NCBI GenBank assembly: GCA_030603275.1
Contig: JAUVYB010000004.1
Location: forward strand, 23,778-87,777
DNA from: Deltaproteobacteria bacterium
GTDB taxonomy: Bacteria; Chloroflexota; Dehalococcoidia; Dehalococcoidales; BS750m-G39
Reading direction: 5' to 3'
DNA: 64,000 bases
In this document: positions 1 to 64,000 of the stretch, in pieces
How positions within the stretch are numbered: the first letter of the stretch is position 1
How the letters are laid out: the number at the start of each line of letters is the position of its first letter
Notes under the pieces: model-generated
What the model saw: only the letters and a program-made list of their open reading frames with translations
Told to the model about the DNA's origin: nothing
The model's database searches: none
Program-made: the position numbers and the translations under genes

Positions 1-1
1 G

Positions 2-355
2 CTTTTAAAGCGGGTGAGGGACTACGCCCAAGTGATGTCAGACGGCGTCGCCACCAGAGAGGTGGCCGTCGAGGCATTAACCAAGCTTGAGGTGGACAGC
101 ATCGGCCTGGACGAGATAGACCACAAGCTGCTCCGTACTATCGTGGAGAAGTTTGGCGGGGGGCCGGTGGGGCTGGACACCATCGCCGCCTCCATCAGCG
201 AGGAGGCCGACACCATAATGGATGTCTATGAACCCTACCTGCTGCAGCTGGGCTTCCTGGATCGGACCCCCCGCGGAAGACTGGCCACCGAAGCTGCCTA
301 CCAGCATCTTGGGCTGCCCTATAATAAAAGGCCACCGCAGGGCACGCTGCTCTAA
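2..355 (+). CDS. ruvB: Holliday junction helicase RuvB, C-terminal part (truncated by window start)
   Basis: Frame is open from window start; translation ...[55 protein letters not shown] matches the RuvB winged-helix C-terminus. Confidence 0.93.
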
Positions 356-400
356 CCCCATTAACCCCCCACCTGTTCTTAAGTCGTTTTACTACCCACC

Positions 401-457
401 CACCCACCCTACAGAAGTGATACTTCTATCAATTTCTTCTTGGGGGTGGGGAAAAGG
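401..457 (+). repeat. Intergenic repeat module A (copy 1) with palindrome AGAAGTGATACTTCT
   Basis: cccaccctacagaagtgatacttctatcaatttcttcttgggggtgggg, near-identical at ~6824 and ~30391. Confidence 0.9.
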
Positions 458-510
458 AGAGGCTAATCTCTCTTCTGGGGGTGGGGCAAAAAGGGCTTTA
501 GCCCTACCTT

Positions 511-550
511 AAGGGCGGCGGGCGGGAAAAGATATAAAACGGGGTGGGGG
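511..550 (+). repeat. Intergenic repeat module B (copy 1)
   Basis: aagggcggcgggcgggaaaagatataaaacggggtggggg; 12 copies in window. Confidence 0.92.
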
Positions 551-655
551 ACTAAGTGTTAAGCTTTAAAGGGTGGGTGGTGTGGGAAAAAGACAATGGG
601 GGGGCGGGGTTCAAGCCCCTTGATAAACAACCACTGATAAGTCTAATATTATAAA

Positions 656-1198
656 GTGAAAAGGTTACTTATCCACTGCTGCTGCGCCCACTGCGCCGCC
701 TACACGGTTAACTACTGGCGGGAGCAGGGCTGCAAGGTAAGCGCTTTCTGGTATAACCCCAATATCCACCCCTACACCGAGCACCAGCACCGCCTGGAGG
801 CAATGCAGTCCCTGGCTACGAAGATGAGCCTGCCCCTGATAACAGCCGAAGGCTATGACATAATTGACTATTTCCGGGGGGTGGTGGGGCATGAGCAAGA
901 GCGCTGCCGGCACTGCTTTAAGCTCCGCCTGTCCAAAACAGCTGAAATTGCTAAAGAGAAGGGCTTTGACGCCTTCACCACCACCCTGCTCATCAGCCCC
1001 CAGCAGGAGCACGAGCTGATTAAAGAGGTTGGCGAAGAACTGGGAAAAGAAACTGGGGTGGATTTCCTCTATGCCGACCTGAGGAAGCGCTACTCGGACA
1101 GCCGCCATATGACCAAGCCTATGGAGCTCTACCGCCAGCAGTACTGCGGCTGCGTCTACAGCGAGTGGGAGCGCTACGCCGATATAACCATAAAATAA
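656..1198 (+). CDS. queH: Epoxyqueuosine reductase QueH (DUF208)
   Basis: LIHCCCAHCAAY N-terminus, ERCRHCFKLRL, QQYCGCVYSE cysteine motifs; GTG start. Confidence 0.9.
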   Translation: MKRLLIHCCCAHCAAYTVNYWREQGCKVSAFWYNPNIHPYTEHQHRLEAMQSLATKMSLPLITAEGYDIIDYFRGVVGHEQERCRHCFKLRLSKTAEIAKEKGFDAFTTTLLISPQQEHELIKEVGEELGKETGVDFLYADLRKRYSDSRHMTKPMELYRQQYCGCVYSEWERYADITIK

Positions 1199-1245
1199 GG
1201 GGGCCTCTAAAGAGACCCCCTGTGATACCAGCTATAACCGCCGGT

Positions 1246-2031
1246 TTATTCACCGGGCAGATGTACTGCCACCTTCTCCGCCATCATATTCTCGCTGTCA
1301 TAGACGGCGCGGGCCAATTGTCCCTCCTCCACGGCGATAAAGCCGTTGAGGACGAACACCGTGTCCTCGTTATAGCGCAGGGTCACCGCCTCACCATCAT
1401 CGGGGGTTATTTCTATGGTTTCCGAGGAAACATCGGTGATAGTGCCGCTGACGCGTGCGCAGGTGGCCGGTTTTACAATCAGCACCCACCTGGCCAGGCT
1501 TTCACCATCGGCCAGCCAGACCACCACCCTGTCGCCGACCTCAATATCACTGAATTCAGCCCCGGCGCCAAAGGGGCGGCGAATCGCCTGCTGGGGTTCG
1601 GGGAGGGGAACTTCTTCCGTTTGAGCTACCCTGTTTTGAACCCTTAACCTCGCCTGACTAGATACTAAAGCCCCGGCTCGCACCCGGTTCTGAACGCCCA
1701 AGCACGTGCCCGGCTCTTCTGGAGTTCCGGCCTCTGCCTGGTTGCGAAGTCTGAATTGCTGGGCCAGAGCTGTAATCCGCCCCGGTACATCCAGCATGAA
1801 GTATCCGGTATTTTCGTCTACTCTTATGCCTATCTCATCTTCTCCGGACTGAACCTTAAAGTATGCCTGGTTTTCCTCATCAACTTCGGTTACCGTGCCC
1901 CTGACTATACTGGCTTTTGCATCCTCGGTCCAGGGCATGGGTTCATCCGAATCGGCCAGGGCGGGCAGGGCCAGACCTAAAACCAGACTCAACGCCAGTA
2001 CCGAAGCCACAGCTATCTTTAGTAGCGACAT
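1246..2031 (-). CDS. Secreted protein with repeated DUF5666-like beta domains
   Basis: Signal peptide; repeated G(T)VTEVDEENQAYFKVQ / SGTITDVSSETIEITPDDGEAVTLRYNEDT pattern. Confidence 0.75.
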   Translation of the reverse strand: MSLLKIAVASVLALSLVLGLALPALADSDEPMPWTEDAKASIVRGTVTEVDEENQAYFKVQSGEDEIGIRVDENTGYFMLDVPGRITALAQQFRLRNQAEAGTPEEPGTCLGVQNRVRAGALVSSQARLRVQNRVAQTEEVPLPEPQQAIRRPFGAGAEFSDIEVGDRVVVWLADGESLARWVLIVKPATCARVSGTITDVSSETIEITPDDGEAVTLRYNEDTVFVLNGFIAVEEGQLARAVYDSENMMAEKVAVHLPGE

Positions 2032-2132
2032 TTTACTTTCACCTCCTGTAGTTTAGTCTCTTTTCCGGCAAATAAAATCAACCGGATAATATCCAACAGT
2101 TTTTTCATCTAAAACCTCCCAGTTAAAAATTA

Positions 2133-2909
2133 TCAGTCCGCGATGGCGTAAGCCACCTGAACGGTAAGGGTAAGCTCTATCTCTCCGGGGCTGATGGGCG
2201 TGGTGGGCGCTGGCGCTACCATTTCCATCCCGGCGTCTCGATAGACAACGGGAGGATATACGGTGCCCTCGGAGATATAGGTGGGCTTGCCCAGCCCAAT
2301 GCCGGCCAGGTCGGCCAGCTGTTCGGCCTTGGCCCTGGCATCAGCCATTGCCTCCTGGCGGGCTTCCTCATAGTAGGGGGTGGGGTCGTCTACGGAAAAG
2401 CTGATGTTATTGATGCGGGTGTAGTCTCCACCGGCGACGGCGACGGCATCAATAACCGGGCCGGCCTGCTCTACATCCCTTATCTTTGCGGTTACCATAT
2501 TGGTGACCCGGTAGCCGGTCACAACCGGCTCGTCCTTGTAATCATCCCACCTGGTTACCTGGTAAATGCTGAAATATCGGGTCTGGATATCCTTATCCGC
2601 CACACCGCTGTCAGCCAGGGCTGCCATCACCGCATCCATGGCCGTAGCCGCCTGGGCCTGAGCCTGGGCTACCGTATCCGCCTGAGCCTCAATACCCAGG
2701 GACAGAATGGCGATATCAGGGGTAACGGCGACCTTGCCGGTGCCGCTGACCCAGATACCCGATTGCTGGCTATTGATGTCCACCGTATCAATAGTGGTAG
2801 GGCCGCCGGTGCAACCGCTAAAGCCGACTACCGCCAGCATCAGCACCAGGCTCACCGCCACCAACCAAAACTTTTTCATCGCTTGCCTCCTTGATATTCT
2901 TTCTTCCAC
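2133..2909 (-). CDS. SIMPL (DUF541) domain lipoprotein
   Basis: Lipobox VGFSGCTGG; IWVSGTGKVAVTPDIAILSLGIEAQADTVAQAQAQAATAMDAVM. Confidence 0.88.
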   Translation of the reverse strand: MEERISRRQAMKKFWLVAVSLVLMLAVVGFSGCTGGPTTIDTVDINSQQSGIWVSGTGKVAVTPDIAILSLGIEAQADTVAQAQAQAATAMDAVMAALADSGVADKDIQTRYFSIYQVTRWDDYKDEPVVTGYRVTNMVTAKIRDVEQAGPVIDAVAVAGGDYTRINNISFSVDDPTPYYEEARQEAMADARAKAEQLADLAGIGLGKPTYISEGTVYPPVVYRDAGMEMVAPAPTTPISPGEIELTLTVQVAYAIAD

Positions 2910-2978
2910 CTATATATAACGAAAAAGCCGCCGATTAGTTAGGCGGCGACTTAAGGGAATTTTAAAAAAGGGTTATGA

Positions 2979-3866
2979 CTACTCTAAAGCCTCAAGGACC
3001 TCCTCATAGCCGTCCTCCGATACGGCAAGCGCCCGTCGCAGGGCAGCCCTGGTTGACTCCGGTACTTCATCCAGCACGGCGTGCAGAACCGCCCGGTTAT
3101 GAGCCGCATTAGACACCAGCGTGTCCCTTAGCTGAGCCCGATTACCGTTCCGGGCAGTGTCATCACTGCTACCCCAATCCTTCCCCGGCTGGGGTGCTAA
3201 TACCGGCTCCGGCGGGGCTTCATCAGTTGTCGGCGGTTCCGTCGGGGCTCCAGCTTCTTCTGTCGGCGGCGCCATCAGCATCGGTTCTTCATCCCCACTC
3301 TGGGCCAGGACGAGCACAGTCAAAAGTGCCAGGTGCCTGTCCAGGCGCTGGGTGACAAGCTCCACCTGCCCGGTATTACCCTTACCGGCCATGTAAGCTA
3401 TCTCGGCCACACGCCGGTCAGCCAGCTGGGCGCAGAGCCTAGCCTTACCCATCTGAGAGGGAGTTAGCGTCAGGCGCACCTGCTCGGTGGCCAGCTTTAC
3501 CGAATAGAGAGGGCTATCGGGCATGCTGCTATCGGCGGCGGCAACCGTGCCTCCCCCGCCTAACACCAGGACGAGAACTATAGCCATCACCGTTGCCCAC
3601 CGCGGGAACCAGCCCCAGGAGGTGCGGCTCTTACGGGCGGTCCTTTCCTGTAGCGCCGCGCGGAACTGGTACATGGCCCTGGCTTTGAAATCGGGGCGGG
3701 GCTGAATGGCCGACGCCTCCCTGGCCGCCAGAGCCGTCTCCAGTAACGGCTTTAGCTCGGCTGCCTGCCCTGGGTAGCGTGCAAGGCACTGCTCCAGGCT
3801 TTCGCCTTTAACCAGCAGCCGTTCCAGGCATTCGTTTAAGATATTATCAAATTCTCTATTCTTCAT
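2979..3866 (-). CDS. DUF5667-like membrane protein, putative partner of ECF sigma factor
   Basis: N-terminal NILNECLERLLVKGESLEQCLARYPGQAAELKPLLETA, TM segment, then ADSSMPDSPLYSVKLATEQVRL; overlaps the sigma gene. Confidence 0.8.
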   Translation of the reverse strand: MKNREFDNILNECLERLLVKGESLEQCLARYPGQAAELKPLLETALAAREASAIQPRPDFKARAMYQFRAALQERTARKSRTSWGWFPRWATVMAIVLVLVLGGGGTVAAADSSMPDSPLYSVKLATEQVRLTLTPSQMGKARLCAQLADRRVAEIAYMAGKGNTGQVELVTQRLDRHLALLTVLVLAQSGDEEPMLMAPPTEEAGAPTEPPTTDEAPPEPVLAPQPGKDWGSSDDTARNGNRAQLRDTLVSNAAHNRAVLHAVLDEVPESTRAALRRALAVSEDGYEEVLEALE

Positions 3867-4398
3867 TTTTCGTCACCGATAGCGCCCGGCGCAGGGCGAC
3901 TATGCCGCTGTGCTGTAACGCCTTTACCGCCCCCTGGTTCTTGCCCATTACCTCGGCCACCTGGGCGATGGACAGCTCACTGGTAAAGCGGAGGGAAATC
4001 ACCTCGCGCTGGGCATCGGTCAAATGCCGGGCAGCCGCCAGTACCTGCTCTATATCCAGCTTGCGCTCGGCGGCCAGCTGGGGGTTGTCACCACCGCTGA
4101 CCAGCGTTTCCTCCAGCGGCACCACCGTCTTCTTTTTCTTTCTCAGGTAATCAACCACCTGATTGTGGGCGATACGGTAGAGCCAGGCGGAGAAGGGTTT
4201 ACCCCTCCACTTGAAGGAAGAGATGGACCGGAGTGTGTTTAGAAAGACCTGCTGAGTCAAGTCTTCTGCCTCCACCGCATCTCCTATCTTGAGGGTTATA
4301 TAGCGATAAATCCTATCGAAATACTCCTCATATATCTGTGCAAAAGCTTCCTGGTCTTGCTTTTGCGCCCGGCGTACCAGGCTTTCCTCGTCTTGCAC
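3856..4398 (-). CDS. ECF-type RNA polymerase sigma factor (sigma-70 family)
   Basis: Region 2 YRYITLKIGDAVEAEDLTQQVFLNTLRSISSFKWRGKPFSAWLYRIAHNQVVDYLRK; region 4 HTH. Confidence 0.92.
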   Translation of the reverse strand: MQDEESLVRRAQKQDQEAFAQIYEEYFDRIYRYITLKIGDAVEAEDLTQQVFLNTLRSISSFKWRGKPFSAWLYRIAHNQVVDYLRKKKKTVVPLEETLVSGGDNPQLAAERKLDIEQVLAAARHLTDAQREVISLRFTSELSIAQVAEVMGKNQGAVKALQHSGIVALRRALSVTKNEE

Positions 4399-4838
4399 CT
4401 GACAACTCCCAGCCGCTTCAAGCGGTAATTATGGCGTTATCCTGTGCACATAGTATAACGAAGCAAATAGCAAAAAGATAGTTTCCTAATCGTAGCAACC
4501 CACCCGATAGAGGTTACACCTCTCTCTGACTTGGGGGAGGATTGACCCCACTTCCCACCCCTTTTAACGATTCTATTTCTTCCTGGGGGGCTTGAATGTT
4601 TAGCTGGCAACTCTACTTAGCAACCTACCCCCTTAATCCCCCTCCCTTGTAAGGGAGGGGGAAGGTTTTTTATAGAAGAGGGGGCTTCGCCCCCTCTTAA
4701 ACACCCCTGATATTTTTTGAGTTTTAGAGGCATAGCTTTTGAGGATGGGAGTAAAAAGGTCTTTAGCCAGTTTCATTAATAAGGGCGGCGGGCTTAATTC
4801 CCATCCCCTGTAAGGGGTGGGGCGTAACCTTTCCATAT

Positions 4839-4880
4839 AAGGGTGGTGGGCGGGAATAGATATAAATGGGGGTGGGGGGA
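4839..4880 (+). repeat. Intergenic repeat module B (copy 2)
   Basis: ataagggtggtgggcgggaatagatataaatgggggtgggggg. Confidence 0.88.
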
Positions 4881-4939
4881 ATAAAGGGCTAAGTTATGCT
4901 ACAATACTACAAAATTTAGACTTTATAGGAATTAAGAAC

Positions 4940-5599
4940 TTGGCTTTTAACATACGCCTGATGTGCCAGGAAGACCTCCCCCAGGTCAATGAGATTGACC
5001 ACGAAGCCTTCCCCACCCTGTGGCCACCACCCAACTACCAGCGGGAGCTTAAGAACGGCTTGGCTCATTACATCGTGGCCTGCGACGAGGAGGAAGAATA
5101 TGAGCCGCCGGCGCCGGAAGACGCCCCTCCAAAAGGCTCTTCCGGGCTGCTGGACAGACTGAGACGTCTCTTCAACCACCACCGTCCTTCTGATAACGAA
5201 CCCGCCTCGTCAGTAAGTGGATATATCTTTGGCTTTGCCGGCCTGTGGTTGATGGCCGGGGAAGCCCATATAACTAACATTGCCGTGCGGGAGAGCTACC
5301 GCCGACAGGGTCTAGGTGAACTGCTGCTCATCTCAATGATAGAGCTGGCGGTAGGGCTGGACGCCCACCTGGTCACGCTGGAGGTGCGCGCCTCCAACAC
5401 CACCGCCCAGAGCCTCTATGCCAAGTACGGCTTCATTGAGGTGGGGCTGCGCCGCGCCTACTACACCGACAACCGGGAGGACGGGGTGCTGATGACCATA
5501 GAAAATGTCACCTCAGCCCCGGTTCAGGCCAACCTCCGGCAGTTAAAGCAGGCCCACGCCCAAAGATGGAGAGCGCCTGTCCACCGTATTGCCCACTAG
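4940..5599 (+). CDS. GNAT acetyltransferase (RimI-like)
   Basis: ITNIAVRESYRRQGLGELLLISMIELAVGLDAHLVTLEVRASNTTAQSLYAKYGFIEVGLRRAYY. Confidence 0.88.
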   Translation: MAFNIRLMCQEDLPQVNEIDHEAFPTLWPPPNYQRELKNGLAHYIVACDEEEEYEPPAPEDAPPKGSSGLLDRLRRLFNHHRPSDNEPASSVSGYIFGFAGLWLMAGEAHITNIAVRESYRRQGLGELLLISMIELAVGLDAHLVTLEVRASNTTAQSLYAKYGFIEVGLRRAYYTDNREDGVLMTIENVTSAPVQANLRQLKQAHAQRWRAPVHRIAH

Positions 5600-5704
5600 A
5601 ACCTCCCAACATCAAACCAAGGGGTTATTGACAAAAGCCAAAAAATGCGGATAATACGAGGCATACACAAAAGCACCCCCTGAGCTTAAAGAAGGAGAGA
5701 TACC

Positions 5705-6172
5705 ATGAGTGATACCGAAAGAGGCGAGAGTAAGATAAGGGTCCGTCCCATGGAACCCATGGATATTGACAGCGTTCTGGCTATTGACAGTAAAATAACC
5801 GGGGTGCGAAGAGCGGCCACCTATACCGATTTGATTATCGGCGACCTGGGCAAAATCCCCGACTTAAGCTTTGTTGCCGAGGTTGACGGCGAGGTGCAGG
5901 GCTTTCTGCTGGCCCGGCGGGCCTATTTTGGAGAACCTTTTGATGAAGTGGGCATGATTCACATACTGGGCGTTGAACCCGACTACCAGCGGCTGGGTGT
6001 CGCCACCCAGATGGTCAACGCCCTGGTGAAGGCCTGCCAGGAGAAAAAACTTAACGCAGTGCGAATAATGATTGATGAAAATGACGACCAGCTACAGAGC
6101 CTGTTCCAGCAGCTGAATTTCCGCCGGGGAAAGCTCGTCGACTACACCAAGAAGTTAAAAAAGATAGATTAA
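5705..6172 (+). CDS. GNAT family N-acetyltransferase
   Basis: MIHILGVEPDYQRLGVATQMVNALVKACQEKKL; RBS gaaggagaga upstream. Confidence 0.88.
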   Translation: MSDTERGESKIRVRPMEPMDIDSVLAIDSKITGVRRAATYTDLIIGDLGKIPDLSFVAEVDGEVQGFLLARRAYFGEPFDEVGMIHILGVEPDYQRLGVATQMVNALVKACQEKKLNAVRIMIDENDDQLQSLFQQLNFRRGKLVDYTKKLKKID

Positions 6173-6201
6173 GCCGGCTACAGGATATACCTTAAGGGAG
6201 T

Positions 6202-6666
6202 CTATTTACCGCCCGGTTTGGGCATCTCTTTAGCCCTCTTATTCAGCTCCAGCCACTCCTCAAGTCCCTGCTTGCTCCTGGCCAGCGGCTCCTTTAACCT
6301 GTCTACCTGAATACCGGCTAAGTAGCTCGACGATTTGTGCTTTTTGGCAGTCTCTATCTCGCCGTTAAACTCCTCGGCAATGGCATAGGCTCCGGCCAGG
6401 GTATTACGCAAACTCTGGTCTATATAGTCCATCTTATCCTTGTTTCTTTTCCAAACGCCAGTTTTAAACTTCTTGGCCTGCCACTTGAAGAGGAAGGCTT
6501 CCATGAGCTTCTGGTTATAGTCTATTTCAGATAGCAGGCCGCGCACCGCCTGCTGTTGCCGCTTCTGCTGCTGCTGCTTCCTGAAGAAAACATTGATAAC
6601 GACGAAGATAAGAACCGGTGCCAGATAGGTTAAGACCTGGCCTATGTCTCCCCAGTCAAAATCCAA
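6202..6666 (-). CDS. Membrane-anchored hypothetical protein
   Basis: N-terminal TM segment then charged helical domain. Confidence 0.7.
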   Translation of the reverse strand: MDFDWGDIGQVLTYLAPVLIFVVINVFFRKQQQQKRQQQAVRGLLSEIDYNQKLMEAFLFKWQAKKFKTGVWKRNKDKMDYIDQSLRNTLAGAYAIAEEFNGEIETAKKHKSSSYLAGIQVDRLKEPLARSKQGLEEWLELNKRAKEMPKPGGK

Positions 6667-6823
6667 GGCTCACCCCTTATGGCTAAATCCAAAATTTAAT
6701 TAAAACACAAACCGATAACCATGTCCAACGGGTAATAGACCCGGGCGGAAACGCGGGGCTTCCTTAATCAAAAAGATAAAGGGGGGAATCGCCCGGTTTT
6801 TAGAGTGTGTTTTATTTCCCACC

Positions 6824-6872
6824 CTCCCACCCTACAGAAGTGATACTTCTATCAATTTCTTCTTAGGGGGGT
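6824..6872 (+). repeat. Intergenic repeat module A (copy 2)
   Basis: ccaccctacagaagtgatacttctatcaatttcttcttaggggggt. Confidence 0.9.
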
Positions 6873-6981
6873 GTTTAAGAGGGGGCAAAGCCCCCTCTTT
6901 ACCTTAAAGGGTGGAGGGCGGGCGGAATATTGAACGAAAGTGCCAAAACTGCTATAATGCAAATCTATTCCGGCAAAGTCA

Positions 6982-7488
6982 ATGGGGGTGATTACTATGG
7001 CAAGTGGAAACAAAAGCCCAATAAACATCAGGCCTATGGAGCGTGGGGATATCGATACCGTTATATCTATCTACGGTAAAATCAGGGATGAAAAAATACC
7101 CGGCGTTAAGCGGAGCCGCCTCAGCTACAGGAGCGCCCTGACCTACGCAGAGGTAGCCTTGACTGATCCCGGGGGCCCGCTTGACCTGAGTTTTGTCGCT
7201 GAAGCTGATGGTAAGGCCATTGGCTTTATCTGGAGCCGGTTAGCCTACGTGGGCATACCGATCGACGAAGTGGGCATCATCTACATGTTGGTCATTGACC
7301 CCGACTACCAGAAAAGGGGTATCGCCGGTAAACTGATCGAGGCACTAGCGAAGCGCTGCCGTGACAGAGGGGTTAAAACGGTGCGCGCCATCATCGACGA
7401 ACGCCACTGGGAGCTGCAGAACTATTTCCAGAAGCTCGGCTTCCACCGCAGCGAGCTGGTCATCTACACCAAAGCCGCTAAAGGTTAA
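6982..7488 (+). CDS. GNAT family N-acetyltransferase (paralog of 5705..6172)
   Basis: IRPMERGDIDTVISIYGKI...IYMLVIDPDYQKRGIAGKLIEALAKRCRDRG. Confidence 0.87.
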   Translation: MGVITMASGNKSPINIRPMERGDIDTVISIYGKIRDEKIPGVKRSRLSYRSALTYAEVALTDPGGPLDLSFVAEADGKAIGFIWSRLAYVGIPIDEVGIIYMLVIDPDYQKRGIAGKLIEALAKRCRDRGVKTVRAIIDERHWELQNYFQKLGFHRSELVIYTKAAKG

Positions 7489-7520
7489 GCCGACTTTCCC
7501 GCATTATACGCCCTGAAGAG

Positions 7521-8162
7521 TTATGGTGCCTTTACTAATAAACATATATTGCGGGAAAAGAGCTTTAGCGGGAAGCGGTAGGCGCTCTCCGGGAAGGATT
7601 TTATTACCTCAAAGCCCGCCCCCTCTGCCAGCTTTTCCAGCTCACTATAGGAGAAGAGGTAGTAGCGACGGTGGAGGGTCTGGCCTTTTTTACGCCAGGG
7701 TACGGTTACCTCTTTGGGCTTGAACCAGAAACGGGGCTGGCAGCGGTTCCATACCGTGATAAAGGCCTCAGCGCCGGGCTTCAGCACCCGTTTGAGTTCA
7801 GCTAAAGCCGCCTGGTGTTCCCCGCCCATGAGGTGGTGATAGGTTGCCACCGCTATTGCCCAATCAAAGCTCTCATCGGGGTAGGGGAGGCGGCGTACAT
7901 CAGCCAGCGTCAGCTCCACGGCCAAGCCGAATTTCTGGGCGTATTTTTCGGCGAACTTTAGCATCTCGGCGGAGAAGTCCACCCCGTAGAGCTCAAAGCC
8001 GTCTTTAAAGGGCAGAAAATCGGGGCCGTGGGCGCAGCCGACGTTGAGCAGCTTGCCCTTCTGCCAGCGCTCTGCCAGCGCCTCCAGCTCGGTGCGGAAT
8101 ATAGACCAGTGCCGGAAGTTATACCAGCCGGGGGCTATCTGGTTAAATACTTCTCTTGTCAC
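7521..8162 (-). CDS. SAM-dependent methyltransferase, class I (tRNA methyltransferase-like)
   Basis: LLNVGCAHGPDFLPF...GVDFSAEMLKFAEK...DESFDWAIAVATYHHL. Confidence 0.87.
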   Translation of the reverse strand: MTREVFNQIAPGWYNFRHWSIFRTELEALAERWQKGKLLNVGCAHGPDFLPFKDGFELYGVDFSAEMLKFAEKYAQKFGLAVELTLADVRRLPYPDESFDWAIAVATYHHLMGGEHQAALAELKRVLKPGAEAFITVWNRCQPRFWFKPKEVTVPWRKKGQTLHRRYYLFSYSELEKLAEGAGFEVIKSFPESAYRFPLKLFSRNICLLVKAP

Positions 8163-8390
8163 CCTATCCCCTTTATCCCCTTCCCCTCAAGGGGAAGGGG
8201 AAGATTTCTTTTAGAAGAGGGGCTGACGCCCCTCTTAAACACCCCTTTAAGGCGGCGGGAAAACCCCTTCCATATAAGGGCAGCGGGCGAGGCCCCTTAC
8301 TTCCCTGCCCATTTAGGGTGATAGGGGAGTTACCCTTCCATATAAGGGAGGCCGGGCGGGAATAGATATAAATCGGGTGGGGCTCCGTCC
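8160..8390. repeat. Composite intergenic repeat block (modules D, C and B copy 3)
   Basis: ccctatcccctttatccccttcccctcaaggggaagggg + agaggggctgacgcccctcttaaacacccc + aagggaggccgggcgggaatagatataaatcgggtgggg. Confidence 0.88.
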
Positions 8391-8446
8391 CCCTACGTTA
8401 TGTTTCTGTTTAAAATTCAAATCTGCTACACTGTTTATGGCACATT

Positions 8447-9838
8447 ATGAGGAAATTTACAAGGACTATATCCGGGGTGACGCCGGTGGCGGTGATGACC
8501 CGGCCCCTGAAATGCCCGGGGCAGTGCATTTTTTGCCCCACCTACCCGGCAATACCCCAGAGCTATACCCCGGAATCGCCGGCGGTGCTGAGGGCGATAA
8601 GGTGCGACTACGATGCCGGTAAGCAAGTCCGCTCAAGGCTGAAAGCGCTGGAGGAAATGGGGCACCCCACCGATAAGATTGAGCTGATAGTGATGGGGGG
8701 TACCTTTCTGGCCTACCCCGAAGACTACCAGTACCAGTTTATCCAGGGCTGCCTGGACGGCCTGAACGGCCGGCAGTCGGCCGACCTGGAAGAGGCCAAG
8801 AAAATCAACGAAACGGCCGGGCACCGCTGCACCGGAATGTGCATCGAGACCAGGCCGGACTGGTGCCGGCAGCAGGAAATAGAGCGGATGCTGGAGTTCG
8901 GCGCCACCAGGGTGGAGCTTGGCGTCCAAATACTGGATGACGAAATCTACCGCCTGACCCGGCGCGGGCACAAGGTGGAGGATGTGGTGCGTGCTACCGC
9001 CCTGCTGCGGCAGCACGGCTTTAAGGTTCACTACCACTGGATGCCGGGGCTTCCCGGCTCCACCCCGGAGCACGACCTGGAGCTATCGAGAAAGCTTTTC
9101 GAGGACGAGCGCTTCCGGCCGGACGGATTAAAGCTGTACCCGACCATGGTGGTCGAGGGTACCGAGCTGGAGAAGTGGTACTTCGAAAACCGCTACCAGC
9201 CTTATGAGATCAGCACCATGATCAACCTGATGGTGGATATAAAATCCATCGTGCCCAAATATGTCCGGATATCGCGGGTGCTGCGTGATATACCGGCCAA
9301 GTTTATCACCGCCGGCTGCAAGGATTCTCTGCGAGGGGTGGTAAAGCAGCGGATGAAGCGAAAGGGCATTGAGTGCCAGTGCATCCGCTGCCGGGAGTAC
9401 GGCCACCGGGCGCGGGACGGCTGGGAAACCGGCGAGCCCCGCTTAACCAGGATGGACTATGAAGCTTCAGGGGGGAGGGAAATCCTTCTCTCTTTTGAGG
9501 ACGAGACGGAAACCCTTTTCGGCCTACTGCGGCTCAGGATTCAGCCCCGGTCCGAGAGCGGAGGAAATTCAGCGGTGATACGGGAACTGCATGTCTACGG
9601 GCCTGAGGTTCCGCTCACCGAGCAGCGGGAAGGAGCGGCCCAGCACAGGGGGCTGGGTAAAGCCCTGATTAATGAGGCGGAGCGGATTGCCGCTGATGAG
9701 TTTAAAGCGCCGCAGATGACGATTTTGAGCGGCATAGGTGCCAGGGAATACTACCGCAGTGAGTTCGGCTATAGTTTACAGGGGGCTTATATGGTTAAGG
9801 AGCTACAGGTTACGGCACCGAGGTTATCGCTGCCTTAA
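8447..9838 (+). CDS. elp3: Bacterial Elp3-like radical SAM / GNAT tRNA uridine acetyltransferase
   Basis: MTRPLKCPGQCIFCPTYP radical-SAM motif, GHRCTGMCIETRPDWC, C-terminal GNAT GLGKALINEAERIA...YRSEFGYSLQG. Confidence 0.9.
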   Translation: MRKFTRTISGVTPVAVMTRPLKCPGQCIFCPTYPAIPQSYTPESPAVLRAIRCDYDAGKQVRSRLKALEEMGHPTDKIELIVMGGTFLAYPEDYQYQFIQGCLDGLNGRQSADLEEAKKINETAGHRCTGMCIETRPDWCRQQEIERMLEFGATRVELGVQILDDEIYRLTRRGHKVEDVVRATALLRQHGFKVHYHWMPGLPGSTPEHDLELSRKLFEDERFRPDGLKLYPTMVVEGTELEKWYFENRYQPYEISTMINLMVDIKSIVPKYVRISRVLRDIPAKFITAGCKDSLRGVVKQRMKRKGIECQCIRCREYGHRARDGWETGEPRLTRMDYEASGGREILLSFEDETETLFGLLRLRIQPRSESGGNSAVIRELHVYGPEVPLTEQREGAAQHRGLGKALINEAERIAADEFKAPQMTILSGIGAREYYRSEFGYSLQGAYMVKELQVTAPRLSLP

Positions 9839-9904
9839 CTCTCTGCAACCCACCCCTGCCCCCTTCCAACAGTTGTTTTTCTTCCCACCCTATTATATTT
9901 ACTT

Positions 9905-10000
9905 AGCAACCCACCCCCTTTATCCCCCTCCCTTGTAAGGGAGGGGGAAGGTTTTTTATATAAGAGGGGCTGACGCCCCTCTTGGACACCCCAGTTAAAA
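9905..10000. repeat. Composite repeat (modules D and C)
   Basis: ccaccccctttatccccctcccttgtaagggagggggaagg...agaggggctgacgcccctcttggacacccc. Confidence 0.87.
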
Positions 10001-10153
10001 TAGGCAGGGGGGAATAAGAGAGATGAAAAGAGGCTATGCCTTTAAAATTCCCTTGGAAAGTAGGGGTAATTCTTCCCCTCTGGGGGTGGGGAGATAAGGG
10101 GAGGTTAATCCAAAGGGGTGTTTAAGAGGGGGCTATGCCCCCTCTTTTCCTTA

Positions 10154-10195
10154 AAAGGGCGGCGGGCGGGAAAAGATATAAATTGGGGGTGGGGG
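10154..10195 (+). repeat. Intergenic repeat module B (copy 4)
   Basis: aaagggcggcgggcgggaaaagatataaattgggggtggggg. Confidence 0.9.
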
Positions 10196-10196
10196 A

Positions 10197-10625
10197 TTAC
10201 CCGCTTTTAGATGGTGTTTTATTTCCCGCCTTCCACACAGACCAAATGACCCAGAGTACCAGCAGATAGAGACCAACACTAGCCGCAAGGAGCAGGACAG
10301 CGGCTATTATGCCAAAGGGTAAAATAGGATCAGGTGAGAAAACAAAGCGGAAAAAGTGAATTATGCAATCAGTGATAGCACCTGTAGCTACTAGCGTAAC
10401 CGATATTGCTACCGGCAGGCTCTTTAGCTTTTTCAGGCTGGGCCTGATAGTGAGGTAGATGAGAAGGGCATAGGTTCCCAGAATGGCAAGTATGAGCAGG
10501 ATTATTACCGCCAGACTGCCCGCTGAGGTGGTGATAGTGACCCTCCATACCAGACTTATAATTCCAGCACTGAGAGCTAGCGTAAGACTAACAATGAACC
10601 ATATCTTGAGAGGTAATCGATTCAT
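10197..10625 (-). CDS. Multi-pass membrane protein, unknown function
   Basis: Four hydrophobic segments; coupled to the upstream S41 peptidase by a 4-bp overlap. Confidence 0.7.
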   Translation of the reverse strand: MNRLPLKIWFIVSLTLALSAGIISLVWRVTITTSAGSLAVIILLILAILGTYALLIYLTIRPSLKKLKSLPVAISVTLVATGAITDCIIHFFRFVFSPDPILPFGIIAAVLLLAASVGLYLLVLWVIWSVWKAGNKTPSKSG

Positions 10626-11764
10626 TCTTTACCCCTCAGAAAGTCTATCGCCCACTGAACGGCGTCCTCATTCTCCAGGTCAAGCTCATAGTCCGGGGGT
10701 AGCCCCTGGCCTTCTATCAGGCGGCCGTTGGGGGTGAACCAGCGAGCGTTGGTGATGTATAACCCGGAGCCATCTGTAAGCGGGTAAAGCACATTGGCAC
10801 TGCCCTTGCCATAGGTCTTTTTACCGGCAATGGTAGCCCGGCCGTAGTCCTGCAAAGCGCCCGCCAGCACCTCACTGCCGCTGGCGCTGTATTCGTCCAC
10901 CAGAACCACCAGGGGCAGCTCAGTGGTCATCCCACCTGATTCGACCGAGTAAGCAACATGACCGCCCTCATTATCTACCACATCAATCAACACGCCCTCC
11001 TCAAGGAAAAAGCCGGCGACATCAACCACTGTCGTCAGCAGGCCGCCGGGATTGCTGCGCAGGTCAAGGATAATGCCCGAGGCCTGCTGGCCTACCTCCT
11101 CCATCACCGGGTATAGCTCTACGGCCGTCCGCTCGGTAAAATTGGTTATATTAATGTAAGCGATGTCCTCCTGCATCTCAAAGAGGACGCTGGGCAGCTC
11201 AACCTCAGCCCTGACTATCTCGATTACCTCCGGTTCGGTCTCGCCATCGTGAAGTATGAGCAGGGTAACCACCGTCCCTTTGGGACCCCGGACGTTGAGC
11301 ACCACCTCAACCAGGCTCATCCCGGCAGTAGGCCTGCCATCGACTTCCAGAATCACATCGCCGGCCTTAATACCGGCCTTATCCGCCGGTGAGCCGGCAA
11401 CGGGAGCGATAACTACAACCTGCCCGTCTTCGGCGTTCACATAGGCGCCGATGCCGTCAAACTTTCCCTCCAGGCTCTTCATATTCAGCTCGTAGGCGGC
11501 GGCATCAAGATAGGAGGTGTAGGGGTCATCCAGCGCCTCCACCATCCCCCTTATAGCGCCCTGCGCCAGTGCCTGGGCATCAAGCTTGTCCTTATCCACG
11601 TAATCCTGAAAGATTATGTTCCACACCTGCTCCACGACACCAAGGCTCTGCCGTGGGGAGCTCCGGGTACCCATAACCCAGCCGGTACCGAAGGACACGG
11701 CCACCACCGCCGCTACCAACAGGACGATGACTATAGTTTTGGCTCTTTCAGACATCGGGCTCAT
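10622..11764 (-). CDS. C-terminal processing peptidase (S41, PDZ domain)
   Basis: GIGAYVNAEDGQVVVIAPVAGSPADKAGIKAGDVILEVDGRPT; ILDLRSNPGG; VLVDEYSASGSEVLAGALQDYGRATIAGKKTYGKG. Confidence 0.94.
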   Translation of the reverse strand: MSPMSERAKTIVIVLLVAAVVAVSFGTGWVMGTRSSPRQSLGVVEQVWNIIFQDYVDKDKLDAQALAQGAIRGMVEALDDPYTSYLDAAAYELNMKSLEGKFDGIGAYVNAEDGQVVVIAPVAGSPADKAGIKAGDVILEVDGRPTAGMSLVEVVLNVRGPKGTVVTLLILHDGETEPEVIEIVRAEVELPSVLFEMQEDIAYINITNFTERTAVELYPVMEEVGQQASGIILDLRSNPGGLLTTVVDVAGFFLEEGVLIDVVDNEGGHVAYSVESGGMTTELPLVVLVDEYSASGSEVLAGALQDYGRATIAGKKTYGKGSANVLYPLTDGSGLYITNARWFTPNGRLIEGQGLPPDYELDLENEDAVQWAIDFLRGKE

Positions 11765-11836
11765 TCTCCTTAAAGCGTCTCAGACGGGTAAGACTATATT
11801 ATATTATCAGAGGGGGGGATCTTTTAAGCTACTCAC

Positions 11837-12192
11837 AAGGCCAAGTAAACCTGTAAGCCGAGTTCTGTACTCCGACGAAACGGAGCGGTGACCATCTATC
11901 TAGCCCTGACGTTGCCATCAGGGTCAAGCGACCAACCCGGGGACAGGCCGGGCGTCCTTATGTCCCTCTATTTGGTCTTGCTCTGGATGGGGTTTACCCA
12001 GCCGACCGGTCACCCGGCCGCTGGAGAGATCATGCCACACCATTTCACCCTTACACTCTCGGGCGGTATGTTTCAGTTGCACTATCCGTAGGGTTACCCC
12101 TCCTGGGCGTTACCCAGCATCCTGCCCGGTAGAGCTCGGACTTTCCTCCCCAAAATAAAATTTTAGGGCGGTCACCCGGTTTACTTGACCTG
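11837..12192 (-). ncRNA. rnpB: RNase P RNA, bacterial type
   Basis: Minus strand has GAGGAAAGTCCGAGCTC near 5' and ACAGAACTCGGCTTACAGGTTTACTTGG at 3'. Confidence 0.93.
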
Positions 12193-12222
12193 ATTACACT
12201 GTAGTATAGAAGGTATTAGAAG

Positions 12223-12669
12223 TCAACTTAAAGCCTGGCCCGCCAGCCTATCCGCCTCTCTGTTTTGTGTGCGGGGGATGTGAGTTATGGTGAAGGCTTC
12301 CAGAGAGCCGATGAGCTGGACTACTTTTTGGTATAGCGGGCGCAGAGTGGCTTTTTTGACGCGGTAGCGGCCTTTAAGCTGTTTAACCACCAGCTCTGAG
12401 TCCGACCTGATTTCCACCTCTGCGGCGCCGAGGCGAGCCGCCTCCTCGAGGGCGGCAATGACAGCCCGGTATTCCGCCTGGTTATTGGTGGCGTGGCCAA
12501 TGCGCCGGGAGATGCGGCTAATGACCCTGCCCTGCCCGTCCTGTATAACCACACCGATAGACGCCGGCCCGGGGTTGCCCGATGAGGCGCCATCGGTATA
12601 GATTATCAGTCTTTTTGGCGTCATTTGCCCCTTTAGGCCAGGAACAGGATGCGCCCGCAGCTGCTGCAA
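12223..12669 (-). CDS. rnhA: Ribonuclease HI family protein
   Basis: LIIYTDGASSGNPGPASIGVV...NNQAEYRAVIAALEEA...IRSDSELVVKQLKGRYRVK. Confidence 0.92.
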   Translation of the reverse strand: MQQLRAHPVPGLKGQMTPKRLIIYTDGASSGNPGPASIGVVIQDGQGRVISRISRRIGHATNNQAEYRAVIAALEEAARLGAAEVEIRSDSELVVKQLKGRYRVKKATLRPLYQKVVQLIGSLEAFTITHIPRTQNREADRLAGQALS

Positions 12670-13328
12670 TACACCAGGTTGTTACCCCTCGCCCGCTGCA
12701 GGTCGGTGGTGGGCAGTGATATCCGGCAGCCGCGGCATATCCCCTGCTCCACCCTGGCCACCGCCGTCCCTTTCCCTTTTCTGAGTTGCTGATAGAACTC
12801 TACTGTCTCCGGCTCAATCTCGGCGGAGAGCAGCTGCCATTTTTGCTTGAGGTCGGCAAGGGCGGTTTGGAGCTTTGCCTTCTCGTCGGCTAGCTGCTTT
12901 TGCCGGCGCCGCCAATCGGCGGTCAGGGTTTTAAGCTCACCGCTTATCCTGGCTACGCCGGCCTCCGATTGCTCAACCTGGTCTATTATCCCCAGCGCTT
13001 TTTCTTCCAGCTTGCCGCGCCTGGTTTTGAGCATATCCACGTCCTGCTGGAGACTGGCCAGCTCCTTGGGGTTCTTTACCCGGCCGCTGAACAGCTTCTC
13101 TTCGGCGGTGGCAATCATGGTGGCGATATCGTCTATCTCCCACTCCGCGGAGTGCTGCTGGTGCTTTAGCTCTTCCAGATGCTGCTGCTCCGACTGGAGC
13201 TGGGTTTGAGCTTCCAGCACCGCCTGGCTTTCGCCGAGCTGGCCGGTGACATGCTTTAGCGCCCGGTCATCGGACTCAATTTCTACGTCAAATTCCTGAA
13301 GCTGATAGAGCTGCCTGGAAAGATTCAT
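12633..13328 (-). CDS. C4-type zinc-ribbon coiled-coil protein
   Basis: Long coiled coil; C-terminal GICRGCRISLPTTDLQRARGNNLVYCSSCGRIL. Confidence 0.88.
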   Translation of the reverse strand: MNLSRQLYQLQEFDVEIESDDRALKHVTGQLGESQAVLEAQTQLQSEQQHLEELKHQQHSAEWEIDDIATMIATAEEKLFSGRVKNPKELASLQQDVDMLKTRRGKLEEKALGIIDQVEQSEAGVARISGELKTLTADWRRRQKQLADEKAKLQTALADLKQKWQLLSAEIEPETVEFYQQLRKGKGTAVARVEQGICRGCRISLPTTDLQRARGNNLVYCSSCGRILFLA

Positions 13329-13379
13329 TTTACCCGCCTATTCTATAACGACTGTGGCGTAATAGCAATTTATTTAAGA

Positions 13380-13480
13380 ACCCTATCCCCCTGTATCCCC
13401 CTTCCCCTTATCAAGGGGAAGGGGGAAAGTTTTTTTAAGAAGAGGGGCTGACGCCCCTCTTAAACACCCTACCAGGTCAG
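13380..13480. repeat. Composite repeat (modules D and C)
   Basis: ccctatccccctgtatcccccttccccttatcaaggggaagggggaaag...agaggggctgacgcccctcttaaacaccct. Confidence 0.87.
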
Positions 13481-13630
13481 TCCCCTTTCAAAGGAGACAG
13501 AGAAATAAAAATGGGGGATTTTACCACCGAGGGGGTTCTTGGGTCTCCCTCACTTTTAGGAAAGGGGAAAGAGGGTTAAAGAGGCCAAGCCTTTTTGGGT
13601 GGGCGGGTGGGAAATAAAACACTCGTTAAA

Positions 13631-13668
13631 AATAGGGCGGGAAAAGAGATAAAACGGGGGGTGGGGTA
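13631..13668 (+). repeat. Intergenic repeat module B (copy 5)
   Basis: aatagggcgggaaaagagataaaacggggggtgggg. Confidence 0.82.
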
Positions 13669-13734
13669 GTGACAAATGCTTATAGTCATAATAGAACACA
13701 TGTGCTATTATTTTATAAAGAAAGGGGAGGATTA

Positions 13735-13878
13735 TGAGACTGCTGCGACTGGCCGTGGAGATTAAGCGGTGGGACCTGGCCGCCCACACCATCGTGCTGG
13801 CGAGCGCCAGAGTACTCAAGAACGGAGACAGACCGGATGGCGGAAAAGGCAAAGCGAAAAAGCGGCGCCCCAGAGGGT
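13735..13878 (+). CDS. Small ORF (47 aa) upstream of terminase small-subunit-like gene
   Basis: ATG preceded by strong SD aaaggggagg; MRLLRLAVEIKRWDLAAHTIVLASARVLKNGDRPDGGKG...; overlaps next ORF. Confidence 0.55.
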
Positions 13879-14199
13879 AACCAGAACGCCCGGACGCACG
13901 GATTTTATTCTAAAGTTCTGGACGAAGCGGAACAGCTCGACTTTGAGCTGGTATCCGGCTTTGACGGCTTCGACGGCGAGATTGCCCTGCTGAGGGTCAA
14001 GATAAAGTCCCTGCTGGAGAAAGACCCGGAGAACATCAGGCTGCTGATGCAGGCAACCGAGTCACTGGCCAGGCTGGTCAAGACGAAGTACAACATCACC
14101 AGGGAGCAGAAGAAGGGGCTGAAGGAGGCCATAGGCAATGTTCTCAAGGATATCGCCATACCGCTGGGCATCAAGGTCATAGGCAATCTAGCTAAATAG
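13837..14199 (+). CDS. Phage terminase small-subunit-like protein
   Basis: N-terminal KSGAPEGNQNARTHGFYSKVL motif seen in phage terminase-associated small proteins. Confidence 0.7.
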   Translation: MAEKAKRKSGAPEGNQNARTHGFYSKVLDEAEQLDFELVSGFDGFDGEIALLRVKIKSLLEKDPENIRLLMQATESLARLVKTKYNITREQKKGLKEAIGNVLKDIAIPLGIKVIGNLAK

Positions 14200-14211
14200 A
14201 TGATTTTTGGT

Positions 14212-14450
14212 GACCCACCCCCTTAATCCCCCTCCCTTATTAAGGGAGGGGGAAGAATTTTCTTAGAAGAGGGGCTGGCGCCCCTCTTAGACACCCTGCC
14301 AGGTCAGTCTCCTTTACAAAGAAGTGGGGTAAAAAGGGAGTTGAAGAGGCGGAGCCATGGATTCAGGGGGGTTAAGGGGGACGAAGTCCCCCTCTTAAAT
14401 CTAACTCCCCCTCTCCAAGAGTGGAGAGGGGGATACAGGGGGTGAGGTTG
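14212..14450. repeat. Composite repeat (modules D and C plus inverted D variant)
   Basis: acccccttaatccccctcccttattaagggaggggg, agaggggctggcgcccctct, ctccccctctccaagagtggagagggggatacagggggtgaggttgataaat. Confidence 0.87.
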
Positions 14451-14460
14451 ATAAATGAAA

Positions 14461-14496
14461 ATCGGGGTGGGAATAGATATAAAAAGGGGTGGGGCA
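14461..14496 (+). repeat. Intergenic repeat module B (copy 6), directly upstream of TerL start
   Basis: atcggggtgggaatagatataaaaaggggtgggg. Confidence 0.82.
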
Positions 14497-14504
14497 ATTA
14501 TATT

Positions 14505-15896
14505 ATGTCAATAAACGTCCTGAATAAACTGCGCCCCTACCAGCGGGAGGCGGCCTCGGCCATACTGGACAGCGTCCTCAAGCGCAAGGGGCTCACCTTC
14601 TCCGTGGAGATGGCCCGCCAGGGGGGCAAGAACGAGCTGTCGGCGCAGCTTGAGCTGCTGCTGCTCACCATCCACATGACCCGGCCCGAAAACCTGATAA
14701 AGTGCGCCCCCACCTTCAAGCCCCAGACGGTCATATCCATGATGCGGCTCAGGGACCGGCTTAACGACGCCGGTTTTAGCGGCATCTGGGTGCCCGAGAT
14801 GGGCTACATCATCAGGCTGGGCAGCGCCAGAGCCATATTCCTTTCCGCCGATGAATCGGCCAACGTCGTCGGCAACACCGCCCATATCCTGCTCGAAATA
14901 GACGAAGCCCAGGATGTGAGCAAGGACAAGTACACCAAGGAGTTCAAGCCGATGGGCGCCACCACCAACGTCACCACCGTCCACTACGGCACCACCTGGG
15001 ACGACGCCACCCTGCTGGAAGAGGTCAAACAGAGCAACCTGGAGATGGAGAGGCAGGATGGCGTAAAGCGCCACTTCCGCTACGACTGGCAGGAGATAGC
15101 CAAACACAACCCCGACTACCTCGCCTACGTCGAGGGGGAAAGGGAGAGATTGGGGGAAAACCACCCCCTGTTCCTGACCCAGTACAGGCTCCTGCCCATC
15201 CGGGGCGGCGGGGGTTTCTTAAGCCGCCAGCAGCTCGCCCAGCTGAAAGGCAGGCACGCCCGCAAGCACCGGGCCGAGCCGGGCAAGATATATATCGCCG
15301 GAATCGACATCGCCGGCGAGGCCGAGACCGCCGAGGGCGACTATCTAAGCACCCCCAAATTAAGGCAGGACTCCACCGTGGTCACCATCGGCGAGCTCGA
15401 CTTTTCCATCTGCGACGATATCCGGAAACAGCCCCGGATACGGGTGGTGGAGCACTACCGCTGGACCGGCCGGAAGCACTCCGAGCTATATTCCCGGCTG
15501 GTCGACCTGCTTAAAGATGTCTGGAAATGCCGCAGGGTGGTGGTCGACGCCACCGGCATCGGCCAGCCGGTAAGCTCTTTCCTGAGGAAGGCGCTCGGCT
15601 CCAGGGTGTCCGCCTTCACCTTCACCGCTAAAGCCAAGTCGGAGCTGGGCTTTAACCTCCTGGCGGCTGTCAATTCAGGGCGGCTCAAGGTCTATAAAGG
15701 CGACGGCTCCGAAGAGGCGCAGGAGTTCTGGCTGGAACTCGAACGCGCCAAGAGCCAGTTCAGGGCATCAATGACGATGAACTTCTACGTCCCCCCGTCG
15801 CAGGGGCACGACGACTTCCTGATGAGCCTGGCGCTGGCGGTGGAGGCGGCCAACCTTTATGAGAGGAGAGGGGCGTGGGGGAGTGTGAGGGAGTAA
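14505..15896 (+). CDS. Phage terminase large subunit-like ATPase/nuclease
   Basis: Walker-A-like EMARQGGKNELSAQ, Walker B ILLEIDEAQDV, nuclease acidic motifs IAGIDIAGE, RRVVVDATGIGQP, GHDDFLMSLALA. ORF track start 14421 lies in repeat; ATG 14505 preferred. Confidence 0.87.
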   Translation: MSINVLNKLRPYQREAASAILDSVLKRKGLTFSVEMARQGGKNELSAQLELLLLTIHMTRPENLIKCAPTFKPQTVISMMRLRDRLNDAGFSGIWVPEMGYIIRLGSARAIFLSADESANVVGNTAHILLEIDEAQDVSKDKYTKEFKPMGATTNVTTVHYGTTWDDATLLEEVKQSNLEMERQDGVKRHFRYDWQEIAKHNPDYLAYVEGERERLGENHPLFLTQYRLLPIRGGGGFLSRQQLAQLKGRHARKHRAEPGKIYIAGIDIAGEAETAEGDYLSTPKLRQDSTVVTIGELDFSICDDIRKQPRIRVVEHYRWTGRKHSELYSRLVDLLKDVWKCRRVVVDATGIGQPVSSFLRKALGSRVSAFTFTAKAKSELGFNLLAAVNSGRLKVYKGDGSEEAQEFWLELERAKSQFRASMTMNFYVPPSQGHDDFLMSLALAVEAANLYERRGAWGSVRE

Positions 15897-16060
15897 AAAT
15901 AGCACTAAAGGGGGATTGACAACCTAGCATGTTAGTAGTTAATATTTCAATGTTGACATTATGATACTAAATCATGGAAAAGTTGACAGTTGGGGTATCT
16001 TTTGGTGTAAGATAATAGGTGAAGATAGGGGATAATAAGGGATAACAGTAGTATTGAGCA

Positions 16061-16282
16061 GTGAGCCAAAGAATACGTCTGATATATACAGGCCATGCTC
16101 TTGAACAAATGCAAGATAGGGAGATTTCTAAAGCAGAAGTAATAGCATGTTGGAACGACCATCATACCGAGTATACTGATAGAGATGGTAACCCTATCTA
16201 TATTGCAAATGTCGTTGGTAGACGTATAAAGGTTGTGGTAAAGAAACAAAACAATAGAGTGATTATTACAGCCGCTGATTGA
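16061..16282 (+). CDS. DUF4258-like protein
   Basis: IRLIYTGHALEQMQDREISKAEVIACW...RRIKVVVKKQNNRVIITA. Confidence 0.8.
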   Translation: MSQRIRLIYTGHALEQMQDREISKAEVIACWNDHHTEYTDRDGNPIYIANVVGRRIKVVVKKQNNRVIITAAD

Positions 16283-16296
16283 TTGGGGGTATTACA

Positions 16297-16530
16297 ATGA
16301 GAATGAAATATGATAGAGAAGCAGATGCTATTTACATACTATTCAGTGATAAGCCGTATGCCTATGGCAAAGATTTAGATAATGAAAGAAGGGTAGATTA
16401 CGATATAGACGGCAACGTAAGGGGTATAGAATTACTGTGTGTTAGCTCGGGTGTAATTACTGATGACTTGCCCAATAGAGCTGAAGTGGAACGATTCTTG
16501 TACGATAAAGGCATTAAAGTCTTTGCCTAA
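16297..16530 (+). CDS. DUF2283-like protein
   Basis: MKYDREADAIYILFSDKPYAYGKDLDNERRVDYDIDGNVRGIELL; ATG at 16297 preferred. Confidence 0.82.
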   Translation: MRMKYDREADAIYILFSDKPYAYGKDLDNERRVDYDIDGNVRGIELLCVSSGVITDDLPNRAEVERFLYDKGIKVFA

Positions 16531-16652
16531 ATCGGGGAAAGAGCAGAGTTTAAGAGGGGGCTGAAAGCCCCCTCTCTTTATTGGTGGCAAAAAAAGAGTC
16601 TAAAGAGGCGGAGCCTTTTTGGGTGGGGTAAAAAGGGCTTTAGCCCTACCTT

Positions 16653-16693
16653 AAAGGGCGGCGGGCGGGAATAGATATAAAACGGGGTGGGGC
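16653..16693 (+). repeat. Intergenic repeat module B (copy 7)
   Basis: aagggcggcgggcgggaatagatataaaacggggtgggg. Confidence 0.92.
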
Positions 16694-16737
16694 AAGAAAG
16701 ATTGGGGGGATGGGGGGGCTACCCTAAAGCTAAATCC

Positions 16738-18033
16738 TCACTTTAAAGCCCGGCGCAGGATAGCGCCGCTAACCAGATACACAATAAGCCCCACGGCGAT
16801 GAGTATCCCGCCGAAGGAAGCCGCCCGCCAGCCGGTGTTAACGGCCAGAAGCACCGCCGTTACCAGCCCCAGCGACGGCATGAATATATCCAGGAAAACA
16901 TGCTTGAAGCCGGATAGCGTGCTTCCCCGGTTAAAGATCCTGAGGGCGGCGGCGTTGACCCCGGCGAAGGCGAGCAGGGTGGCGAAATTGGTGAACTCGG
17001 CGACATCCCTGATGTCATCGAAAACGGTGAACAGGCTGGCGAAAAAGCCCACCACGATAATTGCCAGCCATGGGGTGCGGCGCTCTTCGCCGATAACGCA
17101 GAAGACACCGGGCAAAGCCCCGGCGCAGGACATGGCCCACATCGCCCTTGACGCCGCCAGCAGCAGGAGCAGGACGGTGTTGGCCGTCGAGAAAAGCGCC
17201 ACCAGCGTCAGCGTCAGCCCGGCATTGCTCCCCAGCACCTGCGCCGCCACCAGAGCCAGTGGGGCGTCGGACTGCCCTAAAGTCTCCCAGTCCAGCACGC
17301 TGACCGCCGCTATCGAGACCAGTATATAAAGCAGGGTGCTTATCCCCAGCGCCAGCATAATGGCCCTGGGGAGGTCGCGCTGCGGGTTTTTCATCTCCTC
17401 TGAGAGGTTGGCCATGCCCTCAAAGCCCAGGTAGGCAAAGAAGACCAGCGACGCCGCCCCGATTGTCCCGGCCACACCCATCGGCATCTCCATGATGTTG
17501 ACCTCGCCGAAATGGGGCGCGCCGATAGCCACTATAAAGACCAGCCCGGCCACCTCGATGAAGGTGAGTATCCCGGCCAGCAGCGCCGATTCGCCGATGC
17601 CCAGAAAGACTATTATCGAGGAGACCAGCACCAGCCCGATTGCCACCGGCACTATCGGAGTGCCCAGCAGGTAATGGAGATAGCCGGCAAAGCCCAGCGC
17701 CACCGCCGCCGACGATATCACCACCGCCCATAAAATCAGCCACCCCGCCAGGAAAGCCAGCGAGGGCTTGAAAGCCATGCCGACAAACTGGAACTCGGGG
17801 GCGTTCTTGGGCCGCAGCTTCGAAAGTCGGGCATAAGAAAGCCCGGTCAGACCCGCCACCGCCGCCGCAATCAGGAAAGACAGCCAGACGGCGTTGCCCG
17901 CCTCCCCCGCCGCCTCCCCCGCCAGCACGTAGATGCCCGACCCCAGTATTACCCCGACGCCGGTAAGCGTGGTCACCCACAGCCCCAGGCGTCTCTTAAG
18001 CTGAGGTTCGGCGAGTTGGACAAGCTCAGTCAT
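16738..18033 (-). CDS. APC-family amino acid permease
   Basis: Many TM helices; GLWVTTLTGVGVILGSGIYVLAGEAAGEAG; FFAYLGFEGMANLSEEMKNPQRDLPRAI. Confidence 0.93.
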   Translation of the reverse strand: MTELVQLAEPQLKRRLGLWVTTLTGVGVILGSGIYVLAGEAAGEAGNAVWLSFLIAAAVAGLTGLSYARLSKLRPKNAPEFQFVGMAFKPSLAFLAGWLILWAVVISSAAVALGFAGYLHYLLGTPIVPVAIGLVLVSSIIVFLGIGESALLAGILTFIEVAGLVFIVAIGAPHFGEVNIMEMPMGVAGTIGAASLVFFAYLGFEGMANLSEEMKNPQRDLPRAIMLALGISTLLYILVSIAAVSVLDWETLGQSDAPLALVAAQVLGSNAGLTLTLVALFSTANTVLLLLLAASRAMWAMSCAGALPGVFCVIGEERRTPWLAIIVVGFFASLFTVFDDIRDVAEFTNFATLLAFAGVNAAALRIFNRGSTLSGFKHVFLDIFMPSLGLVTAVLLAVNTGWRAASFGGILIAVGLIVYLVSGAILRRALK

Positions 18034-18208
18034 GGGCGATAGTCTCCTCGGTGTTTAGAGTAGCATAGAGGAGGGGGTTTGGTTAAGTCAAGGGTTTGGG
18101 GGGAGGGGGTTTGAGGGTTAAGGAGAGGGTGGGGGGAGGGAGAGTAGGAAGAAAGCGGTTGATTGACTAAAGACATTGTTGTACAAGCGTTAGCGATGTA
18201 GAATGTAA

Positions 18209-19426
18209 GTGTATAAAATGGATGCCTTTGTTGTTCCACAGACTATCTTGAAACATGATAGAGTAAACGAAATACTAGGTGCTGACTGGCTAACACAACA
18301 AGTTGAAGCCATTCGTAAAGCCACTAAACAAAAAGCAGTATTACATCCCTCGAGAATGAGTCCAGCTTTTGGCTGGACTAATCACCCACTGGTATCAGAG
18401 GCTAAAAAGGGTGAGGGGTCACTAACACCCCTATTAGATAGTCTAGAAATGGATTTAACAGACATGGGGGATACTAAACTACCATCTAATATCAGAGATA
18501 GATTAAAGGATGACCACGATTGCAGTAAAACTGCCTATGAACTTAGAATTGCAGCAGGTTTCTCTCGTTTAGGTTATCAAATAACATGGCTTACTCCTCA
18601 AAGCCAACCTCATCCAGAATTCACAGCGTCTTCAACTGACTCAAATTCGATATCTGTTGAATGCAAGAAAAGAGATAAAAGCGACGGATATGAACAAGGC
18701 GGAGAAGTATTCTGGAGACATCTTCAATATAGTTTGAGAGTAAAAATGGAAGAGGCTTCGCTTAATTACTGGGTAAAAATAACTGGTCGGGATTTTAATT
18801 TAGAAGATATTGATTCGCTAGTTGCGGAAATAATCTCCGTCATTCAATCAAATGAATACGGTCAATTTGACAGTAGTACAGGGCATTACCATACCGACTA
18901 CACTAAGCTCTCAGATGCAGGTGAAAGCATTCCAGAGGAAATTGTGAACATGTTTCCGCGTGGAGTCATTGGAATTGATAAATACACCATACTGAAACGT
19001 AATAATAAGACAATGTTAAAGAACCCAAAGCTACTAAGACTAGAGATTACTGATGACCCAGAACACCGTGTGAAAGGTATTCTCAGAAATCTGAAAACAG
19101 CAGCACGTCAGGTCATTGAAGGACTTCCAAATCTAGTTTACTTAGATGTAAATATTCCAGAATACGAAAAAGAGAAGGAAGAATTTATAAACTATGTAGA
19201 AGCCGTGAGGCTGGAATTAACACAAAGGCACAGAAAAATATCCGCCGTAGTTATAACGAATATTTATCCAGCTCTTACCGTTAATGATTATTTAGGATGG
19301 CGTATTAGAACAGAATTGATTGAACATCCTAACCCATTGGTAAAATTTCCTAAAGGGTCGGTATTTCCAGGAGATGACTTTGGAACACAGTGGTTGCCGG
19401 GAATACCATCTGTTCAAGTATCTTAA
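18209..19426 (+). CDS. Hypothetical protein with PD-(D/E)XK-like motif, AT-rich islet
   Basis: Single long ORF; HPEFTASSTDSNSISVECKKRDKSDGYEQGG. Confidence 0.7.
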   Translation: MYKMDAFVVPQTILKHDRVNEILGADWLTQQVEAIRKATKQKAVLHPSRMSPAFGWTNHPLVSEAKKGEGSLTPLLDSLEMDLTDMGDTKLPSNIRDRLKDDHDCSKTAYELRIAAGFSRLGYQITWLTPQSQPHPEFTASSTDSNSISVECKKRDKSDGYEQGGEVFWRHLQYSLRVKMEEASLNYWVKITGRDFNLEDIDSLVAEIISVIQSNEYGQFDSSTGHYHTDYTKLSDAGESIPEEIVNMFPRGVIGIDKYTILKRNNKTMLKNPKLLRLEITDDPEHRVKGILRNLKTAARQVIEGLPNLVYLDVNIPEYEKEKEEFINYVEAVRLELTQRHRKISAVVITNIYPALTVNDYLGWRIRTELIEHPNPLVKFPKGSVFPGDDFGTQWLPGIPSVQVS

Positions 19427-19539
19427 TGGGGCGAAGGGGCAAAAAAGAGAGTCTAAGAGAGGCAAAGCCTTTTTGGGCGGGGTAAGAAAGGGCTAATCCA
19501 AGGGGGTGTTTAAGAGGGGGCAAAGCCCCCTCTTTACCT

Positions 19540-19581
19540 TAAAGGGCGGCGGGCGGGCATAGATATAAAACGGGGCGGGGC
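19540..19581 (+). repeat. Intergenic repeat module B (copy 8)
   Basis: aaagggcggcgggcgggcatagatataaaacggggcgggg. Confidence 0.9.
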
Positions 19582-19719
19582 TTTAAAGCCACAATTCTTT
19601 CATCCTGTCACCATTATCCCAAATCACCAATATCATAACCCTATTCAGGTAAAAGCCCTCTGGCATTTTTCTGCCCTTTATGCTACAATTGTCAGTACAG
19701 GAAAGCCAGGGGGTGCGAC

Positions 19720-20892
19720 ATGAAACTGACCGTCGTCGGGCTGGGGCGGGGCGGGGGTAAGATTGCCGATGAATTTGCCCACCTGAACAAAAAAGCCAGG
19801 GCCAGGCGGGGCTTAGAGATAATCACCGACGCCTTTGCCGTCGACACCGACCCGGCTGACCTGAACAGCCTGCGCGCCATAAAGCACGACCTCCAGCACA
19901 GAATCCTCATTGAAAGCGAGAAGACAGACGGGAGCGGAACCGTCCAGATGAGCGAAATCGGCGCCGAAATAGCCATGGAAAACAGCAACAGGGTCCTCGA
20001 CGCCATAAGAGCCGCCGGGCGGCTCTTCGATACCGACGCCTTCCTGCTTACTGCCAGCGTCGTCGGCGGCACCGGCTCCGGCGGCATGCCGGTAATGGCG
20101 CAGGCCCTGAAGGACTGCTACCACGATAAACCGGTATACGCCCTGGCCATCCTCCCCTTCCTGGACGAGGAGGCCGAGGAAGAACGCATTACCTATAACG
20201 CCGCCATATCGCTCAAGTCTATCTATTCCGTGGCCGATGCCGTATTCGTGGCTGACAACCAGCAGTACATCACCAGAGACACCACCTTGAGGGACAAGCC
20301 GGCCAGGATTAACGAGCTGATAGTGGCGCCGTTCTACGACCTGCTCTGCGCCGGCGAAGAGGAAAAGACGAAGTACATCGGGGCGAGCATGGCCGACTTC
20401 GGCAATATAAGAGAGACGCTCACCGGATGGACCGCCATCGGTTGCGGGCGAGCGCCGCTGCCTTCCAGAGGGCTATTCAGCAGGTGGCGCAGTTTCAGGG
20501 ACAAGAGCGCTGACAGGCAGGCGGGCGTTCAGGCGGCGGAGGCGGCCATAAGCCAGCTGCCGGTTGACTGCCAGCCGGCGGACGCGGAAAGAGCCTTATA
20601 CCTGGTCACGGCGCCGGCGGCGGATATGAGGCCGGAGCTGTTCCATGAGACGGGCGGCTTCCTCAAAAGTGTGGCGCGGGGGGCAGTGCTCAGGAGCTGT
20701 GACTATCCCCGGGGGAGGGGCGAGATGGAGGTGACGGTGGTCTTCTCCGGGCTAACCTCTATAGAGAGGATAAAGGGATACTACGACATCGTGGGCGGCC
20801 TGGTGCGCAAGGTAAAGACGAGGCAGGCGGAAGCCGAAAAGAAAGCCAGGGCCATGGAAGCGGCGGCCAGGAAAATACCCTCGCTGCTATAA
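19720..20892 (+). CDS. FtsZ/CetZ-like tubulin superfamily GTPase
   Basis: MKLTVVGLGRGGGKIADEF N-terminus and tubulin signature SVVGGTGSGGMPV. Confidence 0.82.
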   Translation: MKLTVVGLGRGGGKIADEFAHLNKKARARRGLEIITDAFAVDTDPADLNSLRAIKHDLQHRILIESEKTDGSGTVQMSEIGAEIAMENSNRVLDAIRAAGRLFDTDAFLLTASVVGGTGSGGMPVMAQALKDCYHDKPVYALAILPFLDEEAEEERITYNAAISLKSIYSVADAVFVADNQQYITRDTTLRDKPARINELIVAPFYDLLCAGEEEKTKYIGASMADFGNIRETLTGWTAIGCGRAPLPSRGLFSRWRSFRDKSADRQAGVQAAEAAISQLPVDCQPADAERALYLVTAPAADMRPELFHETGGFLKSVARGAVLRSCDYPRGRGEMEVTVVFSGLTSIERIKGYYDIVGGLVRKVKTRQAEAEKKARAMEAAARKIPSLL

Positions 20893-21008
20893 AGCGGTTA
20901 ACCCACGCCTGTTTACGGTGCACCTCTACGATATTTTCCCCGGCGGGTATTTACGAACCTCCATCGGTGTAATATAATGCCAGCAAACACCAATGTGGAG
21001 GTGCCGCC

Positions 21009-21395
21009 ATGGGGAATAACGCTAAGGTGGGAGGAATTCTGTCCATCGTTTCCGGGGGGTTTGGAGTTCTTGGCTTAGGCTGGATGGTTCTCATGATATG
21101 GATGTTCAACTTCATGCTCACTATGCCACAGTCATATGACCCCATGGCTCCCCTATTTCCCCAGGAAATGTTCCAATTCATGGCGATTTTCTACGGCGCC
21201 ATGGGCCTGATAATGGCCCTCATCGGCGCACTGGGCATAGTCGGCGGCGTGTTTGCCCTGAAGAAGAAGCACTGGGCACTGGCCCTGGCCGGGGCTATAG
21301 CCGGTACCGTCACCTTCTTTCCCTGCGGGATACCGGCCGTTATATTCGTCTGCCTGGGTAAGGAGGAGTTCACGGCAGCGGAGCCGCCTCTCTAA
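21009..21395 (+). CDS. Small membrane protein
   Basis: Four predicted hydrophobic segments; SD gtggaggtgccgcc. Confidence 0.75.
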   Translation: MGNNAKVGGILSIVSGGFGVLGLGWMVLMIWMFNFMLTMPQSYDPMAPLFPQEMFQFMAIFYGAMGLIMALIGALGIVGGVFALKKKHWALALAGAIAGTVTFFPCGIPAVIFVCLGKEEFTAAEPPL

Positions 21396-22372
21396 AGGTG
21401 TAATTCTATTATATCACCGTCCTCCAGGATATGGTCTCTCTTAGCCATGACGCCGTCGTGCTTTCCCGAGCCCCAGATGCGGGCGAACTTCATCCCGGCG
21501 GCGAAGTCCTTGTGCACCTCGGCGGCGGCGTCAGCCAGTGTGCTGCCCCGGTCAATTACGATGGGGTCGCTGAAATCGGCCTTACTGCCCGGCGCTTTGG
21601 TATAGACCCGTATAATATCCAGCACTTCGTAGATTTTAGCCTTAAGCTCCTCCAGGCCTGTCCCCTGTTTGGCCGAAACGGCGATAACGGGGAACCGCCC
21701 TTCGTATTCAGCCTTTAGAGCAGCGTAATTCTGGCTGGCGCCATCAAGGTCAAGCTTGTTGCCGATAATGAGCGCCTTCCGGTGCCAGATGGTGAACTCC
21801 GGGTCATCCCCCACCCCACCATCACCGAGGACTATTCTCATCTTTTTCAACTGGGCAATAATAGCTTCCATCTGCTCCAGCGGGTTCCGGGACAGGTCCA
21901 GCATGATGAGCAGGACGTCCGCCTGCCTGAGCAGTGGCGGCAGCCAGAACTGGATGGCCTGATGCACCAGTGGCGGGGTATCGAGCATCTGGATTTTTAT
22001 ATTCTCGAACTCCATCATGCCCGGTGTGGCACTGTGAGTGGTGAAGGGGTATTCGGCGACGGGCGGGGAGGCGTTGGTGATGGTTGAAATAAGCTGGGAC
22101 TTGCCGGAGTTGGGCAGGCCGATGACGGCTACCTGGGCGGCCCCCTCTTTTTCGATAACCATTGATGCCCGCCGGGCGCCGCTCTTCTTGGCGGCCAGCT
22201 GGTTGAGCTTGGCAATCCGGGTCCTCAGCTCGGCGCGGAGGTGGTCGGTGCCCTTGTGCTTGGGCATGATAGCCAGCATCTCTTCCAGGGCGGCTATCTT
22301 CTCCATCGGGTCTTTAGCCTCCCGGAAGTTCTTTTCGGCGTCAAAGTATTGCGGCGGCAGGTTAGCCGGCAT
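21392..22372 (-). CDS. DRG/Obg-like GTPase with C-terminal TGS domain
   Basis: VAVIGLPNSGKSQLISTITNA (G1), LDTPPLV (G3), IGNKLDLDG (G4); TGS tail HKDFAAGMKFARIWGSGKHDGVMAKRDHILEDGDIIELHL. Confidence 0.9.
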   Translation of the reverse strand: MPANLPPQYFDAEKNFREAKDPMEKIAALEEMLAIMPKHKGTDHLRAELRTRIAKLNQLAAKKSGARRASMVIEKEGAAQVAVIGLPNSGKSQLISTITNASPPVAEYPFTTHSATPGMMEFENIKIQMLDTPPLVHQAIQFWLPPLLRQADVLLIMLDLSRNPLEQMEAIIAQLKKMRIVLGDGGVGDDPEFTIWHRKALIIGNKLDLDGASQNYAALKAEYEGRFPVIAVSAKQGTGLEELKAKIYEVLDIIRVYTKAPGSKADFSDPIVIDRGSTLADAAAEVHKDFAAGMKFARIWGSGKHDGVMAKRDHILEDGDIIELHL

Positions 22373-22378
22373 TATCTT

Positions 22379-24196
22379 TTATAAAAACTCCTTTATCTTT
22401 TTAGCCAGTTTCAGGGTAATGCCTTTAGCGGTAGCCAGCTCCTCAAGCGGAGCCTCCCTTATAGCCTTGACCGAGCCGAACTGGCGGATTAAAGCCCGCT
22501 TGCGCCCTGGCCCGATGCCGGGAACAGTATCCAGCGCCGAGGCGAAGGCCTGCTTTTGGCGCACCCTCCGGTGATAGCCCAGGGCAAAGCGGTGCGCTTC
22601 GTCCCGGAGGCGCTGTAAAAGCTGGAGGCCGGGGGATGAGCGGGGTAAAACCACGGGCCTGGATTTTTTGGGGATAAAAATCTCCTCGTTTTCCTTGGCC
22701 AGACCGGCGGCGGGGATAGAGTCAGCCCCCATTTCCTTCATAGCAGCCAGGGCGGCGCTGAGCTGTCCCTTGCCCCCGTCGATGAGGACGAGGTCGGGCA
22801 TGGCCGCCCATGTGCCCGAGGCATCGCCGCCCCGCTTGAAGCGCCTTTTGAGCACCTCGCCGAGCATGGCGTAGTCGTCAATGCCGGCGACGGTCTTAAT
22901 CCTAAAACGCCTATAATTAGAGGGCTTGGGCCTGCCCTGCTCGAAGACGACCATGCTGCCCACGGCGGCGGCCCCCTGGATATCCGATATATCGTAGCCT
23001 TCTATGCGGGCGGGGAGGCGGGGTAGCTCAAGCTCCCGCTTTATTTCTTCCAGCGCCGCCGATACGGCTTTAGGCGAGGCGAACTGCTTAATTTTTAAAT
23101 GCTCCAGCCCCTCCCGGGCGTTTTCGGCAACGATACCGACCAGCTGCTTCTTGTTGCCCCGGCGGGGCACCTGAATATTTACCCGGCTCCCCCGCCTGGC
23201 CCGCAGCCAGTCCCGGAGCACGGCCGCGTCCTCCGCCGGGTGCTGGAGTAACAGCAAGGGGGGGATGTGGGGGGCGGAGGCGTAAAACTGCTTGATGAAG
23301 CTGGCCATTACCTGCCCCGGCTCCTCGTAGCGGGTGCCCCGCAGTAGAAAGCTCTCCCGGCCGATGAGCTTGCCGCCCCTTATAAAGAAGACCTGTACGT
23401 AAGCCTGGTCTTTATCCTCAACGAAGGCGATGACATCCTGCTCCCCCTTTACCGTGGCGGCGATTCTCTGCCCCTCGATAACCTGCTCCACCGCCTGAAT
23501 CTGGTCCCTCAAGCGGGCGGCTTTTTCGAAGTCCATAGCTTCCGCCGCCTGCGCCATCCGGGCTTTAAGCTGCTTGACTATCTTTTCCTGCCTGCCCTCC
23601 AGGAAGAGGACTACCTGCCTGATGACCCCGGCGTACTCCCGGCGGCTGACCAGGCCGATACAGGGAGCCAGGCAGTGCCCGATGTCATACTCAAGGCAGG
23701 CCCTAGTATCGGTGCCGGTGATGGGACTGGAGCAGGAGCGGAAGGGGAAAATCCCCTTGAGCAGCTTGAGCGTCCGGCGTATTGATCCGGCACTGGCAAA
23801 GGGGCCGAAGTAGCGCCCCCCGTTTTCCTCCAGGCGGCGGGTGATGTGCACCCGGGGCCAGTCCTCGCCTAAATCTATCTTTAAATAGGGGAAGGTCTTA
23901 TCGTCCTTAAGGCTGACATTGTAGCGGGGGTGGTGCCGCTTTATCAGGTTAAGCTCTAAGATTAGCGCCTCCTGCTCCGAGGCGGTGACGAAGTATTCCA
24001 GGTCGGCGATTTTAGCCACCATGCGCCCGATTTTGGGCGTCAGCTTCTGCCCGGCGCCGAAATACGAGCCTACCCGGTGGCGCAGGTTGGCCGCCTTGCC
24101 CGCATAGATAATAGTGCCATCGGCGTCTTTAAAGAGATAGACGCCGGGACGAAAGGGCAGCCCTTTTATCTGCTCGGTTATATAGCCTGCCGTCAT
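22379..24196 (-). CDS. uvrC: Excinuclease ABC subunit C
   Basis: GIY-YIG PGVYLFKDADGTIIYAGKAANLRHRVGSYF; UVR domain; EGYDISDIQG; C-terminal HhH. Confidence 0.96.
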   Translation of the reverse strand: MTAGYITEQIKGLPFRPGVYLFKDADGTIIYAGKAANLRHRVGSYFGAGQKLTPKIGRMVAKIADLEYFVTASEQEALILELNLIKRHHPRYNVSLKDDKTFPYLKIDLGEDWPRVHITRRLEENGGRYFGPFASAGSIRRTLKLLKGIFPFRSCSSPITGTDTRACLEYDIGHCLAPCIGLVSRREYAGVIRQVVLFLEGRQEKIVKQLKARMAQAAEAMDFEKAARLRDQIQAVEQVIEGQRIAATVKGEQDVIAFVEDKDQAYVQVFFIRGGKLIGRESFLLRGTRYEEPGQVMASFIKQFYASAPHIPPLLLLQHPAEDAAVLRDWLRARRGSRVNIQVPRRGNKKQLVGIVAENAREGLEHLKIKQFASPKAVSAALEEIKRELELPRLPARIEGYDISDIQGAAAVGSMVVFEQGRPKPSNYRRFRIKTVAGIDDYAMLGEVLKRRFKRGGDASGTWAAMPDLVLIDGGKGQLSAALAAMKEMGADSIPAAGLAKENEEIFIPKKSRPVVLPRSSPGLQLLQRLRDEAHRFALGYHRRVRQKQAFASALDTVPGIGPGRKRALIRQFGSVKAIREAPLEELATAKGITLKLAKKIKEFL

Positions 24197-24334
24197 ACAG
24201 ATTTATTGTAGCATAGCCCATGCGGGGGGCAAAGTCCTCCCTTTGTTGACAGCTGTCCTGCCCCCACCCTTGACAAATTCGCCCGTTGGTATATCATAGA
24301 GCTTAATAGAGTTTTGGCTCAAGGGGGGTATTAA

Positions 24335-25537
24335 ATGAGGCGGTTCCTGAGCATTTTGTTCGCCCTGGGGCTGGTATTGAGCTTCAGCCTGGTGACAGCA
24401 GTGCCCGTCCTGGCCGTGCCCGAAGTCTGGGTTGATGATGGTTTCACCCCGGCAACTCCCGGCTGGGGCACCACCCACTTTGCCACCATCACCAATGGCA
24501 TTATTGCTGCCGACCTAGGCAGCGCTACTGTCCATGTGGCTGCCGGCACCTACTATGAGCAAGACATCCTCATGAAGAACGGGGTGGACGTGCTGGGGGC
24601 GGGGGCCGGTAGTACCACCATTGACGCCGGCGGCGGCGGCGGCCACGTGGTGATCGCCAGCGGTGTGGACTCGACAACCACCATCGATGGCTTTACCATC
24701 ACCGGCGGCAACACCGACGTCGGCGGGGGGATGTACATTTACAATGCCTCCTCGCCGACGGTGAGCAACTGCATCATCACCGGCAACCATGCCGCCAACT
24801 ACGGCGGCGGGATGTACATTCATGAATCATCGCCGCTGGTGGTCAACTGCGTCTTCGAGAGCAACACGTCCGATAACCGCGGCGGGGGAATCGCCTGCCG
24901 GTCTGGTTCCACCCCCACTATTGTCAATTGCATTATCGTCGACAACACGGCAGTTGACGGCGGGGGAATCTACGTTGACGGCACTTCCGCCCCCACCATT
25001 GTCAATAACACTATTGTCGGCAACACGGCAACTACCGGCGGCGGAATATACACCGGTCCCTCACCCACCATTACCAATAACATCATCGTCAGCAACACGG
25101 CAACTACCGGCGGCGGAATATACTGTACCACCGCCACACTCGCAATATACTACAACGATGTCTACAATAATGACCTGGTTAACTGCATATCAACCAGCGG
25201 AATCTCCTCAGACCCCGAGTTTATCGGCGGCGGCGACTACCACCTCGACTCATCCGTTCCCTCTCCCTGCATTGATGCCGGCGATAACGCGGCCATACCC
25301 GTTGGGATTACCACCGACTTCGAGGGTGAGCCGCGCATCTATCCTGGAGGAGGAACGGTGGATATGGGCGCCGACGAGTACTATGTGGCACCACCACCAC
25401 CACCCAGCGGGACGGTGGGCGGGGAGGTCTACCCGGTAGATAAGGCGGCCCTGCTGCTGCCCTGGCTGGGTTTGGGGCTGGTTCTGATTTTAGCCGCCGG
25501 CGGCTTAATCCTGGTAAGACGACAAGCCCATCGATAA
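24335..25537 (+). CDS. Secreted right-handed beta-helix protein with C-terminal TM anchor
   Basis: Signal peptide; repeats GGGIYVDGTSAPTIVNNTIVGNTATTGGGIY; C-terminal LLPWLGLGLVLILAAGGLILVRRQAHR. Confidence 0.86.
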   Translation: MRRFLSILFALGLVLSFSLVTAVPVLAVPEVWVDDGFTPATPGWGTTHFATITNGIIAADLGSATVHVAAGTYYEQDILMKNGVDVLGAGAGSTTIDAGGGGGHVVIASGVDSTTTIDGFTITGGNTDVGGGMYIYNASSPTVSNCIITGNHAANYGGGMYIHESSPLVVNCVFESNTSDNRGGGIACRSGSTPTIVNCIIVDNTAVDGGGIYVDGTSAPTIVNNTIVGNTATTGGGIYTGPSPTITNNIIVSNTATTGGGIYCTTATLAIYYNDVYNNDLVNCISTSGISSDPEFIGGGDYHLDSSVPSPCIDAGDNAAIPVGITTDFEGEPRIYPGGGTVDMGADEYYVAPPPPPSGTVGGEVYPVDKAALLLPWLGLGLVLILAAGGLILVRRQAHR

Positions 25538-25544
25538 ACCAGCT

Positions 25545-26348
25545 ATGAAGCGGTATCTGATTATAGCCCTGGCGGTGCTTACCCTGGCCCTGCCGGGGTT
25601 AGCTTTATGCACCGGCTGCCCGCCACCCCCCTCCAATTCCGGAACCAGAGCCGCCATCGTTGACCAGCTGGCCGTCATGGATCCAAACCAGGACTTTACC
25701 GACCGGGTGACGGCCGAGCTTGAAGCCTGCGGCTTTGAGGTGGATGTTTACTCGGGGGAGGAGGTCAGCGTTGAGCTCTACCGCCGGCTGCCCCAATACG
25801 GCTACAAGCTAATCATCTTCCGCGCCCACGCCGGTCTTTTGCAAGCGGAGGACGATTCCGGGGTAGTGGGGGTAAAGCAGGCCACCTACCTGTTTACCGC
25901 CGAGGAATACCGGCAGTACAGATACGTCCGCGAGCAGCTGGACGACCAGCTCCTGCCGGCGGAGATGACCCCTGACTTTCCCCTGGTCTTTGCCGTCAAT
26001 TCCAGGTTTGTCCTGGAGAGCATGCCGGGGAGTTTTGACGACACGCTGATAATAATGATGGGCTGCTCCTGTAGCTACCTGGAGGATATGGCCGCCGCCT
26101 TTATCTTTAAGGGGGCGTCAACCTATATGGGGTGGGGCGGCAGCGTGACTCTGGACTATGTCGACCGGGCCGCCGCCGACCTTATCACCAACCTGTGTAC
26201 TGAAGGCATGACGGTGGGAGAGGCAGCGGCCAAAACCATGACCGGGATAGGGCCCGACCCGGAATGGGGCGCCGGCCTGAGATTCCACCCCAGAGAGAGC
26301 AGCGGGCAGACTATCGCCGAACTTGCAGGGACAACGGGCGGGGAGTAA
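25545..26348 (+). CDS. Lipoprotein with putative caspase-fold (clan CD-like) domain
   Basis: Signal/lipobox region LALPGLALCTGC; candidate His YKLIIFRAHAG and Cys TLIIMMGCSCSYLEDMAAAFIFKGASTYMGWGG. Confidence 0.72.
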   Translation: MKRYLIIALAVLTLALPGLALCTGCPPPPSNSGTRAAIVDQLAVMDPNQDFTDRVTAELEACGFEVDVYSGEEVSVELYRRLPQYGYKLIIFRAHAGLLQAEDDSGVVGVKQATYLFTAEEYRQYRYVREQLDDQLLPAEMTPDFPLVFAVNSRFVLESMPGSFDDTLIIMMGCSCSYLEDMAAAFIFKGASTYMGWGGSVTLDYVDRAAADLITNLCTEGMTVGEAAAKTMTGIGPDPEWGAGLRFHPRESSGQTIAELAGTTGGE

Positions 26349-26437
26349 AGCTTTTTTTCAATGAACAAGGCGCTTAACGGCTGAATTTTCTTTCTAGTTA
26401 TGTTAAAATACATAAAATCATCCGGCAGTGAGGAGGA

Positions 26438-27346
26438 GTGGTGAAAGAAGCTATTGATAAATTCCTGAACTATCTGGCGGTGGAGAAGGGCTTTTCCCGG
26501 AACACCACAGAAGCCTACAAGAACGACCTGAACCAGCTGACCGGCTTTCTGGAAGAGGCGGCCAAGGGGGGAACTATCCCGCCCTGGACAGCCTTTGACC
26601 GGCAGGCCGTCTTAAGCTACCTGACCAACCTCAAGGAGAGGCGGTACGCCGCCACAACGGTAGCCCGCAAGGTGGCCGCCATCAAGTCCTTCTTCAGCTT
26701 TCTGACGGCGGAGGGGCTGGTAAAGGAAAACCCAACGCGGGATGTGCCCTCACCGAGGGTGGGCAAGTCGCTGCCCAAGCCAATCTCAATCACACAGGCC
26801 CGCCAGCTGCTGGACGAAACGGAAAAGCGGGCGACGCCGGAAGCCAAGAGAGATAAAGCCATGCTGCACCTGCTCTATGCCAGCGGCATGAGGGTGAGCG
26901 AACTGGTATCGCTGAACCTGAACGATATAGATACTGACGGCGGCTATGTGCGCTGCTTCGGCAAAGGGAGCAAGGAGCGGCTCATCCCCATTCACAGCCA
27001 GGCGGTGGCGGCGCTGAAGGATTATATAAGCGAGGGACACCCCAGGCTGAAAGCCGGCGACGGAGAGGAGGCCCTGTTCCTTAACCGGCGCGGCGAGAGG
27101 CTGACACGGCAGGGGCTGTGGCAGATACTCAAGGGCTACGCTAAAGCGGCCAAGCTGGGTGTTGAAATTACCCCCCATACGCTGCGGCACAGCTTTGCCA
27201 CCCACATGCTGAGCGGCGGGGCCGACCTGAGGTCGGTTCAGGAGCTGCTGGGGCACGCCAATATCTCCACCACTCAGGTCTATACCCACCTGACCACGGA
27301 ACACGTCCGGCGCGCCTATGAAAAATCTCACCCGAGGGCTAAGTAG
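26438..27346 (+). CDS. Tyrosine recombinase XerC/XerD-like
   Basis: HLLYASGMRVSELVSLNLNDID, TPHTLRHSFATHMLSGGADLRSVQELLGHANISTTQVYTHL; GTG start. Confidence 0.95.
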   Translation: MVKEAIDKFLNYLAVEKGFSRNTTEAYKNDLNQLTGFLEEAAKGGTIPPWTAFDRQAVLSYLTNLKERRYAATTVARKVAAIKSFFSFLTAEGLVKENPTRDVPSPRVGKSLPKPISITQARQLLDETEKRATPEAKRDKAMLHLLYASGMRVSELVSLNLNDIDTDGGYVRCFGKGSKERLIPIHSQAVAALKDYISEGHPRLKAGDGEEALFLNRRGERLTRQGLWQILKGYAKAAKLGVEITPHTLRHSFATHMLSGGADLRSVQELLGHANISTTQVYTHLTTEHVRRAYEKSHPRAK

Positions 27347-27356
27347 GAGGTAGCAG

Positions 27357-27632
27357 ATGACGGGCAAATCAAAGCGGGGCAAACACCTGTCGCGGAGCCA
27401 GAGAAAGGGCAAGAAGGTTTTTTCGGCACCGGCGGCTTTGAAACCGGTAGGGACGGGAGCAAGCAGGCCGGCTCCCGAAGCAGTTAAGGCACCTCCGGCA
27501 CCGGCGCCAAAGCTAAAAGCTCCGGTCATGGTGGCCCATGCTTCCAACGTGGTCGCCGAGCTGCGCCGAATCGGCATCTTGGCGGGGATAATGATAGTTA
27601 TTCTGGTGATTTTAGCCCTGATTTTCGCTTGA
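27357..27632 (+). CDS. Small basic protein with C-terminal TM segment
   Basis: Basic/Pro-Ala-rich N-part, C-terminal IGILAGIMIVILVILALIFA. Confidence 0.72.
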   Translation: MTGKSKRGKHLSRSQRKGKKVFSAPAALKPVGTGASRPAPEAVKAPPAPAPKLKAPVMVAHASNVVAELRRIGILAGIMIVILVILALIFA

Positions 27633-27659
27633 ATCCCGTCCCTGCGGTGGGTAGCTATT

Positions 27660-28298
27660 ATGGATTTTGAAGCGGCCAGGGCTGAGCTAATCGAGCAACT
27701 CAGCACCGAGATTATAGACCAAAGGGTACTGGCGGCGATGCGCGCTATCCCCAGGGAGCTTTTTATACCCCCGGAAAGCCGTCACCTGGCCTACCAGGAT
27801 AAACCGCTGCCTATCGGCCACGGGCAGACCATCTCCCAGCCGTTTATTATCGCCCTGATGACCGAGGCGCTGGAGCTTACCGGCAAGGAGAAGGTGCTGG
27901 AGATAGGCACCGGCAGCGGCTACCAGGCGGCCATCCTGGCCGAGCTGGCAGGGAAGGTGGTTACCACCGAACGGGTTAAGCCCCTGGCGGATACGGCTAA
28001 AAAGCTGCTGGACAAGCTGGGCTATACCAACATCGAGGTACACCCGGCCGAGGAAACCCTGGGCTGGCGGCGGCAGGCCCCCTATGACGCCATTATGGTT
28101 ACCGCGGCCGCTCCCAAGGTGCCGCCCGAGCTTATCGCCCAGCTCGCCATCGGGGGGCGGCTGGTGATTCCGGTCGGCTCCCGCGATATCCAGGAGCTGT
28201 GCAAAATCAGCCGGGGCAAGAAGAAGAATAAAATTAAGAACCTTGGCGGCTGCCGTTTCGTTTCTCTAATCGGCAGGGGCGCCTGGGAAACGGACTAG
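27660..28298 (+). CDS. pcm: Protein-L-isoaspartate O-methyltransferase
   Basis: LPIGHGQTISQPFIIALMTEAL...VLEIGTGSGYQAAILAEL. Confidence 0.94.
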   Translation: MDFEAARAELIEQLSTEIIDQRVLAAMRAIPRELFIPPESRHLAYQDKPLPIGHGQTISQPFIIALMTEALELTGKEKVLEIGTGSGYQAAILAELAGKVVTTERVKPLADTAKKLLDKLGYTNIEVHPAEETLGWRRQAPYDAIMVTAAAPKVPPELIAQLAIGGRLVIPVGSRDIQELCKISRGKKKNKIKNLGGCRFVSLIGRGAWETD

Positions 28299-28310
28299 AA
28301 GGAGGGCGAG

Positions 28311-28886
28311 ATGGAATTAATAGAAGCAATAAAGGGCCGGAGAAGCATCCGCAAGTATACGTCCAGGGCGGTGGACGATAAGACCCTGAATACTATCTTA
28401 GAAGCCGCCCGCCAGGCGCCGTCCTGGGCTAATACCCAGTGCTGGCGATTCATTCTGGTGCGGGATAGCAAGATAAAGGACAGGCTCGCTGACACTTTAA
28501 TGCGTTTACCCGACAGGCTTAATCCGAGTGCCGAGGCTGTCAAGAAGACGTCGGTGACCATCGTCGCCTGTGCCGAGACAAAGAGGTCGGGCTATTCCTT
28601 CCGTGAGCCAAAAGAACCGGTGACCGATAAGGGAGACTGGTACATGTATGACGTCGCCCTGGCCATGCAGAACCTGACGCTGGCCGCCCACGCCCTGGGC
28701 CTGGGCACGGTACACATCGGCGCTTTCGACGCGGTAAAGGCGGCCGAGGTTCTGGGAGTGCCTGAGGGCTACGCTGTCGTCACTATGACCCCGCTGGGCT
28801 ACCCCGATGAAGCGCCCGAAGCCAGGCCGAGGAAAGAGCTAAATGAAATCGTTTTCTACGATAAGTTTGGTGGTGAACAAGGCTAA
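28311..28886 (+). CDS. Nitroreductase family protein
   Basis: IKGRRSIRKYTSRAVDDKTLNTILEAARQAPSWANTQCWRFILV. Confidence 0.93.
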   Translation: MELIEAIKGRRSIRKYTSRAVDDKTLNTILEAARQAPSWANTQCWRFILVRDSKIKDRLADTLMRLPDRLNPSAEAVKKTSVTIVACAETKRSGYSFREPKEPVTDKGDWYMYDVALAMQNLTLAAHALGLGTVHIGAFDAVKAAEVLGVPEGYAVVTMTPLGYPDEAPEARPRKELNEIVFYDKFGGEQG

Positions 28887-28936
28887 GCCGGCATGAGATA
28901 CAGATGGTGGGTTATTAATAACAAGGAGGAAACGCT

Positions 28937-29422
28937 ATGAATGAGCTGGGTATGGTCGCTCCCTTCTGGGTAATAGTGCTGATATGGCTGGCCAAAGTGG
29001 TGGTGCTGACTTTAGTCTCGGCGCTGCTGGCCTGCCTGGGCGTGCGGGCGCTGGACGCCTTAACCCCCCACATCCCCCACCGCGAGCGCATCGGGGAGGA
29101 CCCGGTGGCTACCGGACTGTTTATCAGCGGCTTCTTTATCCTCATGGGGCTGGTCATCCACGGCGCCATCACGGCACTTACCGCCGTCACCACCCCCATA
29201 GTCTGGTACATCTTTGATTTCAGGACCTGGGGGCTGCTGGCCATGAGCTTCGTGGTGAGCCTGCTTATCGGGGTAGCCCTGTTCTATATCATGGACAAGC
29301 TGACACCTAAAATACCCTTTGCCGGCATCAAGAACAGCCCGGTGGCGGTAGGGATACACGTCTTCGGCTACCTGGTCTTCTTCGGCCTGATCCTCCACGC
29401 CGCCCTGACGGGACCACTATGA
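28937..29422 (+). CDS. Membrane protein with internal duplication
   Basis: EDPVATGLFISGFFILMGLVIHGAITA and NSPVAVGIHVFGYLVFFGLILHAALTG. Confidence 0.78.
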   Translation: MNELGMVAPFWVIVLIWLAKVVVLTLVSALLACLGVRALDALTPHIPHRERIGEDPVATGLFISGFFILMGLVIHGAITALTAVTTPIVWYIFDFRTWGLLAMSFVVSLLIGVALFYIMDKLTPKIPFAGIKNSPVAVGIHVFGYLVFFGLILHAALTGPL

Positions 29423-30267
29423 GAAAAATCGGCATTTTAGTCGGCTTGAGCTTAATACTGGTAGCGGGCCTGGCCACCGCCGGCTACGCCTGGGCGTCTC
29501 CATCCGAGAATTTCAACGAGCTAAACGGCGACGTCTTTGACGACTGGGAGGTATGCCGCACCCGCGCCTTCGGCGAGGACGGCTTTTACCAGGTATCGGA
29601 GGCCACCTTCCGCCCGGTGATAGCCTTCGAGAGCCTGGGCGAGAACGCGGCCACGGCCTACCGCCTGGGGGAGCAGTTTGCCGGCGAGTACACCAACCGT
29701 AACCAGAGGGCGGAGGCGATATTCAGCTTCGTGCGGGACCGGGTGAGGTACACCAGCGATATCGACCAGTTTGACCACGAGGAGTTCGCCCAGAATGCCG
29801 ATGAGCTGGCGGCTATACTTGAGGGGGGCGGGGCCGGCTACGGCGACTGCGAGGATAGCGCCGTACTGCTGGCAGTGATGTATAAGGGGGCGGGATACCG
29901 TTCGGCGATAGTCATCGGCGAGGGGCACACCGCCACCATGGTCCACCTGCCCGACTACGATACGGCGCCGGTGCTGTTCGAGGTGGACGGTGAGCCGGGC
30001 TGGGTCTGGGCCGAGGCTACAGGGCGGAATAACCCGCTGGGCTGGACAGCCAAGGAATTCGTCGGGGTTACCCTGGCGGCCTACGAAATAACCGAAGAAG
30101 CGATAGTCCCCGCGGAACCGACGGCACCACCTTTGATCGCAGTTTCCCAAGGCGGAGGCGGCAGTAGCAGCGGTGGCTTCCCCACCCGCTATTCCTTCTT
30201 CGGGATAATTTTCCTGTTATGGATAGTCCCCTCTTTGTTCAGGAAAAAACGGCGGCGCGCCCGCTAG
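29419..30267 (+). CDS. Transglutaminase-like protein with signal peptide and C-terminal TM
   Basis: YGDCEDSAVLLAVMYKGAGY, EGHTATMVHLP, GWVWAEATG (Cys-His-acid). Confidence 0.82.
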   Translation: MRKIGILVGLSLILVAGLATAGYAWASPSENFNELNGDVFDDWEVCRTRAFGEDGFYQVSEATFRPVIAFESLGENAATAYRLGEQFAGEYTNRNQRAEAIFSFVRDRVRYTSDIDQFDHEEFAQNADELAAILEGGGAGYGDCEDSAVLLAVMYKGAGYRSAIVIGEGHTATMVHLPDYDTAPVLFEVDGEPGWVWAEATGRNNPLGWTAKEFVGVTLAAYEITEEAIVPAEPTAPPLIAVSQGGGGSSSGGFPTRYSFFGIIFLLWIVPSLFRKKRRRAR

Positions 30268-30390
30268 CCATCCACCCCACTTTATAACGAGTGTTTTATT
30301 TCCCACCCTCCCACCCAAAAGAGGTTAGACCTCTCTTACTTCTTTGTTAACCCCACCCCTTTTTAACAGTACTCTTTCTTCCCACCCCCC

Positions 30391-30600
30391 CCCACCCTAC
30401 AGAAGTGATACTTCTATCAATTTCTTTTTAGAGGGTGGGGACAAGGGGGAGATAATCTCTTCCCTCTGGGAGGTGGGGAATGAGAGAGTCTAAGAGGGGC
30501 GAAGCCCCTCTTCTAAAATAATCTTCCCCTTCCCCTTAACAAGGGGAAGGGGATACAGGGGATAGGGTTACCTTAAAATAAAACTAAGCTTGCTCTAGCA
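30391..30600. repeat. Composite repeat (module A copy 3, C-like hairpin, inverted D)
   Basis: cccaccctacagaagtgatacttctatcaatttcttttta; taagaggggcgaagcccctctt; cttccccttccccttaacaaggggaaggggatacaggggatagggtt. Confidence 0.88.
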
Positions 30601-30677
30601 TCAAGCTCCGAGTATAATAGTCCGAGTATAATAGCTTATTGGATTATCGGATTAAGATATAGAGAGCAGGTGCCCAG

Positions 30678-32747
30678 ATGCAAAAACAGGGACTTGAGAA
30701 CATCCGCAACGTCGTTTTGCTATCACACAGCGGCGCCGGTAAGACCTCGGCCGCCGAGGCCATGCTGTTTACCGCCGGCGCCATCAAGCGCCTGGGCAAG
30801 ACTGATGACGGCAGTACCACCTCGGACTACGAGCCCGACGAGGTAAAGCGCCAGATAAGCATAAACCTGTCTGTTCTCCCCTGCCAGTGGCAGGATACCA
30901 AGATTAACCTCCTGGATACCCCCGGCTACGCCGACTTCGTCGGCGAGGTCAATGCGGCCATAAGGGTGGCCGAGGGGGCGGTAATTATGATCTGCGCCGC
31001 CTCCGGGGTTGAGGTGGGTACCGAACAGGCCTGGGCGTACTGCGAGCAGGCGGAGCTGCCCCGCCTAATCTTTGTCAACAAGATGGACCGCGAGAACGCC
31101 GACTTTAATAAAACGGTGGCACAGATTCAGGCCAAGTTCGGCCCCAGGTGCCTGCCGGCGCAGCTGCCCATAGGCGCCCAGGATAAATTCGAGGGCGTGA
31201 TTGACCTGCTAACCATGAAAGCCTATACCGGCACCGAGGGAAAAGAGGCGGAGATTCCCGAATCGCTTGAAAAGCAGGCCGAATCTTACCGGGAGAAGCT
31301 GATAGAAGCGGCCGCCGAGGCCGATGACAAGCTCATCGAGAAGTACCTTGAGGGCGGCGAGCTAAGCCAGGAGGAGTTCAGTAGCGGCCTGCGGCAGGCG
31401 GTGGTAAGCGGCAAGGTGATACCTATCTTTACCGGCTCGGCGCTGAAAAATATCGGCTTCAAGCTGTTTCTTAACGCTATACATGACTACCTGCCTTCGG
31501 CCAAAGAGCGGAAGGTGGTAACTATAAGCGATTCAACCAAAAGCACAGTCGAGCCCAGCGCCGATGCCCCACTGGCGGCTCTAGTATTCAAGACCAGCGC
31601 CGACCCCTACGTGGGCAAGCTCACCTACTTCCGGGTCTATAACGGCGCCATCAGCAGCAACTCCCATGTGTGGAACGCCAACCACAAAGGCGCCGAGCGC
31701 ATCGGGCAGCTATTCGTGCTGAGGGGCAAGAACCAGGAACCGGTGCCCCAGCTGGTGGCGGGGGACATCGGGGCGGTGGCCAAGCTGGCCCTGACCAGCA
31801 CCGGCGATACCCTGAGCGATCAGGACAAGCCGATAAAGATCGCCCCCGTCGAGTTCCCCGAGCCGGCTTTCAGCCTGGGGGTACACCCCAAGACCAAGTC
31901 CGACGTGGACAAGCTGGGCGCGACCCTGACCCGGATGGTCGAGGAAGACCACACCCTCCGCGTGCGCCGCGATACCGACACCAACGAGACGGTTATGTCC
32001 GGAATCGGAGAGTCCCACCTAGAGGTGGCGGCGGAAAAGATGCAGCGCAAGTTCGGCGTGGGGGTGACGCTGGAAACACCCAAAGTCCCCTATAAAGAGA
32101 CGATTACCACCGGCGCCAAGGCCGAATATAAGCATAAGAAGCAGACGGGGGGGCACGGCCAGTACGGGCATGTCAAGCTCGAGCTTGAGCCCCTGCCGCG
32201 GGGCACCGGTAACGAGTTCGCCGCCAAGGTAGTCGGCGGGTCTATACCCCGGAACTATATCCCGGCGGTGGAAAAGGGCGTCAATGAAGCCTTTAAAGAA
32301 GGTGTTCTGGCTCACTACCCGATTGCCGACCTTAAGGCCACCGTCTACGACGGCGGCTTCCACCCGGTTGATTCATCGGAAATATGCTTCAAGATTGCCG
32401 GGGCCGGGGCGCTAAAGAAAGGGTTAACCGAGGGGCAGCCTATCCTGCTCGAGCCGATAATTGATATCACCATTACCGTCCCCGAGGAGTTCACCGGCGA
32501 TATCATCGGCGACCTTAACACCAAGCGGGCGCGGGTGCAGGGGATGAACCCGGGGGGAGGCATCAACATTATTGAGGCCCAGGTGCCGCTGGCCGAGGTC
32601 CTGCGCTACGCCATAGACCTGAAATCGATAACACAGGGGCGGGGCAGCTACAAGATGGCCTTCAGCCGCTACGAAGAGGTGCCGGCCCACGTCGCCCAGA
32701 AGATTATCGCCGAACGTGAAGCCGAGAGGCAGGCGGAGAAGGCTTAG
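30678..32747 (+). CDS. Elongation factor G-like GTPase (EF-G paralog type)
   Basis: NVVLLSHSGAGKTSAAEAML, LLDTPGYADFVGEV, FVNKMDRENADF; full EF-G length. Confidence 0.93.
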   Translation: MQKQGLENIRNVVLLSHSGAGKTSAAEAMLFTAGAIKRLGKTDDGSTTSDYEPDEVKRQISINLSVLPCQWQDTKINLLDTPGYADFVGEVNAAIRVAEGAVIMICAASGVEVGTEQAWAYCEQAELPRLIFVNKMDRENADFNKTVAQIQAKFGPRCLPAQLPIGAQDKFEGVIDLLTMKAYTGTEGKEAEIPESLEKQAESYREKLIEAAAEADDKLIEKYLEGGELSQEEFSSGLRQAVVSGKVIPIFTGSALKNIGFKLFLNAIHDYLPSAKERKVVTISDSTKSTVEPSADAPLAALVFKTSADPYVGKLTYFRVYNGAISSNSHVWNANHKGAERIGQLFVLRGKNQEPVPQLVAGDIGAVAKLALTSTGDTLSDQDKPIKIAPVEFPEPAFSLGVHPKTKSDVDKLGATLTRMVEEDHTLRVRRDTDTNETVMSGIGESHLEVAAEKMQRKFGVGVTLETPKVPYKETITTGAKAEYKHKKQTGGHGQYGHVKLELEPLPRGTGNEFAAKVVGGSIPRNYIPAVEKGVNEAFKEGVLAHYPIADLKATVYDGGFHPVDSSEICFKIAGAGALKKGLTEGQPILLEPIIDITITVPEEFTGDIIGDLNTKRARVQGMNPGGGINIIEAQVPLAEVLRYAIDLKSITQGRGSYKMAFSRYEEVPAHVAQKIIAEREAERQAEKA

Positions 32748-33634
32748 GTAGCCCTTATCTCCTGCCGCATGAAGACCACATAGCTGACGGCGAAGCAGAT
32801 AACGGTCAGGCATATTAAGGCGGTGAGTTGCGGCCAGACAAGAATCAGGCTCTGGTCTAAGGAGAGAGGCCTGAGCAGCATTCCCGTTGTATCGCTGACG
32901 GTTAATATTCCCAAGCCCCTGAATAACGGGTCAAGCAACGCAGCAGTAGCCTCGGCAAACAACCAGTAGGGGGAAATCCGCAGCAACATCAGGGACGTCC
33001 CTATAGAGTCGGTTACGGCGGGCACTACAAAACTAACGTAAGGGTTAAAAACGGGGTTACCAATCAATATCCAGATGGCGAGCGGGCACAGCAGGGAGAC
33101 AGCCAGGCTGCGGAATAAAATGGAGAAAAGGATGGCCAGCCCCATCCAGAAGGCTCCGTAGATAACGACAGCGACGAAGTAGATAAAGAGCCGGATGATT
33201 TCCTCGGCGGCCGGCGGCACGCCGATCATCCTCAGACCATAGCCTGCAACCAGCAACATGGCAGCGAATATCATGATGGCCAGAGTAATCATACCGGCCA
33301 GGAATTTTCCGTTAATGACGCTATCCCTGTAGATAGGCTGGGACAGGATTCGATTTAGAGTGCCGGTGGAACGCTCGTTGTTTATAGCATCAAAGCCGAG
33401 GGCTATCCCTATTACGGGGACGAGCAGGGCAATAAAGGTGGCCAGTGAAGGTATAGCTCCCCCAACGGTAAAGAGGCCCATAAAAATAAAGCCGCTTTCA
33501 GTGCCTGTCCCGCGAATTCCCTGTTGAGCAGCATAAAGCGCTGCTGCGCTGGCAACAACTACCAAGAGAAATAATATTAAGCACCTTATGCTGGTGAAAT
33601 AGTCTGCCAGTTCTTTCCTGATTATGGTTATCAT
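32744..33634 (-). CDS. ABC-2 type transporter permease
   Basis: MITIIRKELADYFTSIRC... six TM pattern; adjacent to ATPase. Confidence 0.88.
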   Translation of the reverse strand: MITIIRKELADYFTSIRCLILFLLVVVASAAALYAAQQGIRGTGTESGFIFMGLFTVGGAIPSLATFIALLVPVIGIALGFDAINNERSTGTLNRILSQPIYRDSVINGKFLAGMITLAIMIFAAMLLVAGYGLRMIGVPPAAEEIIRLFIYFVAVVIYGAFWMGLAILFSILFRSLAVSLLCPLAIWILIGNPVFNPYVSFVVPAVTDSIGTSLMLLRISPYWLFAEATAALLDPLFRGLGILTVSDTTGMLLRPLSLDQSLILVWPQLTALICLTVICFAVSYVVFMRQEIRAT

Positions 33635-33642
33635 TATTTAAG

Positions 33643-34578
33643 CTAGCCTTCCTGGAAATACCTCTTGTATATATCGTCCAGCGAGAACTCCTGGACCTTC
33701 ATCTGAATCAGGGCGACACCGTTATCCACCACCGCCTTGGAGATTGCCGCCCGCAGGTCGGAATCGGTGGTTACGTGCAGGAAATTACCCTCCGCTTCCA
33801 CGTTGTTAACCCCCTTAATCTTGCCGATGATTTCTACCAGCTGCGGGCTGGCCTCGGCGGTTTCCACCTCTATCCTGTAGCGGCCTCCGGCCAGAGCATC
33901 CCTGCCCAGGTCGTCTAAGGCACCCTCCACCATCAGCTTGCCATTAGCCAATATGGCGATGCTGTGGCATATCCGCTGCACCTCATAGAGGCGGTGGGAG
34001 CACATGACCACGGTGGTATCCATCTTGGGCAGGCCGGCTATAAGGTCCAGTATTTGATTAATCCCCTCCGGGTCAAGGCCGGCGGTAGGCTCGTCAAGGA
34101 TAACCAGCCGGGGCTTCTTGACCAGGACGTCGGCTATGCCTAAGCGCTGCTTCATCCCCCGGGAGAACTTTCTCACGGCGGTGTCCGCCTTCTCCACCAG
34201 TCCCACCTCTTCCAGCACCTGGTCAATCTGGCGTTCAGCTTCTTCGTCACTCATGTTGTTCAGCCAGGCAATAAACCTGAGGTTCTGCCGGGCGGTGAGG
34301 TTCTCATAGAAACCCAGCCTTTCCGGCAGGTAGCCGGTAAGGCGCTTTACCTTGAGCGACTCCCGGGTGGAATCAAAACCGAATACCCGGGCGCTGCCCG
34401 AAGCCGGCTCGGTCAGTCCCAAGAGCATAAGGATGGTGGTGGTCTTACCGGCGCCGTTGGGGCCGAGCAGGCCGAAGACCTCGTTCTCGGCGACGTGGAT
34501 ATTGAGGTGGTCGACCACCGTAGTGCCGTCGTACTTCTTGGTCAGGTCCCGGGTCTCTAAGACTATGTTCTTACCCAT
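33643..34578 (-). CDS. ABC transporter ATP-binding protein
   Basis: GLLGPNGAGKTTTILMLLG, KFSRGMKQRLGIADVLVKKPRLVILDEPTAGLDPEG. Confidence 0.96.
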   Translation of the reverse strand: MGKNIVLETRDLTKKYDGTTVVDHLNIHVAENEVFGLLGPNGAGKTTTILMLLGLTEPASGSARVFGFDSTRESLKVKRLTGYLPERLGFYENLTARQNLRFIAWLNNMSDEEAERQIDQVLEEVGLVEKADTAVRKFSRGMKQRLGIADVLVKKPRLVILDEPTAGLDPEGINQILDLIAGLPKMDTTVVMCSHRLYEVQRICHSIAILANGKLMVEGALDDLGRDALAGGRYRIEVETAEASPQLVEIIGKIKGVNNVEAEGNFLHVTTDSDLRAAISKAVVDNGVALIQMKVQEFSLDDIYKRYFQEG

Positions 34579-34581
34579 GTT

Positions 34582-35454
34582 TTACCGCCGGCTAAATCGC
34601 ATAAAGATGTATACCAGGCCGGCAATCACCAGCACGATGATGGCCACCCCCACCCAGCCCCAGATGGTGGGCGTTTCCACGCTGACCCGAACATCCATAT
34701 CGTCCGAGATTTGCTGGCCCTTGGCGGTGAGGCTGATTTGGTAATCCCCGGCGATGGTCTTGGCCGGCGGCTTTATGTTGACCTCTATGGTCTGGGAACT
34801 TTGGGCAGCTACAGAATCTACCTCACTGGGGGAGAACTCGATAGTCCAACCGGTCGGTTTAGTGGAAGAGAAAACAAAGTCATCAATAGCTGCCGAGCCG
34901 TTGTTCTGCACTTCTATGGAGAAGAAGTTATCCCGTCCCGCCGTAGCCGTGGTGTTATAGCGCTCTTCGGCCGGAACCAGGGACATTATATAGGTGGAGG
35001 TTACCACGGCGGTGAGTTCGATAGTGCCGGTAACTTCACCCGAGGTTGCCTCCACCGTTATCTGGTATTCCCCGGGCTCGGGCAGCAGCCAGTAGGGGGG
35101 AATAACATTAATCAGTATCTTCGTTACCGGAGCGTCCTGAAAGGGCGGAGGCGGCTCAAGCCTGACGTCCAGTATCTGCTTGTCCTTGGGATAGATGGGA
35201 GTAATAGACGTAGTCCAGTCCTGGGGTCCGGTAGCCGCCAGGTCAAAGACACGGGCCTCGGTCCCCCCCGCGTACTGCAGGCCAACTTCAAACTCAAAGC
35301 TGCTGCCGGCGATTCCCGACAGCTTTGAGTAGGTGGTGGTAAGAGTAATCGTTTCGGGAGGGGCTTCCTCCTGGGCTAAGACGGCGGCCGCCGGTGAAAT
35401 GACCAGCAGGCTGACCAGCAGTAAGGATAACCCGACTAAAATTCTTAGCTTCAT
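34582..35454 (-). CDS. NEW3-like domain membrane-anchored protein
   Basis: Signal peptide, NEW3-like beta repeats (GWTIEFSPSEVDSVAAQSSQTIEVNIKPPAKTIAGDYQISLTA), C-terminal TM. Confidence 0.82.
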   Translation of the reverse strand: MKLRILVGLSLLLVSLLVISPAAAVLAQEEAPPETITLTTTYSKLSGIAGSSFEFEVGLQYAGGTEARVFDLAATGPQDWTTSITPIYPKDKQILDVRLEPPPPFQDAPVTKILINVIPPYWLLPEPGEYQITVEATSGEVTGTIELTAVVTSTYIMSLVPAEERYNTTATAGRDNFFSIEVQNNGSAAIDDFVFSSTKPTGWTIEFSPSEVDSVAAQSSQTIEVNIKPPAKTIAGDYQISLTAKGQQISDDMDVRVSVETPTIWGWVGVAIIVLVIAGLVYIFMRFSRR

Positions 35455-35478
35455 GGTATCGCTCCTTATTTACTGTCT

Positions 35479-36477
35479 TTATTTAGCCAGAAGCTCTTTG
35501 AGCTTCTCGGTGAAGGCGGGCACTATCTTTTTCCAGTCGCCCACCACGCCGAAGCGGGCTTCTCTGAATATATTGGCTTCCGCATCTTTATTTATGGCCA
35601 CTATGGTCTTGGCGCTGGAACAGCCGGACATGTGCTGGCTGGAACCGGATAGGGCGACGGCGATGTAAAGTTCGGGGGTGACAATCTTGCCGGTAAGCCC
35701 TATCTGCGCCCCGGCGGGTACCCAGTCGTTATCACAGGGGGGACGGGTAGCGCCTACCGCTCCCTTTAAAAGCCTGGCCAGCTCCTCCAGCTGCTGAAAG
35801 CCTTCGGGGCTGCCGATGCCCCGCCCGCCACCGACCACCACCTCGGCATCCTCCAGCTTTATCCCCTCTACCTCTTCGGGCACCTGCTCTAAAACCTTAG
35901 CCCTTATCGCCGAAGCATCCAGACCGGCGTCAACGGTAACCACTTCCCCTTTTCGGGACTGGTCCGGCGCCAGCGGCGCCATTGCCTTGGGCCGGACGGT
36001 GGCTATCTGGGGAAAGGACCCGGTGATGAAAACGGCCTGGGCGTTGCCGCCGTAGACCGGCTTGGTCTGAAGTAATTTCTTGGAGGATGGGTCAATGGCC
36101 AGCTCCAGGCAGCCCAGAGAGGCGGCCGTGTTGAGCCGGAAAGCCAGCCGGGGGGCCAGGTCGCGGCCGATGGAGGTCTGCCCCATAATTAAAACCTGGG
36201 GCATGGCCTGCCCGGCAACTTTTTCCAGGACCGGGACGTAAGTATCGGTCTGGTAGTCTTTAAGCAGCGGGTCGTCAACGACGTAGACCTTATCGGCGCC
36301 GTAAGCAATGGCCTCCTGAGCTAAATTACCGACGCCGCTGCCGACCAGCACCGCCGCCAGTTCCTGTCCCAGGTCCCCAGCCAGCTTCCTGCCGCCGCCG
36401 AGCAGCTCGGTGGAAATTGACGCCAGCTTGTCTTCTTTAGTCTCACATAAAACCAGAACGCCCTTATTTTCAGCCAT
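35479..36477 (-). CDS. etfA: Electron transfer flavoprotein alpha subunit
   Basis: VVVGGGRGIGSPEGFQQLEELARLLKGAVGATRPPCDNDW..IGLTGKIVTPELYIAVALSGSSQHMSG. Confidence 0.95.
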   Translation of the reverse strand: MAENKGVLVLCETKEDKLASISTELLGGGRKLAGDLGQELAAVLVGSGVGNLAQEAIAYGADKVYVVDDPLLKDYQTDTYVPVLEKVAGQAMPQVLIMGQTSIGRDLAPRLAFRLNTAASLGCLELAIDPSSKKLLQTKPVYGGNAQAVFITGSFPQIATVRPKAMAPLAPDQSRKGEVVTVDAGLDASAIRAKVLEQVPEEVEGIKLEDAEVVVGGGRGIGSPEGFQQLEELARLLKGAVGATRPPCDNDWVPAGAQIGLTGKIVTPELYIAVALSGSSQHMSGCSSAKTIVAINKDAEANIFREARFGVVGDWKKIVPAFTEKLKELLAK

Positions 36478-36529
36478 AATTTAACTCCTTACCTATAGCA
36501 AAAGAATATTAAAAACTGGTTAAGAACTC

Positions 36530-37330
36530 CTATAATGCCTTAACTTCCCGCAGTTTTACCGCCAGGTTGGCCGCCGCTTCCTCCGGACCCTCTCCCTCGA
36601 TTATCTCGCACTTGCCCTCGCGGACCGGCTGGAATAATTTATGCAGCTTGGTGTGCCGGCCACTGGCGCCTATCTGAGCAGCCTCAACGCCGATATCGGC
36701 CGGCTTCCAGACCACCGGCTCCTTTTTCTTGGCGCCCATAATCCCCTTTATGGTGGGATAGCGGGGCTCGCCAATCTCGTTGCTGGCCGTAATCAGGCAG
36801 GGCAGGGATACCTCGACCACCTCGTAGCCCTCGTCGGTTTTCCTCTGCACCCTGGCCTTGCCGTCGGAGATGTCTATCTTCTCGGCCAGGGTGACGCTGG
36901 GCAGTCCCAGTATCTCGGCAATGCCCGAGCCTACCTGCCCGGCATTCCAGTCCGAAGCCTCACGGCCGCAGAAGATGATATCGTACTCGCCTATCTTCTT
37001 TATGGCCATAGCCAGGGCGTAGGCGGTTGACCAGCTATCGCTCCCGTCGAAGGCCTCATCCTCTAATAAAATAAGCTCGTCAGCCCCCATCGCCAGCGGT
37101 TTCTTGACGATGTCCCGGAGCTGGTTTGAGCCCAGGCTGAGGGCGGTTACCTTGCCCCCTGAGGCATCCTTGACTTTTAGCGCCGCCTCGACGGCATATT
37201 CGGCATAGGGGTCGACTACCGGCGAGACCCCCGCCGGCGGCACCACCTTGTTGCCGGAGGGGTCAATCTTAAAACTGGCGGGGGGTGCCTCGGGGTCAAT
37301 TACTTGCTTGACGCAGACAATCATGTTCAT
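36530..37330 (-). CDS. etfB: Electron transfer flavoprotein beta subunit
   Basis: MNMIVCVKQVIDPEAPPASFKID...YDIIFCGREASDWNAGQVGSGIAEILG. Confidence 0.94.
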   Translation of the reverse strand: MNMIVCVKQVIDPEAPPASFKIDPSGNKVVPPAGVSPVVDPYAEYAVEAALKVKDASGGKVTALSLGSNQLRDIVKKPLAMGADELILLEDEAFDGSDSWSTAYALAMAIKKIGEYDIIFCGREASDWNAGQVGSGIAEILGLPSVTLAEKIDISDGKARVQRKTDEGYEVVEVSLPCLITASNEIGEPRYPTIKGIMGAKKKEPVVWKPADIGVEAAQIGASGRHTKLHKLFQPVREGKCEIIEGEGPEEAAANLAVKLREVKAL

Positions 37331-37388
37331 AACGCCTAATTCCTCCGTTTAAAGCTTAAACCCTGGGGGGAAAACCCAACTAACTAAT

Positions 37389-38255
37389 TTAACAGTGTAG
37401 CGGTTGCCTGTCAAGTTGAACCGGGCCTGCGGATAGGCTTAAAACGACCACCCGGTCGATGCCAGCGAGGTCTGGGATGACCTCTACTTCACCCCCGGGG
37501 AATATGTTATGTAAAATAGCCGTTACCGCTTCCCTCTGCCCCTGCCCTATCTCCAGCAGCATAGAGCCGCCGCTTTTAAGCTTACCCCCTGCCTGCCGGC
37601 AGAGCTGTTCTATACTTTCCGTTCCGTCGGCGCCACCGTCGAGCGCCAGCGGTGGCTCGAACTGCGGGTTTAATTCCGATTTCCTGACATAGGGCAGGTT
37701 GGCCACTATTAAATCAACCGGCTCCGGTAACGGCTCAAGCAGGTTGCCCTCCAGAAGGCGGACTCTATCAGAAACGCCGTGTTTACGGCAGTTAAGCCGG
37801 GCTACTTTAAGGGCGGCGGCGGATACATCGGTGGCATAAATTTTAGATTGCGCCAGCGCCAGCGCCAGGCTGATGGCAATGGCCCCGCTGCCGGTGCCGA
37901 TATCGGCGATAGTGAATAAAGGACGGCTTTTAGCTATAGACAGGGCTGTCTCCACCAGCAGCTCGCTCTCCGGGCGGGGGATGAGGACAGCGGGGCTGAC
38001 ATTAAAGTCAAGCCCGTAGAACTCGCGGCGGCCGGTGATATAGGCGGCAGGCTCGCCGTTTAAGCGGCGCTCCAGCAAACGCCGGAAGGTCTGCTCCTGT
38101 TGGGGGGTTAATTCCTCATCCAGTTCCAGATATAGCTGGACCCGGTCTATTTTAAGGGTATGCCGCAGCAGCAGCTCGCCCTCTAATGGGGCATCCTCAA
38201 CATTGTTCTCAACGAGAACGTCCCGGGCGCGGCGGAGGGCCTGTTTAAGGGTCAA
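37389..38255 (-). CDS. prmC: Release factor glutamine methyltransferase
   Basis: NLPYVRKSEL (NPPY-like), IADIGTGSGAIAISLAL; overlaps prfA. Confidence 0.94.
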   Translation of the reverse strand: MTLKQALRRARDVLVENNVEDAPLEGELLLRHTLKIDRVQLYLELDEELTPQQEQTFRRLLERRLNGEPAAYITGRREFYGLDFNVSPAVLIPRPESELLVETALSIAKSRPLFTIADIGTGSGAIAISLALALAQSKIYATDVSAAALKVARLNCRKHGVSDRVRLLEGNLLEPLPEPVDLIVANLPYVRKSELNPQFEPPLALDGGADGTESIEQLCRQAGGKLKSGGSMLLEIGQGQREAVTAILHNIFPGGEVEVIPDLAGIDRVVVLSLSAGPVQLDRQPLHC

Positions 38256-39322
38256 GCCAGCTGCTCCTCCAGCTGTTTTGCCTGCTCGCTGGTGGCCAGG
38301 GTTTCAATGAGCTTATCCAGGTCGCCGTCAAGGATTCGGGGCAGGTTGCGGAAGGTCTGGCCGAGACGGTGGTCGGAGATGCGGTCCTGGGGGAAATTAT
38401 AGGTCCTTATCTTTTCGGCGCGCTTGCCGCTGCCCACCTGGGAACGGCGCTGCTGGGTTATCTCCTGCTCCTGCCTGCTCCGCTCTATATCCAGGAGGCG
38501 GGCGCGGAGCACCGCCATCGCCTTCTTGCGGTTTCTGAGCTGGGAGCGCTCGTCCTGGCAGATGCTGACCAGGCCGGTGGGGAGGTGGGTAATGCGGACG
38601 GCGGTGGCTACCTTGTTTACATTTTGCCCCCCCGCCCCACCGCTGTGGAAAATATCAATTCTAAGGTCTTCCGGGTTGACGTTTATCTCTACCTCGTCGG
38701 CTTCGGGGAGAACAGCCACGGTAGCCGTCGAGGTGTGAATCCTGCCCGAAGACTCGGTGGCCGGCACGCGCTGTACCCGGTGCACCCCCATTTCATACTT
38801 GAGGCGGCTGAAGGCGCCCCTGCCCTTAATCTCAAAGACAATTTCCTTAAAGCCGCCGATGCCGCTCTCGTTGCTGTCAATTATATCCACCGCCCAGCCC
38901 TTGTCCTGGGCATAGCGGGAATACATGCGGAATAGGTCGGCGGCGAAAAGCCCGGCTTCATCGCCACCCGTCCCCGCCCTGATTTCCATTATGATGTCCT
39001 TCTCATCGCTGGGGTCTCTGGGCGTCAGGGCGAGCTTTATCTCTTCAAGCTGGCTTTCCAGCTTTGCCTCCAGCTTTCCTATCTCCTGCCTGACCATAGC
39101 GCTCATGTCTTCCTCCATGGCGCCGTCCAGCATCGCTTTGGTCTCATCAATCTCTCCGGCGGTGGCCCTGTAAGCTCTATATTTGGTCACCAGGTCTTCA
39201 AGGCCCGCCTTCTCCTGAGCCAGCGCCTGCAGCTTATCGTGGTCGGCGGAAACCTCCGGGCTGGCTAGCTGCCGGTCAAGCTCCTGGTAGTGTTTTTCTA
39301 TCTGCTCTAATCTGTCCCACAT
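38252..39322 (-). CDS. prfA: Peptide chain release factor 1
   Basis: MEIRAGTGGDEAGLFAADLFRMY; HSGGAGGQNVNKVATAVRITHLPTG. Confidence 0.96.
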   Translation of the reverse strand: MWDRLEQIEKHYQELDRQLASPEVSADHDKLQALAQEKAGLEDLVTKYRAYRATAGEIDETKAMLDGAMEEDMSAMVRQEIGKLEAKLESQLEEIKLALTPRDPSDEKDIIMEIRAGTGGDEAGLFAADLFRMYSRYAQDKGWAVDIIDSNESGIGGFKEIVFEIKGRGAFSRLKYEMGVHRVQRVPATESSGRIHTSTATVAVLPEADEVEINVNPEDLRIDIFHSGGAGGQNVNKVATAVRITHLPTGLVSICQDERSQLRNRKKAMAVLRARLLDIERSRQEQEITQQRRSQVGSGKRAEKIRTYNFPQDRISDHRLGQTFRNLPRILDGDLDKLIETLATSEQAKQLEEQLA

Positions 39323-39507
39323 GACGATATTCCTACGGGGGAATTATAGCACGGGTATAGCTGGCACTCAAACGGGGGGGCAGAAGGAGAGGGGGCTAGA
39401 CTGATTGATGATGTGGTGGTGGGGTAAAGTAATTTATAGCGATGGACTAGCAGACCGAGGGCTAGGGTTCGAATCCCCCCACTCACCCAACTATTAGGAT
39501 CATATAT

Positions 39508-40395
39508 CTAAGCCAAGTTCGGTTCGATAACTCTCAGCAGTGCCTCCACAGTTCTTCGAAAATCGTAATACTCTTCCGATGGGAGTACACTATTATGTGC
39601 TATCATGTTTCTTGGGATTTCCAGACTCTTCATATTTACACTGAATCTGTCTATGGGCCCAATATACTGTTCAAAAAAATCCATATTCTTATTGACTATA
39701 ATATCATGAAGATCCTCAAAATCAACGAAATTCAATGGGGATGTATCTTCCAGTAAATGCCACCTTCGTCTGGCGTCTTGGCGACGATTTTCGTATCTTT
39801 TCCGAGCTTTGCTGGTAGCTCCATTTGACCACCAGTCACTTTCACCAAACTTCTCCTTTAGTTTCTTCTCGATAAGAGTGCGGAGTTTATTTTCTAGGCT
39901 AAATAATAACTTATAGGCTTGCGCCATACGGTCAACGGTTTCCTCAAAGGTTGGCTGCAATGTGCAAAGATTGTCTTTTAAGAGTTGCTCCGCTAAAGCT
40001 TGAGCCGCTGCTTGACCAAGTGCCTCCCTCAAGTATTCAGGCTCAAGCGAATCTAACTCTTTGTAATATAAAACCTGTTCGAGTTCCAGGATTTCTACTA
40101 TATCATCAATACAATCTGCCCTTGACAACTTGGCATACTCAGTCTCATCCCAAGTGCTCTGAATACCATGCCAAGTTAAAAATGAAAATGGCGGCTGTTT
40201 TGAATCTACAGATAAGATAAAGAACGGCCTTTTACCGTAGACCAGACTGGGTTCAACCCCTTGTCTAACAAATGGTAGCTTCGACTTGGCAGCTGGACAT
40301 TTCTGGTTAGCGAGCATGTCGTAACTGCGAGTGAAATTGCCAATGAAGCCGCCGAGTATGCCTTCAACAGATTTGCGCTCGCTAAATATCCCCAT
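39508..40395 (-). CDS. HEPN-domain-like protein (Swt1-HEPN-like), AT-rich islet
   Basis: LFSLENKLRTLIEKKLKEKFGESDWW ... LEIPRNMIAHNSVLPSEEYYDFRRTVEALLRVIEPNL (R-x4-H). Confidence 0.72.
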   Translation of the reverse strand: MGIFSERKSVEGILGGFIGNFTRSYDMLANQKCPAAKSKLPFVRQGVEPSLVYGKRPFFILSVDSKQPPFSFLTWHGIQSTWDETEYAKLSRADCIDDIVEILELEQVLYYKELDSLEPEYLREALGQAAAQALAEQLLKDNLCTLQPTFEETVDRMAQAYKLLFSLENKLRTLIEKKLKEKFGESDWWSNGATSKARKRYENRRQDARRRWHLLEDTSPLNFVDFEDLHDIIVNKNMDFFEQYIGPIDRFSVNMKSLEIPRNMIAHNSVLPSEEYYDFRRTVEALLRVIEPNLA

Positions 40396-40620
40396 ACTTA
40401 TGGACTCCCATATAAATTATAACACAAAGCTAACAACAATCCCCCTCTATTACTCCCTCACCACCCCACACTCCCCACCTGATGGGGAGAGAATAACATC
40501 ACCCAATGGGGGGTGGGAAAAGAGAGCTGATAAGAGTCAAAGCCTTTTTGGGCGGGAGGGTATGGGAAGAAAAACAACTTATAAAATGGGGGGATAAAAA
40601 GGGCTCAAAGCCCTACCATA

Positions 40621-40658
40621 AAGGGCGGCGGGCGGGAAAAGATAATAAAGGGTGGGGC
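40621..40658 (+). repeat. Intergenic repeat module B (copy 9)
   Basis: aagggcggcgggcgggaaaagataataaagggtgggg. Confidence 0.88.
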
Positions 40659-40680
40659 AAAAATAGAAAGAATATCTGGC

Positions 40681-40751
40681 TCCCCGAGCTGGACTCGAAC
40701 CAACAACCTAGCGGTTAACAGCCGCCCGCTCTACCATTGAGCTATCGGGGA
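40681..40751 (-). tRNA. tRNA-Asn(GTT)
   Basis: Minus: TCCCCGATAGCTCAATGGTAGAGCGGGCGGCTGTTAACCGCTAGGTTGTTGGTTCGAGTCCAGCTCGGGGA. Confidence 0.93.
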
Positions 40752-40824
40752 AGGCACAGAGAGGGTAACAGTTCTACTTGCCCTGACGAATTTAAGGTCA
40801 AATTATAGTTAGCACCGACCGGTT

Positions 40825-41088
40825 CTAGGCAGACGGGGCCTCACCGGGGTGCAGCTTCTTCCATTTTTCCAGCAGTTGCTCTTTGCTCTCCTTATGGTCT
40901 TCATCGGCTACGCAGCAATCCACCGGGCAGACCTCGACGCAACGCGAGGACTCGTGAGAACCCACGCACTCGGTGCACTTATCGGGGTCAATTATATATA
41001 TTTCTTCTCCCTCGGAGATAGCCTCATTGGGACACTCGGGCTCACATGCTCCGCAGCTAATACACTCCTCGGTAATCTTCAATGCCAT
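40825..41088 (-). CDS. 4Fe-4S ferredoxin
   Basis: ECISCGACEPECPNEAISEGEEIYIIDPDKCTECVGSHESSRCVEVCPVDCC. Confidence 0.95.
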   Translation of the reverse strand: MALKITEECISCGACEPECPNEAISEGEEIYIIDPDKCTECVGSHESSRCVEVCPVDCCVADEDHKESKEQLLEKWKKLHPGEAPSA

Positions 41089-41196
41089 TTCTTTTAACTA
41101 TCCTCCTGATTATTGATTACGAAATATTTTAGCACTTATCCTCATTCAATGCACTTTTTTGCTACCTCCTTAGATTACCAGCGCCTGATACGGTTC

Positions 41197-41445
41197 CTAA
41201 TCGGGCGGCTCTTCTTTCATCCAGATTCGGTAGAGCTTTTCGCCGCCCTCCTCAAAGCATTTGAACCCCTTGGAGTCCACCTCCTCCACCTCAACCTCGC
41301 CCAGCTCCCGGCACTGCTCCAGCCAGTTGCGGAAATGGGCGCCACCGCCGAAGTAGACCTTCCGCCACCTGTTCCCCTCCTCGTCTACCTTCTCTCTGAC
41401 CAGATCTTCCCGGGCCAGTCTTCCTCTTTCCTCTTCTTCAACCAT
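41197..41445 (-). CDS. Conserved-looking hypothetical protein
   Basis: 82 aa acidic protein, KVYFGGGAHFRNWLEQCRELGEVEVEEVDSKGFKCFEEGGEKLYRIW. Confidence 0.65.
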   Translation of the reverse strand: MVEEEERGRLAREDLVREKVDEEGNRWRKVYFGGGAHFRNWLEQCRELGEVEVEEVDSKGFKCFEEGGEKLYRIWMKEEPPD

Positions 41446-41490
41446 CTGTCCCCTTATAGATTAAAGTCTAAGGCCTGACTAGTCAAGGGG

Positions 41491-42147
41491 TTAGCCCCTC
41501 CCGCCAAATATTTTAGTGCCTACCCTCACCAGGGTGGCCCCCTCCTCAAGGGCGATGCGGTAGGAGTTGGTCATGCCCATGGAGAGGTATTTCATCTCCA
41601 CGTCGGGAAATTTGAGGGCTTTAATGCGGTCAAAGAGCCGGCGGGTAATAACAAAGTAGGGCCTTGAATCCTCGGGGTCACCGAAGCGGGGCCCCATGGT
41701 CATCAGCCCCATGACCTGGATGTTGGGCAGGTGGGAAATCTCCCTTATCAGCGCTTCGGCGTTTTCCGGCAGCACCCCCGCCTTCTGCTCCTCCCGGCCG
41801 CTGTTCACCTCGACCAGCACCGGCATCACCCTGCCCGCCTCGGCGCAGCGCTTATCAATCTCCCGCGCCAGGTCAACGGAATCGACGGTCTCTATCATAT
41901 CAAACAGGGCTACCGCCTTTTTCACCTTGTTTTTCTGCAAGCGTCCAATCATGTGCCACACGGCTTTATTGCCAATAGCGGCGCAGGCTTTTTCGGCTTC
42001 CTGGACGTAGTTTTCCCCGATAACCCTTGCGCCGGCTTCTACAGCCTGCAATACTTCATCGGGCGTCCGTTTCTTGGCGGCGGCCACCAGCTCCACCCCG
42101 GGGGGCAGCTCATCCAATAGCTTTAGGATATTCTCTTTAATTCCCAT
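41491..42147 (-). CDS. YggS-family PLP homeostasis protein
   Basis: LVAAAKKRTPDEVLQAVEAGARVIGENYVQEA...WHMIGRLQKNKVKKAV...YLSMGMTNSYRIALEEGATLVRVGTKIFG. Confidence 0.95.
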   Translation of the reverse strand: MGIKENILKLLDELPPGVELVAAAKKRTPDEVLQAVEAGARVIGENYVQEAEKACAAIGNKAVWHMIGRLQKNKVKKAVALFDMIETVDSVDLAREIDKRCAEAGRVMPVLVEVNSGREEQKAGVLPENAEALIREISHLPNIQVMGLMTMGPRFGDPEDSRPYFVITRRLFDRIKALKFPDVEMKYLSMGMTNSYRIALEEGATLVRVGTKIFGGRG

Positions 42148-42173
42148 GATAAGGACTCTGGTAAAAAACTGGC

Positions 42174-42243
42174 TGCCGAGCCAGGATTTGAACCTGGGCT
42201 AAGGGATTCAAAGTCCCCTGTGCTACCACTACACCACTCGGCA
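42174..42243 (-). tRNA. tRNA-Gln(TTG)
   Basis: Minus: TGCCGAGTGGTGTAGTGGTAGCACAGGGGACTTTGAATCCCTTAGCCCAGGTTCAAATCCTGGCTCGGCA. Confidence 0.9.
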
Positions 42244-42254
42244 ACGTGAAATGG

Positions 42255-42340
42255 TGCCGAAGGTCGGACTCGAACCGACACGGGGGTCGCCCCCCAACAG
42301 TTTTTGAGACTGTCGCGTCTACCCATTCCGCCACTTCGGC
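42255..42340 (-). tRNA. tRNA-Leu(CAA)
   Basis: Minus: GCCGAAGTGGCGGAATGGGTAGACGCGACAGTCTCAAAAACTGTTGGGGGGCGACCCCCGTGTCGGTTCGAGTCCGACCTTCGGCA, long variable arm. Confidence 0.92.
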
Positions 42341-42355
42341 ATAAAATTCCTCTGG

Positions 42356-42428
42356 AGCGGAAGACGAGATTCGAACTCGCGACCCTCTCCTTGGCAAGGA
42401 GATGCTCTACCGCTGAGCTACTTCCGCT
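42356..42428 (-). tRNA. tRNA-Gly(GCC)
   Basis: Minus: AGCGGAAGTAGCTCAGCGGTAGAGCATCTCCTTGCCAAGGAGAGGGTCGCGAGTTCGAATCTCGTCTTCCGCT. Confidence 0.93.
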
Positions 42429-42430
42429 TA

Positions 42431-42469
42431 ACACCCGCGAAAATCAAAGATTTTCGCGGGGACCCGTTT
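42431..42469. repeat. TA-flanked hairpin element, copy 1 (between tRNA-Gly and tRNA-Phe)
   Basis: TA-ACACCCGCGAAAATCAAAGATTTTCGCGGGGACCCGTTT-TA, perfect 12-bp stem, 3-nt loop. Confidence 0.7.
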
Positions 42470-42485
42470 TACCACTGTAAGATGG

Positions 42486-42558
<73 letters not shown>

Positions 42559-42682
42559 ACGAACTTAATTGTATCTATTAGGCGTGTTAGTGTCAAGCAA
42601 TAGCCCCTGCTGGACAGGTACTTGACATGAGAATAAATTCGTTATAAAGTAATATCATGTCACAATATCGGGAGGCGTTATC

Positions 42683-42988
42683 ATGCTTGCTAGGGAGTTT
42701 TTCCTGGGGTTTATAAAGATACACATCCTGTATCATGCTTCAAAAGAGCCTATCTTCGGCGTGGAGATAACTGAGGAGCTGGCCAGACACGGCTATAGCA
42801 TTAGCCCCGGTACTTTGTATCCAACGCTACATCGCCTGGAAAAAGAAGGCTATTTAAAAAGCAGCTCAAAAGCGGTTAATGGCAGAGTGAGGAGATACTA
42901 CCGGGCTACTGCCGAAGGGAAGCTGGTGCTGAAAGAGTCTAAGAAGAAAATCAGGGAACTGGTCACCGAGGTCATTGAGGAGAAGTAG
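42683..42988 (+). CDS. PadR-family transcriptional regulator
   Basis: GVEITEELARHGYSISPGTLYPTLHRLEKEGYLKSS...RYYRATAEGKLVLKESKKKIREL. Confidence 0.93.
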   Translation: MLAREFFLGFIKIHILYHASKEPIFGVEITEELARHGYSISPGTLYPTLHRLEKEGYLKSSSKAVNGRVRRYYRATAEGKLVLKESKKKIRELVTEVIEEK

Positions 42989-44212
42989 TTGGTAGAACCT
43001 TCAACTGCTGACGCCAGCCGCAAGAGAATCTGGGGGCTTAACCCTAACGTTTTCTTTCTGGGTATAGTCAGCCTGCTGACCGATGTCTCATCCGAGATGA
43101 TTTTTACCATCGTCCCTCTCTTTCTATTCAATGTGCTGGGGATAGGGACTCCTGTTATAGGTCTCGTCGGCGGGCTTTCTGAGAGCATCGATGCCATCTT
43201 CAGGATATTCAGCGGCTGGCTCAGCGACCGGACGGGGAAGCGCAAACCGCTGGCGGTACTGGGCTACAGCATTTCTACCGTGGCTAAGCCCTTTATGTAC
43301 CTGGCATCAAGCTGGGGAGCGGTGCTGGCGGTAAGATTTAGCGATAGAATCGGGAAGGGCATCCGCACCTCACCCCGCGATGCCCTGGTGGCTGATTCGG
43401 TTTCGGCCGGGGAGAGGGGGAGGGGATTTGGCCTGCACCGGGCTATGGATACCTTTGGCGCCTTCCTCGGATTGGCCATAGCCGCCGTAATTATCTATCA
43501 GGTACAGGGTGGGGAGCTGGCGCTTAGCCTGGATACCTACCATTGGCTGGTAGTGGTGGGGGTGGTGCCGGCAGTGCTGGCGGTGCTGGTGCTGCTGTTT
43601 TTTGTCCGGGAGAGGAGACAGTCTTCAGCAGGTAATACCAGCTCTCAGGTGAGCCTCAAGAGTATAGGCGGCTTCGATACCCGTTTCAAGCTGTTTCTGG
43701 CTATTATGGCGGTGTTTACCCTGGGCAATTCCAGCGACTTCTTCGTTATCTTAAGGGCGCAGGACCTGGGCTCACCGGTTCTGTATGTGGTGTTGATGCT
43801 GGTGGTGTTTAACATCGCCTATGCGGCTACCTCTATACCGGCGGGGATACTTTCCGACCGGCTGGGGAGAAGGTGGGTTATCACCCTGGGCTGGTTTATC
43901 TATGCCCTGGTCTATCTGGGGTTTGCCCTGGCATCGGAGCTATGGCAGATCTGGCTGCTCTTTGCCGGCTACGGGGTCTACTACGGAATGGTGGAGGGGG
44001 CGGCACGAGCCTTTGTCGCCGATTTAGTCCCCGAGGAGAAGAGGGGCACCGCCTACGGACTTTATCACGGAGTGGTCGGGCTTACCCTCCTCCCCGCCAG
44101 CCTGATTGCCGGGTGGCTGTGGCAGGCTTACAGCCCCGCCACCCCCTTTTACCTTGGCGCTTGTCTTGCCTTTCTGGCTATGCTGGGGATTATGGCTCTT
44201 ATCAAGGAATAA
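42989..44212 (+). CDS. MFS transporter
   Basis: 12-TM pattern; SLLTDVSSEMIFTIVPLFL, GWLSDRTGKRKPLAVLGYS, SDRLGRRWVITLGW. Confidence 0.93.
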   Translation: MVEPSTADASRKRIWGLNPNVFFLGIVSLLTDVSSEMIFTIVPLFLFNVLGIGTPVIGLVGGLSESIDAIFRIFSGWLSDRTGKRKPLAVLGYSISTVAKPFMYLASSWGAVLAVRFSDRIGKGIRTSPRDALVADSVSAGERGRGFGLHRAMDTFGAFLGLAIAAVIIYQVQGGELALSLDTYHWLVVVGVVPAVLAVLVLLFFVRERRQSSAGNTSSQVSLKSIGGFDTRFKLFLAIMAVFTLGNSSDFFVILRAQDLGSPVLYVVLMLVVFNIAYAATSIPAGILSDRLGRRWVITLGWFIYALVYLGFALASELWQIWLLFAGYGVYYGMVEGAARAFVADLVPEEKRGTAYGLYHGVVGLTLLPASLIAGWLWQAYSPATPFYLGACLAFLAMLGIMALIKE

Positions 44213-44307
44213 GGATTGGGGCGGGGTATTGACAAGCTCCTGGCTGGGGACTAGACTCAAGTCCCTGCAGATAAAACAGTGTCAGGGGGGGGAAGGGGGC
44301 GGAAGTA

Positions 44308-44604
44308 ATGATAAAAGTTATCGTAGGCTACAGAGTGAAGACAGGTGCGGACATAAAGCCCCTGCTGCTGAAGCTCAGGATGAATATCATGCAGTATCCG
44401 GGCTTTGTGGGGGCTGAGAACCTGACCCACCGGCGAGACAGCTCTATCACTCTCACAATAAGCACCTGGGAGGGAGTTGAGAACTGGGTGGCATGGGAAC
44501 AGTCAAAGGTGAGGGCGGAGCTGCTCAAAGAAATCGAGCCACTGGTGGAGGACCAGACCAGGGTGGAATTATACGATTTAATGCCGACCGCGAGGTGGGT
44601 CTAA
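44308..44604 (+). CDS. Antibiotic biosynthesis monooxygenase (ABM)-like protein
   Basis: MIKVIVGYRVKTGADIKPLLLKLRMNIMQYPGFVGAENLTHRRDSSITLTISTWEGVENWVAWEQS. Confidence 0.82.
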   Translation: MIKVIVGYRVKTGADIKPLLLKLRMNIMQYPGFVGAENLTHRRDSSITLTISTWEGVENWVAWEQSKVRAELLKEIEPLVEDQTRVELYDLMPTARWV

Positions 44605-44612
44605 TGCGCCCG

Positions 44613-45446
44613 CTACCCCACCACCACATTGTCTATCAGCCTGGTATCCCCGATTCTTACCGCCATTGATATCAGAGTCAGGGGTTTTAGCTCGTCCAGT
44701 TCGTCCAAAGTCTCGGCGGCGGCGATGCTGATATAGTCAATATCGGCTAACGGCTGCTGCTGAATAAGGGCGGTCATCTGCTTACGGATGGCGGCGGCGT
44801 CTCTCTCCCCCTCACCATAAAGCTTCTGCGCCAGGGTTAGTGCCTGATAAAGAACTGCTGCCTGCTTTCTTTCTTCGGGGTTTAGATAGGTATTGCGGCT
44901 GCTCATAGCCAGGCCGTCGGGCTCGCGCACCGTGGGCACGGCAACTACCTCCATGTTCATATCAAGGTCAGCCACCATCTTGCGGATAACTAACAGCTGC
45001 TGGGCGTCCTTCTGCCCGAAATAGGCTCTATCCGGCCTGACCAGCTCAAACAGCCGGGCGACCACGGTAGCCACCCCCCGGAAGTGACCGGGGCGGGATG
45101 CTCCCTCCAATCGTTCGCCGAGCCCGCCTACCTCCACCCAGCTATCAAAGCCGGGGGGGTAAATCTCCTCAACCGTGGGCATAAAGACAAGGTCAACCCC
45201 CTCCCCCTCCAGTAGAGCCAGGTCGCGCTTGGGGTCGCGGGGGTACTGCCTGAAATCTTCTTTGGGGCCGAACTGGGTGGGGTTAACGAAGATGCTGACC
45301 GTTACCGAGGCGTTTTCGGCCCTGGCCTGCCTGACTAAAACTAAATGGCCCTGGTGGAGGTAGCCCATGGTGGGGACAAAGCCGACCGGCCCGGGCATTT
45401 TACCCCTTAGTTTTTCCAGGTCGGATACAGTTTCAACGATTTTCAT
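44613..45446 (-). CDS. panC: Pantoate--beta-alanine ligase
   Basis: VGFVPTMGYLHQGHLVLVRQARAENASVTVSIFVNPTQFGPKEDF. Confidence 0.96.
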   Translation of the reverse strand: MKIVETVSDLEKLRGKMPGPVGFVPTMGYLHQGHLVLVRQARAENASVTVSIFVNPTQFGPKEDFRQYPRDPKRDLALLEGEGVDLVFMPTVEEIYPPGFDSWVEVGGLGERLEGASRPGHFRGVATVVARLFELVRPDRAYFGQKDAQQLLVIRKMVADLDMNMEVVAVPTVREPDGLAMSSRNTYLNPEERKQAAVLYQALTLAQKLYGEGERDAAAIRKQMTALIQQQPLADIDYISIAAAETLDELDELKPLTLISMAVRIGDTRLIDNVVVG

Positions 45447-45652
45447 GATATTATCTGCCCCACCCCTTTTTTAAACAGTTGTTCTTCTTCCCATACCCTC
45501 CCGCCCAAAAAGGCTCCGCCTCTTTTCACCTCTATCCCCTACCCACAAAGCAATGGATTGGGGTGCCAACCCCTATGGGCGGGTGGGTGGGTAGCAAGAC
45601 CCAAAAACCCTATATTTCATTCCCCCCAAGGGTGGTGGGCGAAGCTTACCTT

Positions 45653-45693
45653 AAAGGGTGGCGGGCGGGAAAAGATTTTAAAGCTTCGGGGGA
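45653..45693 (+). repeat. Intergenic repeat module B (copy 10)
   Basis: aaagggtggcgggcgggaaaagattttaaagcttcggggg. Confidence 0.82.
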
Positions 45694-45753
45694 GAATATT
45701 AGAGAGGGGCTAACGCCCCTCTTAAACTCACCTCAACAAATGATTAGCCCGGT

Positions 45754-46536
<783 letters not shown>

Positions 46537-46935
46537 CTATTTCTCCCAGAGGGGCAGCGTCTCTACCGCCGATTTGACCTCGGTGATAACATTCTTTTCG
46601 TCAACATATACACGGGTGGGGCAGTGATTATGTACCTCCGCCTCCTCAACCTGGCGGTAGGTAAGGATGATAACCCTGTCTCCCGCGCCGGCCAAACGGG
46701 CGGCAGCACCCTGGATGCCAATCTCCCCGCTGTCGGCTTCGGCCTCAATGGCGTAGGTCTCAAAGCGGGCGCCGTTGTTGATGTTCAGCACATGAACCTG
46801 CTCGAAGGGGAGGATGTCGGCCGCTTCCATCAGCTTCTTGTCAATACTGATGCTCCCTTCATAGTAGATATTGGCGTGGGTGACGCAGGCCTGGTGGATT
46901 TTGCTCTTTAGCATTGTTCTCATCACAACCTCCAA
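46537..46935 (-). CDS. panD: Aspartate 1-decarboxylase
   Basis: MLKSKIHQACVTHANIYYEGSISIDKKLMEAADILPFEQVHVLNINNGARFETY. Confidence 0.96.
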   Translation of the reverse strand: MEVVMRTMLKSKIHQACVTHANIYYEGSISIDKKLMEAADILPFEQVHVLNINNGARFETYAIEAEADSGEIGIQGAAARLAGAGDRVIILTYRQVEEAEVHNHCPTRVYVDEKNVITEVKSAVETLPLWEK

Positions 46936-46944
46936 ATAATTTAT

Positions 46945-47808
46945 TCAATCGGGTTGTTCCAGAATAGTTTGCAATTCCCGGGCTTGAGATTGATTTATTT
47001 TTCCCTTGTCCAGGGCGATGGGGATGGTCTGACGGCCAAGCTCACGGTAGGTGGAGACGAGTTTGGGGGCGGTCTGCTGGAGGGCGTCAAGGTGTTTGTT
47101 GATGGTGCCGATATCGCCGCGAGCGATTGGGCCGGTGAGGCAGTTGGGGATACCGATAGTCTCGATATTATGAAGCGTCCCGCGGAGCAGCGGGACTAAG
47201 GCTTTAGTGGCTTTTTGCTGGGGGATATCAAAGGTCTGCCAGAGGTCGGTGGCCAGCTTGACCAGGGTTACCATATAGTTGCAGGCAAAGACGGCGGCGG
47301 CGTGGTAGAGAACCTTGTCGCTGGCTTTAAGCTCTACCCACTGGCCGTCAAGTGCGGCTGCCATACTTTTAAGAGTGCCCAGCAGTGGCTCTTCCGCCTC
47401 CAGGGCAAATGTCGAGCCGGGTATATTCTCTATAGCCTGCCGGGGGCTGGCGAAGGTCTGCAGGGGGTGAAAGGCGCCCACTTTAGCCCCGGCTTCTTTA
47501 GCCGGCTGGAGAATATCGGTGGAGTCGGCGCCGCTGCAGTGGGCCACACTCTGACCGGGGCGCCAGTTAATCTTGGAGACTACGGAGGCGATGGCGTTAT
47601 CGGGGGTGGTAATAAAGATAAGCTCGGCGTTATCGGCAACCATCTGGCTGTCATCAAATACGCGGCAGCCGCCGGCTGCCTGCGCCAGCTTTTGGGCCGA
47701 TGCCCGGCTGAGGCTGGATACGGCCACCACGGGATAGCCCCTGCCGGCCAGCCGTGCCGCCAGGGCAGTGCCCACCGTTCCCGCCCCGATAAAGCCCAGT
47801 TTTAACAT
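46945..47808 (-). CDS. DUF2520-type Rossmann oxidoreductase, candidate alternative ketopantoate reductase
   Basis: MLKLGFIGAGTVGTALAARLAGRGYPVVAVSSLS; first gene of pan operon. Confidence 0.88.
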   Translation of the reverse strand: MLKLGFIGAGTVGTALAARLAGRGYPVVAVSSLSRASAQKLAQAAGGCRVFDDSQMVADNAELIFITTPDNAIASVVSKINWRPGQSVAHCSGADSTDILQPAKEAGAKVGAFHPLQTFASPRQAIENIPGSTFALEAEEPLLGTLKSMAAALDGQWVELKASDKVLYHAAAVFACNYMVTLVKLATDLWQTFDIPQQKATKALVPLLRGTLHNIETIGIPNCLTGPIARGDIGTINKHLDALQQTAPKLVSTYRELGRQTIPIALDKGKINQSQARELQTILEQPD

Positions 47809-47825
47809 ATTAAGCCAAATCGCAC

Positions 47826-47858
47826 TAAAAAAGCCTTCTCCGACACAGCAGAGAAGGC
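47826..47858 (-). terminator. Intrinsic terminator in pan leader
   Basis: GCCTTCTC-TGCTGTGTCG-GAGAAGGC-TTTTTT on minus strand. Confidence 0.85.
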
Positions 47859-47973
47859 ATCAACATAGGATTCTGTTTCTGCCGTCTCGGTCATATCCGA
47901 TCCAAGCGACTCAGATTGTTAAAAGTCTTTACTTAAAGGGAGCTTACCGCCCTTTCGGGTCGATAGCTCTGGC
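47826..47973 (-). ncRNA. Candidate structured 5' leader (riboswitch-like) of pan operon
   Basis: Promoter, hairpin GAGCU..CCCGAAAGGG..AGCUC, intrinsic terminator 17 nt before start codon. Confidence 0.65.
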
Positions 47974-47979
47974 ACCTAA

Positions 47980-48008
47980 AGTATAAAAGCTGATTATTTT
48001 TTTGTCAA
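47980..48008 (-). promoter_or_regulatory. Sigma-70-type promoter of pan leader
   Basis: Minus strand TTGACA-17 nt-TATACT. Confidence 0.8.
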
Positions 48009-48079
48009 TAACCCTTAGGTCATGGGGTTTTATTGGGCTCTCTGCGCCTCAACGCTTAGATATTTGCTTACCAACCTAC

Positions 48080-48200
48080 CCCTTTATCCCCCTCCCTTAC
48101 CAGGGAGGGGGAAGGGTTTTTTAAGAAGAGGGGCTTTACACCCCCAAAAAACTTTGTTTTTTCGGGGGCCCCGTATGCGCCCCTCTTAAACACCCCACTG
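48080..48200. repeat. Composite repeat (D plus C) interrupted by TA-flanked hairpin element
   Basis: tccccctcccttaccagggagggggaagg...agaggggcttta[insert]tatgcgcccctcttaaacacccc. Confidence 0.85.
48139..48173. repeat. TA-flanked hairpin element, copy 2 (inside module C palindrome)
   Basis: TA-CACCCCCAAAAAACTTTGTTTTTTCGGGGGCCCCG-TA. Confidence 0.72.
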
Positions 48201-48253
48201 GGTTAACAACTTTTTACAGGGGTGGGATAAAAAGGGCTTTAGCCCTTTTACAT

Positions 48254-48294
48254 TAAGGGCGGCGGGCGGGAAAAGATATAAAACGGGGTGGGGA
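48254..48294 (+). repeat. Intergenic repeat module B (copy 11)
   Basis: aagggcggcgggcgggaaaagatataaaacggggtgggg. Confidence 0.92.
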
Positions 48295-48406
48295 AAAGAG
48301 ATGAAAATAGGCGAAGCCTGTTTGGGCGGGAGGGTATGGGAAGATAAACAAGACTTTAAAATGGGGCGGGGCAACGCCTCGGAAAAATGTGCGTCAGCTT
48401 ATACTT

Positions 48407-48973
48407 CTACCCGCCGCCGGGCTTGACCAGGGGGATTCTGGCGGCACAGAGCGGGCAGTCTTCCGGTGAGTAGGCCACGGTTTCCACCCGCAGGCAGCTG
48501 AACAGGGGAAACCCAAAATCTATATTCTGCTCGGAGCGGTCAACCAGCACCCCGATGCCGATGATTTTACCCTTTAGCTTTTCCACCGCCGCTATAACCT
48601 CGCGGATAGACTTGCCGGTGGTGAGGATGTCATCCACAATGAGGACTTTTTCGCCGGGGTTGATGGTAAAGCCGCGCCGGAAAGCCCGCTCCTTTTCGCC
48701 TGTTTTTTCGGCAAAGATGCCCCTTACCCCCAGCTGTCTGGCCACCTCAAAGGCGAGGATAATGCCGCCGGTGGTCGGTGCCGCTACCACCCCGATTTCC
48801 TGCCCGCGGAAATGGTCGACAATCAGGCGGCAGAGCTGCTCGGTGTAACCGGGGTACTGCAACACCCTGAACTTCTCCCAGTAGACCGGGGAGTGCAGGC
48901 CGGAGGTGAGCAGGAAGTGCCCTTTCAGTATCGCCCCGGCTTTCTCAAAGATTTCTTCTGAGTTATTTATCAA
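48407..48973 (-). CDS. pyrE: Orotate phosphoribosyltransferase
   Basis: VLIVDDILTTGKSIREVIAAVEKLKG; HFLLTSGLHSPVYWEKF. TTG start at 48973 preferred over ORF-track start 49153, which runs through repeat. Confidence 0.9.
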   Translation of the reverse strand: MINNSEEIFEKAGAILKGHFLLTSGLHSPVYWEKFRVLQYPGYTEQLCRLIVDHFRGQEIGVVAAPTTGGIILAFEVARQLGVRGIFAEKTGEKERAFRRGFTINPGEKVLIVDDILTTGKSIREVIAAVEKLKGKIIGIGVLVDRSEQNIDFGFPLFSCLRVETVAYSPEDCPLCAARIPLVKPGGG

Positions 48974-48987
48974 CCTCACCCCCTGTA

Positions 48988-49027
48988 AGCACCCAGAAAA
49001 ATCTTCGATTTTCCCGGGAACCCGCTT
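48988..49027. repeat. TA-flanked hairpin element, copy 3 (inside module D-like repeat)
   Basis: cctgTA-AGCACCCAGAAAAATCTTCGATTTTCCCGGGAACCCGCTT-TAtcccc; uninterrupted cctgtatcccc in repeat at ~14440 (reverse complement). Confidence 0.75.
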
Positions 49028-49109
49028 TATCCCCCTCTCCAATCTTGGAGATGGGGAAGGATAGCTTTTGAATGGGCTTCGCCCCTTCAATCTACCCCAA
49101 TAAAGTAAG

Positions 49110-49634
49110 CTATTCTTCCTCCGGGAAGTAATCGGGGACGACTCCCCACACATCCGGCGGCCAGATTATCAGCCAGGCCTTGCCGATTATATCCTCCCGG
49201 GGTACCGTCCAGCCGGTATGGGAATCGTTGCTGTTATTGCGGTTATCGCCCAGAACCCAGTACTCGTTCTCGGGGATTATTTCCACGCTATAAGTATAGT
49301 TTGGCGGATTCTTGATATAGGGCTCAAGCAGAGGAAGATTCTCGATATATACCACCCCGTCCTTCACCTCTACCCGCTCGCCGGGCAGGGCGATGATGCG
49401 CTTAATTAAATCTTCCTCCATGTTTTTAGGGGGGAGAAAGACGATTACATCGCCCCTTTCCGGCTCGTGAAGTTTATAAGCCAGCTTGGTGGCTACTATC
49501 CGCTCCCCCTCATGAAAGCTGGGCTGCATGCTGGCGCCGATTACCACGAAATTCTGCACGGTGAATTGCAGGGCGAAGAAGATGACTACAGCCAGTATTA
49601 CCGTTATGACTATGTCGCGGAAAAACGCTCGCAT
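49110..49634 (-). CDS. lepB: Signal peptidase I
   Basis: VIGASMQPSFHEGERIVATKL, RGDVIVFLPP, DLIKRIIALPGERVEV, VLGDNRNNSNDSHTGWTV. Confidence 0.96.
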   Translation of the reverse strand: MRAFFRDIVITVILAVVIFFALQFTVQNFVVIGASMQPSFHEGERIVATKLAYKLHEPERGDVIVFLPPKNMEEDLIKRIIALPGERVEVKDGVVYIENLPLLEPYIKNPPNYTYSVEIIPENEYWVLGDNRNNSNDSHTGWTVPREDIIGKAWLIIWPPDVWGVVPDYFPEEE

Positions 49635-50088
49635 TTAGTGGCTATGTCCTTTCCAGATCATACTATTATACCCTATATAACGTTATCCATCCAGAGGGGA
49701 AAAAGGGGCATTAACCCCACCATTTTAACTATTGTTCTTCTACCCACCCACCTATTATATTTTACTTTTATTTATTAAGGGAACCCTATCCCCTTTATCC
49801 CCTTTCCCTTCGCCAAGGGGGAGGGGAATACTATATTTAAAAGAGGGGCGTAGCCCTCTTAGACACCCCTGATAGCAGGATTTTGGGGGTAAAGGGGCAA
49901 TAGGCGGGGGACTCGGGGAAAAAGAGCGCATTTAAAACGGGGCGGGGAAATAGAAGATTATAGAGGTGAAACCTCTTAAGGGCGGGTGGGTGGGACGCAA
50001 AACACGACTTTAAAAGAAGGAGGGTGAGGGTGTTAAATAATTATTGAAGTTGCACTTTTTTTGTAGTAGATGCTAGAATGGCTATGCT

Positions 50089-51213
50089 ATGAAATACATG
50101 GGGCGGGCGCTTTCCCTGGCCCGATTAGCTCTGGGGCAGGCTAGTCCTAACCCGGCCGTGGGGGCGGTGGTAATTAAAAAGGGAACGGTGGTGGGGCAGG
50201 GCTATACCCAGCCGCCAGGCTCTCATCACGCCGAGGTGCTGGCCTTAAAGCAGGCGGGAGAGACAGCGCGGGGGAGCGTGATGTATGTGACTATGGAACC
50301 CTGCGCCCACTACGGGCGGACACCGCCCTGCACCGAGGCCATCATCTCCGCCGGCATCAGGGGCGTCCACATGGCCATGCTCGACCCCAACCCGGTGGTT
50401 TCGGGGCGGGGTAAAGAGGAGCTGGAGCAAAAGGGGGTTAAAACCTACCTGGGTGAGGATGCGGAGGAGGCTAAAGAGATTAATGAAGCCTATATCAAGT
50501 TCATCACCACCGGCCTCCCCTTCGTTACCGCCAAGTTTGCCATAAGCCTGGATGGCAAGATTGCCACCAGAAAGGGCAACTCCCGTTGGATTAGCGGCCC
50601 CGAATCGAGGAAATACGTCCACTGCCTGCGCTATACCAGCGATGCCATCATGGCCGGAGCCAAGACCGTTATAGCCGATGACCCCCACCTCACTACCCGC
50701 TGCAGCGGGGGGAAGGGGGGCACCGCCCGCAAGCAGCCGCTGAGGGTGATTGTTGACGGTGAGGGGCGCACCCCGCTAACCGCCCGCGTCTTTAGCGAGC
50801 CGGGGGAAACGCTGCTGGTGCTGGGCCGGGCGGCCAAACCAGAAGAGAGGGCGGCTTTTACCAGAGCCGGCGCCGAAATACTGGAGATACCCGCCGCCGA
50901 AGGCCATGTAGACCTGGGCAAATTACTGGAGGCGCTGGGTAAAAGGCAAATAACCAGTATTCTGGTGGAGGGGGGCGGGATTATGCTCGGTTCCCTGTTC
51001 GACCAGGGGCTGGTGGACAAGGTTATCGCCTTTATCGCCCCGGTTATTATCGGGGGGGCGGAGGCCAAGACGGCGGTGGCGGGGAGAGGGGTGGACCAAG
51101 TGGCGGATTCGTTCCGGCTGGAGGGGATGAAGGCGGAAAAGCTGGGCGACGATTTAATGGTCAGCGGCTACGTGGCCGCGAAAGGGGGGCGGTGGTGTTT
51201 ACCGGGATTATAG
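50089..51213 (+). CDS. ribD: Bifunctional riboflavin deaminase/reductase RibD
   Basis: GSHHAEVLALKQAGETARGSVMYVTMEPCAHYGRTPPCTEAII; C-terminal reductase domain. Confidence 0.95.
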   Translation: MKYMGRALSLARLALGQASPNPAVGAVVIKKGTVVGQGYTQPPGSHHAEVLALKQAGETARGSVMYVTMEPCAHYGRTPPCTEAIISAGIRGVHMAMLDPNPVVSGRGKEELEQKGVKTYLGEDAEEAKEINEAYIKFITTGLPFVTAKFAISLDGKIATRKGNSRWISGPESRKYVHCLRYTSDAIMAGAKTVIADDPHLTTRCSGGKGGTARKQPLRVIVDGEGRTPLTARVFSEPGETLLVLGRAAKPEERAAFTRAGAEILEIPAAEGHVDLGKLLEALGKRQITSILVEGGGIMLGSLFDQGLVDKVIAFIAPVIIGGAEAKTAVAGRGVDQVADSFRLEGMKAEKLGDDLMVSGYVAAKGGRWCLPGL

Positions 51214-51824
51214 AAGAGATTGGCAAAATAATATCAGTCCGGCCGGGAAACCTCAGCGTCGCCGCCGGCAAAGTCCTTGAGGACATGGAAGAGGGAGCAA
51301 GCATAGCCGTTAACGGCGTGTGTCTCACCGTGACCGGCTTTGATAATAAATCCTTTGCCCTGGAGGTGATGGAGGAGACACTGAGCCGCACCAACCTGGG
51401 GCTGTTAAAAGCCGGCGACAGGGTTAATCTGGAAAGACCCCTCACCCTGGGGGGGCGGCTGGGGGGGCATTTGGTGCAGGGGCATATTGATACCACGGGC
51501 AGGGTAATCTCGGTCACCCCGCGCGGCGAGTCAATAATTATCGGCTTTGAAGCCCCGCCCCGGCTGATGTCCTATATCGTGGAGAAGGGCTTTATCGCCG
51601 TTGACGGCGTCAGCCTGACCATCGTCTCCAGAAATAGCAGCTCGTTCCAGGTATCGCTGGTCGGTTACACCCGGCAGAACACCATACTGGGCAGCCGGCG
51701 GGTGGGCGATACGGTCAATCTGGAGGCGGATATTATCGCCAAATATGTGGAGCAATTCAGCCGGAACGGCGGTTCCGGCATAACCGTTGATTTTTTGCAG
51801 GAGCACGGGTTTTTAGTCGGTTAA
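51192..51824 (+). CDS. ribE: Riboflavin synthase alpha chain
   Basis: MVFTGIIEEIGKI...GASIAVNGVCLTV...VQGHIDTTGRV. Confidence 0.95.
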   Translation: MVFTGIIEEIGKIISVRPGNLSVAAGKVLEDMEEGASIAVNGVCLTVTGFDNKSFALEVMEETLSRTNLGLLKAGDRVNLERPLTLGGRLGGHLVQGHIDTTGRVISVTPRGESIIIGFEAPPRLMSYIVEKGFIAVDGVSLTIVSRNSSSFQVSLVGYTRQNTILGSRRVGDTVNLEADIIAKYVEQFSRNGGSGITVDFLQEHGFLVG

Positions 51825-51874
51825 TTCAGAAAGGTATTTATGAGGGAAGTTTGAGGGGGTGAGGATAATAAAAT

Positions 51875-53089
51875 ATGGGTTTAGCAAAAATTCCCGAGGC
51901 TGTTGAGGATATAAAACAGGGGCGGCTCGTCATAATCGTTGACGACGAGGACCGGGAAAATGAGGGCGATCTGGCGCTGGCGGCGGAGAAGGTGAGCACC
52001 CAGGCGATTAACTTCATGGCCAAGCACGCCCGGGGCTTAATCTGCCTGCCGGCTACGGGTGAGCGGCTGGACGAATTGCAGCTGCCGCTGATGGTAGACG
52101 AGAACACCTGCAAGTTCGGCACCGCCTTTACGGTGTCGGTCGATGCCAAGCAGGGCACCACCACCGGCATCTCGGCGGCGGACCGGGCCAGGACCGTCAA
52201 AGCGGTGGTTGACCCCACCACCAAACCCGAAGATTTAGTCCGTCCGGGGCATATTTTCCCGCTGCGGGCGAGGGAAGGCGGGGTGCTGGTGCGGGCGGGG
52301 CAGACCGAGGCTGTAGTCGATTTAGCCAGGCTGGCCGGGCTCTATCCCGCCGGCGTTATCTGCGAGATTATGAACGAAGACGGCACCATGGCGCGCTTAC
52401 CAGAGCTTGAGGTGATGGCCGACAAGTTCGGCATCAAGATAATCTCGGTGGCCGACCTTATCGCCTACCGCCGCCGCCACGAAAAGCTGGTGCACCGTGT
52501 GGCCGAAGCCAAGCTGCCCACCCGATACGGCGAGTTTACCGCCATCGCCTACCGCAGCGATACCGACGCCGATGAGCACCTGGCGCTGGTGATGGGGGAT
52601 ATAGACACCGATGAGCCGGTAATGGTGCGGGTGCACAGTGAGTGCCTTACCGGCGATGTCTTCGGCAGCCTGCGCTGTGACTGCGGCGACCAGATTTCCC
52701 TGGCCATGGAAAACATCGCCAAGGAGGGGCGGGGCGTCTTCCTCTATATGAGGCAGGAGGGGCGGGGCATCGGCTTCCACAACAAGATTCGCGCCTACGC
52801 CCTCCAGGATGAGGGGCTGGATACGGTGGAGGCTAACCTCTCCCTGGGCTTCCCCTCCGACCTGCGGGACTACGGCATCGGCGCCCAGATTCTGGTTGAC
52901 CTGGGCCTGCACAAGATACGGCTGCTGACCAACAACCCCAAGAAGGTAATCGGCCTGGAGGGCTACGGGCTGGAGGTAGTGGAAAAAGTGCCTATTATCA
53001 TCGCCCCCAACCCCTATAACCGCCGCTACCTGGCGACCAAACAGAAGAAGATGGGCCACCGATTGGAAATACCTGATTCTGAAAATTAA
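51875..53089 (+). CDS. ribBA: DHBP synthase / GTP cyclohydrolase II
   Basis: [46 protein letters not shown]. Confidence 0.96.
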
Positions 53090-53102
53090 TAGGAGCTGAA
53101 CC

Positions 53103-53408
53103 ATGAATGCTCAGAATCCAAACAATAAGAGGCTAGGTGAAATCCATGTGGAGTTGTCAAAACTAAACCGTGAACGTGAAGTAATTGAAGCAGCTTATAG
53201 ACAAAAAATATGGAGTGACCAAAAGCTAATTACCGACCAAGGTTATTCCCCAATGAGTAACCAAGCTGAAAAATTACGTGAGGCTAAATTGACACTTGAT
53301 TTAGATACTACCCAAGAATATAAAGATATATTAGATCAGATTGCTGTTTTAGAAGGCGAGCGAATAGAATTAGGGGAAGAATTCGCCATAGATGATTTGC
53401 CTCTATGA
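53103..53408 (+). CDS. Small coiled-coil hypothetical protein inside rib operon
   Basis: SD aggagctgaaccatg; NKRLGEIHVELSKLNREREVIEAAYRQK...DILDQIAVLEGERIELGEEF. Confidence 0.75.
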   Translation: MNAQNPNNKRLGEIHVELSKLNREREVIEAAYRQKIWSDQKLITDQGYSPMSNQAEKLREAKLTLDLDTTQEYKDILDQIAVLEGERIELGEEFAIDDLPL

Positions 53409-53494
53409 GATATAGGCTCAGATAAGAGTAGTTATAAGGATGACGGGGATCATAGAGAATAGGGTTACCAAGTACTAAAAATAAGGAGAAAGCG

Positions 53495-53962
53495 ATGAGC
53501 AAGCCTATTGAAGGTATGTTAGTGGGGAAGGGGCTGAAGTTCGGGCTGGTTGTCTCCCGTTTCAACGATTTTATCACCAAGAAACTGGTGGAAGGGGCCG
53601 AGGATGCCCTTATCCGCCACGGCGTTGAGCCGGGTGACATCGATGTTGCCTGGGTGCCGGGCGCCTTTGAAATCCCCCTGGTGGCCAGCAAACTGGCCCA
53701 GACCAAGCGCTATGACGCCGTTATCTGCCTGGGGGCGGTGATAAGGGGGGGGACGCCTCACTTTGAGTACATCTCCGCCGAGGTTACCAAGGGGATTGCT
53801 ATGGTGGGACTGGAGACGGGTCTGCCGGTTATCTACGGCATGGTCACCGCCGAAACACTGGAACAGGCCATCGAGCGTGCGGGGACTAAGGAAGGGAACC
53901 AGGGCTTCAAAGCCGCCTCCAGCGCCATTGAAATGGCCAACCTGGTTAAAAATATCGGCTAG
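53495..53962 (+). CDS. ribH: 6,7-dimethyl-8-ribityllumazine synthase
   Basis: [26 protein letters not shown]...[17 protein letters not shown]...[16 protein letters not shown]. Confidence 0.96.
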
Positions 53963-53971
53963 TATTAACAG

Positions 53972-54259
53972 CTAAAAGGCGCTTGCAACCGTCAGCCTGG
54001 GGGAATCGGTCAGCAGTGACTCAATCCGGGATTCGATTGCCAGACGCCTGGGGTCGCCTTCCCAGGATTTCCAATCGAGCGTGCTGAACCAGGTGCTCAG
54101 GGCAAAAAAGGTGGCTTTATCCTCCAGGCTCTGGAGCAGTTCGCCGGAAACATAGCCCGGCTGCTGGATTAACTCCGTTCTCAGCTTGTTCAGCAGCTCC
54201 ATTAAATATCCCTCTTTGCCTTTTTGCACATGTCTTTCTATTAATACCTTGACCATATT
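53972..54259 (-). CDS. ABM-like (dimeric alpha-beta barrel) protein
   Basis: MVKVLIERHVQKGKEGYLMELLNKLRTELIQQPGYVSGELLQSLEDKATFFALSTW. Confidence 0.78.
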   Translation of the reverse strand, partial: NMVKVLIERHVQKGKEGYLMELLNKLRTELIQQPGYVSGELLQSLEDKATFFALSTWFSTLDWKSWEGDPRRLAIESRIESLLTDSPRLTVASAF

Positions 54260-54301
54260 TTGTACCTCCGGCGAAGCTAAAGCCAATATCGGCAAATCGC
54301 C

Positions 54302-54556
54302 CTAATCGCTAACCCTATAAATGGTATCTCCCCTTCTTACCCGGTCGGTAACCTTAATCCCCACCGAGTCTCCTGCCCTGGCTTCTTGAACGTTCACATT
54401 ATCAATCTGCATGGAGTCAACGATTTGTTCCATATCGGTGGTGTGACCCTTCAAGTGGATTTTATCACCCACTTTCAGCGTGCCGGTCAGCTCAATACCG
54501 GCAACGACAGGATGGGAAAAAAAGTCATTTACCTTGCCAACTTCCTCCTCCGGCAT
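54302..54556 (-). CDS. EF-Tu domain 2-like stand-alone protein
   Basis: GKVNDFFSHPVVAGIELTGTLKVGDKIHLKGHTTDMEQIVDSMQIDNVNVQEARAGDSVGIKVTDRVRRGDTIYRV. Confidence 0.85.
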   Translation of the reverse strand: MPEEEVGKVNDFFSHPVVAGIELTGTLKVGDKIHLKGHTTDMEQIVDSMQIDNVNVQEARAGDSVGIKVTDRVRRGDTIYRVSD

Positions 54557-54689
54557 AGCGATACCTCCTTAGGTTATTATCCTTAGTATATGCCTACGAT
54601 TTTAAGAAATCAATATCATATTAGTCTTTGACATACCACCCTCCAACCCATATAATGAGTCCAGCTATAATCTCCCCCGAGGTGCGCTC

Positions 54690-54920
54690 TTGGCAGAGAA
54701 GGATAACCCCAGCGCGGCAGAAGACGAACAGGCAATAAATATCGAACGCATGAAGCGGCGTCTTAATATGCTGGACCAGCGCCTGGACAATATTGACTCT
54801 ATGGTCACCGCCGTTGCCGAGCGGGTTATGGAACAGCCGCTTAACTTCAGCCTGAACTGCCCCCACTGCGGCAAGAATATAGAGATTACCGTCTTAGGCA
54901 GCCAGAAACCAACCGCATAG
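54690..54920 (+). CDS. Small hypothetical protein with CxxC
   Basis: FSLNCPHCGKNIEITVLG; moderate support. Confidence 0.55.
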   Translation: MAEKDNPSAAEDEQAINIERMKRRLNMLDQRLDNIDSMVTAVAERVMEQPLNFSLNCPHCGKNIEITVLGSQKPTA

Positions 54921-55027
54921 CGCCCGGGTGCGATACCGCTGCCACTCCCGTGCTTTAACGGGGGCGTCCAGGCCCCTTTGCCGGCTGCGGGCACCGCTCG
55001 GCATTTGAAACACACTATATTTAAAGA

Positions 55028-56416
55028 ATGGATATAAACACGCTGGGACTGCTAGTTATTGCCCTCTACTTTATAGCCATGATTGCCATCGGGCTGGTGA
55101 GCCGGCGGCGGGCGAGGGGGGCGGATAATTTCTTTGTAGCCGGCAGGGGCGGCTCCTCCCTGTTTATTACCGGCTCGCTGCTGGCAACAATTGTTGGTGG
55201 CTCAGCCATTATGGTTACCAGCAGCCTGGGCTTTACCCGGGGTTTAACCGGGATATGGTGGTTGCTGGTCGGTAGTATCGGCCTGATTGCCCTTGGTATT
55301 TTCCTGGCCAAAAAGGTAAGGGAGTTCGGGCTTTATACCCTGCCCGAGCTGGTGGAAAGACAATACAACAAGTGGGTAGCACTGGCCGGGTCAATACTTA
55401 TCGTCGTTGCCTGGATAGGCGTTATAGGTGCTCAAATTATAGCTGCCGGCAGCATAATGAGCGTCCTGGGAATAGGCGACCCCCGTTTGTGGATGGTTAT
55501 TTTTACCGCGGTCTTTGTCGGCTATACCATACTCGGCGGTCAGCATGCCATTCTTCGCACTGACACACTGCAGACGGTAATAATATTTGCCGGAATCTTC
55601 GGCGCCCTGGTTCTGGTCTTCTCTCACTTTGGCGGGTGGGGCGGACTGATGAGCGCTCTTCCTCCGGAGCGGCTTAGCTTCCCCGTCGGCCCTCAGTTCG
55701 GCGGCTATGAGCTGGTTAATCTCCTCCTGCTGGTGGGATTGACCTACCTGGTGGGGCCGGATATGTACTCCAGGTTATTCTGCGCCAAGGATGCCAAAAC
55801 AGCCAGGAAATCGGTATTCTGGGCGGCGCTGCTTATTATTCCCATCGCACTGGCAATCACTATAATAGGCATGGGGGCATCGGCCCTATTCCCCGAGATT
55901 GCCTCAAACCAGGCCTTTCCGATGGTAATAAAGGAGGTTCTGCCTCCTGTTTGGGGTGCTATAGTTCTGGCTGCCTTACTCTGCGCGTTTATGTCCTCGG
56001 CGGATACCTGCCTGATGACCGCCAGCACCATACTATCCGTGGACATACTGGGGCGCTTTAAACCTTCCCTTAACCAGAGGAAAATCCTGCTCTTTTCCCG
56101 CTGGGGAATAGTGGCTCTGGGAGGGGCCTCTTTAATCCTGGCTTTGTATTTGCGGGATATAGTGACCGCCATCCTCTTCGCCTTTACGGTATACACTGCC
56201 GGCCTGATTCTGCCTGTACTCGCCGGCTTTTATAAGGATAAGCTAAAAGTAACGCCGGCAGGGGCGCTGGCGGCCATTATCGGGGGGGGAGGGGTGGCGC
56301 TGGTGAGCAAATTAATGGCCATAAAGTATCTTGATCTGGGCAGCCTGTTGATAAGCGGTGTGCTCCTCTTCCTGGTTAGCTTTATTGATAACCGGTTCAA
56401 GAAGCCGGCGCCTTGA
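55028..56416 (+). CDS. Sodium:solute symporter (SSS) family
   Basis: GRGGSSLFITGSLLATIVGGSAIMVTSSLGFTRG; 13-TM-like. Confidence 0.93.
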   Translation: MDINTLGLLVIALYFIAMIAIGLVSRRRARGADNFFVAGRGGSSLFITGSLLATIVGGSAIMVTSSLGFTRGLTGIWWLLVGSIGLIALGIFLAKKVREFGLYTLPELVERQYNKWVALAGSILIVVAWIGVIGAQIIAAGSIMSVLGIGDPRLWMVIFTAVFVGYTILGGQHAILRTDTLQTVIIFAGIFGALVLVFSHFGGWGGLMSALPPERLSFPVGPQFGGYELVNLLLLVGLTYLVGPDMYSRLFCAKDAKTARKSVFWAALLIIPIALAITIIGMGASALFPEIASNQAFPMVIKEVLPPVWGAIVLAALLCAFMSSADTCLMTASTILSVDILGRFKPSLNQRKILLFSRWGIVALGGASLILALYLRDIVTAILFAFTVYTAGLILPVLAGFYKDKLKVTPAGALAAIIGGGGVALVSKLMAIKYLDLGSLLISGVLLFLVSFIDNRFKKPAP

Positions 56417-56452
56417 CGCTGGCAAAGGCGTCTAGTAGAATTGCTGTAACGG

Positions 56453-56529
56453 GGGCGGTTAGCTCAGTTGGTTAGAGCACTGCGTTGACATCGCAGAGGT
56501 CACTGGTTCGAGCCCAGTATCGCCCACCA
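56453..56529 (+). tRNA. tRNA-Val(GAC), CCA encoded
   Basis: GGGCGGTTAGCTCAGTTGGTTAGAGCACTGCGTTGACATCGCAGAGGTCACTGGTTCGAGCCCAGTATCGCCCACCA. Confidence 0.95.
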
Positions 56530-56540
56530 AAGAAATTTAG

Positions 56541-56571
56541 AGCGCTAGTTGTGAAAAGCTAGCGCTTTTTT
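56541..56571 (+). terminator. Intrinsic terminator after tRNA-Val
   Basis: AGCGCTAG-ttgtgaaaag-CTAGCGCT-TTTTT. Confidence 0.85.
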
Positions 56572-56603
56572 GGTTTGTAACAGGGGCAATCCATCCCCAG
56601 CAT

Positions 56604-58976
56604 TCAGGAGAGTATGGCTCTTTTAACCAGTGTTTTGGTTATCTCGACCTTGTAGGCGTTCATTTTCAGGGGTATTACCCCTGTGACCGCTGCCTCTGAG
56701 GCCGCTTCCGCCGTTTTGGCATTGATAGCCTTTCCCGTGATTGCCTGTTCCACCATAGTTGCCCGGACTGGCGCCGGGGCGACCGCTCCCAGAACTATCC
56801 TGGCGTCCCGGCAAATCCCGCCGTCAACAGTGATGACCGAGGCGACGCTGACGATGGGGAAATCAACCGACTCCCGCAGTCTGAATTTAATGAAAGTCTG
56901 TTTAGCGCCGGGCGGCGGCGGAGGTATTTGGATTTCGGTTACCATCTCATCCGCTTCCAGGATTGTCCTCAAGGAACTGAAGAACTCCTCAACCGGAACT
57001 GTTCTGACGCCTCCCGGTCCGGCAATCTCTATCCGTGCCCCCAGAGCTACCAGCACTACACCCATATCCGATGAGCTCGCCGAAACACAGCCGCAGTTGA
57101 AACAGCGGTTGGACTCTCCTTCAATCTCAGCCAAACCCAGACCGAGAGCGTCCTCAACGTCTATGCTTCTCTCTGCCACCGGCAGCTTGGGCATCTCCAC
57201 CCGGCTTGTCTTCTTGAGATAATCACTGTTGAACCTCAAGAAAGGCTCAGCCGTTTTCTCGTCCTTATCTTCAGCCTTTGCTTTTCCCTTTAGATAGACA
57301 TCCATGGCGGCGGCGGCCCTTTTGCCGGAAGCGATTGCCTCTATGACCGTCGCCGGGCCGTGGGTTACCGAGCCACCGGCGAAGACACCGGGTACACCGG
57401 TTGCCTGAGTTTCCGGGTCAGCCGTTATCAAGCCCTGCTCAACCTTCAACGAACTGCCGGGCTTGATGAAACTAAAGTCAGTGGCATATCCTACAGCCAT
57501 CATTATCTGGTCAGCCGCCACCGTCTCCTTGACAGCATTATCAAAGGTGGGAGCAAAACGACCCTGGCCGTCAAAGACCGAGGTGCACCGAACCAGCTCC
57601 ATTCCCCTGACCTTGCCATCGGATTTGAGTACCCGGTGAGGCCCCCAGGAAGTCATCAATTTAACTCCCTGTTCAACGGCCAGCTCAATCTCCCAGGGAA
57701 GGGCTGGCATCTCCTCTCGGGATTCCAGGCAGGCCATAATCGCTTCCTCAGCCCCAAGGCGCAAAGCGCTGACAGCCACATCGACGGCGGCATTACCCCC
57801 GCCAATTACCAGAACCTTCTTGCCGGGAACTTCTTTAACCCCGAGATTGATATTGGCCAGGAATTCCATACCGAATCTGGTTAATTCCTCGCCCTCCAGC
57901 CCTATGGATACCGGATTCCAAGCTCCGTTGGCGATGAAAACGCCGTCAAAGTCCCGTTTGAGGTCATCCAGGGTTACGTCCCTGCCGACATCAACCTTAA
58001 GCTTAAATTCAACCCCCGTATTTTCAATCGCTTTTACCACCCGCCGAACGATATCCTTAGGCAGTCTATAGGCCGGTATCACGTAGGCGAGCATCCCGCC
58101 CGCTTCTTCCGTTCGATCAAACACGGTAACACGGTGCCCCGACATTCTGAGATAATAGGCTGCCGAGAGACCGGCCGGGCCTGAGCCGATAATGGCCACG
58201 CTCTTGCCGGTATCGGCCTTCGGCGCTTGGATGATTTCATCTGCGTTATCAAGGATATAGTCGCCCATGAACCGCTCGATGTCCCTTATTGATACCGATT
58301 CATCGAAGTCGCCTCGATTGCACTCCTGCTCGCAGAAATGGGGGCACACTCGCCCCGTTACCGACGGCAACGGGTTGGCGTTGAGCAGCGTCTTGGCAGC
58401 TTCAGGCAGGTCACCTTCCCTGATTTGGCTCAAGTAAGAGGGTATATCCACGCTACCGGGGCAGGCTGAGGAGCAGGGCGGGCTGGCATCCCGTAAGCCC
58501 CCGAATATGGAGTGATACTGGTTCTCCCTGGTCAGCGCGTAGCAGCCCTTGCCCCCCTTGAGGTAGCACAGGATTCGTCCCCCCACGCTGTGGGGATAGC
58601 GGTAGTACCAGCAGCGCACGTCCTGACACAGGTTGCCGCCGATAGTCCCCATCCGGCGAATCTGGGGAGTAGCCACCGCTTCGGCGGCCTCGGCCAGAAG
58701 TTTATACTTCTCCTTAACCACCGGAGACTGGGCTATTTCCTCCAGCTTGGCTAAAGCCCCTATCTTCAGTCCACCACCGTCCTCACCGATACGATTCAGG
58801 TTGGGGATGGTCTTGATGTTGATGACAGTCTCCGGGTAAGCGGGCAGAATTTTATCTTTAAGGGTGCTAAGCAGGTCAGTGCCGCCGGCAATCAGCTTGG
58901 CCCTGCCCTCGTGCTCTTTCAGCGACTTAACAGCTTCATTTACGGTTTTGGCATTAACGTGCTTGAATGATTTCAT
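56604..58976 (-). CDS. CoxM/HcrB-like FAD-binding subunit with embedded GltD-like FAD/NAD(P) oxidoreductase domain
   Basis: N-term KLIAGGTDLLSTL...RMGTIGGNLCQDVRCWYYRYP...CYLKGGKGCYALT; middle GRVCPHFCEQECNRGDFD, VAIIGSGPAGLSAAYYLR, VLVIGGGNAAVDVA; C-term CoxM FIKFRLRESVDFPIVSVASVI. Confidence 0.9.
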   Translation of the reverse strand: MKSFKHVNAKTVNEAVKSLKEHEGRAKLIAGGTDLLSTLKDKILPAYPETVINIKTIPNLNRIGEDGGGLKIGALAKLEEIAQSPVVKEKYKLLAEAAEAVATPQIRRMGTIGGNLCQDVRCWYYRYPHSVGGRILCYLKGGKGCYALTRENQYHSIFGGLRDASPPCSSACPGSVDIPSYLSQIREGDLPEAAKTLLNANPLPSVTGRVCPHFCEQECNRGDFDESVSIRDIERFMGDYILDNADEIIQAPKADTGKSVAIIGSGPAGLSAAYYLRMSGHRVTVFDRTEEAGGMLAYVIPAYRLPKDIVRRVVKAIENTGVEFKLKVDVGRDVTLDDLKRDFDGVFIANGAWNPVSIGLEGEELTRFGMEFLANINLGVKEVPGKKVLVIGGGNAAVDVAVSALRLGAEEAIMACLESREEMPALPWEIELAVEQGVKLMTSWGPHRVLKSDGKVRGMELVRCTSVFDGQGRFAPTFDNAVKETVAADQIMMAVGYATDFSFIKPGSSLKVEQGLITADPETQATGVPGVFAGGSVTHGPATVIEAIASGKRAAAAMDVYLKGKAKAEDKDEKTAEPFLRFNSDYLKKTSRVEMPKLPVAERSIDVEDALGLGLAEIEGESNRCFNCGCVSASSSDMGVVLVALGARIEIAGPGGVRTVPVEEFFSSLRTILEADEMVTEIQIPPPPPGAKQTFIKFRLRESVDFPIVSVASVITVDGGICRDARIVLGAVAPAPVRATMVEQAITGKAINAKTAEAASEAAVTGVIPLKMNAYKVEITKTLVKRAILS

Positions 58977-58988
58977 CGCTCTTCTCCT

Positions 58989-61259
58989 CTATATCCTGCC
59001 CAGAGCCTTGAGGATTTTGTCGGGGGTTGCCGGATAGGTCATTATTCTCTTGCCGATGGCGTTATTGATGGCCATCAGTACAGCGCCGGGACCGGGGGCA
59101 GGAGCGATTTCTCCAACGCCTATTGCCTTAAAACGATGACTCTCGACTGGCGTCTCCAGCATTATACTCTCGAATTTGGGCAGGTCGGCAAATGTGCGCC
59201 ACTTGTAGTCAATCATGTTGCAGTTCATTATATGCCCCGTATCTTTATCTAAAACCGTTTCCTCGAATATGGCAGTGTCTATGCCCGCAGACCCCAGAGA
59301 GCCGTGAAGCTGGCCTTCAAGGACGAGGGGGTCGATGATTTGACCACAGTCGGTAGAGGCAACAACGCGCAGCAGTTCCGCTTTTCCCGTCTCGGTGTCG
59401 ACTTCGACTTCGGCAAAGATAATCATGCAGTTGCACAGGGAAAAATCGGTCTCGAAGCGCCCCTGGCCGGTTATCGTGCGGGCGATGCCCATAGCCTTAT
59501 ACCAGGCAATCTTCTTCTGCGGGTTATTCTTGGCGAATATGGCGCCGTCTTTGGTGTCCAACTCTTCCGGCTTGACACCGAGCACCGGGGCGGCCAGTTC
59601 AAGGAGTTGTCGCCTGGCGTCTTCAGCGGCTTCTATGACAGCCGAGCCCACGGCATAGGTTCCCCGGGAGCCGACCAGCCCGAACTCAAAGGGGTTTACC
59701 AGTGTATCCGCGGGGGTTATGTTGACCCTGTCAAGAGGCAGATTCAACACCTCGGCGGCCATTTTGCACAGAGCCGACCGCTCGCCCATGCCGGATTCGG
59801 AGACGCAGGAGTACACCACCGCCCTGGCATCGGGGCTTAGTTTGACATTGGCTTCGGACTCGTCCTCCCCGATATCGGCGTTGCCGTGCAGGCCAACGCC
59901 GACGCCTATCCTCTTGGCGCCGTTAACCACCGTCGGCTTGTTCCACCCCTTCCATTTATCTTTCCAGCCAAAGACCTCTGCCCCCTTATCTATGGCCTTG
60001 GAGAAGTCTATACCCCGGTAGTCCCGCCAGATGCCGTCCCGCCAGTAGAAGCCGGCACCGGGAGCCATGTAGTTTTTCTTAAAGAAGTCGACCGGGTCCA
60101 GGTCGGCCTTCTCCATGACCACCGTTATAAGCGGCAGGAGCGCGCAGTTTAACTCCTGGCCGCCGAAACCTCTAACCACCCCCGAAGGGCTGCGGTTGGT
60201 GCATACCAGCGTGGGTTGCATGTTCCAGTTGGGGCACCTTATCAAAAGCTGCGTCTCGCCGAGGCCGACGGCGACCTGGACCTGGGCCATCTCCGAAACG
60301 GCACCGGTATCGACAAACCATTCGCCCTGGAGAGCCGTTACCGTACCGTCCTTCTTTATGCCTATCCTGGCGTGGATACGGGAGCCTAACCTCAGCGTGT
60401 AGGCATTGAAGTGTTCTTCCTTGCTGAAATATACCTTGACCGGCCGGCCCGCCGCTTTAGCCAGCGCCGCGGCGTGAGCCATCGGTATGAAATTGGCGTT
60501 TTTGGTCCCGTAACTACCACCGCACTGCATACCGATAACCCGTATATCAACCAGCCCCAGGGCCGGTTGGGCGAAATTTCGGTTCATCGGCGCCGATTGC
60601 GACGCCGTGTAGAGGGTCAGATGCTCGGGGTCTTCCCAGGTAGCTATCACTCCCGGCGGCTCCGGGGGGAGGGGGTTGGGGATGTTTTCGTAGGCGCAGG
60701 TGGCTTCCTCGATAATGTCAGCCTCGCTGAACCCCTTTTCGACATCACCCATAACCAGCTCCTGCAGGGCTTTTTCCCCGATGGAACGGAAGCCGCGGGG
60801 GAAAACATTACCGGGAATTCTCTCGTGGAGCTGAGGCGCTCCGGGCCTGGCCGCTTCCTCCATGTCATAGACGGCCGGCAGTTGCTCGTATTCTACCTCT
60901 AACAGCTCCAGCGCCTCATCGGCTGTTTCCTCAGTCTCCGCCGCCACCAGAGCGACAGCGTCTCCTACGAAGCGCACCGTGCTGTCCAAGACGGGTCGGT
61001 GATAGGGGACGCCGGCCATCCAGCCGGGGGCGTTCTTGTAGGTGAGTACAGCCTTGACGCCAGGGTAGGCCTCCGCTTTAGCGGTGTCGATGTTCTTGAT
61101 ACGGGCATGGGGATATGGACTCCGCAGGACCTTCCCGTAGAGCATTCCCGATAGCTTCATATCATCAATATACTCTGCTTTTCCGGTGACGATGGCCCGG
61201 GCGTCTTTCCGCGGTGTCGCCTTGCCTATATGCCTATATTCTCCACCCATTGGTATCAC
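58989..61259 (-). CDS. Xanthine dehydrogenase/CoxL-family molybdopterin subunit
   Basis: AIVTGKAEYIDDMKLSGMLYGKVLRSPYPHARI; VVRGFGGQELNCAL; ending IGVGEIAPAPGPGAVLMAINNAIGKRI. Confidence 0.94.
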   Translation of the reverse strand: MIPMGGEYRHIGKATPRKDARAIVTGKAEYIDDMKLSGMLYGKVLRSPYPHARIKNIDTAKAEAYPGVKAVLTYKNAPGWMAGVPYHRPVLDSTVRFVGDAVALVAAETEETADEALELLEVEYEQLPAVYDMEEAARPGAPQLHERIPGNVFPRGFRSIGEKALQELVMGDVEKGFSEADIIEEATCAYENIPNPLPPEPPGVIATWEDPEHLTLYTASQSAPMNRNFAQPALGLVDIRVIGMQCGGSYGTKNANFIPMAHAAALAKAAGRPVKVYFSKEEHFNAYTLRLGSRIHARIGIKKDGTVTALQGEWFVDTGAVSEMAQVQVAVGLGETQLLIRCPNWNMQPTLVCTNRSPSGVVRGFGGQELNCALLPLITVVMEKADLDPVDFFKKNYMAPGAGFYWRDGIWRDYRGIDFSKAIDKGAEVFGWKDKWKGWNKPTVVNGAKRIGVGVGLHGNADIGEDESEANVKLSPDARAVVYSCVSESGMGERSALCKMAAEVLNLPLDRVNITPADTLVNPFEFGLVGSRGTYAVGSAVIEAAEDARRQLLELAAPVLGVKPEELDTKDGAIFAKNNPQKKIAWYKAMGIARTITGQGRFETDFSLCNCMIIFAEVEVDTETGKAELLRVVASTDCGQIIDPLVLEGQLHGSLGSAGIDTAIFEETVLDKDTGHIMNCNMIDYKWRTFADLPKFESIMLETPVESHRFKAIGVGEIAPAPGPGAVLMAINNAIGKRIMTYPATPDKILKALGRI

Positions 61260-61789
61260 CTACCTTTCTCCGCCAGCGACAGGATGGCTTTGACAACCAG
61301 ATAATGACTTACACACCGACAGTAGTGTCCTGCCAGCTCTTGCTTTATGTCCTCTTCCGTTGGTGAAGGGTTTTTATCCAGCAGTGCTTTGGCGCTCATG
61401 ATTATTCCCGGTGTACAGAACCCGCACTGAAAGGCTGTATTGTCGATAAAGGCCTGCTGGAGCGGGTGTAACCCCCCGGTTTCTCTATTTTCCAGACCCT
61501 CGATGGTGGTTATCTTCTTGCCGTCACACTCCACGGTCAGCATCGTACACGACAGAACCGCCTCTCCGTCCATAAGAACCGTGCAGGCTCCACATGATCC
61601 ATGGTCGCAGGCTATCTTGGTTCCGGTGTACCCCAGCGTTTCCCTGAGTGTATAAGCCAGTGTGTGATCAGGGTTGACGTCTTTCCCCACCATAAGCTCG
61701 TACGGCTTCCCATTCACAGTGAGACTGATATTCTTTTCAGCGGTGGCCACCCCCCGGCTGGCTTTCCCTTTATCTCTATCCGTTTTCAT
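61256..61789 (-). CDS. 2Fe-2S subunit (CoxS/XdhC type)
   Basis: TKIACDHGSCGACTVLMDGEAVLSCTML; FQCGFCTPGIIMSAKALLD; HYCRCVSHY. Confidence 0.95.
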   Translation of the reverse strand: MKTDRDKGKASRGVATAEKNISLTVNGKPYELMVGKDVNPDHTLAYTLRETLGYTGTKIACDHGSCGACTVLMDGEAVLSCTMLTVECDGKKITTIEGLENRETGGLHPLQQAFIDNTAFQCGFCTPGIIMSAKALLDKNPSPTEEDIKQELAGHYCRCVSHYLVVKAILSLAEKGR

Positions 61790-61822
61790 TGCTATCTCCC
61801 AGCTTAAAATTTAAACCCTGGC

Positions 61823-61851
61823 TTGCTCCCCCTGAAAGTACATTTTAATAT
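61823..61851 (+). promoter_or_regulatory. Candidate promoter for orphan ncRNA
   Basis: TTGCTC-17 nt-TAATAT. Confidence 0.45.
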
Positions 61852-61857
61852 AGCCGA

Positions 61858-62036
61858 GGCTGTAAAGCAAAGTTTTCCCTGGCTGAGGGCGAAGTTCAGA
61901 AGACAAGGGCAAAGGTCTTAGAAAAGGTTTTAGTTCTACCTTTTATCCTGCAAGGCCTACCATAGCATCAGTTCTACCAGGGCAATTGCCGTTTCGGCAA
62001 CAAGGGTGCAGTGTAATTAGGCTGCACCTCCTTTTT
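61858..62036 (+). ncRNA. Candidate orphan structured RNA ending at an intrinsic terminator
   Basis: No ORF; hairpins AAAAGGT..ACCTTTT, TTGCCG..CGGCAA, and terminator; terminator polarity is +. Confidence 0.45.
62005..62036 (+). terminator. Intrinsic terminator
   Basis: GGTGCAG-tgtaattagg-CTGCACC-tccTTTTT. Confidence 0.7.
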
Positions 62037-62151
62037 GGTTTATATCTTCGGCGAAACTACGAATAAAAGCCCTTCTCTCAGATAATGAGCTTTCATCAAA
62101 GGTAATACGTGGCTGGTCGAAACGGCGAAGACCGGTCACTCGATGATAGGC

Positions 62152-62931
62152 TTAGTCTTTCTGATAGCTCAGATACATGCAGATTGCACCGCAGGCCGCT
62201 ACATTCAGCGATTCTGCCTTCCCCCGGATTGTGGGCACTCTTAATCTATGATTGGACATGTTCAGCACTGATTCCGAAAGGCCGGATGCCTCGTTGCCCA
62301 ATGCAAGCAGGAGCTTATTCTGGCATTGAAGAACCGAAGGGTCTTCCGCGCCACCGAGATCTGTGGCTACGATGGAGTATCCATTATCTTTCAATTCCTC
62401 TACAAGCTCCAGATAACAGTAGGTCCTTCTGATCCATAAAGATAACACTGTGCCAGCAGTTGACTGAACACATTTTGGAGATAGGGGGTCGGCGCATTTT
62501 TCGGTAAGGATAACCCCGGAAAAATCAAAGGCTGCGGCAGTGCGGATAAGAGTGCCCACATTTCCCGGGTCTTGAACATCTTCAAGCAGCAGGATTTTAG
62601 CACCGATGTTGTCTGGCAGCTGGTGAGAATAAGTATCCAGGGGTAGACGGACGACGGCAACGATTCCCTGAGGCGTCTTCGTGGAGCAGATAGAGTGTAA
62701 CTGGCTATCAGTGACAGGGCGCCTGGAGTATTTATGGTAAAAGGGAGATAGTTCCTCCGTGGAGACAATTTCAATTATATCATCCGGATTACTGCTGATT
62801 ATCTGTTTGATGGCCTTGTCCCCTTCAATGAGAAATGCTTCGGCTTCAAGCCGACCCTTCCTTGTGGCAAGACTCTTGTACCATTTGATAGGCTTTAGCG
62901 CAATGTTTCTGTCATCGGGTATGATTAACAC
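62152..62931 (-). CDS. TrmH/SpoU-family RNA 2'-O-methyltransferase
   Basis: ILLLEDVQDPGNVGTLIRTAAAFDFSGVIL; LALGNEASGLSESVLNMSNHRLRVPTIRGKAESLNVAACGAICMY. Confidence 0.95.
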   Translation of the reverse strand: MLIIPDDRNIALKPIKWYKSLATRKGRLEAEAFLIEGDKAIKQIISSNPDDIIEIVSTEELSPFYHKYSRRPVTDSQLHSICSTKTPQGIVAVVRLPLDTYSHQLPDNIGAKILLLEDVQDPGNVGTLIRTAAAFDFSGVILTEKCADPLSPKCVQSTAGTVLSLWIRRTYCYLELVEELKDNGYSIVATDLGGAEDPSVLQCQNKLLLALGNEASGLSESVLNMSNHRLRVPTIRGKAESLNVAACGAICMYLSYQKD

Positions 62932-63091
62932 AGTATTTTCAACCTCTATATACAGCAGTGTTGCCGCCGGTCATTGAAATGCTCTTTAATAATATCACGG
63001 TATCCCACTTTCAGCGAACTTAGTAATCCCATGTGCTTCATTTATTGTGGCGTCATCTGTATAATTAATAAGGTTTAATTAGGTTGTAGAA

Positions 63092-64000
63092 ATGCTGAGT
63101 ATTTCAGGCATATCAAAGTCTTACGGGGATCAGACCCTATTCAGTGCCGTTACCTTTAATATAGGGGCAAGGGACCGCATAGCTATCATCGGGCCGAACG
63201 GCTCAGGGAAGACGACGCTGTTCAATATCATCGCCGGTAATACGCCTACCGATTCCGGCAGTGTAAATGTGCCGAAGGAAACTACAATCGGCTATCTGGA
63301 GCAGGAAATCAGTCCCTCTTCCGAGCGGCAACTGCTTGATGATGTCGCTAACGCGTCAACCAGGATAAGCAAGCTGGCGCATAAGATACAGGTTCTCCAG
63401 GAAGAACTGGCAGGGGGGGCGGATGGGGAAAGTTCAGAAAAACTCCTGCGTGAGTTGGGCGAACTTCAGCATAGCTTCGAGTTTGCCGGTGGCTACAGCG
63501 CCGAACATGAGGCCAAGGCTGTCCTTTCCGGGTTAGGATTTGCGGAGTCTGACTTCCACCGTCCTCTAACTGACTTCAGCGGTGGGTGGCTGATGCGGGC
63601 GGCACTGGCCAAACTTCTTCTTCTTTCCCCTGATGTGCTACTGCTTGATGAGCCGACAAACCATCTCGATCTGGAGTCCTGTATTTGGTTTGAGCGTTAC
63701 CTGGGAAGCTATCGTGGGGCAGTCCTGGTCGTTTCGCACGACCGGGCATTCTTGAATCGAGTGGTAAGCAAAGTGCTTACCATCGAGCAAGGTAAGTGCA
63801 TCTTTCACCGTGGCAATTACGATAGTTTCGTTATAGCCAGAAAGAAAGAAATTGAGGTTACGGAGGCTACGGCCAAAAGACAGAATCTCAAGATAAAGAA
63901 GGAGATGCGCTTCATCGACCGATTCTGTGCTAAGAATACCAAGGCAACTCAGGTTCAGAGCCGAATGAAACAGCTGACAAAGATGGAAAGGGTAGTAGTC
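63092..64000 (+). CDS. ABC-F family ATPase (5' part, runs off window end)
   Basis: MLSISGISKSYGDQTLFSAVTFNIGARDRIAIIGPNGSGKTTLFNIIAG; LLLLSPDVLLLDEPTNHLDLES. Confidence 0.95.
   Translation, partial: MLSISGISKSYGDQTLFSAVTFNIGARDRIAIIGPNGSGKTTLFNIIAGNTPTDSGSVNVPKETTIGYLEQEISPSSERQLLDDVANASTRISKLAHKIQVLQEELAGGADGESSEKLLRELGELQHSFEFAGGYSAEHEAKAVLSGLGFAESDFHRPLTDFSGGWLMRAALAKLLLLSPDVLLLDEPTNHLDLESCIWFERYLGSYRGAVLVVSHDRAFLNRVVSKVLTIEQGKCIFHRGNYDSFVIARKKEIEVTEATAKRQNLKIKKEMRFIDRFCAKNTKATQVQSRMKQLTKMERVVV

Follow-up and report, generated by a model that had tools for sequence, protein, structure and literature searches.

The leader of about 148 nt that lies between a minus-strand promoter and the genes DUF2520-panD-panB-panC raises the question of whether, and how, this RNA controls the pantothenate operon. 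From the window (the whole 64,000-nucleotide stretch analyzed here) and its relatives, we propose that the leader is probably a transcription attenuator of the pan-motif type, a sequence-based reading to which we give a probability of about 0.7. Computation shows that the leader belongs to the pan family, that promoter, RNA, and terminator form a conserved module, and that a mutually exclusive pairing recurs across bacterial families; from these we infer that the switch works in vivo, that binding or closure turns the operon OFF, and that the pathway end product is its signal.

The pan motif RNA and its conserved module

The features on which the argument draws are as follows.

47980..48008, minus strand: pan operon promoter TTGACA-17-TATACT, near-consensus
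47878..47968, minus strand: pan motif RNA with two tandem hairpins (Rfam RF01749)
47941..47968, minus strand: pan hairpin 1, AGC-UAUCG-A-CC-[CGAAAG]-GG-CGGUA-A-GCU, covarying in relatives
47882..47909, minus strand: pan hairpin 2, UCG-CUUGG-A-UC-[GGAUAU]-GA-CCGAG-A-CGG, nearly invariant in sequence
47878..47890, minus strand: predicted antiterminator strand CCGAGACGGCAGA (3' arm of hairpin 2 plus CAGA), recognized by complementarity to the terminator
47840..47852, minus strand: predicted antiterminator partner UCUGCUGUGUCGG inside the terminator, pairing at 12/13 positions
47827..47858, minus strand: intrinsic terminator, GCCUUCUCUG-CUGUGU-CGGAGAAGGC, 10-bp stem (47858..47833) plus U6
46945..47808, minus strand: first gene, Rossmann-like plus DUF2520 protein (PF10728, 127.8 bits; PF10727)
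46537..46935, minus strand: panD, aspartate 1-decarboxylase (Pfam/NCBIfam)
45754..46536, minus strand: panB, ketopantoate hydroxymethyltransferase (Pfam/NCBIfam)
44613..45446, minus strand: panC, pantoate-beta-alanine ligase (Pfam/NCBIfam)

The first-pass annotation had asked whether this leader is a pan motif RNA, and a scan against all Rfam families answers that it is. The match to RF01749 (47968..47878) reaches 40.4 bits, above the gathering score of 36.2 bits, and spans model positions 1-92; the genome contains no second copy. Since the score exceeds the gathering score and the RNA has bulged-A hairpins in a tandem pair upstream of a panB/panC/panD operon, membership is settled. The promoter, leader, and terminator also lie where they had been placed, the promoter scoring 11/12 and the terminator running from 47858 to 47827, and the claimed gene order is borne out by both Pfam and NCBIfam. 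Further Rfam matches beside the pan RNA (Hrs1, mir-3154, and ilvH) were rejected, as their scores fall far under the respective cut-offs and they lie on a dispersed repeat. A dispersed intergenic repeat, made of blocks of ~40-90 nt that are 77-92% identical and contain C/G-rich palindromes, flanks the pan promoter (48020-48400), fills the 307-nt gap between panB and panC (45447-45753), and has further copies near 500, 4640, 8200, 9930, 10150, 13500, 14250, 16650, 19550, and 40550.

Each hairpin carries one bulged A per strand, 5 bp apart. Hairpin 1 is as originally described, while the second hairpin as first drawn (UCGG-AUAUGA-CCGA) covers only the inner portion of an alternative fold, and hairpin 2 in its conserved form spans 47909..47882. 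When we compared 87 distinct leaders, hairpin 2 with both As was present in all 87 and hairpin 1 with 8 or more of its 10 pairs in 86, and the latter covaries at pair 4 (C-G/U-A), pair 5 (A-U/G-C), and pair 8 (G-C/A-U/U-A). One sister genus (g54; leaders L102, L103, L105-L107, and L111-L113) lacks hairpin 1 and has hairpin 2 in the form CCGCUUGU-A-UC...GA-ACGAG-A-CGG, where, on both sides, U-A replaces G-C at the pair adjoining the bulged A. This compensatory change lends independent support to hairpin 2, and g54 shows that a single hairpin can persist by itself. Since the Rfam model scores these single hairpins under its cut-off, RF01749 is under-annotated.

RF01749 matches were found in 74 of the 121 relatives searched, which is an under-count because 12 DUF2520-bearing genomes of the order that had been scored negative proved, when inspected, to have hairpin 2 before DUF2520. 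The pan distribution and the similarity of PanB suggest a Chloroflexota host (Dehalococcoidia-like). A sigma-70-like promoter lies no more than 75 nt before hairpin 1 in 81/86 leaders (against 12/86 after shuffling), and a terminator follows shortly 3' of hairpin 2 in 86/87. Because the same module recurs in relatives, the arrangement of promoter, RNA, and terminator is not due to chance. In the window itself, the leader fold is more stable than 200/200 shuffles (z -3.28), and the terminator's U-run reaches 47827, with 18 nt between its end and the ATG at 47808. The DUF2520 start codon has no clear Shine-Dalgarno sequence in 47809-47826 on the minus strand, and the same holds for close relatives such as L026.

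The pan motif was discovered by Weinberg et al. in 2010, in a table that marks its switching with '?' (PMC2864571). A ligand or mechanism for the motif was not found in our literature search, in which the mentions were the discovery paper and RNA-seq annotations (PMC4342826, PMC4634765, and PMC5670726). The family itself is already known, and what is newly supported here, by sequence comparison, is its probable switching logic.

Complementarity between hairpin 2 and the terminator

Downstream of hairpin 2, the terminator contains sequence complementary to this hairpin's 3' arm. An antiterminator had been proposed between ACGGCAGA and UCUGCUGU; that pairing exists but is incomplete, comprising 8 bp of the longer pairing between CCGAGACGGCAGA and UCUGCUGUGUCGG, which we calculate at -21.1 kcal/mol and which none of 51 control terminators equaled. 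Since 51 control terminators can reach a minimum p of only 0.019, we built the null by permuting the terminator stem's base pairs and shuffling its loop, and compared 13-nt leader segments, including four control segments, with their own terminators. Across 86 leaders from 38 bacterial families, the 3' arm of hairpin 2 was complementary to its own terminator beyond this null, with a mean z of -1.70 over the 38 families (35/38 negative, t = -8.6). On the other hand, no excess was found in the same test of the 86 leaders for the 5' arm of hairpin 2 (0.04), the 5' arm of hairpin 1 (-0.07), the 3' arm of hairpin 1 (+0.47), or the linker (-0.12). About half of the leaders taken singly miss p<0.05, and the complementarity is weak in the single-hairpin genus g54. 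Together, these findings, from about 85 relatives and with internal negative controls, support the proposed terminator/antiterminator arrangement and indicate that hairpin 2 competes with the transcription terminator, the two being mutually exclusive through a shared strand.

The simplest objection is that the terminator only insulates the operon, that the pan hairpins regulate nothing by pairing, and that the complementarity is inherited similarity. Terminators are indeed alike among close relatives, so the leaders are not independent, but the signal survives both the collapse to 38 families and replacement of the terminator stem. The arm pairs in two registers, either with the 5' strand of the terminator (GCCUUCUCGG against CCGAGA-C-GGC) or with the loop and 3' strand (GCUGUGUCGG). 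Family f2 has a quite different terminator stem (ACCUCCG...), and the loop there, CCGUUUCGG (L011, 9/9) or GCCGCUUUCUCGG (L087), still complements the arm. Complementarity persists even when another strand supplies it, an outcome that inherited similarity alone would not predict. A terminator placed between promoter and first gene (86/87) would, moreover, otherwise abolish expression. We consider the insulation account very improbable.

The folding energies bear on when such a choice would be made. At 134 nt, just before the terminator closes, the antiterminator fold of the window is calculated at -45.4 kcal/mol against -36.4 for the hairpin 2 fold (a 9.0 difference), and at full length the two states lie within 1.3 kcal/mol (-49.7 against -48.4). 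Among the relatives, the partial-length balance is shifted by a median of 1.6 kcal/mol towards hairpin 2, with the antiterminator preferred in 35%; in the full-length RNA, most relatives strongly prefer hairpin 2 plus terminator (median 10.5 kcal/mol). Since the states are near balance at partial length and hairpin 2 plus terminator prevails at full length, the choice would fall during transcription. A purely thermodynamic switch in all relatives was rejected, as it fits the window but fails for the energetics of most relatives, where switching would need kinetics or help.

A pan RNA of 41.7 bits with the same hairpin precedes the operon DUF2520-panB-panC-panD on a plasmid of the Firmicute Enterococcus faecium. 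Only 12 nt separate its 3' end from the annotated start of the first gene, which leaves no space for a terminator. Instead, the Shine-Dalgarno sequence is covered by a downstream hairpin in which UCACUUC pairs with GGAGGUGA. GGGAC in the 3' arm of hairpin 2 can alternatively pair with GUCUC, overlapping this sequestering hairpin. The arrangement resembles the same logic acting on translation, and is only a lead from a single sequence family.

Downstream and neighboring genes

In most relatives the gene after the pan RNA is DUF2520; it is panC in two genomes and panD, panB, and coaX in one each. Four relatives (L035, L037, L038, and L042; L095-L098) have a peptidase S58 (DmpA-like) gene between the pan RNA and DUF2520. 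Peptidases of this family can release beta-alanine, so the S58 gene may feed the pathway.

The DUF2520 protein is itself a candidate ketopantoate reductase. One operon (L101; panB-panE-panC-panD-coaX) has a canonical panE, its match confirmed, in the slot that DUF2520 occupies elsewhere. When the order and class are taken together, 27 genomes have DUF2520 only, 7 a strong panE only, 2 both, and 2 neither (Fisher p = 9e-5, uncorrected for relatedness). It is this anti-correlation that suggests the assignment. A convincing panE was not found in the genome of the window, the best match scoring 18.5 bits. The genome does contain ilvC, whose product can perform the ketopantoate reductase reaction, and the closest solved structures to the DUF2520 protein, 2i76 and 3d1l, are both without an assigned function.

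Two further observations concern genes around pan RNAs. Genome G443 has a second pan RNA with a terminator (L093, 9387-9463, minus strand; also L050), which lies before a molybdopterin oxidoreductase gene; sfsA, an endonuclease III-like gene, and HMG-CoA synthase-like and thiolase-like genes (named by eye) come next, and this would be an unexpected regulon member beyond pantothenate synthesis. In the window, an MFS transporter gene (42989-44212, plus strand) is convergent to the pan operon, as it also is in the distant relatives L095 and L097, and this conserved neighbor might carry a pathway compound.

Proposed switching logic, possible effectors, and known systems

In the attenuator that we propose, both pan hairpins could form soon after transcription starts. 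In the OFF state, hairpin 2 would be kept closed, presumably by an effector that reports enough pantothenate or CoA, so that the terminator would form and transcription would stop before the first gene. In the ON state, hairpin 2 would not be held, CCGAGACGGCAGA would pair with UCUGCUGUGUCGG and block the terminator, and DUF2520-panD-panB-panC would be transcribed.

What might hold hairpin 2 closed is a separate matter. We see an even chance that a regulatory protein with two sites, possibly a dimer, locks it, which would keep the attenuator logic the same and involve no riboswitch. The discoverers favored a dimeric protein-binding motif because the tandem hairpins are simple (PMC2864571), and the two hairpins are near-identical with equal bulge spacing, while the interior sequence of hairpin 2 is almost invariant, beyond structural need. 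However, a candidate protein was not found, regulator genes being absent from the operons examined, and g54 manages with a single hairpin, so the two-site layout is not obligatory. Direct binding of pantothenate, CoA, or an intermediate by the pan RNA, as a small-molecule riboswitch, seems to us somewhat unlikely. The RNA lies almost exclusively upstream of panB, panC, panD, DUF2520, and coaX operons, and its attenuator layout is like that of known riboswitches, but a pair of ~28-nt hairpins distinguished only by single bulged As would make a very small selective aptamer. CoA is, in addition, listed in a 2022 review as a cofactor without a known riboswitch (PMC9971707). We regard as doubtful the narrower proposal that a pan hairpin serves as a minimal aptamer, sensing pantothenate or CoA directly and operating the terminator switch, with one hairpin being enough as in g54; if true, it would be the missing riboswitch class of the CoA pathway.

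The polarity could also be the reverse, with termination as the default and bound hairpins promoting read-through, for example by acting on RNA polymerase as the put RNAs of phage HK022 do. The hairpins stand at the 5' end directly before the terminator, and the default full-length fold is the terminated one in most relatives, both as such a mechanism would have it. Yet it leaves unexplained why the 3' arm of hairpin 2 alone complements the terminator, and we judge it quite improbable.

An orphan regulatory RNA since 2010, the pan motif becomes directly testable by in vitro transcription through this strand choice between hairpin 2 and terminator. The proposed expression platform predicts the direction of control and offers a read-out for an effector search, whether for a metabolite or a protein.

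Compared with RF01749 as described, the window leader is alike in scoring above the gathering threshold, in its tandem hairpins with two bulged As each, and in the pan genes downstream. It differs in that its first gene is DUF2520 rather than panB, in that an explicit antiterminator is identified and comparatively tested here where the 2010 table has only '?', and in the single-hairpin variant of one sister genus. Like terminator/antiterminator riboswitches and attenuators, it would make the 3' arm of the regulatory hairpin and the terminator mutually exclusive, but the pan sensing hairpins are far smaller than typical metabolite aptamers and are not known to bind a ligand. In the put antiterminator RNAs of HK022, the transcript likewise begins with two bulged hairpins, the layout by which we liken pan to them; pan complements a downstream terminator, whereas put needs no such complementarity.
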